Shown here in pieces: positions 1 through 64,000 of a stretch of DNA of 64,000 bases; the first letter of the stretch is position 1, and every line of letters starts with the position of its first letter. The notes beneath the pieces were generated by a model. It did no database searches. It had not been told where the DNA came from and saw nothing but the letters and a program-made list of their open reading frames with translations. The DNA lies in NCBI GenBank assembly GCA_029204225.1, contig CM055101.1:45134180-45198179 (forward strand), written 5' to 3'. This DNA is from Diphasiastrum complanatum (lineage: Eukaryota; Streptophyta; Lycopodiopsida; Lycopodiales; Lycopodiaceae). A program made the translations under genes and the position numbers.

Positions 1-172
1 GGCCATTGATGCCTATATACAAGGCACAGATCAACAAATTACGAGCCATGCAACAGGCGATTACAAAATAGCCATTTATACCCTATTTCAACAAAACTTG
101 CTGCATATATAAAACTACACATAGAGGCAAAACCAACCAAATTAGCTTAGAATTCTCTCTAGAGGACAGCTT

Positions 173-480
173 GTTAGAGTAAATGTTCACATTGTTACCC
201 CTAATCATCTAGGATTATTGGGCCATGCCTGCGTGCTATCAAGGGGCCTTTACCTATATTTAATATAGTCAAGTTAGACTTTAGCTAGCCTCAAGTTCGA
301 GATTCTAGTGCTTGATTTGGAGCACAAGTTTTGCTATAGATAGGTGTTGGGTGCCTATACCTTATATAGAGACATTAATTAGGCAATTGCTTTAAGGTTG
401 CATTTAGATTGCTTTTGCTTTTGCTTGTTGGCATAGACTATTGTCTATAAGCATGTAGTGCACCCTAGTCCATAAGCTGG
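173..480 (+). repeat. Diverged copia-type LTR fragment
   Basis: It begins with TGTTAGAG and resembles the LTR of element Y (20145-20612, opposite strand) and the fragment at 24003-24201. They share the start, a CCCCTAAT block and the motif GCCTGCGTGCTA (227-238). No partner LTR, primer site or coding region is attached, so it is a solo LTR or a remnant. A short direct repeat, two copies of a 23-bp unit, follows at about 478-525. The right end is approximate. Confidence 0.5.
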
Positions 481-1207
481 AGTATAACTGAAATTTGAGC
501 CTGGAGTATAACTGAAATTTGAGCTCAGAGCTGAATCCTGATAATAGTTATTAGTGACTAGTGACCATTGACTAGTCTAACACAGTGATATGGATAATGG
601 CAGCTACTAGCTAGGTAGAGTCTAGCCCGTACTACGTAGGTACTAGGACCCTAGATTGTAATTTTGTTTCGAAGTTGAAAGTTGAATTTTAAACTTATTT
701 GCAAATTGCAATGTCGAGATCGGAGAAAAGAATAAACAAGAAGATTATGACAATGTTTGAGAAAGCCAAAACAATTGAGGTTAGAAACTTAGATTTATTT
801 GACATCTGTCATCATCATTCATCATTCAACATTGAACATTCTATATGTAACTGCTAACTACTAACATAATACATTAAATACAATCAAAATTGTAAAACTT
901 TAAAGTTTAAACCTTTAACCATTAGTAATTACTGAATCCTGATATTACTAATTAGATAATCGACTAACAAACTATAGTTAACTTCAGGAATCAAAAACTT
1001 CAAACTAGAATCCATAATATATCATGATTCATAACATAATAGTAAATACATATGCCAGGTGCCTCATGAGTCCGGTCACCAATGTAATGCCACATGCGAC
1101 ATGATGATAAATCATGATGTGTACACTGTAAACAGCTCAAGAGTCAATGCTCATCTAGTGACATCTACAAACTACAATGATCTAATGTACAATGAGCAGT
1201 GAGCACT
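481..1207. other. Non-coding AT-rich stretch, hAT 3' flank
   Basis: There is no gene or RNA signal here. The position directly after the hAT stop codon (minus-strand view) suggests 3' flank of that transposon or gene. I could not identify a terminal inverted repeat. Confidence 0.4.
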
Positions 1208-1374
1208 CTAAGCTCTCCTATGCCTGAGTCTCCTCCCACTCGCTAGTGGTGTGGAGCTTGCTGTGGCCTCTCGAGTGGCAGGCTGAGCTACGAAATCCTC
1301 ATCGGAGGCAAAGGTATGATGCCCCTCATCCTTGTTGGAATATCAATCCACACTCTAGAGAGAACTATCAAACA

Positions 1375-1447
1375 GGGCGGATAGCTCAGTGGTAGAGCAT
1401 CCTATCCGGTATGAGGGAGGTCCTGGGTTCGAATCCTAGTCTGTCCA
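1375..1447 (+). tRNA. tRNA-like sequence in the left LTR of the TRIM
   Basis: It folds as a cloverleaf. The 7-bp acceptor stem pairs GGGCGGA with TCTGTCC (two G-U), the 4-bp D stem pairs GCTC with GAGC, and the 5-bp T stem pairs CTGGG with CCTAG around TTCGAAT. The A box TAGCTCAGTGG and B box GGTTCGAATCC match the plant Pol III consensus exactly. The anticodon arm is weak: it has a C-A mismatch, no U33, and a nominal CGG in the loop. Read it as a tRNA-derived promoter or structure, probably not a decoding tRNA. Gene finders may call it a tRNA or pseudo-tRNA. Confidence 0.75.
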
Positions 1448-1634
1448 TCCATATTATAATTTATGGATTTCTAACATGGTGACAGAGCCAAGTTAGACCT
1501 AACAGTTCATGGTGTCAAAGCCATGGTTAGGTGGCCCAAGTTGTGGGGCAGGTGACAGCTAGGACCCCAACCAAGTGTGGCTTGAGGGGGGTTGTTGGAA
1601 TATCAATCCACACTCTAGAGAGAACTATCAAACA

Positions 1635-1707
1635 GGGCGGATAGCTCAGTGGTAGAGCATCCCATCCGGTATGAGGGAGGTCCTGGGTTCGAATCCTAGT
1701 CTGTCCA
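1635..1707 (+). tRNA. tRNA-like sequence in the right LTR of the TRIM
   Basis: Second copy of the same cloverleaf. It differs from the first by one T-to-C change in the anticodon arm, which restores a G-C pair there. The A and B boxes are unchanged. The anticodon loop still lacks U33. Confidence 0.75.
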
Positions 1708-1742
1708 TCCATATTATAATTTATGGATTCCTAACAATCCTC

Positions 1743-1905
1743 TGTTAGAAATAATAAATGATAATGTAGTTTCCCATAGGTTACTTTGACCCAAAAGGTC
1801 GAGACTTGTGTAACCATGGGTTAGGTTTATTATTTAGACCATGTTAAGTTAGTTTTAGCTAAGTTGGACCCAATTTGGGTTTAGTGGTAACTCGTGAGTC
1901 CAAGT
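1743..1905 (+). repeat. Left LTR remnant of Z1
   Basis: The first 163 bp of the Z LTR (starts TGTTAGAAATAATAAATG) align with 8803-8965, 54786 onward and 57347 onward. It is cut exactly at the start of the copia LTR at 1906; CAAGT next to that point is the likely copia target site. Confidence 0.9.
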
Positions 1906-2307
1906 TGTTAGAATTAATGGTTAATTGTAGAGGCCAGCCTGCGTGCTAGAAGGCCTATTTTTATTTTTAGTATAGGTACTATCTATTTTTAGTACAGGTA
2001 CCTAAGTTAGTACCAATTTTGCTAGAATAGTATAGAAATCTATTTTAACCAAGTTAGCATAGATTTCTATTGTTAAGACTTCATAATTAGCATTTCGATT
2101 GCTATTGTAGTAGAATAGCTTTTGCTTTTCATTGTGGACAGCCTCTATAAGAGTAGATGGGCGCCCACCTCCATTGTTATCTCAGTTTCCAGCTTATGAA
2201 GCATAGCTTCTTGCAGTCTCTCTTCTTCTTCAGCTTGTGGTTGATGTTTTGTGTGAGTACTAATAAGATTAGTCTACTCCGATTAGAGAATCTCTTCGAT
2301 TCTAACA
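1906..2307 (+). repeat. 5' LTR of the copia element
   Basis: 402-bp LTR with TG...CA ends. The initiator tRNA-Met-type primer site follows immediately at 2308. The matching 3' LTR is absent from the window. Confidence 0.88.
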
Positions 2308-2339
2308 TGGTGTCAGAGCCATCTCGTTAAGATCGGGAT

Positions 2340-2770
2340 CTACGGAAGGAGAAGATCAGCGCTGCAAGTTTTACTGGTGGAGGTCGCATCTAGTGGAGGT
2401 GCTATTTGGTGAAGGTTGTATCCGGTGGAGGCGTCATCCTGTGCAGGTTTTTCTGGTGGAGGACACATCTGGCGCAGGTTAGCTTCTGGACAGGCAGCAT
2501 CTGAGGGCGGCACATCTGGTGCATGTCACATAGCTACAGGTTACAGCACGTGCAGGCAGCATCTGAGGGCGGTAGCAGCTGGGGACAGTTAATATCTGAG
2601 GCAACGACGACCAGACAGATGAAGACAGGTAGCACTTGAGGCAGCAAAGACCAGGACAGGTCTGATTCAGGGCAGGTGCTAACCGGACAGTTCTAATCTG
2701 AGGCAGTAGAGACCAGACCAGGTCTGATTCAGGGCAAGTGCTAACTGGACAGGCAGTGAGCAGATTTCTA
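2340..2770 (+). repeat. Imperfect tandem repeats in the copia leader
   Basis: Between primer site and gag, a GGTGGAGG-type unit recurs at about 2370-2470. A unit of about 60 bp containing CAGGTCTGATTCAGGGCA occurs twice (about 2640-2695 and 2700-2755). A third short pair, GCAGGCAGCATCTGAGGGCG, lies at about 2490-2570. There is no open coding frame on the + strand. Confidence 0.6.
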
Positions 2771-2938
2771 CAAGCAAGAAGAACTGAGGAAGGCAGAATC
2801 TGGGACAAGCAGAGACCAAATAGGCAAGATTTGGACAAGTGATATCTAGTGAAGGCAATAATTGGACAGGTAGTTGTCCTCAAAAATTGTTGCATGCAAT
2901 TATATTCTTAGTGGAAAGCCCATCATTTTTGTACAAAG

Positions 2939-5900
2939 ATGGGGAGTCTGAATGAATCCGTTCTTCCGGAGTCAAGCAAGTTAGATGGATCTAACTACAG
3001 CTTGTGGAAGTTCAAACTTCAGAATATCCTTCAGGACAAAGATTATTGGGAAATTGTCATGGGACAAGAGGTGATGGCTCACGGTCTCAATGATCAAGAT
3101 AGAAGGGCATTTGAGAAACGTGCGCATCATATCATCAACTTATCTATGAAGGATAAGGTGATTCCGCTGATCAGGAATGCAATTGGGCCTAAGGATGCAT
3201 GGGATATCCTTGAGAACACATATGAAACGGTAAGTAAGTCTCGAGCGTTGTTCTTGAACAATAAGCTTCATACCTTGAAATTGGGATCAGAAGAATCCAT
3301 TACGGATTTTATTACCAGGGTGAAGGATCTAAGAGATCAATTGTCTTCTATAGGGGAAATTGTACTTGATAATACTCTAGTACAAATTGTTTTGAATAGC
3401 TTACCATTACAATATCAGAACTTTGTTATGACACTAAGTTTGAGGGAGAGATCGCCGACATTTGATGAGCTCAATGGTTTGCTACTTCAAGAGGAATTAC
3501 GAAGACAAAACCTGATGTCTACAGAAGATTTCAAGGAACTGGGATTCTTTTCCAAGAATCAAGGTAAGAAGGGCAAGAAGAAAGGAGGCAAAAAGGATCA
3601 GAAGCAGGAAGGGAAGGACAATACGGAAAAAGGAGACAGTTCCAAATCTAATCCAAAGAGAAATGGCAATTGTAATTTTTGTGGCAAGTATGGTCATTTT
3701 GCGTTTGAGTGCAGGAAAAAGAAGGCTATCCAGGTCAAGAAGAAGTAGTCAGGCAACTTCATTGAAGACGAAGACAAAAGTGAAGCTGTGGCATGCTATC
3801 AGTTATTCTCAGCTTCAACATCAGAGATCTTTGAAGATTGTTGGTATATTGATTCTGGAGCAACGCAACATATGACACCACATCGTGAGTGGTTCACACA
3901 GTTTGATGACACTGGTGTAAATTCACATGTCAAACTTGGAGACAATTCTTCTTACGATATCGAAGGTACAGGTACAGTGAGAGTACATTTACCTTCAGGG
4001 AATATAGGAGAAATTAAGAATGTTCTCTATGTTCTAGGCTTAAAAAAGAATTTACTTTCAGTTTCTGCCATAGCTAAACAGAATATGAAAGTTGAGTTTG
4101 ACGATCAGAAGTGTCTCATCAAAGACAAAAACAAAGGTTACAAAGTTGTGGTCAAAGGATTATTGGAAGGTCGACTTTACAAACTTGATGCAACTACATT
4201 GGATCATCAGGTTTGTGCAGCTTCTGATAGTATGGAGAGCAGGATATGGCATGAAAGGTTTGGACATCTGAACTATAAAAGCTTACAGGTTCTAAAAGAC
4301 AATAATATGGTAATAGGATTACCTAATATTGTATCTTCAGGAAAAATTTGTGAAGGATGTGTTATGAACAAGCATCATCGTATGCAGTTTCCCGAGGATG
4401 GAGCATATAGAGCCAAGGAAATCTTGGAGCTTGTTCATACAGACTTATGCGGTCCCATGCAGACTGAGTCTATAGGGGGAGCATCCTACTTCATGATATT
4501 TGTGGATGATTTTTCCAGGAAGGTATGGATATACTTGCTTAAGTATAAGAGTCAAGCTTTTAAGTTCTTTACTCAGTTCAAATAACTTGTTGAGAAGCAG
4601 ACAGGAAAGCAAATCAAGATTCTACGTTCAGATAAGGGAGGTGAATTTATATCTACAGAGTTCTAGGAATTCTGCAAAGAACATGGAATCAAGAGACAAT
4701 TTGCTTCAACTGATACACCACAGCATAATGGAGTAGCCGAGAGAAAGAACAGGTCTGTTGTGGAGAGTGCTCGAAGCATGCTACGAGGTAAGAACCTCAA
4801 GAATCATTTGTGGGGCGAAGCAGTTAGTACAACAGTTTACTAGCTTAACAGAAGTCCTACAAAAGCTGTTCTAAATCGAACTCCAGAAGAAGCTTTCACA
4901 AGTATAAAACCTAAAGTGGATCATCTACGAGTTTTTGGTTGTATAGCATATGCTCATATTCCTAAAGATAATCGTCAAAAACTTGATTCAAAGGCAATCA
5001 AGTGTTTATTCCTTGGTTATGATGAGGAAGAGAAGGCATATCGCCTTTATAATCTTACCAGTAAGAAGGTGATTATGAGCAGGGATGTTGTGTTTGAAGA
5101 AAGTGAGTCTTCTACCCTAGAAGATCATGAGGAGGATACAAAAACTCCTATTATAGATGATGTTCAGAAAGATACAGGTCCATGTGATACAGCTTCTACA
5201 CAAGTTATACCAAGGGTGTGTACACAGGTGGATCTTGGTAAACGGAAAGAAAGGTCAAGGGTATTTGATACATATTCTCCTTCTACGTCACCTACAAAGA
5301 AGTCACCAAGATGGTATTTTGAGACTATAAAAGATAGTCAAATGTTGGATGAGGGAGAATCGAGTCAACAAGGAGCTAAGAGATTGACACGGTCAAGTGG
5401 ACACTATCATGAAGATGGTGAAGAAACGCATTATGCGTTTATGGCTTCAGTGTTGGATTCCGAGGATCCTTTATTTTATGAAGATGCTGCAAAAGAACAA
5501 GTTTGGAAAACTGCTATGGATGAGGAGTTCAGTTCTATCATGAAAAACGAGACATGGGATCTTGTTGAACTTCCAGCAGGTAAGAAACCAATTGGTTGCA
5601 AGTGGATTTATAGAACCAAGTTTAAGTTTGATGGTTCTATAGATAAGTATAAGGCCAGATTAGTAGCCAAAGGATATGCTCAGAGGGAAGGGATTGACTA
5701 TGAAGATACTTTCGCACCGGTTGCTAAAATGAATACTTTGACGAGTGTTTTAGCAATTGCGTCTCATTTTGGATGGGATATTCAACAAATGGATGTCAAG
5801 AGTGCTTTCTTGAACGGTTACCTTGAAGAAGAGGTTTATCTGGAGCAACCTCAGGGTTATGAGGTTGAAGGCAAAGAGCACTTGGTTTGCAAGTTAAAGA

Positions 5901-6893
5901 AAGCATTATATGGGTTGAAACAAGCACCTAGAGCATGGTATACACGTATCAACAATTATTTTTTGAAGCAGAATTTTCATAGAAGCATGTCAGAGTCAAC
6001 GCTTTATATTATGAAAGATTTGGATGACATAGTCATTATTGTTCTTTATGTAGATGATCTTATTATCACAGGGTCTAATAAGTCACTAATAGAGAAGATA
6101 AAGAACAATCTTTCACAGGAGTTTGATATGAAAGATTTAGAGAGACTTCAATATTGTTTGGGTATTGAAGTTTGGAGATCAAAGGAAAGTCTTTTCATAT
6201 CACAAGCAAAGTATGCAAGAGAGTTACTCAAGAAGTTTAACATGCTTGATTGTAAGTCCATTTCTACACCATATGATCCAAGTGTAAAGCTTACAAAAGA
6301 GGAAAATTCTGAAAGTGTGAATGAAACACTTTATAGGCAGCTTGTAGGTAGTCTTATCTATCTAACGACTACTCGACCAGACATTTCATATGCAGTGAGC
6401 ATGGTGAGACAGTTCATGTCTTTACCAAAAGTTTGTCATTGGAAAGCGACAAAAAGGATTTTGCGTTATGTCAAAGGGACACTCAGGTATGGCATTTATT
6501 ATGGTAAAGGAACAAAAAATAAAACTTGAGGGTTTTGTTGATGCTGACTGGGCAGGAAATGCAGAAGATAGAAGATCGACTACATGATATGCATTTAATC
6601 TTGGAACAGGAACTATATCTTGGAGTAGTAAAAAGCAACCAACAATTGCTTTATCTTCTACAGAGGCAGAGTACAAGGCTACTACATCAGCAACTTGTGA
6701 AGCAATTTGGTTACGAAGGATTCTAAAAGATCTTCATATAGAACAAGTTGAACCTACAATTCTATGGTGTGACAATCAGAGTTGTATTCAGCTTGCAAAG
6801 AATCCAGTATTTCATAGTAGGTCAAAGCATATTGAAGTTCAGCAGCATTTTATATGAGAAAAGTTACAAAGTGGTGAAGTAGAGGATCTACTG
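2939..6893 (+). pseudogene. Copia gag-pol, decayed
   Basis: One reading frame from ATG 2939 to about 6526 broken only by stops: TAG 3746, TAA 4583, TAG 4664 and TAG 4841. A one-base shift at about 6526 follows, with TGA codons in RNase H. Domain order: gag of the UBN2 type (LDGSNYSLWKFK) with zinc knuckle CNFCGKYGHFAFEC at about 3672; protease (WYIDSGATQHM, 3842); GAG-pre-integrase with HHCC (WHERFGHLN, CEGC); integrase core (VHTDLCGP, SDKGGEF, HNGVAERKN); reverse transcriptase (MDVKSAFLNG, YGLKQAPRAW, YVDDLIITGS); RNase H (DADWAGN, CDNQSC, SKHIEV). Integrase before RT identifies Ty1/copia. Several stops can arise from CAG or CAA by C-to-T change, typical of methylated TEs. Confidence 0.92.
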
Positions 6894-8802
6894 TAACATC
6901 TTCGGGGCTGCTTTTAGGTTGCCCACATCCATGTAGGTTTATCCTACTTCCGTTCGTCCGCTGATCCCCTATTTTTCATATTTGCTCCTTTGCATGAGGC
7001 GCGCATCTACAAGCAATTTTTATCTTCTGATTTGGCTGAAAAATCAGCACCCTTGCTGATTTTACAAAGTGAAGATCCACTTGTTTTTGCTTGTTTCCAG
7101 GTGTGGAAGAAGGCGCTAATTTTTTGTGATGATCCGATGACATTCCGAGGCTGAAAATTGGACAACATATTACCATTTGTAGGGTGTTTGCAACGGCCCT
7201 ATCCGTGTGTGTATTGTTCACACTTTTTGGCAAGAAAGAGGGGTTCCGGAAAAAACTTTGTTGGAGGCTAACCTAATTCTTTGCTTGCTGGTTTTTTGAG
7301 TTTGTAATGCAATTTTAGGCAAAAATTTTCAGCACACCAGGCTTGTAGGAGGGCGAGTTCCTACATCTATCTAATGTGTGGTTTCGACACATTCTGGTGT
7401 TGATTTTTCAGATTTGATACTTGCTGGTTTTTGTGTCTTTTAGGGCACATTTAGGGTTCGAAAAAGTTTATCTTCTTGGCTGGTTCTTATGGCAAGAGAT
7501 TTGGGAGCAATTCATACTTGTTCGGGCGAAGATATGTTGGATGGCACCAACTATTCTCCATGGAGTTGCAAGCTGAGGTTTGGCATCGACGTGATGATCA
7601 ACCTCTTTCATTATTTATTGGTAACAAGATCTATCTTATATCATTTGAGATTTTGCAAGACCCCTAAAAGTGCTTGGGAAACACTTTTAAAGATGTACCG
7701 AATAAAGGATTCATCATCACGCTTTCTCCTCTCACTTTATCCTCTTTGAAGGTAGAAGAGCAAAGGCATGCAAAGTTTGATCATTGTCTTTCTACAAGTA
7801 CAAGTTTGCATCAAAATGTTGGTATGGTAAAGCATTCTTCTTCTCTTGAGCCATTTGTTGCAAATGATGGATGCATTAGTGAAGAACTTTATGAGCAAGC
7901 TTCTCAAGTTAATGTTTTGGAAAAGGCTGAAATCAAGCATTCTTTGAAGCCATTTTGTACTAATGGAGAAGGGGAAAAAATCATGTCAATTAGTACATTG
8001 GTTTAAAGTGGCGTGTTGCTGGATTTGCTCAAAGTGGCAAGCTGCTGGTTTTTTTCTTGAAGATGGTGGACAGCAGATTCAGCCATGGTTTATTGATCAT
8101 TTTCAACCTATGTTACATCGTGAGCATCCTATTATGCATCGAGAACAGCCTGTGGAAGGTTTTTGGACAGCAAGGTCCACATTTGGAACACTTTGGACAC
8201 CAAAGTGTTGGTGATTTTGTGGCTGTTGGACAGCCTGCTACAGCCTCTTGTTGGCTGTCCGAGTCTTTGCGGGATAGCAAAGCATCTTTTTTACCTTGGA
8301 GGAAACACACATGCCTCACCAAAATCAGTACCTTATGCTGATATTCCTGTTTTGATGCTTACTTATGATGACGGTGTTACCTTACCTAGTGTTGGTGAGC
8401 AGATCATTGATAGTAAGATTTGGGAGGATGTGATGGTAAAAGAGTATTATTCTCTTCTTTATGTTTCTTGTGGTAAGAAGACTTATGGAATCATGTGGGA
8501 ACCATTGATGGATTGCAAATCCATATTTCGGCTTGTGGCTGGTTTTTTGGTTACCTACTTTGGATGGAGCATGCTTGTCTTCACTCTTCGACTTGATGGT
8601 ACCGCACTTCGTATTCTACATCTCTTCTACATCGGGCATGATTGGGGCTGAGATTTCGGCTACTTCGACTACTTCGAGTTGGATGTTTTTTTTTTTTGGC
8701 TACATGAAGTTTTGGGCAGCAAGCAACATTTTGCATTTTGTTGCAATTTTTCCATTCTACTTCATGTCATGTTATGTTTTTTACATTATCATTTAAGGAG
8801 GG
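6894..8802 (+). pseudogene. Internal region of Z1: gag-like and unknown reading frames
   Basis: An ATG at 7489 opens a frame with a gag-type N-terminus (MLDGTNYSPWSCKLR), then the CKTPKSAWETLLKMYRIKD segment seen in copia gag, broken by frameshifts. Further on, 8301-8520 keeps an unrecognised frame (VPYADIPVLMLTYDDG, IIDSKIWEDVMVKEY) that is also conserved in the second copy at about 56820-57050. No pol domains are present. Confidence 0.6.
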
Positions 8803-9253
8803 TGTTAAAAATAATAAACGATAATGTTAGTTTCCCGTAGGTTACTTTGACCCAAAAGGTCGAGACTTGTGTAACCATGGGTTAGGTTTATTATTTAGAC
8901 CATTTTAAGTTAGTTTTAGCTAAGTTGGACCCAATTTTGGTCTAGGGGTAACTCGTGGGTCCAAGTAAAGTCTAATTATGTTAAGGGACCCTATCTTGAC
9001 TTTTGGGAGTGCCTTGTAATTAGTAGTGGATTTGGAAGGTTCTAGAACTTAGAGTTTGGAAGAGTCTAGGACCTTGGAAGGCCTATTTATATGTACTCAT
9101 TGTTCATTTGTAATTCATTCCCTTTCAAGCATCGCTACTACTTTCTCTCTCCTTAAGGGCGCCTAACCCTCTCCCTCTTCTTCTTCTTCTTCTTCTTGTT
9201 CTTGTATATGGATATTGAATGTTAGAAGGATCTTGGCACTTTGATTTCCTACA
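8803..9253 (+). repeat. Right LTR of Z1
   Basis: 451-bp LTR, TGTTA to CCTACA, preceded by the purine tract and followed by the TCCTC duplication. A (TTC)n run lies near its 3' end at about 9177-9200. Confidence 0.92.
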
Positions 9254-11584
9254 TCCTCATCCCCGCCCTCCTCGGACTCCTCATCCCCATACTCATCCTC
9301 CTCTGAGGACTCTGACCCTGACGATGCCTCAGACTCAGACTCATCCTCGTCGTCAGGGCTGTGAGCACGGGAGCTGCTACCCTCTCCTGCCCTCCTTCTG
9401 CGCTCTGCTCGAGTGATAGGTCCTACACAGTGCACACAAAGAGGGACAAACGTTTTATTGCCTGCAAATTAGTAAATTACAATAATTAGTTCGAACTTCG
9501 AAAAGTTAATTCAAGACCTTAGACAATCGTAATTTCTCACCTGCACTCTGCATGGCCTCCTCATGGAGGAATGCGTACACGTCCTCCCCTGACTGGTCTC
9601 TTGATGGCATCTCTGGAACCTTTGCCACATCGATTAGATCGAGATTAACCTATGCACATGTCACAATGCACATTGAAATCAAGACAAAATTTGGAGGGCC
9701 GACAAAAGTTAAAATTTAGCTACAGTCTACTATGATCTATTTAGTATCTACTAACTGGGTCTTGAGATGATGGATCACATGTTAGAATTTAGAAATTATA
9801 ATATATGGCTTACAAGTTACCTGGATAGGCTCTACAGTGGTCTGGAGTCTACCCAAAAGTCTCAGGTTGGCGTGCACGACACCAACCTCTCCAATTGTGC
9901 AGATGAGAGTCGATTCCTCTTCTTCGTGTGAATCAAGGAATGGACACTCCAATTTCTCTCACAAGCGACTGCAGTGCATCCCTGTGAGAGAATCCTGATG
10001 GCAAGGTGATGCAATTTGGGGACATCAAACCCAAACTTCGACCACCATGACACGGGACGTAGCTAGCCTAAATCACAATTCAAGGGGCAGTTAGTACTAG
10101 CAAGTTGCAACCAAGTTCCAACAAGTTACAATATGATTGACTAATTGTGCAGTAAAATGTGAAGTAACAAGTTTAAATTGTAATGGACAATGGTCAGTTT
10201 ATTACCCTCTCTCAAAAGCGTCGGGCCAGTGGCGAACTCCAAGGTCTCCTGCCTGAAAATCTGGAGCTCATCCAGCAGGTTATCCTGCTCGCGTACATCA
10301 GGATAAACTCGGGAGATATAGGCATTCCAGCCATCCCTGAGCTCCCTATCTGTGTACTGCTCCTCATTCTTCCAAAGTGGATGGAGTATGTGGGCCATGG
10401 CATGCAGGGGCTTATGAAACCACTCCCACCTGCTCAACCAAAGGATTCGGACCTCTGCAAACCTGCAAGAATCAAGATTGAAGACACATTAATAATTATA
10501 CTATATAGTACATATTGCATACTACATGCTATAGTTGAAATTTGAATCTTGATGTACCTCTCTGGGCTAATGGTCATGCAAAGGCTAGTGCAAAGGCTCA
10601 ACTGCTCGCCCAGCCTGTCCATGAACTCGTACAAGAGGCCCAATGTGCAGCCCTCTTGATCTGTAAGGCACAGGACAATGTAGATAGGCTACAGGCCCAC
10701 CACAATGGATCAAGCCTCATCCTAAAATGGTGAATACATAACAGTCCGCTCGAATCTCTTACTCTTGGGCTCCTGTGATGGCCCCCACTGCGCCCAGTCA
10801 ACGACAACAACCATCTGCCTCAAGCCCTGATGAACTTTCAGCAGTCGTTCCAGGACCAGGAACATAAATGCAAACCTGCACAGAGCACAAGTGACAAGTT
10901 CTAACTTTTGACAACACAATACATGGCACATGCATGAAATATTTACCACTACTAACTAAACAGTAAATACTTACCAACAGAAGCGCATTCAAATTTGAGT
11001 TGCAACTTGCATACCTGGTGGGGGCAGGTCTCAAGACATCCAAGGTGGACTGTCTCCTGAACATGGCCAGGACCCTGGGATTCTTGGTGATGAATCTCAC
11101 CAAGAACCGTGTGGTACGCACCACCTCCGCAATCCATGGAATCTTGGCCACATTCTCGACCAACAAGTCCAGGCAGTGTGCTGCACAAGGTGTCCAAAAG
11201 ATGTGGGGGTAGGTCTCATTAACGAGCCTACCCATGGAGACGCAGTTTGACGCATTATTTGTGACCACTTGCACAACCATACAATGCAATGCGCATGATT
11301 TTGGAATTGCGAATTCAAGTGCTTAGTGAACCATAATCCATTGTTAATCAATCGCCATTGAACAATGAACATTCAACATTAACAGGAGTGAGTAGCGTGT
11401 TAGGAGCATGCATGCAAGGGGCAATCTCATACCCCCCTCAAATGTAACAAATGTGCCTGATGCGTGAGGGCCCTCCAGTGTAAGACTGGTGACAGTATCT
11501 GCAAGTCCATCTCTTTGTGCCCGATGTGCCATAGGCCGCAGCGATGGTGACGTGATCCCACAAGGGATCCCTATCCCTCGGCAT

Positions 11585-11585
<1 letters not shown>

Positions 11586-11650
<65 letters not shown>
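11586..11650. repeat. (CT)n microsatellite
   Basis: Uninterrupted CT run of about 65 bp beside the hAT BED exon. The AATAAAGCTTT block seen before the other CT runs is absent here, so its origin is not shown. Confidence 0.9.
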
Positions 11651-11651
<1 letters not shown>

Positions 11652-11819
11652 ACGAGTCTCTAATATCTATGTAGTATACCCTAAATTTTAAATTCTAAAT
11701 TCTAATCTAGTTTCTAAGTTCTAACCGTAACCGCTAAGTTCTAACTACCCAGGTCCCACACCCCTCTCACAATGCCCAAGTCCCACACTGACCCCCATCA
11801 AGATTCAAGTTTCAATACA

Positions 11820-11928
11820 CACACGTCACACTGTACACAGTGCACACACACAAAATATCACACACACATGTGACACAATCACTCAAGTCTCACACACATT
11901 GTGACACACAAACACACACACACGTGAC

Positions 11929-11981
<53 letters not shown>

Positions 11982-11985
11982 GTCA
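11820..11985. repeat. (CA)n and (CT)n rich tract
   Basis: CA-rich sequence with a CT run at about 11933-11963. The other flank of the chromovirus (23467-23620) is also CA-rich, so the chromovirus probably landed in a pre-existing microsatellite tract. Confidence 0.8.
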
Positions 11986-12026
11986 CAAGCCAGTCTCTCC
12001 AAGCTCGTGAATCCTAGAAGCCGGTG

Positions 12027-12456
12027 TGTAGAATGAACCTCCCAACCATATGCACCCCCTCCTTGAGTCCTACCTGCTATTCCCGTCAACTGGCACATGG
12101 CATCCACCCGTGGGTGATCAGTCCACTTGGCATGCCTAGCCCCTGTGACCTGTGAATACTGAGTGACTCATAGGGTACCACCCCCATGCCCCGCCAAAGA
12201 TCTGTGACCCTCTTGGTCACCCCGACTACTTGCCGGCTAGCATCTCGTCACTGACGGATAGGGTCCTGACGGTCAAGACACACCGCATCTTTGACAACTT
12301 GTCAGACGACCACACCGGGTCACTGCTTGTGACGCACCGGTCCCAACTTGGGACAAATGTCCTCGTCGGTCACCAACCCTTGCCAATACTGGGCCTCAGG
12401 CCCTTTGGTAACTGGCCGTGCCGAGGTCGTGATAGAGTTGTAACTGGACTCTAACA
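12027..12456 (-). repeat. 3' LTR of the chromovirus
   Basis: Matches 23038-23466 from position 12031. The outer (left) boundary is uncertain because the partner copy is truncated at exactly that end. Confidence 0.8.
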
Positions 12457-12477
12457 ATCCTTCCCTCCTTTGGCAAG

Positions 12478-13990
12478 TCATCGGTCCTCGATGACAAACT
12501 CTGGGTAAGACTTCTTCAACGCTTGTCGCGTCTCCCAGGTAGCATCTGACAACGGATGTCCTTTGCAGGTTACTAGATACTCTTGAAGGAGACGATTCCG
12601 CAATCGTTGCTCCCTTCGATCTAGGATTCTTTCTGGCCCATAACCTGTGGTGTCTTTCTCCTCAAGAGACACTAGACCTTCCACTAGGCTATCGCCATTG
12701 TGCAAACATTTCTTCAGTTTGCTAACATGGTCCCACAGGTGGCTGTAGCTTGTAAGCTACTTGGCTCATTTTCTTAACAATCAAGCATGGTCCACAATAC
12801 CTAGGAGATAACTTGGCGCACTTTCCAGTGCGTAGCACCTTCGACTTCGAAGGGACTAGTAAATACACCCAATCTCCATTCTCGAATTCCCGATAGGTAC
12901 GGTTCTCACGAGCATAACTCTTTGCCCTAGCTACAGCTTTGGACAAGTTATCTCGTGCCAACTCTAGCTTCTGCTGCATCTGAGCCAAAAACTCTACAGC
13001 ACTAGGTACTCTATGCAGAATCCCTATTTTGCATACTACTCACATATGCCCTAAGCATATCTTCCAAGATCTAATTCACTCGCTCTATCTGACCATCCGT
13101 CTGAGGATGCTCAGAGCTACTCATCCGCAACTGTGTTCCCAGCTTGGCAAACACCTCAATCCAGAAATTTCCCGTAAACTTGGGATCCCTGTTAGAAACT
13201 ATGGACTTCGGAAGACCATGTAACCTAACAATATTTTGAATAAACAACTCAGCCACTTGCGGAGCTGTGACCTTCTTGGTCGTTGCGATGAAATGAGCCA
13301 TCTTGGAAAACCTGTCTACCACTACCATAACGGAATTGAATCCATTTTGGGTCTTGGGTAGCCCAACAATAAAATCCATAGAGATGCTTTCGCACCTTCG
13401 TGTAGGTATCTCAAGTGGATGTAGTAAGCCTGGAGGACTTACTCTCTCGGCCTTGTTCACTTGACAAGCCGTGCAACGCTGGACGTACTCTCTTACATCC
13501 CGCTGCAATCGTGGCCAGAAATAATGCCTTCTCAAAAGCTCACTGGTCTTATCAATACCAGGGTGCCCTGCGCAGGGACTATCATGACATTCATGAAGTA
13601 TCTTACGACGAAGATCCTTCACGTCTGGCACGAAAACTCTTCCATTTCTCAATAACATACCATCTTTCACGGTGTATGTTAGATATGTACTGGTGTGTGC
13701 CTCTACGGAAGCGACAGCCTCGACTGACTCTTCCGTTTGGTCGACTACCTTGCGCGCATTAGGCCACACACGCTGACAATGCGGGTCCTTTTCTTGAGCC
13801 TTCTTAATATCCTCCATGAGGCCACTGTCAACCACAGTAAAGCTCATCTAATGCAATATACGAGATAGTGCATCAGCGACCACATTTTCCTTCCCTCGTC
13901 GGAAGCGAATTTCCAAGTGAAATTCCTGCATCAGCTCGGCCCACCAAGCTTGGCGGCCTTTCAAATCTGGCTGAGTGCAAAAATACTTTA
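12478..13990 (-). pseudogene. Chromovirus pol 3' part: RNase H end, integrase, chromodomain
   Basis: Read on the - strand: the RNase H tail at about 13990-13852 (WWAELMQEFHLEIR, ENVVADALSRIL) ends in a stop. Integrase follows from ATG 13847, with the HHCC finger (HPGIDKTSELLRRHYFWP, CTACQVNKAE) and the DDE core (MDFIVGLPK, SNRDPKFTG, HPQTDGQIERVN). The frame breaks at about 13070. The integrase C-terminus lies at 12988-12722 (ENGDWVYLLV, LSPRYCGP). A chromodomain-like end lies at 12705-12478 (ILDRREQRLRNRL, WETRQALKK). The chromodomain marks the chromovirus clade. Integrase after RNase H is the Ty3 order. Confidence 0.88.
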
Positions 13991-14165
13991 AAGTATGATG
14001 ATCTGTGTACACATTCAACATTCACATAACACAACCACAAATACTGAATCTCCATTCTCTTTATTTGCATATAGGTAACAAGAGGACCCTCAACAGATGG
14101 TCTCTCCCCCTTTAAGACATGAGACATACCCTCATGCCCGAACTTATATACATGTGACTTAAAAT

Positions 14166-15700
14166 CTATGCATGCCACCGCTTACCAAGTACAATATCAA
14201 ACTTAGCTAGTTTAGTAATTTTAAAATCTAACTTCTCGGTATACGTCTGAATAGACAATGACGCCCGAGAGATTCTTTCATCCCAAACCTCTGTTCCCTT
14301 ACCATCTGGCATCTCAACAGTATACCGGTAAGTAGATGGAACAGTAGCCAAGTGAAACTTCCTCACCACACGAGAATTGATAATATTATGTGAGGAACCG
14401 GTGTCAAAAAAGACGAGCACGTCATGACCTTCCAGCTTTCCCCTCATGCGTATCAGTTCACTATCTGGAAACTGATAAGCTTCCCGCGCCTTGGTGGACA
14501 AGTAACAAACTGGTGCCTTTGGAACAAGCTTCCGCACCGAAATAGTCATGACACGACGAGTGTCCTCATCATCACTTACCAACAAGTCATCCAAAATTTC
14601 CTCATCCTTGCCCTCATCTTGACGTTGCATAGTATGGAGCTTCTTGCCCGTACGTCGAGGACAATCTTTGAAAAGATGCTTGCCAAGACAGAAAAAGCAT
14701 AATCCATCTTTCTTGGCCTTTTCCTTTTGCTCAGGACTGAGGGGAGACTTGTCGTAAGCACGACGAGCCATAGGAGATCCCGCCTTGCGCTTCAAAGTTT
14801 GCTGCATTTGGATAGGATCCTTCTGTGAAAAGCCTTTCTGACCAGCTTGGCCAGACTTTCGCGAACCCTTCTTCTGAGGCCAGCTTGGCGCTCCAGATTC
14901 AGCCTTGGTGCGCATATTACCTTCAAAGTTGAGAGATATAGCAACTGCCTCTTCTAAGGTCTTGCACCCTTCATTAAGCACTGAAGGCCTCAACTCTTCA
15001 CGAAGGCCAAATATGAACTTGTGGACTACTAGCCACTCGGGAATCTCTTCCGGAATCTTGATAAGCGTCTCACGATACCTATCAGCATATTCTTGCACCA
15101 TGTACTACCTCTAACGATGCAAAAGCCAAGCATCCGTCGCACGCACATGCTCATGTGGAGGAATAAACTGAGCTCTGAAAGCTCTCGCTTAAACTCAAGC
15201 CAGGTGGATGGAGCCTGATTAGACTTCAACAATTTACGCCACCACCTGTCAACAGAATCAGTAAAATGGAAAGCAGCTTTGCGGACCCGCCAACCCTCAT
15301 CAGTTGGAGACCGTTTCAAATCAAAATACTTTTCCCACTTATGCAACCACTGATCTACGATATTAGTATTGCGTTGGGGAGTGTTTCTAGCAAAACGGGT
15401 AGGTTTAACATCTTTGTCTTCTGGATAGGGTGGAGGTAAGATAGGACGAACAGCAGAAGACGGATAAGGCGGAGCATACTGCGAGGAAGACGCATAACCA
15501 CCAGCTACCATCATCGCTCGCATCTCTGCGACGATCTTTTCCACACTATCCATGCGAGCTTGCACAGAAGGGGAAGTACCAGCAGGTGAACGGGCAGCCA
15601 CTGTAGGCGGATTATGGGCAGGACTAAGCACAGGGCTGGGTGGTCGTGATGGAAGAGCAACGGGTGGATTGAGCAGAATATCAACTCTATCATCTTCCAT
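14166..15700 (-). pseudogene. Chromovirus gag and protease, frameshifted
   Basis: Gag starts at ATG 15700 (MEDDRVDILLNPP), with a proline-rich N-terminus and a capsid part (FTDSVDRWWRKLL). It shifts frame at about 15120 and continues from 15101 (EYADRYRETLIKIPEE, FIFGLREELRPSV). The zinc knuckle at about 14700-14660 is atypical: CFFCLGKHLFKDC has one residue fewer before the histidine than CX2CX4HX4C. The protease DTGS motif is at about 14410-14400 (FFDTGSSHNIINS). The frame stops near 14166, where reverse transcriptase should begin. RNase H resumes within 200 bp, so most of RT is deleted. Confidence 0.85.
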
Positions 15701-15797
15701 TATGAAACAAAAACAGAGACAACACGAAATCAAGCTAGAAATTGCACTTATTGAAACACACTCAGGAAAGGGAAATGTGAAAATTTTCAACTTACTA

Positions 15798-16658
15798 TGC
15801 AAGAGAAACCACTAGCAAAAGATCCTATTCAATTTTAACAATTTATGAGAGAGTTAGGATGATATTTGGAAATCAGATCCAGCGCCCTACTTCAAATGGT
15901 TGGATGGCTGCCCTGCTTCCAGAGTAGTGAGAATTGAGTGGGAGAAGATCTGAGATGGTGCGCCCTCCTCTATGGATCAGCTTGCAACAGATCTCATGAA
16001 ATCTGACAAGATTTGAGAGAGAAATGAATGATTGAGCAAAACAGAACCAGCGCCCTCCTCCAAATGGTTGATTGCTGTCCTGGCTAAGATCTGCTCAGAT
16101 TCAAGGTGGGAATGACCTGACTAGTAGCGCCCTCCTCCAACTAACATATTGCAACTGTTGTCACTGAATTCTGATGAGGGAAGGAGGAGTAACAAGCAAA
16201 AAACCAGATCAGATCCCCTGCGAGCTACTACCAAAATTGAGATGAAGAATAGAACAAGATGATGAAGAGTGGAAGATTATTCCAGAAATTACACTCCTTT
16301 AAATCGTGGAGGTCTATTTACAAGAATTGATGTATGTACAATGCATTGCATGCTATTGCCAAGTGTCCAGGGTAGTTGGCAATTTGCATGTCTAATTGCA
16401 TGTGTCTAATGTCATGCATGCATCTTGCATGTCGCATGCAAACTAGGATATGTGGCAAACTAACTTTTTCTCCCCCATGCACATGTGCATGGGGGTCTAC
16501 CAAACTCCAGTGGATAAGTGGCATCATCATGCAAGAAGGCCCTCCACGAGTTTGTACTAAAAAAATTTGCCTAAGTTTATTTGGGCCTTAAAAACTTTGG
16601 CCTCCAAATAAAACCATGTGCTATGTTTTATCTATTTAACTAGGTTTATATTTCAACA
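15798..16658 (-). repeat. 3' LTR of X, truncated
   Basis: 861 bp, near-identical to 22187-23037. The outer 391 bp or so present in the other LTR (21796-22186) are absent at the junction with chromovirus 5' sequence. Confidence 0.88.
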
Positions 16659-16869
16659 ACTCCCCCTTAGACCTGTTAAATAAATAACCCCTAATGCCTC
16701 CCGATGTTTCTTGAACATGCATGTGATGGGGATTAGAAACATAACAGTTCCCCTTCCAATTTTGTCACTACGTAGGTAGACATTAACCGCCATCATCAAA
16801 CAATGGTGTTTCTTCAAACTGGAGCTGCATATACAACTGTTCAAAAGAAGTATCCGGGCAGCAACCAAC

Positions 16870-17337
16870 TGTTAGAAAACAGACTTGAAACCCAAGACAA
16901 GATTCCTATTGTTGTTTAGACAATAGTCATACACATGAGAGAGAACAACAATGATGAAGAGATGTACTCCAACTATGTCCCATTACAAATGAGGTAGGGC
17001 GCCAGCCTACATATATACTTTCTCTAAACTATGTGTAAGGTAAAAAGCAAAAAGCAAATAGCAAAAGACGAAAAGCTAATTGCTATAATTACTACCTATA
17101 TTGGGTAAACACCCAAGATGAGTTTCTAAGTGATAAAAGCAAATCCTATTCTAGTAGTAGTGTGCCCACCTACATGCATGACTAAAAAACAAATTTACTA
17201 TAAATAGTAATGATCTTTAAATATGACTTACTATAAATAGTAATGGCCCCTATAATAGCACGCAGGCATAGCCAAACCATCACTATCAATCCTAAATGAT
17301 AACATTAGGGTTACTAAAGTAAACATTAACTCTAATA
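16870..17337 (-). repeat. 3' LTR of Y
   Basis: 468-bp partner of 20145-20612 with few differences. It contains the reverse complement of the shared GCCTGCGTGCTA motif at about 17257-17268. Confidence 0.9.
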
Positions 17338-20144
17338 CTCCCCCTTAATGTTTACATTGTCTAGAACTATGCATAACGAAAGTATGCATGTGTATCTTCC
17401 ATGAAGCCCATGTAATGAAGATCCTCAATTCTGATGTAGAACTCATGATCAACTCTGATCTCAATGTCTTCATTACTCGATGTAGATCTTTCTTCGTATG
17501 ATGATGTAGAATTTCCTTTGAATGTCGATCCTTTTCGTATGAACCTGCTTCATACGACTTCTCAATGTCTTGCTTTGGTCTTCATGTCTCTTTAGTGTAT
17601 ATGTGTGACTACCATGAGTTCAACATATCACCCGATTCCTTGACTTCCTTTGAATCAAAGAACTTTGACTCCCCCTGAATCAAATAATGTAGACATGATA
17701 ACTTTTGCCTTAACCTTGAGAACTTTTCTTGAAGATTGACTCCCTTGGTCTCTTTGAAGATCGTTCAAGCTACCACAAATGTAAGGATCTCCCCAACATT
17801 CATAAAAGAAAAAATAATCCTCTTTGTTTACAGTAACACCATCATGATAACCATAAGTAGGAAATAGATCTACAAATGTCAACATCAAATCTCATACATC
17901 AACACCTACTTTAGAAACCTGTTCATAAGTAGTTGGCTCCACTTGTGTCGATTCCTTGAATTAAACCCATTTCAATTCTCCTGGTACTCTCATAAGTTAC
18001 CAATTGTGATGAACTTGATGGACTTCGGTTGAGCTACTCCCCCTAGATGTACACTTCATGTTTGCATTCCAACCACTCTCTCCAAATAGAATAGAATATC
18101 ATCTTTGAACCAAACCAAATATGCAAGTAAAAGAGCATCCCCAATAGAAAGATAAATGTATACAATACTTCCTCACACAAAGTAACTGATACTGTCCTTC
18201 AAATACTTTCTCACACAAAGTACTTGACATGATCTTTTCCATGGAATCTCTTACCTCTATCTCACACACAGAGTCACTTGCACCAAACAACTGTCCAACC
18301 TAGAAGGCATTTCATCATGATATTTATTCTGACACTTTGTCATATGCAAACTTGGTGTACGTCCATCTTTAACCATGTTGTTTTTCTTGAAGCTAAACAA
18401 CAACCTGTATTGTTGATTTTCAACGCCTAATCAACTACCTTGGCTTCCCAATCTTATAACAGAATCTACCACATGACAATACATGAACTTGGATAGATTC
18501 TAGAACTTTTCTCCAACTCAAAATAGAATTGATCTCACTTAGTACCACCACATGAACAATCAACTATGACTTGGATGGTATCGAGGAATTACATGACAAC
18601 CACAACAAGCAATCACTTCAATTACTCATAAATCTGAAGTGATACTAGTTCAGATAGACAAGAAAGTTTCTACAACATAACCAAGTTACTATGACTTGAA
18701 TAGAAACCAAACAGATACAATGTAGAATGTTGACCACACAGCTTGCCACACCTATCACTTGTAACGACGAACTTATCTTTTGCCACCATGATAAGAAACT
18801 GTGAGAACATCCTCTTGAATATCGATTTATCTATATAGACTCATAGTCTATACTTCTCATGCAACTTCCTTTTAAGAGTTTGCACCTTATGTCGATTCCA
18901 ACCTCGACAAAACTTTGTCAATCTTAGAACGTCTAAAGTTGACCTTCCTTCAGTATGCTTGTTGGTAGCTTCTGCAGCTTCAGCAACACCATGATCACCG
19001 AGTCTTCCCCTACCATCTCTTTCGTTTCATGTAGACTTTCCTTTCCCTGTGAGTTAACCCTTCCATTTTGTGACGAACCTTGTTCTGATTACTCTTGTGA
19101 ATCCCTTCTTCACCTTGCAATTGATTGCAAACAACTCCTAGTCATATTGTCGATCCTTACTCCTGAGATCTCCTTCAACATGCATCAAGGTTCTTTCCCT
19201 ACTTAAACCTCAGTGATCTCCTACTACAAGACACAACCATTTTATTCTACTGAACTTTCACTTGCATGCAAAAAGCTCCAACTGTAACTCAATCTTCATG
19301 CTGACCCAAGGATCTACACATGTACATGCTTTCTTGCATGTGTACCAAGTACTTCCAACAGTAATCTACAGCGATCTACCAATAGTGTTCTGACCAGTAG
19401 TCACCTGTCTCCTACATGTATCGATAGCTCTCCAACACTAGCAATTCCTGGCTAGTGTTCCTTGGATCTTCTATCTTGCTCCAACCAGCGAACGATTTTA
19501 CAGTTCCAGCAAACTGATTTAGATCAACGACTCAGACAACAATAATGAATAGGTTTTGACTCAGATCAGCAAATTGATTTACAATTAATCAGACAATAAT
19601 CAACATGCAAATAGCCAATGAACACTCCTGCAGCCAACAAACAACCATGTATTGATCTGATTCCAGCGATCATACTTGTCTTCCAGTGATCTGACCTGCT
19701 GTCTTCCAGCGATCTAACCTGTCTTTCAGTGATCTAACCTGCTGTCTTCCAACGATCTGATCTGACTTTCAGCGATCTGACCCGCTGTTTTCCAGCAAAC
19801 AGCCAGCGAAGAACTCTCCTAATCCAGAATTCAGGTCCAGCGAACAGCCTTCAAACACTGAACCTGCAAATAACACAAACTTCCGAATACAATCTCTTCC
19901 TGAGATCTGAGGCAGACTTCGTAGTCTCCTCCACGTAGCTCAGCTCTTTTCCTTGTACACCAGATCTTCTCCCACACAGCTGCCACCCTTGTAGATGAAG
20001 ATCAAACTTAAAAGCTGGCTAGGGACACCACCTGCACCTGCTCTTCTCCTTGAAGCTGATGGCCAAATCAATCCCTTATGAATTCATTCCGTTCATTGAA
20101 GTACCTCCTTGTTCTCTCAAATCTTGAACCACGCTCTGATACCA
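17338..20144 (-). other. Non-coding interior of Y
   Basis: No frame above about 80 residues on the element strand. Near the primer-site end (19660-19830) a unit of about 23-30 bp containing TTCCAGCGATCTGACCTGC recurs at least six times with small changes. This position matches the leader repeats of the copia element at 2340-2770. Confidence 0.6.
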
Positions 20145-20612
20145 TGTTAGAAAACAGACTTGAAACCCAAGACAAGATTCCTATTGTTGTTTAGACAATA
20201 GTCATACACATGAGAGAGAACAACAATGATGAAGAGATGTACTCCAACTATGTCCCACTACAAATGAGGTAGGGCGTCAGCCTACATATATACTTTCTCT
20301 AAACTATGTGTAAGGTAAAAAGCAAAAAGCAAATAGCAAAAGACGAAAAGCTAATTGCTATAATTACTACCTATATTGGGTAAACACCCAAGATGAGTTT
20401 CTAAATGATAAAAGCAAATCCTATTCTAGTAGTAGTGCGCCCACCTACATGCATGACTAAAAAACGAATTTACTATAAATAGTAATGATCCTAAAATACT
20501 ACTTACTATAAATAGTAATGGTCCCTATAATAGCACGCAGGCATGGCCAAACTATCACTATCAATCCTAAATGATAACATTAGGGGTACTAAAGTAAACA
20601 TTAACTCTAACA
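20145..20612 (-). repeat. 5' LTR of Y
   Basis: 468-bp LTR flanked inside by the initiator tRNA-Met primer site and outside by the CCAAC duplication. Confidence 0.92.
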
Positions 20613-21795
20613 CCAACTAGGTGGAATTTGGAGTCCTCTTCCTCCAAGAAAAAACCAGGTTGATCAGCACCAAGTTGAAGCCATTCGAGATCTCTGTCTC
20701 TTTTAACTTCATAAACAGATTCAGCCATATATGGTTCTTGCACAAAGGTCTTCAAAGCTGCATCACCAAGGCAATTTGATAGACATATTGAACCATTTGG
20801 AATCTGAAACATGATATGTGCTCCCCTTGCATGCTGCAATTCACTTGCAAGCTGCAAATCATAAACAAGATCTGATAGAGGGAAAGCAACTGGCTGACTT
20901 GGGCGGCAAACAACTTCATTAAAATTTGATTTCTCATCTTGAGAAATCTCTTGCATGATAGCAACTTGCAACTCCTGTTGAGGATCTTCCTGCATGCAAG
21001 TCATGAAGGTTTCTTCCTATATGGAAGTAAAAACAGTATCCTCTTTATGAGGATCTACTTGTTTGCATAATTGAGACTCCTCTTCTTGAGAGTGTTCCTG
21101 CAAAACAATAGTTAGAGGTTTCTCATCTTGAGAACCATGTTGCATGCATATATCTTGCACACAATTTGATGCATATATCCTCACGAGATTTTTCTTGCAT
21201 TGCATCCTGCAAACAATTAACTTGTGAAGCCACTTCAACAAGCAGCATTTCAGCTTTTGAGTATCCTTCTGAAGTTTGTGTGTCCTCGGGATAGATGGTA
21301 GCACTGTCATTGTCATTATATTCACAATGCGTGCAAGCAACCAACGGTTTACACTCCTCTTGAGTGTGTCCTTCTTCCTTGCAATGGTCACAAATCAAAA
21401 CAGATCCATACTTACTTTGAAGCTGCTCCCACAGTTCTTTAGCAATCTCGTACTCTGACATATCCATCATGATGTCATCGGATGTAGACAGATTGATGAG
21501 TCCATTAGCCATATCATTCAATTCTGTCCATCTTTCGGAGTAAGTCTTTGGCTGAGGTAGAGATCCATTGACAACGGACCAAAATCCTTCTTGCTTCAAT
21601 GCTTTGATCATTTGAAGCCTCCACATAGGATAGCTCCTTTTGCCTTCCAAGAAGATAAACCTGTTTCCTGCATTCATAGCTTCTGCACAAATTGAACTAG
21701 GATCTTTTAGCAATGCTAATCACAAGGCCTACTTGAATTAGACACTACTTCGGCAATGTATGCTTTGAATAGAGCCAATCTGGCTTTGATACCAT

Positions 21796-23037
21796 TGTTG
21801 TAGAATGAATGACGCTAGGAAACAGACATGCATGAAGATTTAAGCAACATGCAAGCTCTGATAGCACTGTTGTAAAAACAGAGAAGGCTAGAATAGCTCA
21901 AAATTAGGATTCAGGACCCTAGAAATGCTATTTTCAAGGACTACTTGAGCCTAACAGATCTAGGAATGAAACATGCATCTGAAATACACATAAAACAGCA
22001 AGCTGTAGATCATAAGAATGATCCTAATTCAATCCTATTTGAACTCTATTCACTGCCTATTGGATGAAGCAAGATGTGGACTTTTCCCTACTTGCTGGCT
22101 ACATCAAATAGGTGCCTCAGATCTGAAAAATCAGATTCTGATCAGGCTTCTATATGACTTCTATTCACTATGAAAGAAAGAGCCTGTGCAAGAGAAACCA
22201 CTAGCAAAAGATCCTATTCAATTTTGACAATTTATGAGAGAGTTAGGATGATATTTGGAAATCAGATCCAGCGCCCTACTTCAAATGGTTGGATGGCTGC
22301 CCTGCTTCCAGAGTAGTGAGAATTGAGTGGGAGAAGATCTGAGATGGAGCGCCCTCCTCTATGGATCAGCTTGCAACAGATCTCATGCAAATCTGACAAG
22401 ATTTGAGAGAGAAATGAATGATTGAGCAAAACAGAACCAGCGCCCTCCTCCAAATGGTTGATTGCTGTCCAGGCTCAGATCTGCTCAGATTCAAGGTGGG
22501 AATGACCTGACTAGTAGCGCCCTCCTCCAACTAACATATTGCAACTGTTGTCACTGAATTCTGATGAGGGAAGGAGGAGTAACAAGCAAAAAACCAGATC
22601 AGATCCCCTGCGAGCTACTACCAAAATTGAGATGAAGAATAGAACAAGATGATGAAGAGTGGAAGATTATTCCAGAAATTACACTCCTCCAAATCGTGGA
22701 GGTTCTATTTATAAGAATTGATGTATGTACAATGCATTGCATGCTATTGCCAAGTGTCCAAGGTAGGTGGCAATTTGCATGTCTAATTTGTCATGCATGC
22801 ATCTTGCATGTCGCATGCAAACTAGGATATGTGGCAAACTAACTTTTTCTCCCCCATGCACACGTGCATGGGGGTCTACCAAACTCCAGTGGACAAGTGG
22901 CATCATCATGCAAGAAGGCCCTCCACGAGTTTGTACTAAAAAAATTTGCCTAAGTTTAATTGGGCCTTAAAAACTTTGGCCTCCAAATAAAACCATGTGC
23001 TATGTTTTATTTATTTAACTAGGTTTATATTTCAACA
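21796..23037 (-). repeat. 5' LTR of X
   Basis: Full-length 1242-bp LTR with TGTTG...CAACA ends. One base separates it from the primer site at 21782-21794. Confidence 0.85.
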
Positions 23038-23466
23038 GAATGAACCTCCCAACCATAGGCTCCCCCTCCTTGAGTCCTTCTACCTGTTATTCCCGTCAAC
23101 TGGCACATGGCATCCACCTGTGGGTGAGCAGTCCACTTGGCATGCCTGGCGCCTGTGACCTGTGAATACTGAGTGATTCATAGGGTACCACCCCCGTGCC
23201 CCGCCAAAGACCTGTGACCCTCTTGGTCACCCCGACTACTTGCCAGCTAGCATCTCGTCACTGACGGCTAGGGTCCCGACAGTCAAGACACACCGCATCT
23301 CTGACAGCTTGTCAGGCGGCCACACCGGGTCACTGCTTGTGATGCACCGGTCCCAACTTGGGACAGATGTCCTCGTCGGTCACCAACCCTTGCCAATACT
23401 AGGCCTCAGGCCCTTTGGTAACCGGCTGTGCCGAGGTCGTGATAGAGTCGTAACTAGACTCTAACA
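23038..23466 (-). repeat. 5' LTR of the chromovirus, inner end missing
   Basis: 429 bp matching 12031-12456. It abuts element X at 23037/23038 and enters CA-rich sequence after 23466. Confidence 0.85.
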
Positions 23467-23620
23467 CACACACTCTCACACACACACAAAATCTCAAGAC
23501 ACACACACACACACACAATATCACACAATCACTCACACACACACACACAAATCTCAAGACTCACACACACACACACAATATCTCACACACACTCTCTCTC
23601 TCTCACATAACACACACAAT
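23467..23620. repeat. (CA)n-rich tract
   Basis: Several CA runs separated by AATATCACACAATC-like spacers. It forms the right flank of the chromovirus. Confidence 0.85.
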
Positions 23621-23639
23621 GCACATTACAATCTCAATG

Positions 23640-23810
23640 CACAGACAAACATGTCACTCTCTCTCTTGGAGAGTTTTCTTTCTTGGAGATGTTTATATAC
23701 GCTCCCAGAGTTACCACATACTTGACATGTACTTTTATTGGTCTTATATGCCTTTTGGCATGGAAAAGACATTAATAAAGCTTTCTTTCTCTCTCTCTCA
23801 ACTCAGGTGT

Positions 23811-23884
<74 letters not shown>
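23640..23884 (+). mobile_element. 3' end of a non-LTR element with a (CT)n tail
   Basis: The block TTTTGGCATGGAAAAGACAT then TAATAAAGCTTTC at about 23753-23785 recurs at 57922-57953 and in altered form at 53899-53926. Each copy runs into a long CT tract (here 23813-23884, after a short interruption). I read this as a 3'-terminal fragment of one retroposon family. No coding sequence is attached here. Confidence 0.6.
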
Positions 23885-23887
<3 letters not shown>

Positions 23888-24002
23888 GAAACTCGGGCGT
23901 GAAACAGGGCTTTTTGGCAACAATCGGTTCAAACGGTTCGAACCGTTCAAATCGGTCCCATTCGATTCAGTGGTTCGAACCGCGGTTCGATGCAACCTTA
24001 AA

Positions 24003-24201
24003 AATCACCAACACCTATCTATAGCAAAACTTGTGCTCCAAATCAACCACTAGAATTTTGAACTTGAGGCTAACTGAATTCTAACGTGACTTTACTAGAT
24101 ACAGGTAAAGGCCCTTAGGATTAGCATGCAAGCATGGCCCAATAATCCTAATTAACCCTAGATAACATTAGGGGTAACAATGTAAACATTAACTATAACG
24201 T
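24003..24201 (-). repeat. Diverged LTR fragment
   Basis: Reverse complement resembles the LTR fragment at 173-350, including the GTTAATGTTTACATTG start and a GCATGCTA remnant of the shared motif. No partner was seen. Confidence 0.5.
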
Positions 24202-25695
24202 TAGGCTGCTTAACTTTTCTTTTCTTCTTTCAATGAGAGGAAGTAGTTAGGATAGAACCTTTTCAATCATATAATGAACACCAATTCATGCCCTCTTTAT
24301 GAAAAATAAAATCATACAGAGCTTGAAATTGCATTTTGGAGTTTTTGAAACAAGCATCTTAGAACTCCTTAGTCTTGGAATGATATTCCGAGGCAAGTAT
24401 CTCAAGCATACGAATATGTTATCTCTTTTAGGACGCATATTTGAACAAGAGTCTTAGATCTAATATACAAGACTGATGAATACTTTGAAAAGATAGGGTT
24501 TGTGAGAAGTAGTTCAAACTCAAATCATCATTTGTGTCCTTGTTAAGGCCTGCTTTACCGTGTGGATGTGAAGTTGTGGATGCAGTACTCTATGTTGAAG
24601 ATTGGCGGAGATTGAAATCTCTGAAAGAGGTTTTTAAGTGCTTCCATGGGAAAGTGGGAATGAAGCTCTTATATCCTGTTTTACTGGCTAAAATGAATCT
24701 TTGTTTGGAGGCAGTAGCTATTTAGAGTAATGAGGTAAACTAGAGGTTGAAAACATGGAAGAAAAGAGGCTCTAGAAAGTCCAATTCATATTGGCAACAG
24801 CCTTGAAGTGGATAAGATATTGATGTAAATGGTGTCTTCTTTGGAGAATAGTAGCATGGAAATTTGACCTAAGGCATCAAATGCTATTTGAAAGATAACT
24901 TTACAAGAGGTTTGCAAAGAGCCATTCGAATGGCAGATGCAATGTTACTCAGATTAGATCGATCGTGAAATAGATGAGCATCTGAAAAGCATGCTGCAGA
25001 TATATTATGAAGGAAAGTAAGCCATTTCGAGGCTAAGGCTTTCGTGATTAGAGATTGTAAGCAAGACGTTGTAAACCATAATTGAAGTGGCAGAAACAAG
25101 TTTGTCTTCTTCATAAGAGTGGAAAAGGAGCACTATACAGGCGAACAGGGGAGAGTTCAAAGATATTTTTTTTGACACCAGTGCACCTCCTTTACAGTTT
25201 TCTTTATGAAGAGCACCTTGTAAGAACGGTTATAAATAGGCTGGTTGGTTATCTGTGGTGGGAATGTTTATTACTCAATGGAAGGATAGTCTTTCCTTGT
25301 AGATAAATGTTCTGAAATTTTGAGTAGATAGCTAATCTTTAAATCATCATGAGGTGCTGCTTTGTTGAGAAACTTTGGGAGCTTCAAATATGGATCACAC
25401 AACATTTGTTTGCTCATTAGAAATGCCAGTGAGCATTTGTTATGAAGAAAGAACCTTTAATCTAGACTTTCAAGCTATTTTCTCTTCGTACCTTTATTTT
25501 TACGTCTCTTTACTGATGAATAAATTGAATGGTGCTTTCCTTGCAACTGATCTATATTACTTGGTTCAAGTGCAGCCTGTAATTGTTAAAGTAAATTTGA
25601 TTTGTGCATCAATTCCCTGATAATCTCATTATGCAGCCCTGTTGTAATGTCATGAATGTTATTTCTTTCTCGTATTCTAAGAAGAGTTGAATCAG
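24202..25695. other. Non-coding stretch upstream of the visible RlmN exons
   Basis: Open frames here (for example 24534-24725) show no recognisable domain. None supplies the missing N-terminal RlmN exons. It is most simply intron sequence ending at the acceptor at 25694-25695. Confidence 0.5.
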
Positions 25696-28600
25696 GTGGG
25701 TTGCAAAATGGGGTGCACATTCTGTGCCACAGGAGCCATGGGATTCAAAGGCAACTTATCTGCAGGAGAGATCGTTGAACAGCTTGTGCACGCATCTTGT
25801 ATCACACCCATTCGTAATATTGTCTTCATGGTACAAGAATTTGCCCTTTTGGCCTTTTTCTTGCTGAAAGGTACACAACATTATAGTGATATCAGTTGCA
25901 AGTAGTGGCACAGTGAGAGATGGTAGCCGTGGCTGCATGCTATCTTGCTCGTTTGAAATGTCCTTGTTTCTGTTCTAGTTATGATCTCTCTGAAACCTAT
26001 ATTTTACCCTCATGTAACTTTAGATTTATTAGGAGTTATTGATTGCTATTTGATCACGAAAGGAAATGTTAGAGGCAGACTGGTTTGTGCAAGGATGTAG
26101 TGCAGGGGAAGTTTTGTGGAGGTGCTGACCTTTATAGGGAAAGCTTGAATTTGAAAGGATTATTTTCCTCTGATTGAAGATTCCAAGCTTATGGTTTGCT
26201 TTAATATGGAAAACAAGAGTACAGAAAATAATGTGGCTATCTTTCCACTATCTTAACACTTGTATGACTGGAAAACCGGTTGTGATATAGGGTATGGGGG
26301 AACCTCTGAACAACTACTCTGCAGTGATCCAAGCCGTGCGTACTATGACTGGTCGGTGCTTTGGTCTGTCCCCAAATCATATCACTGTATCAACAGTAAG
26401 AATGCACAAACTATATCATTGCCGCACACAGGAAATATCATGTTCTTCTACATAGCTGTGATCTTGGAGATTTGCAAGACAAATTAGAAGATATGTTAAT
26501 TTGATAAGTCACACATTTTGAAGAAGATAGAGAGCTCACTACTGTTATTAATTAAGCTTTGTAGTTGTGGTATCCTGTATGTTGAATATGATGTATTCTG
26601 TTCAATGGACTATGCTTTTAGCTGTAAACAAAATATCTTGCCTGGTGGATTGCTGCTTGACTAGTTTGTAACACAAACCTTTTGAGATTTTATGGTTACT
26701 CACAGGTTGGTGTCGTTCCTCGAATATTGTCATTGGCTCATGACTTACCTGGTATAAGGCTAGCAGTCTCTGTTCATGCACCAACACAAGAGCTTCGTTG
26801 CCAGATTGTACCAGCTGCCAGAGCCTTCCCTCTAGGAAAATTGGTTGAGGCACTGAATTCTTATCAGGCAATTAGGTTGTAAATTGGGCCATTTCCCTGA
26901 TTCATTTGATCACACTTCATCCTTTTGGTGCTGTTACGAATGGTGCACAATAGATTTTAAATACAAAAGTGTTTGCAAGATGTTTCAATGAGCAGTTTTG
27001 CCAAATGAATAGATTTGTCAGAAAAATGACTTTTACATGAAATATTTGTTATTTCAGGATTGCATATTTTAGCCTAATGATTATGTGCTCACTGCATTTA
27101 GGAATGGAACCGTACCTAGTAGGAACGGAATTGTTCCTAAATAGTTTCTGTATCTGAATTTTTTTTATACCTTATTTTACAACCTCTTTTTTTCATGCTG
27201 CTTAAACTTAAAAGCCGTTTGTTTTTGGAGCATTTTGGGCTACAACATTTTGGTTGAAAATGTCGTTATGTTTTGTAATGTTTCTATATGTTTTGTAACC
27301 TAAATCCTATGTGCTATGACTTATGAAGGTCCGAGAGCCTAATCCTAAGTTTCTAATCCTATTCCCATTCCTAACAGTTCCCAAGTTCATGCATAAAATT
27401 TAGGGTTCTTATTCATGTTCGTATTGAAACCTAAGTTCTTGAGTCCATTTGTGAAAAGTGAAAGGATCTCTATTCTTGTTCTCAATCTTCTTCCTGTTCC
27501 TAAGTTTCGTTTCGATTCTTGTTCTTGTTCTTGTTCCTAAGAGCATCTTTAACTTAGGTTTAAACTTAGAATAGAAACCTCGGAATAGGAATAGGACTAG
27601 GAACATAATCCTTACTTTATGCTCAGAAAACCTTTTTTAGGAATTGAAAACAATGATTTATTCATTTTTCTACCCGATTTACCCACAAGAAGTTATTTTT
27701 CATATAGTAGGTATTTCTTTCTATATAATTATTAGGAATGGTTCTTAAGGTGCCTTTGGAATTGTATGGATCCGTTCCTAGGAATGCTTTCATACCGTTC
27801 ATGGGAACTATGACTTGTACATAGTAGACATATGTTTTCGTAATTAGCGTTTAAGAAATGCTAATTTATTCAATAGAGTAGATGTGCCACGTTTCCTTGA
27901 AACTGAAGTGATGTTCCAACTTAGCAAGAAATAGGGTTCAAGGTGGATGTTGGGACTGAATCTAGGTGCACTAGGGGCAAGATAATAATCATGATTATGC
28001 AGTTTGAATTAAATATAGCAATGATAGATTTCCATTCTTTCATTTTGCATTGTCACGGTAAGACGTGTCCAGAAGTGTGAAATAAGTGGCCCGCTAGGTG
28101 AAGAGATAAATAAGGAAGTTATTTATAAGCAAAACCAACACACAAGTAGGAGTTATAAATCTGTTAATGCCTTTGAGGTCCAAATTGGTACATACAGGCC
28201 ATCAATTGATTTTCTATCATGGTGTTCAACAATTGAATCTGTAATTTTTTCTGCACTCCTTTCCTTCAAGTTTTTAATCTCATTTGCTCTATGCACAAAA
28301 TACTGAAGAGATCCTTGCTTTTGAGCAAGATTTAAGAACCTGCATTATTCTGAGCTTTGGATTATAAGAGCTATCTTCCTATTCCCGCAAGCTGTTTATA
28401 GGCTAATGCCAATGGACAGTTCATCTTTTGTAATCTAGAAGAGAATCTGGTTTCAATTTCCTTATTCTATAAGCCTGATATGAAGAAAGATGCAAGAATC
28501 TGTGTTCTTAATGTTATTGGTTGATGCATCACACATTCAGTGTAGTTTATTCATTGTATTTGGTTGAGTTGCTTCTACTGCATTGAACCTTTGCCTGAAC

Positions 28601-29737
28601 CTTTGCCCGCCAGCTAAATTTTGTAGGTTTGTTTGTTTTATTTGAACAAGCTGATGTCATGATAGGTGATATTTCTAACCTTTCTATGAGGAGGCAGGGA
28701 CTTGATTTGATTTGATTTATGTGATCAGCTAGTTTTTGCTGATGCTTTTGTATCTTGAGTTTGCACTTTTCCGACCACCTACAGTTCCGAACTTCGATTT
28801 GTTTGAGCAAGCTGAAGTGATACGTATTATTCCTTGTGTTATTATGAGGAAGTTGAGACTGTTGGCTTTATTTTCATTTGCAAGCCTTAAATGACAAAGT
28901 ATGCTTGTCACCTCCAGAGAAGTGATAGAAACTCACATGGTCTTTTTATAAATGCAAGAAAGCTGACATGGATGTGTTTTCATGGCACCTACTCTGGGGT
29001 GTGGATGACCACCTGATAAGATGCATTGGCATATATGATGTAGTTGATGGTCTAATATTTGACTAGATAGTTAAATTTTGCAGTCTCTTCTGTGTTACGT
29101 TCAGGTACTATCATAAAATAAGATCAATGTATAACTATTTGTTGTTGCTTCTGAGAGAAGTTTAAACGAATAACGTGGTTTTTGACAGCAAACAGACTAT
29201 TCTTATTGAGTATGTGATGTTGGCTGGCATTAATGATACAACAGAGAATGCTCATCAGTTGGGAAAACTTCTAATGAAGCACGAAGTGGTAAGCATTTTC
29301 TTTAGTCTTCTGTTTTCTGAACTGATTATGTGTGCTCTTGCTTTAACTTCTAGCCCAGGATATTAACCTTCTTTTAACTTTGATTGATTTGTTTATGTTT
29401 CCAAGTGCTGCTATTAATCAATAACTTCATCTTGATTGCTTAGCTGTCCCTTTGAATATGTCTCTATCAGGTTGTGAATTTGATACCCTACAATCCAACT
29501 TTAGCAATGGAGGGTTACAAAGCCAGTACCCAAGAAAATGTATTTCTTTTCCAGAAATTGATTCGAGAAGTTTATGGACTTCGTACAACTATTCGTAAAG
29601 AGATGGGCCAGGATATACAGGGGGCTTGTGGGCAATTAGCTCTTCATCAAACAAACATCGACAGGCCATTGGGCACCAAATCAAGACCTGCACCCATCTT
29701 AAGTGACATTGAGGATATTTGCCAAATGTCACCGTGA
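25696..29737 (+). CDS. RlmN-type radical-SAM RNA methyltransferase, 3' exons
   Basis: Five exons join in frame with GT-AG introns: 25696-25830, 26291-26395, 26706-26875, 29189-29288 and 29471-29737 (stop TGA), 258 residues. It encodes the radical-SAM core with the cluster motif CKMGCTFC and the following [20 protein letters not shown], then [52 protein letters not shown], and the C-terminal [10 protein letters not shown] holding the methyl-carrying cysteine of the family. Family members methylate C2 of an adenosine in 23S rRNA and some tRNAs using S-adenosylmethionine and a 4Fe-4S cluster; plant copies are expected in organelles. The N-terminal third, with the second catalytic cysteine just before the cluster (LCISSQ region), is not found upstream. 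Those exons lie outside the window, or the gene is 5'-truncated. Every visible exon is intact, which favours a working gene. Confidence 0.88.
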
Positions 29738-31715
29738 TTACAGTAAGTTTGAAGTAATTTATTACCTTCCTATCTTGATTGCATCAAGTTAATCAACCTA
29801 GAATAATCCTCGATATGGATATCATGGTTTGTTTTTACCAAAAATTAGGTCCATACAGGCTATACATCCACACTTAAGTGCATATACGAAAGAAAGAGGT
29901 TGTTCAGGGGAAGGATGAATCACGAAAATAGGCATTAACTTAACGCTTTCTTATCTCAATTCTTTTCTCATGACCAAACATCTTGTGCTTTGGCAATTTT
30001 TTCTGGATGAATATTTTGATAGGATGAGTTGTAGCCTAGTAACTTCATAAAACCTCAATATTCTGTTATACTATGGCGTAATTTACCTAAATTGTTAAAG
30101 AGGAGTCATCATAAGAGTGATTCTTCTGAAATGCTGTGTAATAAATATAAAACACAAAGAAAGCATGACTCCCACTTGTTTTGGTTACTGCCTGAACTTC
30201 ATATAACAATAGCCTTGATGAGATATTGTGCGTATCCTTCTTGTTAGCTTACATGTTAAGTAAAACAAATCACATTATGAGTGCCTGTGAGGCACATACG
30301 TTCTCATTTAACCACTGGAGTAAAAGGGAGCTACTTATTGATCCCTTAGGTGCGTTCCCCAATGACAATGACTAGAGTCGAGGCTTGACTCTCTTGGCTA
30401 GAATATACTGCGCCATGTTAGGCCTTGGAATAAATGATCTAGGAGGTTAGGAGCAGTCTAATAGAATGTGTTTGAGTGAGAGTTTAACAACCTTATGAAA
30501 TAGTCTTTTGGGGACACATCTTATCTTCACAAGATGCAGTCACATACGCGGGGAGATGGATTATAGATTTTGGGTGGCCAGATCAACACTTTCTCCAAGC
30601 TCTTTAAGAAGACATGGCATAAACATAATAGGGGGGAGAACTGAACTTCTACCCATATTGGCACCTCCATTAGCATCATGTCCTCCATCAAGAAGTCGTC
30701 AGTGTATTGTGTGTTAGACATTGAATTGCCCTTGTATTTTTTATTGTGATTGTTCCTAGAGTGAGTCATTAATGTATTGAAATTCAGGTAAGGGTTGCAT
30801 TCATTACAATGGTGTTAAGCTCATTAGGCAAACAACGAGCTATTGATATGGCACTAATTCTCAAAGAATTAGAGAAAAATTGAGGGAAAATAATGAGGGC
30901 AGCTAGGGTGTGAATAGTGACAAAGTGAGGAGATTTGAATGATAAAAGTTACCACTATATATGGCTTGTTAGCAAACAATATTGTGAAAAGCTACTTGAA
31001 GGGAGGCAAAAAAAATTGTTTGGATGTGTCTCAATTGGGATGTCAAAAAGCCACTTCATGGTGAATGAGGGACTATTGGCATGATTGATATCATTCTTAA
31101 TACTTTTGGTCACATCATCATTGCTCGGAGATTCTTCCATGTTGTCACCCAATACATGACCTTTCTTATTTGTGTGATAGGGTCTATTGTTGTCCTTGTA
31201 GATACACTCTTGCATGGAGACTAGCATCTTCTCCTTGGTAAAGGATTCCCTATTGTTGATATAGTGTATTCCTTGAATTTTGCAATGATTAATTGTTGAG
31301 GCCATAAAAAGAGGTAAGTTTTGCCATAAATATTTTCATAAAGATTATAAGATTCTGTCTCATAAAAACTACCATAAAATTTGATTGAGGTCATATTTGC
31401 CATTTTGGGAAGCACCGGTCATCCTTTACATAAGGGAATGGAATTTCCCACTGATGTTTCCATTGGGTGATCTTCACTAGCTCTCTAACCATCGCCACTA
31501 CCCTTGTATGTGCCCTTGTTGCTTCCCATTGCTAAACCCACTCTTAGATTTTAGTTTTCAATGACTTTGCTTTTATTTTTTTGCACAAAGGTTTCTCTAC
31601 AATAAGTGTTTCATAATTTCATTTCATCTTTCTTATCTAAAACAAAAAAATTAACTAACGTTATGTCTTTATTTGAGTCACTAGTATTGGACCGCCCAAT
31701 AGAATATGTATATTA
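29738..31715. other. Intergenic sequence without a recognised gene
   Basis: It contains short frames only. A minus-strand pair at 30955-31415 (116 and 64 residues) has no domain I recognise and no repeat partner in the window. Confidence 0.45.
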
Positions 31716-34005
31716 TGTGAAAATTGACAAATTCTAGCTTGGTTTGTTCATAGTTTTTTGATGTACTTTGTAATCGACATGTGTGAATCCATGTTGCCAC
31801 GTGTGAAGTCTATTCTAGATAGGTTAGATCTCATTCATAACGTTAGTTAGGTTTGTTTCAAATCATGGAGGTAGATGACCAACCTAACCATCAAATTGGC
31901 ATGACTCTAGGGTTAGGTAAGATTGACATATTAGGACAAGAAATGTCAATTATTCTCCTTATTACATGTTGGATGTTCACCTGACTTCAAAAGGAGAACT
32001 CTATTGTACATACAATCTATCATTCCATAGTGAGAAAGTAGAATTTTGAGAGCAAATTGGCAATCTTGAGTTCCTTCTACATTTGTCTTGTGTTTTTGTG
32101 AATGCTTAACAATTTGATTCTACATCATCTTCATGAGTTTTTTTGGTGCCAATTCAAGGAAAAGCATCGAAGTTTGTTTGCCATCAATTAGATTTGCTTA
32201 TTGTCATGAGACATAATTAATTAGGGCTGAGTTCAAGCCCTTTAAATGTGTTTTACAAGTCTTGAAGGACCATCAAAAAGAGGGAGAGAGATTTAGCCAT
32301 GTTTTTGTCCAAATCTATAAAAATTGATAGGATTTGATAGTTCTTATCTCCATTTTATCTTTGTGACGGAGTGTGAGGGCCGCGACTAGAAGTCTAAAGA
32401 AAGGGCTAGAAGTCAAATTTGAGGTAATCAAAACAAGTGAAACCTTTGTGAGTTTCTAGATTCAAATGAACTTCAATTTTCTTGAGCATTATTTTGTAGA
32501 ATGCTTCTTAAGAGTTCTTTTGAATCAAGATCAAGAGGATCTTGCTACTTGTGTCTTTGCGAACATCAAATGAGTTGCTAGTGAGGTAAATTTTAGACAA
32601 GAACTTAGGGAGGGTCGAGAAGTACATCAATAGTACAAGTCATTAGGAAGATGACATTGGTGCATTCCTTCTTGAACCTAGGGAGAGGTTAAATTCTACA
32701 AACTACTCAATATGGAAAGTGAGGATGGAGTCACTCCTAGTGCTCCAAGACCTCTTTGATATTGTCCTAGATGAAGAGAATGAGCCTCTTAGAAGACAAA
32801 AGATGGAAAAATACAAGAAGACAAGACTAGCACTGCATTGTATCAAGATGAATGTTAGTAATGACCTCTTGAGTGAGGTAGCCTCCTGTATTTTGGCCAA
32901 TAAAGCTTGGGATTCTTTAAAAGCTATATATGAATCCAACAACACTTCAAGAGTGCTTATGCTAAGAAACCAAATTTTACAAAACATGAGTTATAAAGCA
33001 TGAGGAGAAGTGATGAAAGTGCACAAGAGTATGTGCTAAGAATCAAGTCTCTCAACATCATGAAGGTAGTACCAACATCTTTGCATACTCAACTCAAAAT
33101 CCTCATTTATTCTCTTAAAACTATTTTGAAAGAGCATGATCCATTACATATCCTTATGTTCAATGATGGATCAATATTCATTCTTGCATTATATGTTAAT
33201 AATCTCCTTTTTCTTTGAAGATGATGCAAGAAATTTCAACAATTTTGAGCTAGAATTGGGTTGGGAGCCGTTAATGCTCGATCTTGGCCCCTAACATTCA
33301 ATTTTTGGATATTGAAGTAGCTTCAGCTCCACTTTTCTTGCTGGATTTTATTGACTTTAGCATGCTATTTCATTTCCAAGAAGTTTTCTCATGGATCTAT
33401 GCATGTATGAATACACATCTATGGAAGATCTTGTAAAGGATCCTTTAAGAAGTAGTGAAAGATCATGCATGGACATCATTCTCTATAGGAGTCTCATAGT
33501 TCTTTGTTTGTAGCTTGAATTCATCTAAAAGTGTTCATTCATCAAGCTAAGATCAACTCTTGGAGTTGTAGATAGATGTACCATAGTTTTCCAAGCTAGA
33601 TTTGAGGAATAGTGTGAAAATTGACAAATTCTAGCTTGGTTTGTACATAGTTTTTTATGTACTTTGTAATCCACACGTCTGAATCCATGTTGCCATGTTT
33701 GAAGTGTATTCTAAATAGATTATATCTCATTCATAGGGTTAGTTAGATTTGTTTGGTCATGATTCCTAAATTATAGGACCAAGTTGATCAACCCAACTAT
33801 CAAATTGGCATGACTAGGGTTAGGTAAGATTGACATATTAGGACAAGAAATGTCAATTAGTCTCCTTATCACATGCTGAATTTTCACCTAATTTCAAAGG
33901 AGAAGAGCCCTATTGTACATACAATCTATCATTCCATATTGAGAAAGAGAATTTTGAGAGCAAATTGGCAATCTCGACTTTTTCTACATTTGTCTTGTGT
34001 TTTTG
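31716..34005 (+). mobile_element. W1: internally deleted copia element
   Basis: Direct repeats 31716-32098 and 33613-34005 (start TGTGAAAATTGAC, about 85-90% alike by eye) act as LTRs. Between them lies a gag piece and, directly fused, a short RT-like tail (FILALYVNNLLFL). The exact LTR ends, primer site and target duplication were not resolved. The first LTR is degraded relative to the second. Confidence 0.75.
32690..33218 (+). pseudogene. W1 gag remnant fused to an RT scrap
   Basis: Frame one, to stop 33001: copia gag of the UBN2 type (MESLLVLQDLFDIVLDEENE, LALHCIKMNVSNDLL, AWDSLKAIYESNN). Frame two continues gag (SDESAQEYVLRIKSL), then jumps to a sequence like the copia YVDDLL region. Protease, integrase and most of RT are deleted. 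Confidence 0.75.
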
Positions 34006-35092
34006 CTTTGGAAACTAAACTTGATCTTACTCATTCTATGATAACAGGCCGTATTGGAGGCCTTACCACGTGTGGGGTCGGATTTTCATGTTTGATCATT
34101 GTATTTGATTGCTCTTGATTCTGGGATCCTAAATTGCTAATCTAGATCAAGAAATTGGTGACTAGTTTTGCAATAGATAGGTGTATCAATCAATCAATCA
34201 CTCTTGGAGTCTTTTCTAGGCTCATTTATGGTCTTAAGTACTGTAATTTCAACATGTTAGATTTGACATCAATGGTTAGTGATGATTGTGCCTTATTTCA
34301 ATAGTAAGGTGATTGCCAGTGATTAACTTTTTGGAGTAAACTTACCAACATGTTTCTTGATTCACACATAATTATATCATTTGTATCTAAATCCTATTTC
34401 AAATGATTAAACAATGCCTAGACATACACATGCCTTAAGCATTTATAAAGACAACAATATGAATTCTTTTTTGCAAACTTGTTTTAATTCACAAGAGAAT
34501 GCTTTTGACGTGACTTTCCAACCTTGTCACAAGAAGAGAAAAAATGTGGCACTTAATTAGGCACTAGGTCACGTGCCAAGCAAAGTGTCATTTTCTTGTT
34601 AGATCTTATGCTTGTAGATTTTTTATTTTTTCATACCAAGGACCTAACTTACATGAAAAACAAGAGAAACGTTGTGCTAATATGAGAAATCAAATGGCAT
34701 TTTTAGTTATCGATTAGTAATTCAAATGCAGCTAAAGGTGCACTATGAATACTTGACATTCAATGGGAAGGTATTAATACTCTAAGAAATTGTCTCTAGA
34801 TTTTTTGCATGAATATTGATCATTGAAACATCCTTAAAAACAAGTAGGTAATCATGACCATTTGAAAGGCTTCTAAGAGATTAAAGTAAAATAACACCAA
34901 GAATTGGGCATCTAGATGTTCTCTTACAAAAGAATATGAGCCCCAAACTTTTAGGGGTTTTCACAATCTGTGAGCATTCTTTGCGAGTTTTATTTACAAA
35001 TGATTTTCATGGCACATGGTATGCTATAAAATATATAGGCTTTATATATACTCATTTTATATTAGATACAAACTAACTATGATTATACCAAT
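34006..35092. other. AT-rich stretch, no gene seen
   Basis: No supported reading frame, RNA or repeat pair. Confidence 0.4.
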
Positions 35093-35414
35093 GGATTTTA
35101 CATAAAAAATGGAGCAATTTTGCTTTTTGGACCATGTCAATCCGAGCAATAGTAAAAAAGTTATGACAGTTCAACGTTTTTTAGACTAGAAAACATTTTC
35201 CCCTCGGATTTTGAAAGGGGTAGCACGCCGGCGTGTTATATATTTGAGTTAAAGACTAAAAGCTTAAATTGGTAGCACGTCGGCGTGCTATCCCTTTCAA
35301 GCTCCAAGAAAAAAAAAATTAGCCTAAAAAACTTTGAAGGGCGATAATTTTTTTAATATTGCTCGTATTGAGATGATCCAAAAAGCAAAAATGCTCCATT
35401 TTTCATGTAGAATA
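35093..35414. mobile_element. Fold-back (long inverted repeat) element
   Basis: Nearly the whole 322 bp forms one imperfect hairpin. The outer arm GGAGCAATTTTGCTTTTTGG (about 35111-35130) pairs with CCAAAAAGCAAAAATGCTCC (about 35379-35398). The inner arm GAAAGGGGTAGCACGCCGGC (about 35212-35231) pairs with GTCGGCGTGCTATCCCTTTC (about 35280-35299). The loop is about 40-45 bp. No coding sequence. It looks like a MITE or fold-back transposon; a hairpin RNA precursor is the alternative. Confidence 0.7.
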
Positions 35415-37035
<1,621 letters not shown>

Positions 37036-37712
37036 TGTTAAAATTTCACAATTCTAGCTTGACTAATTTTGGTCATATTGCTTGTTAATTGTATTATGGT
37101 CATGTTGTGGCTTGTCACACGTGCCAAGTAGCATAGGATACTCTTTGTAAGTCTCATTCCTAACCTAGCATAGGAGTGGCACCTTTGGAATGAGTCCAAA
37201 GTGTGCTTAAATAAGCTAGAGAAATTCGAGGAGCTAGAAATAGCATGTTTTCTTGACCCCAAGTTAGGGTGGATCCAATGACCTATTAGGTTAGATATTA
37301 GGGTTAGGGTATGAAAAGTTCAGAGGTGCCCTAATATGCTCAGATCTGAGCTTGAAATGTATAAATGTATGATGGGATCTCCATTCAAATATCAAGAAAA
37401 ATCAAGTTTTTCCACTTCTATCATCATTGTCTTTTGGTGGCGAGTTCTGGCTATTGGATGTGAGTGTTCTTATACATCAATTGCTTGGTTTGGAAGTTAC
37501 TGAACCTATTTATAGGTCTGAGAAGCTTGTTGTACTTTTCTTTGGTTCATTTGATCAAATCTATGTGCCTAATGTGGAGTTCAATGCCAAATTTGCTAGT
37601 TTTGGTAACTAGTCTTGATTCTAGCTCATAGTTTGGATCTAGATCTTTTATTTGTGCATCCTCCATCACTCTTAGGATTGATTGGGATTCATTTTGCTGT
37701 AAAATTTTGTCA
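37036..37712 (+). repeat. 5' LTR of W2
   Basis: Boundary set by the primer site at 37713. The start is taken at TGTTAAAATTTCAC, which resembles the W1 LTR start. Confidence 0.7.
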
Positions 37713-38529
37713 TGGTATCAGAGCCTAATCAAAAGTGAGCTTTAGATTTGATTTTCTCAAGCTTAGATCTTAGATTTGAGTAGTATTGGCTTTGTCCTTG
37801 CTACTAGTTGCTAATCTAGTGATTGTACCTCCAAATTTGGTTTCATTTGAGTGAGAATAGATCAAAGGGAACTTGTTTTGCTGAGTCATAGCTGCAGGAA
37901 CCGAGATTGAGCCATTTCCATTCAACCAAACCAAATTAGAGAGTTCTTATGAGTTGAATCTTGGAGTACATATCTCCTAGTAGAGATTTTCATAAGGATT
38001 TGAATGCCACCACTCTTTAGAAGTTTGGATCAGCCATTTGAGAGCTTAATTAGGTCGTTCTTAGGCTTCTTAAGGTCCTAAAATACACCTTTTAGGTTCA
38101 GATCAAGTGTTTTGATGTTTTCTTCATCTAGAAATGCAAAACTAGCAAAAATTGTGTTTCTATCCTACTCGGTTTTAGATAGGTTTGTGATTGGAAATGT
38201 CAATGTGATTCAACCTAAATTTAAAAGGCTTCATTTGTAAGACATTTTTGTGTTATAAAGTGCTTTTGGTTCAGTATAGGTGGATTCACCCTTCTTGTGA
38301 AGTTGAGATCAAGTAGGAGACTAGTTTTGATCAAATCTATAGTAAATTGAGCTAGGTTTGGATCTAGTTTGGATCTTGAAGATAGATCAAGCTCAAGATC
38401 ATCTTAGTTCTTGTTGAGAAATCAGAGAGTGATTCATCTCAAGTCCCAAAGAGAGTGGGATAGCTAGTAGTGATCATATCTTGTACAATCTATCTTGTTT
38501 CATTGAATCTATCTCCCTATCATTGAAGA

Positions 38530-39172
38530 TGGCATCCATAAGTGCCTATCTTTTGGATTCTAGATAGATTGAACTCTTCAAATTATTCAATTTGGAAGTT
38601 AAGAATTGAATCCATCCTTATCATGCAAGATTTGATGGATATTGTGAATGGAGAGGAAGATGAGCCAATCCATCCACCAACTAAATACAAGAGAAGGTGC
38701 AAGATTGCACTTCATTGTATTAAGATGAATGTTGCAAATGATTTGCTCAAAAAAGTAGGAGCATGTACCTCAGCCCAAGAGGCTTGGGAGACTCTTCAAA
38801 AGATCTATGAGTCCAAGAATACCTCAAGGTTAAGGAGGAGCACTCAAAAGAGAGCAAGCAAAGGATGGAGATCAAGGAGGAGCCACATCCTCATCATCAC
38901 AAGTCAAGCCCAAGAAGGACAAATCTAAGATAAAGTGCTACTATTGTAGCAAGATGGGGCATTATGCCTCGGAATTCTTCAAGAGGAAGCAAGATCAAAG
39001 CCAAGCCAACATTGGACAAGCGGAGGAAGAGAGCTATAATGAGGACTCACTCATGATGTCAACTTTTTCATCATCAAATGTCAAAGGTGAAGATCCTTGG
39101 TGGATAGATAGTGGGGCTAGCTCCCACATGTCGGGTAAAGGGAGTATTTTTCTCAACTCACACCTTATGTAG
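38530..39172 (+). pseudogene. W2 gag, zinc knuckle and protease start
   Basis: Gag (RLNSSNYSIWKLRIESILIM, LHCIKMNVANDLL, AWETLQKIYESKN) breaks frame after KNTSRL. The knuckle at about 38936 reads CYYCSKMGHYASEFF, with the last cysteine lost. The protease motif WWIDSGASSHMSG is at about 39099-39137. An in-frame stop follows at about 39169. Confidence 0.8.
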
Positions 39173-39225
39173 GACCTATAAAGTTCATTTTTACAGCAAA
39201 TGATCATGAATGTAAAGTTGAAGGT

Positions 39226-40308
39226 GTGAGATCCATTCCCTTATGCTTAGGATCCTCCAAGAAGACTAAGATAGATGGTGTTCTCTTCATTCCTAGCAAG
39301 AATTTGCTTAGTTTTGGCCAACTTTTAGATCATGGTTTCATTGTGGAGTTCTCTACTAATGTATGCAACATCAAGAAAAATGGGAAGATCATAGCAAGAG
39401 GAAGAAGATTTGGGAGGCTGTTTAAGCTTGATGCTTTTGTCGATCCTAACCAATTTGTGATAGTAGCCAAGGAGGACAAGATGACCACAAATGATTTGTG
39501 GCACAAGAGGCTTGGTCACATTAAGACCAAGTCTATGGAAGTCATGTGTAAGGAGGAGCTTGCTCTAGGCCTTCCAATATCCATGGAAAAGGAGGAAAAG
39601 GCTTGTAAAGGATGTGCTTTGACTAAAGCACATAGGTTGCCTTTCTCAACACTATTCACTAAGACTACTCACCCTCTTAAGTTGATTCATTTGGATGTAC
39701 ATTTTGCTAGCACAAAGAGCAATGGTAGAGCCACAATGTTTGTAATCTTGAATGATGAATCCTCTAAGAATCATATTGGCAAAGATATGGTTGAGATCAA
39801 GGAGGAGCTTGATCAAGAGGAGCAGCAAAATACGAGAGCTTCATTTTGTACTTCATTTGTTGAGTTTTGTAATGAAGTCCCTTTGAATTCTAAAGTATGG
39901 AATGAAAGGTGGTTGTCATATCTACTTACTCTTGAGTGTGCTAGAAGTAAGCATGACATTTTCATTCATAAGTTGAAAGATTTTGACTTCATTTTCAAAG
40001 AGGCATATTGTGAACCTTGTATGAGAGTAAGTGAATCATCCTTGAAGGACACTTATATCCATACAAGAGTATTTGGCCTCATTAGTTTCAAGTTCAAGAA
40101 GTATGTAATGCAAATTGCTAGTGGTAAGCAATTGTGGACTAGTCAATTTGGTACAAATAATCTTGGTGATTTTTTTGTTGATTTGGAAGATCATATTAAG
40201 AAGGAGACCATTCAGGTTTGGAGACTTATTAAAACAAAGTCCTTGAGAGTCTTGAAGAAGACCATGGTTTGGATCCATGTTCTCATCATCAACACCAAGA
40301 GGGAGTGA
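39226..40308 (+). pseudogene. W2 open frame: GAG-pre-integrase fused to unknown sequence
   Basis: 360-residue open frame. The first 160 residues are copia: LLSFGQLLDHGFIVEF, the pre-integrase finger (LWHKRLGHIKTKSMEVM, CKGCALTKAHRLPF) and the start of integrase (LIHLDVHFAS in place of the usual HTDLCGP). After FVILNDESSKNHIG it leaves the integrase pattern, and the next 190 residues match no domain I recognise (for example WNERWLSYLLTLECARSKHD, FFVDLEDHIKKETIQVW). The catalytic DDE residues are absent. Either foreign DNA was captured or several indels scrambled the integrase. Confidence 0.6.
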
Positions 40309-40533
40309 GCATGATGAAGAAAAAAGACATCAAGGAGGAACCCGAGAAGGAGCACTTGTCTCAAGGCAAAAGAGACCTAAATCTACATCAATATGAAGGT
40401 TTGGGTAAAGAGAAAGGAGCAGCAAGGAAGTTTATTTTGTGTTTGATAAAAAACATGTCATGTATTTGACAAAGTCCTTTGATGATGCTAGTATGAACAT
40501 TATTTTCATACTATATCTTATGATGATGAAATA

Positions 40534-40869
40534 GTGATCATTACTACTTTGACTAGAGTTTCAAAGATGTATTCAAAGGCCTCATCTTGTGATCCGTTCA
40601 CTCTTGAATTTCCAAGGAATGAAGGCCTTGATTGGAAGGATGCCAAGTTGGAGTTCATTATTGTCATGGATGAAGTCAAGATGGTGACACTTAAAGCTTT
40701 GGTTGAATGTGCTACATACAAAAGTTGGATCTTATGCAAAGCTATTGTTTTTCACGTTTATTTTGAGGAGGAGACTCACATTTTGCATCCCAAGGTGTTC
40801 ATTCAACAATCTACCAAAGACAAGGCTTGGATCTTGAAGACAATCCTTATTGAGCTCTCACACATTTGA
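40534..40869 (+). other. Unrecognised 111-residue frame in W2
   Basis: Open frame after the fused ORF (for example DWKDAKLEFIIVMDEVKMVT). No domain is recognised. It lies where copia RT would be but shows no RT motif. Coding status is doubtful. Confidence 0.3.
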
Positions 40870-40904
40870 GAACTTGGAGCTCAAATCATATTCTTATCAT
40901 ATTG

Positions 40905-42666
40905 AGTGATCATAGTCACTCAACAAAGCAAGAACCTGGAAATTCTAGACGAAGGTTGTCTCGGCGAAGGTTCAACAATGCTATTTTGGGATAAAAACTC
41001 TCTGAACACTTTTCTGGCAATTTCTTGGAAAATAACCTTCGCCGACTTTTCAGATGGAAGATTTGACACAGATAAAACTATGGACAACCGGACGAAGGTT
41101 TCTGACACAAGAAAATATAGTTTTTGTGATCTGGCGAGGGTAAAAATCAAGATTTTTTGTACTCTGATCAAGATAAATCTTCGTCGAACTCAAAAATAGT
41201 ATTTTTATATAAATAGAATGTTCTAGAAACTCGACGAAGGTTCGGGCGAAGGATCAAGAGTAATATTGGTAATTTTGCAAAAAAGTGACTTTTTTGGCAA
41301 AAATATGACAATATGACAACTGATCCTCTGAAAACCTTTCTATTTTTGGTATTATTCTTTGCCGACCTGGTAGTAGATAGATCTGAATCACATCTAAGCA
41401 CAGTGAACTAGGCGAAGGTCCTTTTTCTGTATTTTTTAGGATTTTGATAGTTTTTGGTGTTTTTTGATGGTTTTTCTGATGTTTCTGGAAATCAGTTGGG
41501 AATTAATCTTCGCCCTTCAAACTGAAGGTTCTGTAAACAAAACCGAAGGTGTCTGCAACTCGGCTAAGGTTTTCCTGATTGAGGGTAAAAAGTTCTGGGC
41601 TCTGATGACGCTTTTTGCCTCTTTTGACCAAATTTGACAGATTTGACCGATTTTTGTTATTTTCTCTGATATCTCAGATCCAAATGGATCTTAAGATTGG
41701 TGATCTGAATAGCTTTCCTTGTTTAATCATTTTAGATTTCAAACAAGCAAATCCACTCAAAACCTAGCAAAATCATTCCCAAACTAACCCTACAATGCAG
41801 TTTTAACATTATTCATGCCACGACAAGATGCCTAATGCAAACTAACCATCAGCCAAACATGCTGCAAACTGAAAAATTGGCGTAGCTCCCCGGCAACAGC
41901 GCCAAAATTGTAGTGGGTTTCTTCCCTTGCCTAACCTGAATCCAAGATCTAGTCAATCTAGCATCAAAGAGACGGAGTTAGTTGTCACGCGGAGGTTTGT
42001 TCCCATGAGAGCGATAGTATAGTTCAGATTTCAACATGAATGGAGGATCTAACACTAACATTCATTAACACTAAGCATTAACACTACATCCATTAACCCT
42101 GCTTCCATTAACCCTAAATCCACAACAATGATAGAAACTTACTCTTCTCTCTCTCCCTTTCTCTCTCACAAAAAGCATAAGAAATAGCAATCCCAATAAT
42201 GATCAAATCCCACAATTAGCAAAATCCAAAGAAAGCATGAGAAATGGAGGAAAAGAAAGGAAAAGCAAAGACATTCATCAATCCATTTCTAAAGAGAACC
42301 AATCTGCTTTATTGAAATGAGAAAATGAACATGAGGAGCAACTCGAGTTGGTCCTTATTTATAGTAGAGAGGAGGACTCTGGCCTCTGAATCCTATTGGT
42401 CCAGTCTTGCCTCTCTTTTTATTCAAATTTAAAAAAGTGTGGGAACCATCAAAATTGGAGGGAAACCCAACTTTATTCACTAACTTGACATTTAGGCCCT
42501 GCGACATTAAAAGTTCCGCAAAAAGGCCTAAAGTCCTTTTATTAACATTCTAATGAATCAAACAACTATGTGATCATTGGGTTGGACTTACACACGCAGG
42601 GTGCCAAATCCCTCTCACTTATTAACTAGGGTTAGGGTTGCCTTGGGATCCGCAAACCCTCCAACA
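40905..42666 (-). mobile_element. 5' end of a Ty3-type element (LTR, tRNA-Asp primer site, leader)
   Basis: The LTR covers 41909-42666 (758 bp, TGTAGTGGG to CCAACA on the + strand). Beside it, 41887-41904 on the - strand reads TGGCGCTGTTGCCGGGGA, one change from the complement of tRNA-Asp, the primer used by Athila-like and some other plant Ty3 elements. The leader (41886 to about 40940) is non-coding and carries a recurring CGAAGGTT motif. The rest of the element is missing. Confidence 0.72.
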
Positions 42667-43320
42667 GTCAAACAGATCAAAGAATTCAAATGCACGTAGA
42701 ACCAATATTAGGTTAAATGTGCAAATAACATATATCAAGATTTGACTACAAATTTTGACCGACTACAACCTTTATACTATAACTCAAAACTAGGTCATGT
42801 AGGATATTGTTGGAAAGCACTTTTCAAATGCTTTCTAACCAGAGTCGTTTTAATTAGAGCTATGATTAAAAAGTTATGCTTTTTTCATTTGTAGACGATA
42901 CTATACACATAATTGTTAACCAATAGAGATGGTGTGGACAGAATTGTTAAACATTGGGCAAAAAAAGATTCTATTTTGATATGTCACATTAACAACTTTT
43001 GTCATCATACGTGGCATTCCTTATAGGGTCTTTTTGGATTTGGAACTCCTCTAATGAAAAATGTTTATCCATAGGGCTCTCCCACCTCCTTTGATATAGA
43101 GAATAATTAAAAGTTTTTATTGTTAAACAATTTTGTGGGGACTATGAATGAAACCGCTTATTAAAATATTCATTAAGCTATCACAAAAAACAATATAGAG
43201 TAGCCAATAAAAAATAGAAGCATGAGTTTTTATCAAGAGGAAGACTAAGTTTTATTATCTAAGTTAATCTACTTCAAGAGTGTCGACCCTTAGAAGACAA
43301 ATTTTTTGAATTAGCCAAAA
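42667..43320. other. Intergenic stretch, no gene seen
   Basis: No supported frame or repeat pair. Confidence 0.4.
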
Positions 43321-43329
43321 TGAAGTCTT

Positions 43330-45760
43330 AGCTTATCCGATTATCGAATAGTGATTTAGCAATATTGAAGACATTATTCAAGTTACTCTTAATGGTTTGT
43401 TGGAAGCTCATGCTATCACTGTACAAATGTTTTTGGTAGGAAAGACCTTGCCAAGTGCTAAGGACTTGCAAGAAGTCTTGGTGGTTGAGGGGCTCATGAT
43501 TGCAAATGTTCAAGTAAGAAGTGGTGGCCCTTCTATTCAAAAAAGATAAGAAATTATCTTCTCAAAAGGCAAGCACAACTGCAAAGGCAAAGTTAAGGGA
43601 TTTAAGAAAAGAACCATGGATCATATGCAATATGAGATTTTTTCATTTGGAAGTAAAAAGAAAGACAACTTAAGTTAAAGTGATTTTATTGTCGAGTAAA
43701 ATGCGACTTTTCTAGTGAACGTTTTAAGAAAAGAAGAGCAAGAAATTAGACAAGGCAATCTTAGTTTGGATGATGATGAGCAAAATGATTTTGATTCTCT
43801 AATGATGTCTTCTAGTTTGATGCTAAATAGTATGGGAGATAGTAATCCTTGGTGGATTGATAGTGGAGCAAGCTCATGACAAATCATAAGGAATTTTTTT
43901 TTTTTCTTGGTGACCTATGATGCAGAAAAGAACATCATCTACAAGCGGTGAGTGTGCCATCAAGGGGTTCGGAACTGTTCCTATTTTTCTTTTTGCAATA
44001 AGAGCACAAATCTAGAGAATGTTTTACTCATTCATACTATTACTATGAATCTTCTTAGTGTAGGACAAATGATTGATAAAGATCATGGAGTTGAATTTGC
44101 TAGTGATACTTGCTTGATAAGAAAGAAGAGATTCTTGATTGCCAAAGGCATGAATCAAGGTAAATTTTACAAAGGTGATGCTTGTGTTATTGCTAACCAA
44201 GAAAGTTTTTTGACTAAAGAGCAAATGACAAGACAAGATATGTGGCACAAAAGGTTGGTCAACTTCAAGACATTGGACACAATGGCAAAAAGAGAAGTTG
44301 CTCTTGATCTTCTAAAATCTCTTTCTAGCATCAAAAAACTTTTTGATTCTTGTGCATTATGAAAATCATAAAGACTTCCATATGCAAGATCGAGCATGTC
44401 ACCTCAACTCTTGCATTTAGATGTACTAGCACAAAATCATATTGACTTCCATATGCAAGATCGAGCATGTCACCTCAACTCTTGCATTTAGATGCACTAT
44501 AGCACAATAAGCAATCAAGGTGCAAAGGTGTTTGCTACTTTCATTGATGAATTTATAGATATGTTTGGTTTTATCCTAAGGATCAAGTTTTTGATGTCTT
44601 TCAAGTTTAAAAATGCAATGGAAAATGAACTCAACACAAAGATCAAGTGCTTAAGGTCATATAGAGGAGCCGATTATATCTCCACAAAGTTCAAAGAATA
44701 TTGTGAAACACATGGAATCAAGAGGGATTTTTCAAGCCCAAGAAATCCACAATAATATGGAGTGGTTGAGAGGAAGAATAGATCTCTATGTGAGGGTGCA
44801 AACGCAATGAGGTCGAATGCAAATCTTTCTAAGTCCTTTTGGGGAGAAGCCTTGGATTGTGCTAATTTTATTTGCAATAGGTTGCCAAGTGAACCATTGG
44901 ATGATAAAACACCTTATGAGACGCTTTTTGGTAAGAGGCTGAGTGTCAAGTTCTTGAAGATCTTTGGATGTACATGTTATGTCAGCATAACTCTTGATGT
45001 TAGGACTATGGAAGATTCCACATCTAAGAAATTGGCTATAGTGATGCAAGTAAAGCTTATAGGATCTACATTCCTTTTATAAAAAAAGTTCTCATAATGT
45101 AACCTTTTATGTGGGTTATGTTCCTAAGCTTGTTGATGATGATGTTGATTCTAACATCTTTGATGAGGATGTTTGTTGCAAAGAAAAAGATGATGGAGAT
45201 GCTTCTCCAAGTTAAAACTCGAGAAGAACCTTAAGACAAAAAGGAAACCATCAAAACTCACATATGATAATAAGGGTAAGCAAGTTATAGAAGGTACACA
45301 ATTTTATTTTCTCAAATCTTTTGATGAATCTGCTTGTGTTTAAAACACTATGCAAAAGGAAGAATGGATTCTGAGTTTGAAGCTCTAATGAAGAACAATA
45401 CATGGAGGTTGGTGAAGATACCAAATGATAAGGGGGCAATAAGATGGAAATGGATCTGCAAGGTGAAGATCAACCATGATGGATCAATTAACAAGTACAA
45501 AACAAGATTGGTGGCAAAGGGGTATGCTCAAGAACATGGCATTGATTATGGTGAGACCTTTGCTCTTGTGGCAAAGATGGTAAGCATTCGAATCCTTATC
45601 TCACTTGTTATACTTTATGGATGAGATATATGGAAAAGGGATGTCACTAATGCATTCTTGAATGGTGAGCTTCAAGAGAAAGTCTTCGTGGAGCAATACG
45701 AGAGCAACACCTTTAAAGAAAATTCCAACTATTTATGTCTTCTACAAAAAAGTCATCTAG
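43330..45760 (+). pseudogene. W3: degenerate copia gag-pol fragment
   Basis: Weak gag remnant at 43330-43540; protease WWIDSGAS at about 43850; pre-integrase pieces at 43952-44362 (DMWHKRLVNFKTLDTM); integrase at 44492-45082 (KIKCLRSYRGADYISTKF, VVERKNRSLCEG, FWGEALDCANF); start of RT at 45334-45720 (NNTWRLVKIPNDKGAIRWKW, RLVAKGYAQEHGIDYGETF, DVTNAFLNGELQEKVF). Many stops and shifts. A 44-bp or so segment at about 44370-44500 is duplicated in tandem. No LTR was identified. Confidence 0.8.
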
Positions 45761-45799
45761 AAGAATTATTGTATTTAGAGAGATATTTCAAACATCCCA

Positions 45800-47290
45800 A
45801 ATTCAAATATGGTGAATGTCTTCAAAATTAAAAAGTTTTGAAAGTTGAAATGGTCAAATCCAAGGAGTGTCCAAGTAGAATTTTTGTCTATAGATAGAGA
45901 ATATTTTTTCTAGACATTTTAAAATTCCAAGTCTCAAATTAGAAAATCCAATAAATTCAGTCTATGCAAAAATCTTGTGTATTTCTGTAGGCTTTTTCTT
46001 GTTGTAGAATATCATACAACTATTGCAAGTCCTCATCTATAAGTGACTCAAAAACTTCTTGCAAAAGTTGTGAAATATGCTTTTGGAGTGGAATCTGGAT
46101 CTTAGATTTCGACAGTCTCCCTTAATTTGGTTGCAAACAAATTTGTAAATTAAGCATCCTCTTGACTTTAAGGTGGTTGTCTCTTGGTAAAAATTTGGTG
46201 AAAATATCTACATCTTGAACATGAGTTGAACAATAGATTGATTCAATTTCCCTGTCCTAAACTTCTCCTTAGAGAACATGAAATTGAATCTAAATGTTCT
46301 TTGTCCTAGAATGATATTTAGGATTTAAAGATAGATTAATGTGACTTATGTTGTCACAATACGTGAAAATAGGTGAATTTGAAACTATTATAAGTCATAT
46401 TAAGTAGCAATCTAAGCCATATAGTCTCTTTTGTAGCAACTAAATATTCTACTTTTGTCAAGGATAGAGTGAGAAATTTCTACTTCTTGTTGTTCCACGA
46501 AATGGGTTCACCAAGTAGACTAAAGTAGTACACTGTAATAGCTAGAAGTTGAATTTCTCAAATCAACATCTCATCCCCCCTCCCAATCTAATAAATGAAT
46601 GCCTACAAAGTCAAAGGCAAATTTTGATAGCCATTGTAGCATAATACTTCTTTCTTAGAAGCTTGAATGTACTTTAGACATGTTTTTAGAGCCTTTCAAT
46701 GGATCTTGCCTATATTAGACATGAATTGGCTTCGAGTGCTAATGGTCTAGGCTAGATCAAGGCTAGTACAAACTATTATGTACATTAAGAAACAATAGAT
46801 GAATGATAGAGGACTGATTTCACTTTGTCAATCTCATCATATGTTTGATTACAATGCTCTTTAAAAAGCTTAATCCAAAAGGTCCATCTTCAAATCAATG
46901 GCCTTACAATTGGACATAGCATATTGGTTCTACAAGTATCTTTCTATATTTGGGAAGATTGTCTTATTAGATCTATCTATGAGGATCTAGATCTCAAAAA
47001 GGTGATGAAATGGTCCCAAATAAATCATGTCAAAAATTTTGTTAGAAATCTAGCATTTAGTCTTGCTTGGAAGATCTAAGTTATTGTTAGAAGCAGACAA
47101 TTATAAACAGACAAAGCAACTAGAATAAAGTGGGAACCACAAATTTTGTTGACAATATTGCTGTTATAGAATTAGATGCAACCGCAAGCTATTCAAAAAT
47201 CATAGAAGCATTGAAAAGCAAGCCCTTGGAGCCTATTTTAAGGCATAAAAGGCTTTGTGGATTGGATCCTCCTAATGCTTGAACTTTAAA
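45800..47290 (-). pseudogene. Degenerate copia 3' region: RT, RNase H, PPT and 3' LTR
   Basis: On the - strand, RT remnants lie at about 47280-46800 (FYALKQAPRA, a GPFHHLFEI block) and RNase H at about 46620-46150 (GEPISWNNKK, KVEYLVATKE, LNPKYHSRTKNI). A purine tract (AATTAAGGGAGAC, about 46115-46127) and the start of a 3' LTR (TGTCGAAATC, from 46114 leftward, end not resolved) follow. It faces W3 tail to tail. Confidence 0.7.
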
Positions 47291-49956
47291 TTGGTGACTA
47301 TTATTCATGTAATCTCATCTAAATATATTCTTGAGTGAAGAAGCCATTCAAGAAAGTTATCTTGACATAAACTTGCTAGATATCAAGATATTTTGTAGCA
47401 ACTTTGACAAGAAGTGCTCAATGTTGAAATCTGAATATTCTGGACCTTAATTGGATCTACAATCGATCCACAAGAGGTGTTGGATGCCAATTAGATTGAT
47501 TAATCACAATTCTAATGACTAGATCTAGATCTCGATTAAACATTGCATCTAATTAGCAAGAATAACTTGATAAATGATCAATATGACTCAAGAGCGGCCT
47601 CACACGTGTGGAATACTGTAAGTGTACGGACAATGAGCAGAGATTACAGTACATTACTCATTGATAACATTCAATGCAAGAAATCACACCAAAACAAATA
47701 ACACTTACTCCTCTCATTATTCCTCCAACTTGTGAATATATAGTCCAAAGAGAGCAAGAGAAACTAGACATCCATGTCCTATCCTCACATCTTGAAACAT
47801 CTCAACACCATCTCATATGGTGCCATAGCTAGAAGTATCAAGTTGATAGAATCCAAGATATCTCAATCTTTGGATAAGTGTGTCTCGTGGTATAGAGTAA
47901 AAGGCTTGACAAAAGAGTCTACAAAGCAATAGGAGACACTCTCTCATCTATGTTTGACCAGTTCTATGAGTGCCCTCAATGAGAAACTGTCATCTATGGC
48001 AAAGTAGTTTGCAACTTGATCCATAGCATGCAACTATCATGTCTTTGCTTCCCTACTCAAAGTGCAATATGGCAATAGAATGGTGCATTGCTTCACCAAT
48101 ATTATAAGGCTGCCACTATTTTGGATTAGATGGATAATGTTAGTGCACCAAGAGGGATGAAAATCCAAGGTTATGGCCTTGTTAAAAAGGTTGGCAAGAG
48201 TAGGGCAACAATTTTAGTAGCATGGATGAGAAATTCACACTCAAGACCTTCTACATCCTTAGCACAATTTCATTTGAGTTTTTCAATGGCTTCAAGGACC
48301 ATATGGCATGTTAAGAATGAGCTTTGATGGTCATGGGAAAACAGTTTTAGGTGTATCATCGGGTATTGTATACAAGGTGGTGATGCATCCAAACAAAGTA
48401 TAGTTTAGTCAAGAGCGTGGAAGGGGCTTGTAGGGAAAAACACAAGATATTGTTCTCTCCCTCTTCTGAATTCAAATGTAATTGCGTCCTCAAGATTTTT
48501 GGGCCCAATTATGATAGACCTGATTGACCCTTCCATGTTAATCTACCTGATTCCAATTGCAAACTAGGGTTTTGCCCTCAATATTGTTTGACCATAAGGG
48601 TCCATGACCTTAGAACTGACCTTTTGTTTCATGACCACAAATGGGTGTAACATAGAAGCTATGCCATTCCTCATCATACCAACAAGTGTTACCAAGGAAA
48701 AGCATGCCATCAATAATTAGCCTTGGAGGATTGGATGGGAAAGCTAGTGAGGAGGCGATGTGGAGAGCTACAATGAGAAAGTTGGTTTTCATGTCAAGTG
48801 GAATGTCATGTAAAACGTGGTGGAATAAAGAGCAAAGTGAATCTTGAAAAAGAAGGATTTTGGGAAGGCCAAAGGTAAACCTTGGTGCTCGAGGGAAACC
48901 GGTTGATGGAAGTAGGTGTTGGGTGAATGATTGATACCAAATGGAATAAGAAAAAAAAATCGTCCAATAGTGTGGTGGGGTGACTTTAAGATAAGAGATG
49001 TATGAGATAATGATGGCAACCATGTAAGATAATCAACTACACAATGGGCTGCACTATGTGATTGTGATTGGTCATTGTTATCAACTAAAACCCTCTGTAT
49101 TCCTAATTCTTCACCGTCAAGTGCATAATCGCACCACTTTGAAATAGCTGATTAGAGAGAAGGGACATGGCCTTCCCCAAGAATAAAAAGGCACCACTTG
49201 TATTCACTTTCCATGTTCAACGGAGAGGAGGAGATTATACAAATTTGTGATCATAACATTCTCGCATCTTGCTTCCTTTCCTTCTCACTTTGTTTTAGCT
49301 ATCCACTTGTGAATGTTTGCTCTTTTTATTGCTTTTCCTTCATTTATGCTTATCTAAGAGAGGAGAGGAAGAGGAAGGTGCAAGAGGCTTCCCTCCATCA
49401 ATCTTGTGTGTGGTTAACTAAACTTGTCAATTAGTTGTGGATGATAAGTTTAGTGTGGGTAGAATACTATAAGATTTGCTAACCATAAGAAGAAGGGCAT
49501 AACTCCCTTGGGAACGCCAACCCCACATGACAAGCGAGCCAAAGGTGAGGCCTCGGAGGAAGGTAGCCTTAGGCAACTACATGACAAAAATGTACCATTC
49601 TTAACTTACATCTCGTAGAAGTTAGTATTTTAAAGTTTAACTTTCAGTTAGTCTTCAATCAAGTACATATGAATTTTTCTAGCAATAACAAAAATGTCTA
49701 CAATTGTGTCAAGGCTTCCTATGTAAAAGAAATGAGGAAAGGAGTTCTAATCCAAAGCATTCAAAGCAAACAACACCGAAGATTAAGGATTCTATGTATG
49801 AGGCATATTGAGCATACATGATTATCAATAATACATTCAATTGATTGCAATTCTGAAAGATCTGCCTATGAAAGTTCTGCAATAAAAAGGTAACACAATG
49901 ATAAGTGATCACTCGAGAACTATACATTATTTTCCTTGGAAGAAACATGAAATGTC
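47291..49956. other. Long stretch without a recognised gene
   Basis: It contains scattered short frames; the longest, 48610-49023 (-), 137 residues, has no domain I recognise and an unusual aromatic-rich composition. TGTTGAAATCTG at about 47420 could start another LTR, but no partner was found. Confidence 0.35.
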
Positions 49957-52900
49957 CTAAAATAGGAATGTCACAAAGAAGTTCCACCATGGTTTTCTGG
50001 ATCTTGAAAGTCTTTCACGTTGATTTGCATACTTCCCATACTCTTGAAGTCCTCTAAGTTCTGCATTGCATGCAGCTATTGCGCCCCGAGCTTGGCCATA
50101 ATGTGGATCAAATTTGAGTGCATCTTGAAACAGCTCTTTTGCCTGAAACAATAGCTTGACTCTGTCCTTGTCTCCCATTGGCTTCAAACGTGATCTATCT
50201 CGCATGGCGAGGCCCCAGTTAAGCAGTGCTGTATGCATATTCAGGTTCCATCATGAGGATAATAGTGCTCTAGCGATACATTTTAACAACTGAATTTTCA
50301 TAACATTATTAACATATGCAGGGATAAGGTTTCAGCAATAGGTATCCAATTGAAATACAAGCAAAGATTAGCCACTGCCTTCAAAAGCATGTTTCTGTGT
50401 GAAATGCTTAAGGAATTCACAAGAGATAGCATGGCTTCCTACATAGTGCACTCCACATATCCAAGAGTTACTTTGGTGCCTCGTAATTTATGCAAGTAAC
50501 AGACTGGTGAGCTAATTAGATGCATGCACATGTCAAATTGTCAGGCTGAATGAACCAGCAACTTCGGAGAGGATAGGAAAGTATCCCATCATGCTTATCA
50601 GTTTCCAGTATTTGATTTCCAAATGAAAACAACTGCCTTCAAATGTATACCTACGTAAAGATCAAAAGCATGCTAACATGACTGACCTCATACATGTCAA
50701 ATTTATCTAGGGTCAAAAGACTAAGAAACAGTACAACAAATAAAAGATGGATTTCAATGGAGCATGCTGCTGCATCTTTCCTGTAAATTTCAGCTTTTGC
50801 ACTGATTAGCATTGAAAAAATTTGCTACCCAAGTTTTAACCACTCAAGGGAGTGAGAAGCACTCTAATAGACTGAATTCTTAGACAAAGCTGGTAATCAA
50901 GCAGAAATTTTTGCAAACAAGTAAGCACCTGCTTAGAATTTATCCTTACATAACACACACTGACCAACTAAGAAGTTACCTACTAGAAAAGCTCAAAAAG
51001 CTGTACTCATGTAATAGAAACAGAATTAAAAGAAATGTGACTCCCTGCAATTCCATATTACAGCCATGAATGTTTATGTCCACTACAGAAGATACAAAAT
51101 CCTGATCACAGCTTTTTGATGCATGTTTAAGAAGTATGCAAAACCAAGTTTTCTTGGCAAAATTCATTCCAGAAGCAACAAAAGACAATCCCTTATGACC
51201 CAACAAGTTACAAATTTCAGATAGAGATATACTTTCACAGACACAAGGGCTCAAGATTTGGCTCAATTGAAGGACCCAACTTTTATGCAGATGAAGCCTT
51301 TTGCTTTAGCAACATGCAAAAGGAGTTATTATCACAATTTCCTTAGTTCCTTAATCTATTAAAAATTATTCTCAGCTTCTCCATGTAACAGGCCTACACA
51401 GATTTATTCCATATCTTGACCTAGCTCTATCCAACTCCAGTAAGAATGTAAAGAATGTTTGTCTAAATGTCAACCATAAAAATGATCATCGTACATAGTG
51501 CATACCTAAACAGTCAACATACAACTCCCAGGTCAACATTACTCTCTTCTTGAGTCTCAAATGTCTCTAATGTGTGAGAGGGTTTGCTATGATGTCCAAT
51601 GACCTCTCATATCAGTGACACCACTCATACCTAAAATATCTTCCTATATGTTCGAGGAAAATAAAGGGGGGCACCTCTTCCACATCCTTGAGATGACATG
51701 TGTCTCACATTTGATCTCGTGCAACCTAAAGTATGACAAAAGTGTTGAACCAGGACCATGACAACATCAACATCCTCTATGCTTGTATGTTGACCAAAAA
51801 AAGAATTTGTAACCACAGAGCTGGTCATATAACTATGGGCCAAGAACCCAAGTCCCCAAGGTGCTACCTACTAATCTCTTCACTCATTTTCTCAATCAAA
51901 GGTTGGATGTGAAGAAGGCATACAAATACAACATCAAGAAAAGTGTTGGCACATGCCCTTGTGAATTCAAATTCACGCATACCCTCATGGGCCTCACCAG
52001 AATATGAGGACAATGATTAACTGAATATTTCAGATAAATAAGCTTGATCACTATCAGCAAAGAGAACTTTGAAGCATACATCAAACATTTGCAAGGGAAA
52101 TGTGAAAAACACAATGACAGGGTAGGACTTATGCCTATAATGCTCAAAGTTCTAGCATTGACTTCATCCTAGCACCAGGATTGAGTTGAACAGAAACAAC
52201 CTTCAGGACCATGATTTAAGCATTGATTTTGGCCTCATATAGCTTCCCCCCTCGCTCTCCCTTGATCTAGAAAAAGTGCAGCCTTTAAAAACCTAAAATT
52301 GGATTGTAGCAAAAACTTAACATTGAGGACCTCGAATGCTATTCCACTGTGATTTAGATATCAATTGAAGGCAAGTGGCAATTTATCTCATCAGTGTTTC
52401 GGATAGGAATGAGAACGTCTTAATAAACTTGCAGTTACATGGGCATAGATAATATGCAGCCATCTATGAGCTCTATGAGGAATCCATGTACCATCTGCAG
52501 CAGATATTGTTGGAATAGAAAGATGTAATTCATGTTTGAGCATGTCCCCTATGGGTGTCATCAGTAAGTAGTTGCTTGTCTATATTCTACATCTCTCATA
52601 TTATCAACATCACGTACATTGGATCTGTTGTAAGAGATCAAAGAGCAAAACATGATTGACTGGTCGTCAACAAATAAGCAATGACATCTCCTCCTATCAA
52701 GTAGTATATTGGACAATGGAGAATAAAGTTTTCCTTTGTCTCAGCCTCTCCTAGTAAGCAAAGCTGGCATGTGTTCCTCCCTAGCAGCTTCATGACAACT
52801 ACCACTCTCCACATGTAGTTGGAGTGATGAGAGCCAACTCAAGTTGCAAAATGAGGCCCAAATATGTGGGATTTTACTACTTTGAATATTAACATTCAAA

Positions 52901-53920
52901 TCATATGTTTGGAACAAGTACATAAGCCAAGCTACTTAAGCATTTCATTAAAAAAAATTCCATGCACTCTATTTATAGAAGTCAAGAACTCAAAGGAAAG
53001 TTTGATTAGCAAAATCAGATGCTTATCTCTTCATTTAGGATTAGATACATTGATTCTGAAATATAAACAAGTACCAAAACATAACAAAAAAGACGTCATC
53101 TTGAAATTTATAGAATGCCAACCATCGTCTTAAAGAACACAGAGAGAAAGTATAGAAGATTCTATATTTGTAAGATCCACAAAGCCCAAACAAGTAGATA
53201 GCAAGTGATTGGTACAAACCACCAGGAGCATAAGTTTGATCAGTGCTCATCAAGGCTTCAAATTTGTCTATTGCAGCTAAGTAGATCTTGTCTGCATCTT
53301 GTGTTGTTGTCTGTAAAAAGAAATGGGAACATCTCAATGGCCATAAGAGTTAAAGAGAAATATTAAGTAAATCAAAACAACGTCAATACTTAAGGCCTAC
53401 TTAAAAGTCTTTTGATAGTAAAATGTGAAAACAAAGCATAAACAACATCAAGAAATAACTGCAACTAAGGGACACAAAGGACAAATTAGAGAATGAGATA
53501 GAAATTTCAATGAGAGACAGACATCACAACAAACGTTAGTGCATTAGACTGAATCACATCTCCAGTTCGGAGCAAAGCAGATGACAGGCACAGCAACAAT
53601 AGAAGAGACATCATAGACCTCCCCCTCAACCTCGTTATAGACATGTAGCTCAGTAGCAGAGATCCAAAGAGGTGGAGACCACCATCACATCCATCACATC
53701 ATTTTTCAGGAGGGTTGACAGATAGTGATGGATAGAGATATATCTGATTATTGTACTTCATTTTGCTCTATTTGGAGAGCTAAGTTTGATGGTGATTTAT
53801 ATATTTATTGTACGATAGATTAGTTATATTTTCTTATTGTTATTTACGAAGACGTTTATTACACTCCTGTGATCATGACACACTTTTGTACCTACTCGTA
53901 CCGACAAGACGTTAATAAAG

Positions 53921-54007
<87 letters not shown>

Positions 54008-57000
54008 GCTATCATTGAGGAAGCCAAACATAGGAGACAGAGGGTTTATTGTTGCTCTGTTGACTTCAGGAAAGCCTTTGACTCTGTTCCACGTTTTCTT
54101 CTCATCTAGCGACTACGTGATCTTGGTTTCTAGGATGTTTCCAACATAGCAATGGCATATCCGATCACATTTGGAGCACTATTGGGGTGAAGCAGGGTTG
54201 CTCCCTCTTACCAGTCCTCTTTGGCTTGTATATTGATGAGTTGGAGAGAGTCATTACACAGTGTGGTGGTGCTGGTTGCAGGCTTGGCGCTATCCTCCTT
54301 TATGCTGATGATGTGATATTTGTCTCACCTACCAAAGAGGGTCTACAGCGACAGTTGGATTGTTTGCATGAGTTTTGCACTAGATGGGGCCTAGGAGTGA
54401 ACTTTGGGAAGACTAAGGTTATGGTTTTCAACACTTCTCGAGCATTCATGCAGTGACAGGACCTTACTTTGGGTGGACAGATTCTAGAGGTGGTCCCTTC
54501 CTACACATACCTGGGGATCCTTTTCTCAGGTCCTACTTTGGGCATGAGACAGGCCGCTACCACTCGACTAGAAAAGGGACATGCCTCCCTTGTTTAGCTA
54601 GAGAGATTTTGTTTCCGAAAGTCCATCCAGGATGCTCGCAGTAAGTGTCGCCTCTTTGATACCATTGTCACCCCCACGGCTCTATATGCAGCAGAGGCAT
54701 GGTGTGCCGGTCTTCCCTCTTCACACTGGGCCAGTCTCTCACGACTACATACCACTATGTTAGTTCGGTTGATCCGTGTGAAGCCTGTTACAAATAATAA
54801 ATGATAGTGTTAGTTTCCCATAGGTTACTTTGACCCAAAAGGTCGAGACTTGTGTAACCATGGGTTAGGTTTATTATTTAGACCATGTTAAGTTAGTTTT
54901 AGCTAAGTTGGACCCAATTTTGGTCTAGTGATAATTGGTCCAAGTAAAGTCTAATTATGTTAAGGGGCCCTATCTTGACTTTTGGGGGTGCCCTATAATT
55001 AGTAGTGGATGAACTTAGGGTTTGGAAGAGTCAGGCCCTTGGAAGGCCTATTTATATGTACTCATTATTCATTTGTAATTCATTCCCTTTCTAGCATTGC
55101 TACTACTTTCTCTCTCCTTGAGGGCGCCTAACCCTCTCCATCTTCTTCTTGTATATGGAGATTGAATGTTAGTTGGATCTTGACACTTTGATTTCCTACA
55201 TGGTATCAAAGCCATGGATCTTCATGCTTAATTTACGGCACCCTACCAAAAGAGATCGTCTTCACTTAGGGATCACAAAAATTCAGCACCTTTGCTGATT
55301 TTTTGAAGTGAAGATCCGTTCAATTTTGACTCTTTTCTGTTTTGCAGGAGGGCGCCACACATCGAAGGATATAATAGGATTTTGGGCACCCAGAAATCAG
55401 TTGGCTGTTTGCCGATTTTTCAAGTTGTAGGAAGGCGCCATTAATTATCTTCTTCGGGGTTGCTTTTAGGTTGCCCACATCCGTGTAGGTTTATCCTACT
55501 TCCATTGGTCCGCTGTTGGCCTATTTTTCATATTTGCTCCTTTGCAGGAGGGTGCCCATCTGCAAGCAATTTTTATGTTCTGATTTGGCTGAAAAATCAG
55601 CACCCTTGCTAATTTTACAAAGTGAAGATCTGCTTCTTTTTGCTTGTTTCCAGGTGTGGAAGAAGGCACTAATTTTTTGTGATGATCCGATCACATTCCA
55701 AGGCTGAAAATTGGACAGCATACTACCATTTGTAGGGTGTTTGCAACAGCCCTATCCGTGTGTGTATTGTTCACACTTTTTGGCAAGAAAGACGGAAAAA
55801 GCTTTGTTGGAGGCTAACCTAATTCTTTGCTTGCTGGTTTTTTGAGTTTGTAATGCAATTTCAAGCTGAAATTTTCAGCACACAAGGCTTGTAGGAGTGC
55901 GAGTTCCTACATCCATCTAATGTGTGGTTTCGACACATTCCGGTGTTGATTTTTCAGATTTGATACTTGCTGGTTTTTGTGTCTTTTAGGGCACATTTAG
56001 GGTTTGAAAAAGTTTTTCTTGGCTACTTCTTATGGCAAGAGATTTGGGAAATTCGTACTTGTTCGGCGAAGATATGTTGGATGGCACCAACTATTCTCCA
56101 TGGAGTTGCAAGCTGAGGTTTGGCATCGACGTGATGATCAAGCTCTTTCATTGATTTATCGGTAACAAGATCTATCTTATATCATTTGCGATTTTGCAAG
56201 ACCTCTAAAAGTGCTTGGGAAACACTTATAAAGATGTACCGAATAAAGGATTCATCATCATGCTTTCTCCTCTCTACTTCATCCTCTTTGAAGGTAGAAG
56301 AGCAAAGGCATGCAAAGTTTGATCACTGTCTTTCTACAAGTACAAGTTTGCATCGAAATGTTGGTATGGTAGAGCATTCTTCTTCTCTTGAGCCATTTGT
56401 TACAAATGATGGATACACTAGTGAAGAACTTTATGAGCAAGCTTCTCAAGTTAATGTTCTGGAAAAGGCTGAAATTAAGCATTCTTTGAAGCCATTTTGT
56501 ACTAATGGAGGAGGGGAAAAAAATCATGTCAATTAGTACATTGGCTCAAAGTCGCGTGTTGCTGGATTTTTTGGGTGTTCAAAGTGGCAAGCTGCTGGTT
56601 TATGGTGGACAGCAGATTCAGCCATGGCTTATTGATCATTTTCAGCCTATGTTACATCGTGAGCATCCTATTATGCATCGGGAACGGCCTGCGGAGGTTT
56701 TTGGACAACAAGGTCCACATTTGGAACGCTTTGGACAGAGAAGTGTTGGTGATTTTGTGGCTGTTGGAAAGCCTGTTGCAGCCTCTTGTTGTCCGAGTCT
56801 TTGCGGGATAGCAAAGCATCTTTTTACACACATGCCTCACCAAAATCAGTACCTTATGCTGATTTTCCTGTTTTGATGCTTACTTCTTATGATGACGGTG
56901 TTTCCTTACCTGGTGTTGGTGAGCAGATCATTGATAGTAAGATTCGGGAGGATGTGATGGTAAAAGAGTACCATACTCTTCTTTATGTTTCTTGTAGTAA

Positions 57001-57949
57001 AAAGACTTATGGAATCATGTGGGAACCATTGATGGATTGCAAATCGGCTTGTGGCTGGTTTTTTGGTTACCTAGTTTGGATGGAGCATGCTTGTCTTCAC
57101 TCTTCGACTTGATGCTGCCGCACTTCGTATTCTACATCTCTTCTACATCGGGCATGATTGGGGCTGAGATTTCGACTACTTCAAGTTGAAGGTTTTTTTT
57201 TTGGCGGCATCAAGCCTGGACAGCAAGCTACATCCTTTCTTTTTCGGCTACATGGAGTTTTGGGCAGCATGCAACACTTTGCATTTTTGTTGCAATTTTT
57301 CATACTTCATGTCATGTTATGTTATTACATTATCATTTAAGGAGGGTGTTAGAAATAATAAATGATAATGTTAGTTTCCCATAGGTTACTTTGACCGAAA
57401 AGGTTGAGACTTGTGTAACCATGGGGTAGGTTTATTATTTAGATCATGTTAAGATAGTTTTAGTTAAGTTGGACCCAATTTTGGTCTAGTGGTAACTCGT
57501 GGGTCCAAGTAAAGTCTAATTATGTTAAGGGACCCTATCTTGACTTTTGGGAGTGCCCTATAATTAGTAGTGGGTTTGGAAGGTTCTAGAACTTAGAGTT
57601 TGGAAGAGTCTAGGCCATTGGAAGGCCTATTTATATGTACTCATTGTTCATCTGTAATTCATTCCCTTTCAAGCATTGCTACTACATTCTCTCTCCTTGA
57701 GAGTGCCTAACCCTCTCCCTCTTCTTCTTCTTCTTCTTCTTCTTGTATATGGAGATTGAATGTTAGAAGGATCTTGGCACTTTGATTTCCTACAATAGCC
57801 ATTAGATGGTAGTTGTTTTTAGTAGTTGTACGTCATATATGTTTTCTTTATTGTTATCGGAGACGCTTTACATGCTCCTATTTGCACCACACACTTGATA
57901 TGTACTTTTTGTCTTATATGCCTTTTGGCATGGAAAAGACGTTAATAAA

Positions 57950-58003
<54 letters not shown>

Positions 58004-61000
58004 AATGTGGAAGGCTATATATTTATTCATGATATTGGAATATATCCAAAATCACAAATTTAGTTTGAGAATTCAATAACGTCATAAGGTAAAGGTTAGA
58101 AAAGATATACATGCAACCAAAAAAGTCACAGGATTTACATCAAATATAGAATCCAATAAACAAAAAACCTTGGCAACTAGCACTACTTATGCAACAACAG
58201 AAATGCAACCTTCTTCTATCACGATGCCTACAAGAATATTCACAACCTTCATAGCAAGGAAAAATAGAGCAGAACCTATTCCCAATGGCAAATGGGACAA
58301 TCAACAAAACGTGTCGTTTCTTTGATGTTTGAAACAGCCAAACCTTTTGAAAATAGAACTTCATTCTTTGCAATGCCCCAAGCACTTTCCAGCGAGTCAT
58401 GCAGGCGGCATTCAAAGAGAATTTGCAGAAATTTCTGGAAATTACATAACTATGAAGGGGCTTAAACTTGACCATAATGGCCTCTTGGTGCCAATGTTAG
58501 AAGAGGATCAATAGCGCAAATGGATGGCCCAAAATTCTATACACCATAGGAAAGCCTCAAAGCTCATCTATTGAAAAAAATGCTTCTCACCTTACTATCC
58601 CACATTCTTTGGCCCATAGCCTCTCAACTTTTGTAGTCGACCTTTAAACACAAAAATGCAGCACGTCCTGTTTGTGGGCTTTGTGACCTATATGTGCAAC
58701 TTCATTCTTACAAGACATGCCAAAACACCAATACTGCTATTTCTATTCTCCAAGACCTATGCGAGGAGGCCCATCAGAATCTATTCTCTCCAGCCCTCCA
58801 ATCATCTAGAGTGTGCCTCATGGGGTATGCTAGAAACAACTCCTCAAGAACCTGATCAATGTGAATAAGTGATTAATCTTTACACAAAACGGAAAAGAGT
58901 TTGCATTCGAATCTAAATCACCTCAACGCTACTTCTTACCTCGATGAAAGAAGGACCAACAAGAAAACATTGAATGTAAGCCCCACCATTATGATAATGC
59001 ACTTCCTTGTTGGTGTCTAAGTCCCTCAAGCCAAAAGTGGGTGGGGATAAAAATTAATATGAAAACACCCAAAAACAAAAGTGGGTGGGGAAAAAAATCA
59101 ATATGAAAACACCCAAAAACATTCTTGCATGTAGAGATTTTAGTTAACTTTTTCCCATGAACACGGAAAAACAATCAACCTCAATTGTCGGATTTTTTCC
59201 CAAAGGAACGATTTCAACCCTTACATAAGGTCCCAAACCAAGAAATGTGGATGCATAGTCCCTCCCCTTACGTACAGAGCCAATAAACAGCAGTCAAAAC
59301 TTTAAGCTTCTAAGAAAATATTTCAAGAAAAACATCAAGAAAGTACTGACCTCTGTCCTCTCTTCGGCAGTGAGCTGTGCACGGAAACAAAGTGCAAGAC
59401 CCCAATTATATAAAGCTCGGGCATCCCTTCTATCAAGTGACAAAGCAAGCCGATATTTCCTCCCTGCTTCAACCAGAAGCTTCTCACATTCCTCACATAC
59501 TTCTTGCAAGGTTCTATCCAGAACCTCAAATTCCATCTGCTCACTCCAGTCTTCCTCTGCTTCCAATTGCCTCCGATTACCAGTAATATCTCCTTCTGCT
59601 GAGAGTGGAAGCATACTGCGTAGCTGCTGGCTCAATTTAAACTTGAGCTGACCATGGACTAGTAAAGTGTTACCCCACGATCCGATCGCACTCAAACTTG
59701 AAGGATCCATAGCAGCAGCTGCAGCGAAAATATTGGCTGCTTCATAAAGCATTCTTTCAGCCACACCTACTTCAATCCTCCCTGTCAATCCTTCTTGACC
59801 CTCATCAAGGAGAGCTTCTCCTTCCTCCAGAAGGCAATTTGATTTTTCCTCCTCCGATGTATTTGACTTGGGAACAGGCAAATTTCTCTCTTTTGTCCCT
59901 GCATAGTTTTCGGTGTATGAAGGATCTATGCGCCCTTCAGTCGACTGAGAGTTAAAAGAGAAGTTGGAATTGAGGTTTGTCTCACTCTTATCAGTCTCGT
60001 ATAATGGTGAATCTTTCTCTGACTGCGGTAGTGCTTCTTTTGATTTTCTACGTTTTCTTTCAAAATTATGATTTCTCTCCACAGCCTTTTTGTAGGAGGT
60101 GTCTTCGATCGCTTGAGTTTGGGCTCTGTCCAACGATCCGAACAAGCGTTTATTTTGTTCCCCAAGAAATTCACTTTCATCCCCACTTTCAAAAGTTGGA
60201 GATCCTGTTCTGTTGGTGACCTGCCCGGGTCTAATTGAATTAGTTTTCTCCTCTCTCTTGGAAGTGAAAGTACCTGTCAATAGATCATCAGACAAGACCT
60301 TTAGATGGGTTGTTGGCACCTCCAAAATGCGGTCCTCTGCCATGCCATCTAGAGGTCCTATCAATTTGCATCCCAAGTCCCTCCTCCCACCAAGCAAAGC
60401 AGCAGTGTCGCAGCTCTTGCTTAATATAAGATTTACCCCCCCTACGCCTATCCCTTTACAAAAAATGTGATTTCCAGTCGTCCTATTGCTCGATAACCAG
60501 GAAGCTGAATTCAACCTAGATTGGAGAAAACTACAAAAACCAGCAATTAACATCTCTTCTTTGTAAACACAACTCCCTTGAATCCTGATTTCTTCCTGGG
60601 ACTGAATGGTAATGGGAAAAATATTCCCTGAATGCAGATGAACTGCCTCAGCTGCATCGGAGGGAAAGATTACCACAAACGAATGGCGCGAATTTTTTTC
60701 TGAAACAGAACTCGTGTCTGAGTTGCAAGTAGATGAATCCTTCACGATTACGATCTCTGCTGCACCAGAAGTCACCAAACCTTTGCTACCTTCGTCCTTC
60801 CTTAGAACAGACTTGAACCCCAGAGACCTCAAATATTTTTGGAAATTGCTTAAGTCGTATGCTGTAGTAGCCGTGCTCGTGTCTTCAGTATTAATGTCAT
60901 CTCTGACTGCAAAAAGTTCAAAAGTGACTTTATCCTTCCTCTGAATTGAGAATTTTTTAATACAATCTCGCAAGATTTCTGGAACACTCCTCAACCTAGA

Positions 61001-61654
61001 GAACATAATCTGAAAAACTTGGGGATCCCACTTCTGAATGAATTTGAAGATGGCTGGAGCTGCTTCTGAATGGCTGGTTGGAGCTTCGAGCCCCATCATA
61101 CGCAGCTGAAAAAAATGTCTTGCAATCAATAACGAAATGAGAACAAGTCCCAGAGCTGGAAGCGTTATTGGTCCTCCGATGCCACGTCTGGTTGCTAACA
61201 ACAAGCTTAGAGCTACTGCTAAAAAAGCTGGAGGCCCCCATACTGACGATTGCCAACCAGCGTCTGTCAGCCTTATCAGTGAACACTGCCCACTCAAATC
61301 CTTCGCAGCAGCTAATTTTACAGAGGACGGGGAGGACTGATAATCAAACAAGCTCGCAGAACCTCTGGAATTAGCTGCATCTGCTCCGGAAGAGCGTTGT
61401 AATGATGGCCGCAGCTTACACAGAAACCCTCCACTGTTGTTGTTGTTGTAATTGTGGAGTTTGTTGTTGCAGCCAAACCCATTCCACACACAAGAGTTGT
61501 AGCATAACCGGAAAGCAGCAAAAGAGTATAGAAAGTAAATAGACGAAGAAGATGGCGATAGTGTGGTGGAGATGCGTGGGCGTGGGCGTGGGCATGAGTG
61601 GGGATGTGGGCAGCAGGTTATTGCAAGAAGGTGGACGCTCTTCACAACATCCAT
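49957..61654 (-). CDS. Membrane-anchored TPR-repeat protein, probably plastid
   Basis: Three exons join in frame: 61654-59351, 53310-53220 and 50228-49957, giving 888 residues and a TAG stop. Junctions are GT-AG (donors GAG|GTCAGT and GGTG|GTTTGT; acceptors TTTTTACAG and GCATACAG). Residues 1-60 are rich in S, P and R with few acids, like a transit peptide. Two hydrophobic segments lie at about 141-155 and 162-183 (FLAVALSLLLA, LPALGLVLISLLIA). Residues 185-450 form a conserved-looking but unrecognised domain. Residues 450-640 are low-complexity and charged. The C-terminal 250 residues are TPR-like (EAANIFAAAAAMDP, RKYRLALSLDRRDARALYNW, LLNWGLAMRD, KELFQDALKFDPHYGQA). I do not recognise a named family; a scaffold role in the thylakoid or envelope membrane is inference. 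Intron 1 is 6.0 kb and holds LINE and Z2 insertions. All exons are undamaged. Confidence 0.85.
50229..53219 (-). other. Intron 2 of the TPR gene
   Basis: 3.0-kb intron. No TE coding domain or LTR pair was recognised within it. Short frames in it are not supported. Confidence 0.7.
53510..54003 (+). mobile_element. Non-LTR element 3' fragment with (CT)n tail, copy A
   Basis: Ends with GACAAGACGTTAATAAAGC (about 53902-53920), then a CT run at about 53924-54003. This is the same terminal block as 57927-57953 and 23758-23784. The left boundary is approximate. It sits in intron 1 of the TPR gene, antisense to that gene. Confidence 0.6.
53924..54003. repeat. (CT)n tract
   Basis: About 80 bp, the tail of non-LTR copy A. 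Confidence 0.9.
54004..54785 (+). pseudogene. LINE reverse transcriptase, 5' truncated and broken
   Basis: Fragments in shifting frames. AIIEEAKHRRQRVYCCSVDF then RKAFDSVPR is the first RT block. A deletion follows, then GVKQGCSLLPVLFGLYIDEL at about 54184-54245, LLYADDVIFVS at about 54298 (the YADD catalytic site), GLQRQLDCLHEFC and GVNFGKTKVMVFNTS. A C-terminal piece, LFDTIVTPTALYAAEAW, lies at about 54650-54710. The motif order is that of non-LTR retrotransposons. Two in-frame stops lie near 54107-54135. Confidence 0.85.
54786..55200 (+). repeat. Left LTR of Z2
   Basis: 415 bp ending TTTCCTACA, immediately before the primer site. It lacks about 30 bp present in the right LTR. Confidence 0.92.
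55455..57340 (+). pseudogene. Interior of Z2: gag-like and unknown frames
   Basis: A gag-type segment near 56035-56540 (MLDGTNYSPWSCKLR, SSLKVEEQRHAKFDHCL, EELYEQASQVNVLEKAEIKH) shows shifts. A second conserved frame at about 56825-57050 (SPKSVPYADFPVLMLTSYDD, GEQIIDSKIREDVMVKEY, KKTYGIMWEPLMDCKS) has no recognised domain. No pol motif anywhere. Confidence 0.6.
57347..57794 (+). repeat. Right LTR of Z2
   Basis: 448 bp, preceded by the purine tract. It contains a (TTC)n run at about 57718-57744. Confidence 0.92.
57952..57999. repeat. (CT)n tract
   Basis: About 48 bp, the tail of the LINE copy split by Z2. Confidence 0.9.
58001..59350 (-). other. 5' part of TPR intron 1
   Basis: Intron sequence directly after exon 1 (donor at 59350). 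A 50-bp or so direct repeat containing AATATGAAAACACCCAAAAA occurs at about 59030-59120. No coding or TE domain was seen. Confidence 0.6.
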
Positions 61655-61713
61655 GAATTCAATTCACAACTAACAAACAACACGCAACTATACTCACCAA
61701 AATCCTATAACCT

Positions 61714-61782
<69 letters not shown>

Positions 61783-62226
61783 TCATTCAAAAACGCCTCC
61801 AAATTTAGAAGTGATATGCTAGCATGTGATTCTAAAACTTCCATGCTTAATCCCTTCTTCTAAATAATGTGTATCAAATATTAAACTTTGGGTCTATAAG
61901 CTTTGCCTTGGTAACCTTAACCGTCTCGGGGGGGCGGCTCTCCAACTGCATTGGAGAGGGGTCCAACATCATTCCGCCCTCGTACACATGTCCCTCCTTG
62001 GCAGAATGGTTAGAAAGGGAGGGACCCTTCCTCTTGTAAAATCAGTGTTTATAATTTTTTGACATTTATTTTTGTTGTGAATTCTCTTTACACATCTTAT
62101 GTCATGTGCCAATCTCAATTCAATAGTAAGAATGTCAACAATGATAAACAAAATGCGTTTTGGAGCTTTTAATTGGTCCGTGTTTGTCCTAAAATGTATT
62201 TGAAAGGTTGAAATGAATATGAAAAT
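61655..62226. other. Upstream region of the TPR gene
   Basis: Likely holds the TPR promoter. It includes the TA/GA microsatellite at 61717-61783, within 130 bp of the start codon, and a short hairpin CTCTCCAA-ctgca-TTGGAGAG at about 61938-61958. No TATA position can be assigned with confidence. Confidence 0.4.
61717..61783. repeat. (TA)n(GA)n compound microsatellite
   Basis: About 40 bp of TA followed by about 27 bp of GA on the + strand, 63-129 bp upstream of the TPR start codon. Confidence 0.93.
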
Positions 62227-62563
62227 TGTTGGAATTTGATGCTCAGCCTCAAATCCATTTACTAATGAGCATCCTGAAAACTTTACAAAACCCAGAAAAC
62301 AGAAGGCTCAAGTTTTTCAGAAGATCAAAAAATCCAATATCGGATTTTTCCGACCCAATGTAACTCTTGTCAAAAAGGAATTTTTCGACCCTGGATCAGA
62401 TCGAATCGAGGCAGAAATTATACGGGCGTCTTCGACCCTAGATCGGGTCGAATCGGGTCTGATTTATCCGACCCTAAAAAATCCGACCTTATACATATTT
62501 TTTGACCCAGTGTACATTTTTCGATCCTTTATATAAATTTGATACACTGTAAAATTTTGATAT

Positions 62564-62988
62564 TGTCGGGGTCTGAAACCGACCCAACGACTTCGCGTTG
62601 ACAGTCTGCCTATTTTGTACATGTATTTACAGTTACAAGGCGGTTGTAATCAATATAGAAGATAACATTCAATGCGAGCTAGTTATAGATATTTTCAGTA
62701 TATCTAATCCTAGAATCTTCATCAGAAATCTTCTTTTGATATATCCTGAGTCTGATAATTCATTAATCAGTATCAGCATTATCACACTCAACAAGATGAA
62801 GTTATCACTTCATGCAATTGTATTCATTGTTGATAATAATCAGAGTGCGATTTGTCCTACTGATGTTATTGGTCATTACGCATTTGTTTGAATCCATCAT
62901 TTGAACTATTTTGCTGCTAATTGTGGCGTTTCCGATCCACTCATCTAGCTCGCTCCCAGCTTCCACACAAACCCACTGATTTCCGACA
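62564..62988 (+). repeat. 5' LTR of the terminal copia element
   Basis: 425-bp LTR. The six-base inverted ends and the primer site fix both boundaries. An alternative start at TGTTGG 62227 has no matching end. Confidence 0.8.
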
Positions 62989-63129
62989 TGGTATCAGAGC
63001 GGGCATCCAAGTAATCTGCTTCTCATTGCAGATTATTAGTCTTGTTTCTATCAAGGCAACGAACTAGCAAGCGCGCAGCCAACAATATTCCAAAATCGTT
63101 GTTACTACCAACGATTTCGCTTAGCCAGA

Positions 63130-63978
63130 ATGGACCCGTCTTTTCTAATAGAAAGGCTTGATGGAGGGAACTATCATCTCTGGAAGTTCAAAATGAAGGT
63201 CATGTTATTAGCCAAGAGACTATGGAACGTTGTTGACGGCACAGAACTCAAGCCAGAAGGTGAAGCAGCTACTATCACCAAGTGGAGACTGAAAGATGAC
63301 AAAGCCTTTGCCATGATCACTCTCAACATAAAAGACACCCAAATCAATCACATTAGAGCTACTCAGACTGCTAAGGATGCATGGGACATCCTAGCAACCC
63401 TCTATGATATCAAAGACCTCGCCTCCAAACTCCATTTGAGGAAGAAATATTTCTCCCTAAGAATGTTTGAAGCAGTAAGTGTTTCGAGTCATCTCAACAC
63501 TTTCCAAAATCTCATGCAACAAATGACTGCAACTGGCTCAGAATTACAAGACTCCAATGTTGTTATGACTCTATTATCGAGTCTGCTTGAAGCCTATGAA
63601 AATTGGGTCATGGCAATTTCGATCCAGGAGCATCTAACTTCATCAAGAGTAATCTCATTACTTCTACAAGAAGAAATCAGAAGATCGGCTTCTTCCTCAG
63701 GCTCAGGATCGGATCCACAAGCACTATATTCAAAAAATCAGAAGTTCAGATCCAAAAAGAAGAGCAATATGCAGCCAGGGTCGAATTCGAACTCTTCATC
63801 CTTCCAACCAAAGCAGAAACTATTCTACACATACTGCAAGAAAATTGGACATGACATCAAGGACTGCAGAACTTTGAAATATAATACTGAAAAGAAGAAG
63901 CAATACCAACAAGCATCACATAGTGCTTTAACCAGTTTTTCAACCCAGCAGCAGAGGAAGATGAAGCAGCTTTTATGA
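63130..63978 (+). CDS. Copia gag polyprotein (window-edge element)
   Basis: 282-residue frame from ATG 63130. It has the UBN2-type gag domain (IERLDGGNYHLWKFKMKVML, AWDILATLYDIKD, LLLQEEIRRSA), a serine/lysine linker, and a CCHC knuckle missing its first cysteine (FYTYCKKIGHDIKDC). The frame ends at TGA 63976, but the +1 frame continues with an acidic EDEAAFMTKV-type sequence to the window end. A one-base change in the QQQRK region therefore probably separates gag from pol. The element would be recently active but lightly damaged. Confidence 0.8.
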   Translation: MDPSFLIERLDGGNYHLWKFKMKVMLLAKRLWNVVDGTELKPEGEAATITKWRLKDDKAFAMITLNIKDTQINHIRATQTAKDAWDILATLYDIKDLASKLHLRKKYFSLRMFEAVSVSSHLNTFQNLMQQMTATGSELQDSNVVMTLLSSLLEAYENWVMAISIQEHLTSSRVISLLLQEEIRRSASSSGSGSDPQALYSKNQKFRSKKKSNMQPGSNSNSSSFQPKQKLFYTYCKKIGHDIKDCRTLKYNTEKKKQYQQASHSALTSFSTQQQRKMKQLL

Positions 63979-64000
63979 CCAAGGTCAGAGAACAGCAGGT

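Follow-up and report, generated by a model that had tools for sequence, protein, structure and literature searches.

Close to the start of a 64,000-nucleotide stretch of the Diphasiastrum complanatum genome (the whole stretch is called the window below) lies a short retrotransposon of the TRIM kind with a tRNA-like sequence in each of its LTRs. The locus raises the question of whether a tRNA unit in this position belongs to a family of elements or to one insertion, and of how an element with a non-coding internal region is copied. Here, we describe the element, its relatives in the genome and the fusions that these relatives have formed with other LTR elements.

The element in the window

The TRIM occupies window positions 1333-1736 (404 bp) and is built of two 144-bp LTRs, mismatched at two bases (LTR positions 71 and 138), and a 116-bp internal region. 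With a perfect ATCCT target-site duplication (TSD) on both sides and a purine tract before the 3' LTR, it is the complete element that a first-pass annotation of this DNA had described. The features are as follows.

1328..1332, no strand: left target-site duplication, ATCCT
1333..1476, + strand: 5' LTR, 144 bp
1375..1447, + strand: tRNA-like unit of the 5' LTR (ARAGORN, Rfam)
1382..1392, + strand: A box of the 5' LTR, TAGCTCAGTGG
1426..1436, + strand: B box of the 5' LTR, GGTTCGAATCC
1477..1489, + strand: primer-binding site, initiator-Met type, with two changes compared to the usual family form
1477..1592, + strand: internal region, 116 bp, non-coding
1584..1591, + strand: polypurine tract, GAGGGGGG
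1593..1736, + strand: 3' LTR, 144 bp
1635..1707, + strand: tRNA-like unit of the 3' LTR (ARAGORN, Rfam)
1642..1652, + strand: A box of the 3' LTR
1686..1696, + strand: B box of the 3' LTR
1737..1741, no strand: right target-site duplication, ATCCT

The primer site had been annotated as initiator-Met-type, which is right as to type; its sequence is not the usual one, the window copy reading TGGTGACAGAGCC compared with TGGTATCAGAGCC in the usual family form. An exact search with the 29-base primer-site form of the window gave only two matches in the genome, the window copy and a neighbouring inverted copy with 100% identity to the window TRIM across 414 bp. Since this second copy sits within a 6.4-kb inverted duplication, it was not counted as an independent insertion. 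Given a primer site with two changes, in an exact form common only to the inverted twin, the window copy is probably dead.

The inverted duplication relates window 490-6893 to G000:C10:45125699-45132070 (L051) with 98.9% identity; its arms are ~2.6 kb apart and carry the TRIM and part of an adjoining Copia element. This Copia begins at window 1743, one base past the right TSD of the TRIM, and has coding frames to 6526, gag and RT matches and a primer site located by sight near 2307. The start of its LTR is 94.5% identical to window 8803-8966, a segment with ~76% identity to the LTR of Copia-A, an element considered below. Elsewhere in the window, matches to integrase (H2C2, rve) and to retroviral aspartyl protease that lie in different frames (13074-15101, - strand) mark the remains of another LTR element, and a 786-aa open frame (59294-61654, - strand) has no Pfam match at an E threshold of 0.001.

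Copies of the element in the genome

A genome-wide search for copies, as the first-pass annotation had proposed, was performed on 1.74 Gb in 5,176 contigs and revealed a large family. A 24-base A-box pattern gave 1,981 matches at up to two mismatches and the start of the internal region gave 777 matches at up to one mismatch, compared with zero for the reversed control of each. The 1,981 pattern matches, together with the 115 LTRs analysed below, rule out that the structure is a one-off, with a tRNA or SINE inserted in this element alone. From the sites fetched, chiefly on contigs C1 and C2 with the best matches of a whole-element search added, 70 LTR chains were assembled. Both ends were in register in 54 chains, and 32 of these 54 have a perfect 5-bp TSD, in a set from which L002, L009 and L010 were dropped as duplicates and which retains the inverted twin L051 and the same-flank pairs L003/L006 and L045/L046. 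The annotation had made its reading depend on a second copy with a duplication of its own; the perfect 5-bp TSDs of the fetched sample comprise 27 different sequences. Three solo LTRs with a TSD were found among the chains, and tandem arrays of the TRIM are present.

Among 41 LTR pairs, the number of differing bases ranges from 1 to 14 with a median of 5; the two differences of the window pair place it in a group of 11 pairs with two or fewer. The recent movement read from those two differences in the annotation therefore holds in a relative sense only.

The tRNA-like unit

ARAGORN called tRNA-Thr(GGT) at 1375-1447 and 1635-1707, its sole two calls in the 64-kb window, and the Rfam tRNA model scored the two units at 49.1 and 49.8 bits, compared to a threshold of 29 bits; at gathering score, Rfam detected nothing besides tRNA in the window. 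The A-box pattern at up to three mismatches matched twice in the window and never in 100 shuffles. These data bear out the tRNA-like unit with A and B boxes annotated in each LTR. Its predicted cloverleaf was recovered as the minimum-energy fold of both units, but with a stability no better than that of shuffles (z -0.45 and -0.55), and fold stability was dropped as evidence for the unit. As ARAGORN places it, the anticodon is preceded by a C and its stem contains a mismatch. Since tRNAs have U directly before the anticodon (the U33 rule), decoding by the window units is unlikely.

Across 115 full-length LTRs, ARAGORN detected a tRNA in 101 and Thr(GGT) in 86, compared with none of 115 shuffled LTRs, and a tRNA was called in 32 of the 42 LTRs that do not carry the exact sampling pattern. 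Copies without the tRNA part, which the annotation would have counted against itself had they been the rule, are thus in the minority. The A box is consensus in 102 of the 115 LTRs, the B box in 80 and both in 72. Non-CpG variation in the aligned LTRs, a set that includes the inverted twin of the window copy, amounts to 1.4% in the 5' part, 2.2% in the tRNA and 2.2% in the 3' part. Since tRNA positions are as variable as their flanks, no extra constraint on the tRNA is seen in the sample of 115 LTRs, and the selection for the promoter that the annotation had suggested finds no support in these values or in the 72/115 count of intact box pairs. Within the unit, the A box varies by 1.4%, the B box by 2.0% and the remaining tRNA by 2.4%, the A-box figure being biased because most of the sample was picked by the exact A-box pattern; box conservation was dropped as promoter evidence. 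A lack of T-runs was likewise dropped as Pol III evidence: TTTT is absent from the element, yet also from 518 of 2000 shuffles, which is not significant.

tRNA-less copies were sought by inspecting the LTRs beside the 27 exact-primer-site internal regions listed on C1. In L090 and L018, one LTR each is deleted for all or most of the unit. L088 and L089 each have an LTR that breaks off at base 46, and some further LTRs, e.g. in L037 and L092, are cut or shortened within the unit. In L082 (oriented 5475-7611) and L054, TRIM LTRs are cut at base 69-70 in the tRNA and continue into unrelated sequence, the cut LTR of L082 being part of a tandem of ~1.8 kb.

Two other readings of the unit have to be weighed. 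Thr(GGT) calls in 86/115 LTRs would suit a family that spreads working tRNA-Thr genes, an idea that the C before the anticodon and the anticodon-stem mismatch of the window copies render extremely improbable. It is also unlikely, if less so, that a SINE or tRNA once landed in a TRIM LTR and has been carried along as a passenger, with Pol II transcribing the element from other LTR sequence. A passenger would agree with the tRNA part lacking excess conservation, with both boxes being consensus in only 72/115 LTRs and with single LTRs devoid of most or all of the unit (L018, L090). However, the remaining LTRs of those two loci retain it, the tRNA call persists in 101/115 LTRs, and the tRNA-in-LTR design recurs among the TRIMs of fungi, animals and a spikemoss (PMC10886601).

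TRIMs fused to other LTR elements

Some TRIM internal regions are preceded by the CA end of a foreign sequence instead of their own LTR, and some TRIM LTRs are followed by a foreign TGGTAT-type primer site instead of their own internal region. The TRIM joins unrelated LTR elements at the LTR/primer-site boundary in both arrangements. With the TRIM outside, the order is TRIM LTR, partner internal region, partner LTR, TRIM internal region, TRIM LTR; with the partner outside, it is partner LTR, TRIM internal region, TRIM LTR, partner internal region, partner LTR. On C1, foreign sequence precedes 4 of the 27 internal regions (L084, L088, L089 and L091); since L088 and L089 have common upstream sequence, these four represent at least three events.

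From a first set of 14 candidate junctions, five were set aside: L040 and L044 (TRIM LTRs with small deletions), L081 (damaged start), L079 (neighbour not identified) and L080 (join to coding sequence). Nine remain. A perfect 5-bp TSD was found in all fusions with both outer ends seen, namely 3/3 with the TRIM outside and 2/2 with the partner outside. The TRIM-outside cases are L071 (GATAC), whose outer LTRs differ at 0/144 positions and whose interior encodes Copia gag, beta-barrel, integrase and RT domains in separate frames (Pfam), L110 (ATTGC) and L108 (TATCT), in which the LTR starts with TC rather than TG. The partner-outside cases are L074 (TGGAT; outer LTRs 23/520 different) and L095 (GGATT; 34/797 different), and a related copy of the L095 site has a single GGATT. 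The matching duplications indicate that the fusions integrated as units.

Only the partners in L071 (Copia-A) and L072 were typed as Copia by Pfam, and the neighbours in L057, L075, L078 and L088 were taken as LTRs by their CA ends alone. When four partner LTRs were compared with the TRIM LTR, matches of only 7-10 bases were obtained (E 0.36 or worse), and no similarity was detected among these four. In L072 and L073, the TRIM is joined to a Copia in rearranged form; these loci share 99.3% identity across 6.8 kb, which identifies them as a segmental duplication. Their fusion includes a segment of Copia leader and TRIM LTR in inverted orientation, like a folded-back strand. At L080, the TRIM joins the Copia-A integrase coding region at four common bases, ACAT.

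Junctions with Copia-A

Junction searches at up to three mismatches yielded 739 native junctions of TRIM LTR to TRIM internal region (46 letters) and, using 37-38 letters, 789 native junctions of Copia-A LTR to Copia-A internal region, 40 of Copia-A LTR to TRIM internal region and 46 of TRIM LTR to Copia-A internal region. Reversed controls for all four junction types gave zero matches. The 739 native junctions (up to three mismatches) were not subtracted from the 777 internal matches (up to one mismatch), as the mismatch rules differ. C5 holds 16 of the 46 TRIM LTR to Copia-A junctions; two clusters, one at 37.5-38.0 Mb and one at 65.2-65.7 Mb, account for 15 of these and perhaps represent local amplification of one fusion. 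Among the 40 Copia-A LTR to TRIM matches, 21 deviate by two or three bases, mostly in groups with variant LTR ends. Because of these clusters and variant groups, the 40 and 46 junctions are not all separate events or the work of one partner.

Eighteen of the 40 loci were fetched, and the match to the Copia-A LTR was full or partial in 16 and distant in two. With L071 and L094 added, nine loci are TRIM-outside, five are Copia-outside and six are truncated, duplicate or distant; L120 was assigned from its upstream side alone. Of the nine TRIM-outside loci, five are preceded, at a distance of 2.5 to 9.4 kb, by a junction of TRIM LTR to Copia-A internal region, and for the remaining four no such junction was detected at up to three mismatches. 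Copia-A LTRs in the fusions diverge by 1.4-4.7%, with the arrangements intermixed, and by 7-10% in L094. In the TRIM part, mean divergence is 2.7% for TRIM-outside fusions (10 rows) compared to 3.8% for plain copies (47 rows), and no diagnostic column marks the fused copies, a pattern that either recurrent fusion or the spread of a few fusions would produce.

A model for copying and fusion

We consider it probable that the family is a high-copy Helenus-type TRIM that is putatively transcribed by Pol III, is helped by iMet-primed elements and becomes fused to them by a minus-strand switch. Judging from the A and B boxes, we infer that Pol III would start just upstream of the tRNA-like unit of the 5' LTR and run on through the 3' LTR. 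The RNA would then be packaged into particles of iMet-primed LTR elements, chiefly Copia-A, and primed at TGGTATCAGAGCC, and helper integrase would insert the cDNA, making the 5-bp duplication. In a mixed particle, a minus strand at the primer site of one RNA could carry on copying at the U5 of another RNA packaged with it, the primer site common to both providing the homology, and could thereafter complete this second RNA as normal. One such switch accounts for the TRIM-outside as well as the partner-outside arrangement. Template switching at the common iMet primer site in mixed particles is, on the sequences at hand, the best explanation of the fusions; Copia-A is probably the main helper that copies the TRIM, and the ACAT join at L080 resembles such a switch made at a different place.

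Events at the DNA level, i.e. the nesting of one element in another, recombination between the LTRs of adjacent elements or a one-LTR circle recombining at the primer site, are an improbable source of the fusions, even though complex LTR elements are attributed mostly to post-insertion recombination (Sabot and Schulman 2007, PMC1950507). An insertion of one element into another is expected to show a pair of TRIM LTRs together with an inner TSD, and the presence of just one inner LTR counts against it. Recombination between LTRs requires homology, and since the partner LTRs are without detectable similarity to the TRIM LTR, it is unlikely; matching outer TSDs would not be expected from it either. 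A one-LTR circle gives the same anatomy as the fusions but would have to recombine over ~12 bp.

Three TRIM-outside insertions have different TSDs, and it is possible, if rather doubtful, that such a fusion moves as a unit, which would make it a coding retrotransposon with a Pol III-type promoter in its outer LTRs. The candidate order is tRNA-LTR, Copia-A gag-pol, Copia LTR, TRIM internal region, tRNA-LTR.

As we read the fusions, the genome records a TRIM and its probable helper joined during copying, and such joins allow a helper to be named from sequence alone. The same junction search is applicable to Cassandra and other TRIMs. If the model is true, 'autonomous relatives' of other TRIMs, for example in rice, could be primer-site fusions and not ancestors.

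Comparison with known systems

In soybean, an exchange of LTRs between partner elements was reportedly described by Du in 2010. The complex elements of Sabot and Schulman (2007, PMC1950507) resemble our fusions in having three LTRs, two internal regions, an outer TSD and matching outer LTRs; an outer TSD with close outer LTRs was found here in L071 (0/144), L074 (23/520) and L095 (34/797). For dimers of close relatives, these authors proposed template switching via R. In contrast, the units fused here have unrelated LTRs and join at the primer site, and a kinship of close relatives with a common R was rejected since LTR homology was not detected for the four partner LTRs compared. A narrow literature search on TRIMs with template switching or chimeric elements gave no match. 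According to Gao 2016 (PMC4717578), tandem TRIMs are common, and the rice TRIM OsajRetroS10 is taken to be an internal deletion of a large Copia. The same study describes a rice Copia that has TRIM LTRs and, at the breakpoint, a 25-bp duplicate whose last bases are TGGTATCAGAGCC. Such a duplicate is what a TRIM-outside fusion would show, and the large OsajRetroS10 relatives may accordingly be look-alikes of our TRIM-outside fusions.

As for the family itself, other classes were considered and ruled out. Retrozyme LTRs carry a hammerhead ribozyme, and the window has no hammerhead match (Rfam, gathering score). Cassandra is likewise a TRIM with a Pol III-type gene in its LTR, and its primer site, TGGTATCAGAGC (PMC7215508), was counted as a likeness; however, Cassandra carries 5S rRNA where the window family has a tRNA, and the window has no 5S rRNA match (Rfam, gathering score). 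tRNA-derived SINEs, described in PMC10886601 as lacking LTRs and inserting by target priming, are ruled out by the LTRs, primer site, polypurine tract and 5-bp TSD.

The family is a Helenus-type TRIM (TRIMp3), a new member of a kind named in 2024, an assignment made by feature description in which Helenus-1_SMo was compared by its dimensions. It follows from every Helenus feature checked being present: a length below 1000 bp with two LTRs (404 bp), tRNA-derived LTR sequence with TRGCY, YGG and GGTTC (both boxes consensus in 72/115), a primer site and polypurine tract between the LTRs (family primer-site form in 777 matches) and the 5-bp TSD of plants and fungi (32/54 chains). The annotation was correct in describing a TRIM with a tRNA-like unit in its LTRs, a design that had already been published in 2024. 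A full-text literature search for Helenus/TRIMp3-type elements returned nothing beyond Kojima 2024 (PMC10886601), and a narrow one that combined TRIMs, LTR tRNAs and Pol III promoters with Cassandra gave no match. In that paper, Helenus is defined as a TRIM with a tRNA-like unit in both LTRs, its Pol III promoter is putative, and Selaginella moellendorffii is the sole plant species given, so that ours is a second plant genome. Helenus and the window family are alike in the tRNA unit of both LTRs, the A and B boxes, the primer site and the polypurine tract, and the 5-bp TSD is that of fungal and plant Helenus. Helenus-1_SMo has a 120-bp LTR, an 85-bp internal region and a 5-bp TSD, compared with 144 and 116 bp here, and tandem arrays, seen in our family, are reported there for one zebrafish family. 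The link to a helper is drawn in that paper from similarity of primer sites or internal regions, whereas here it takes the form of physical fusion.
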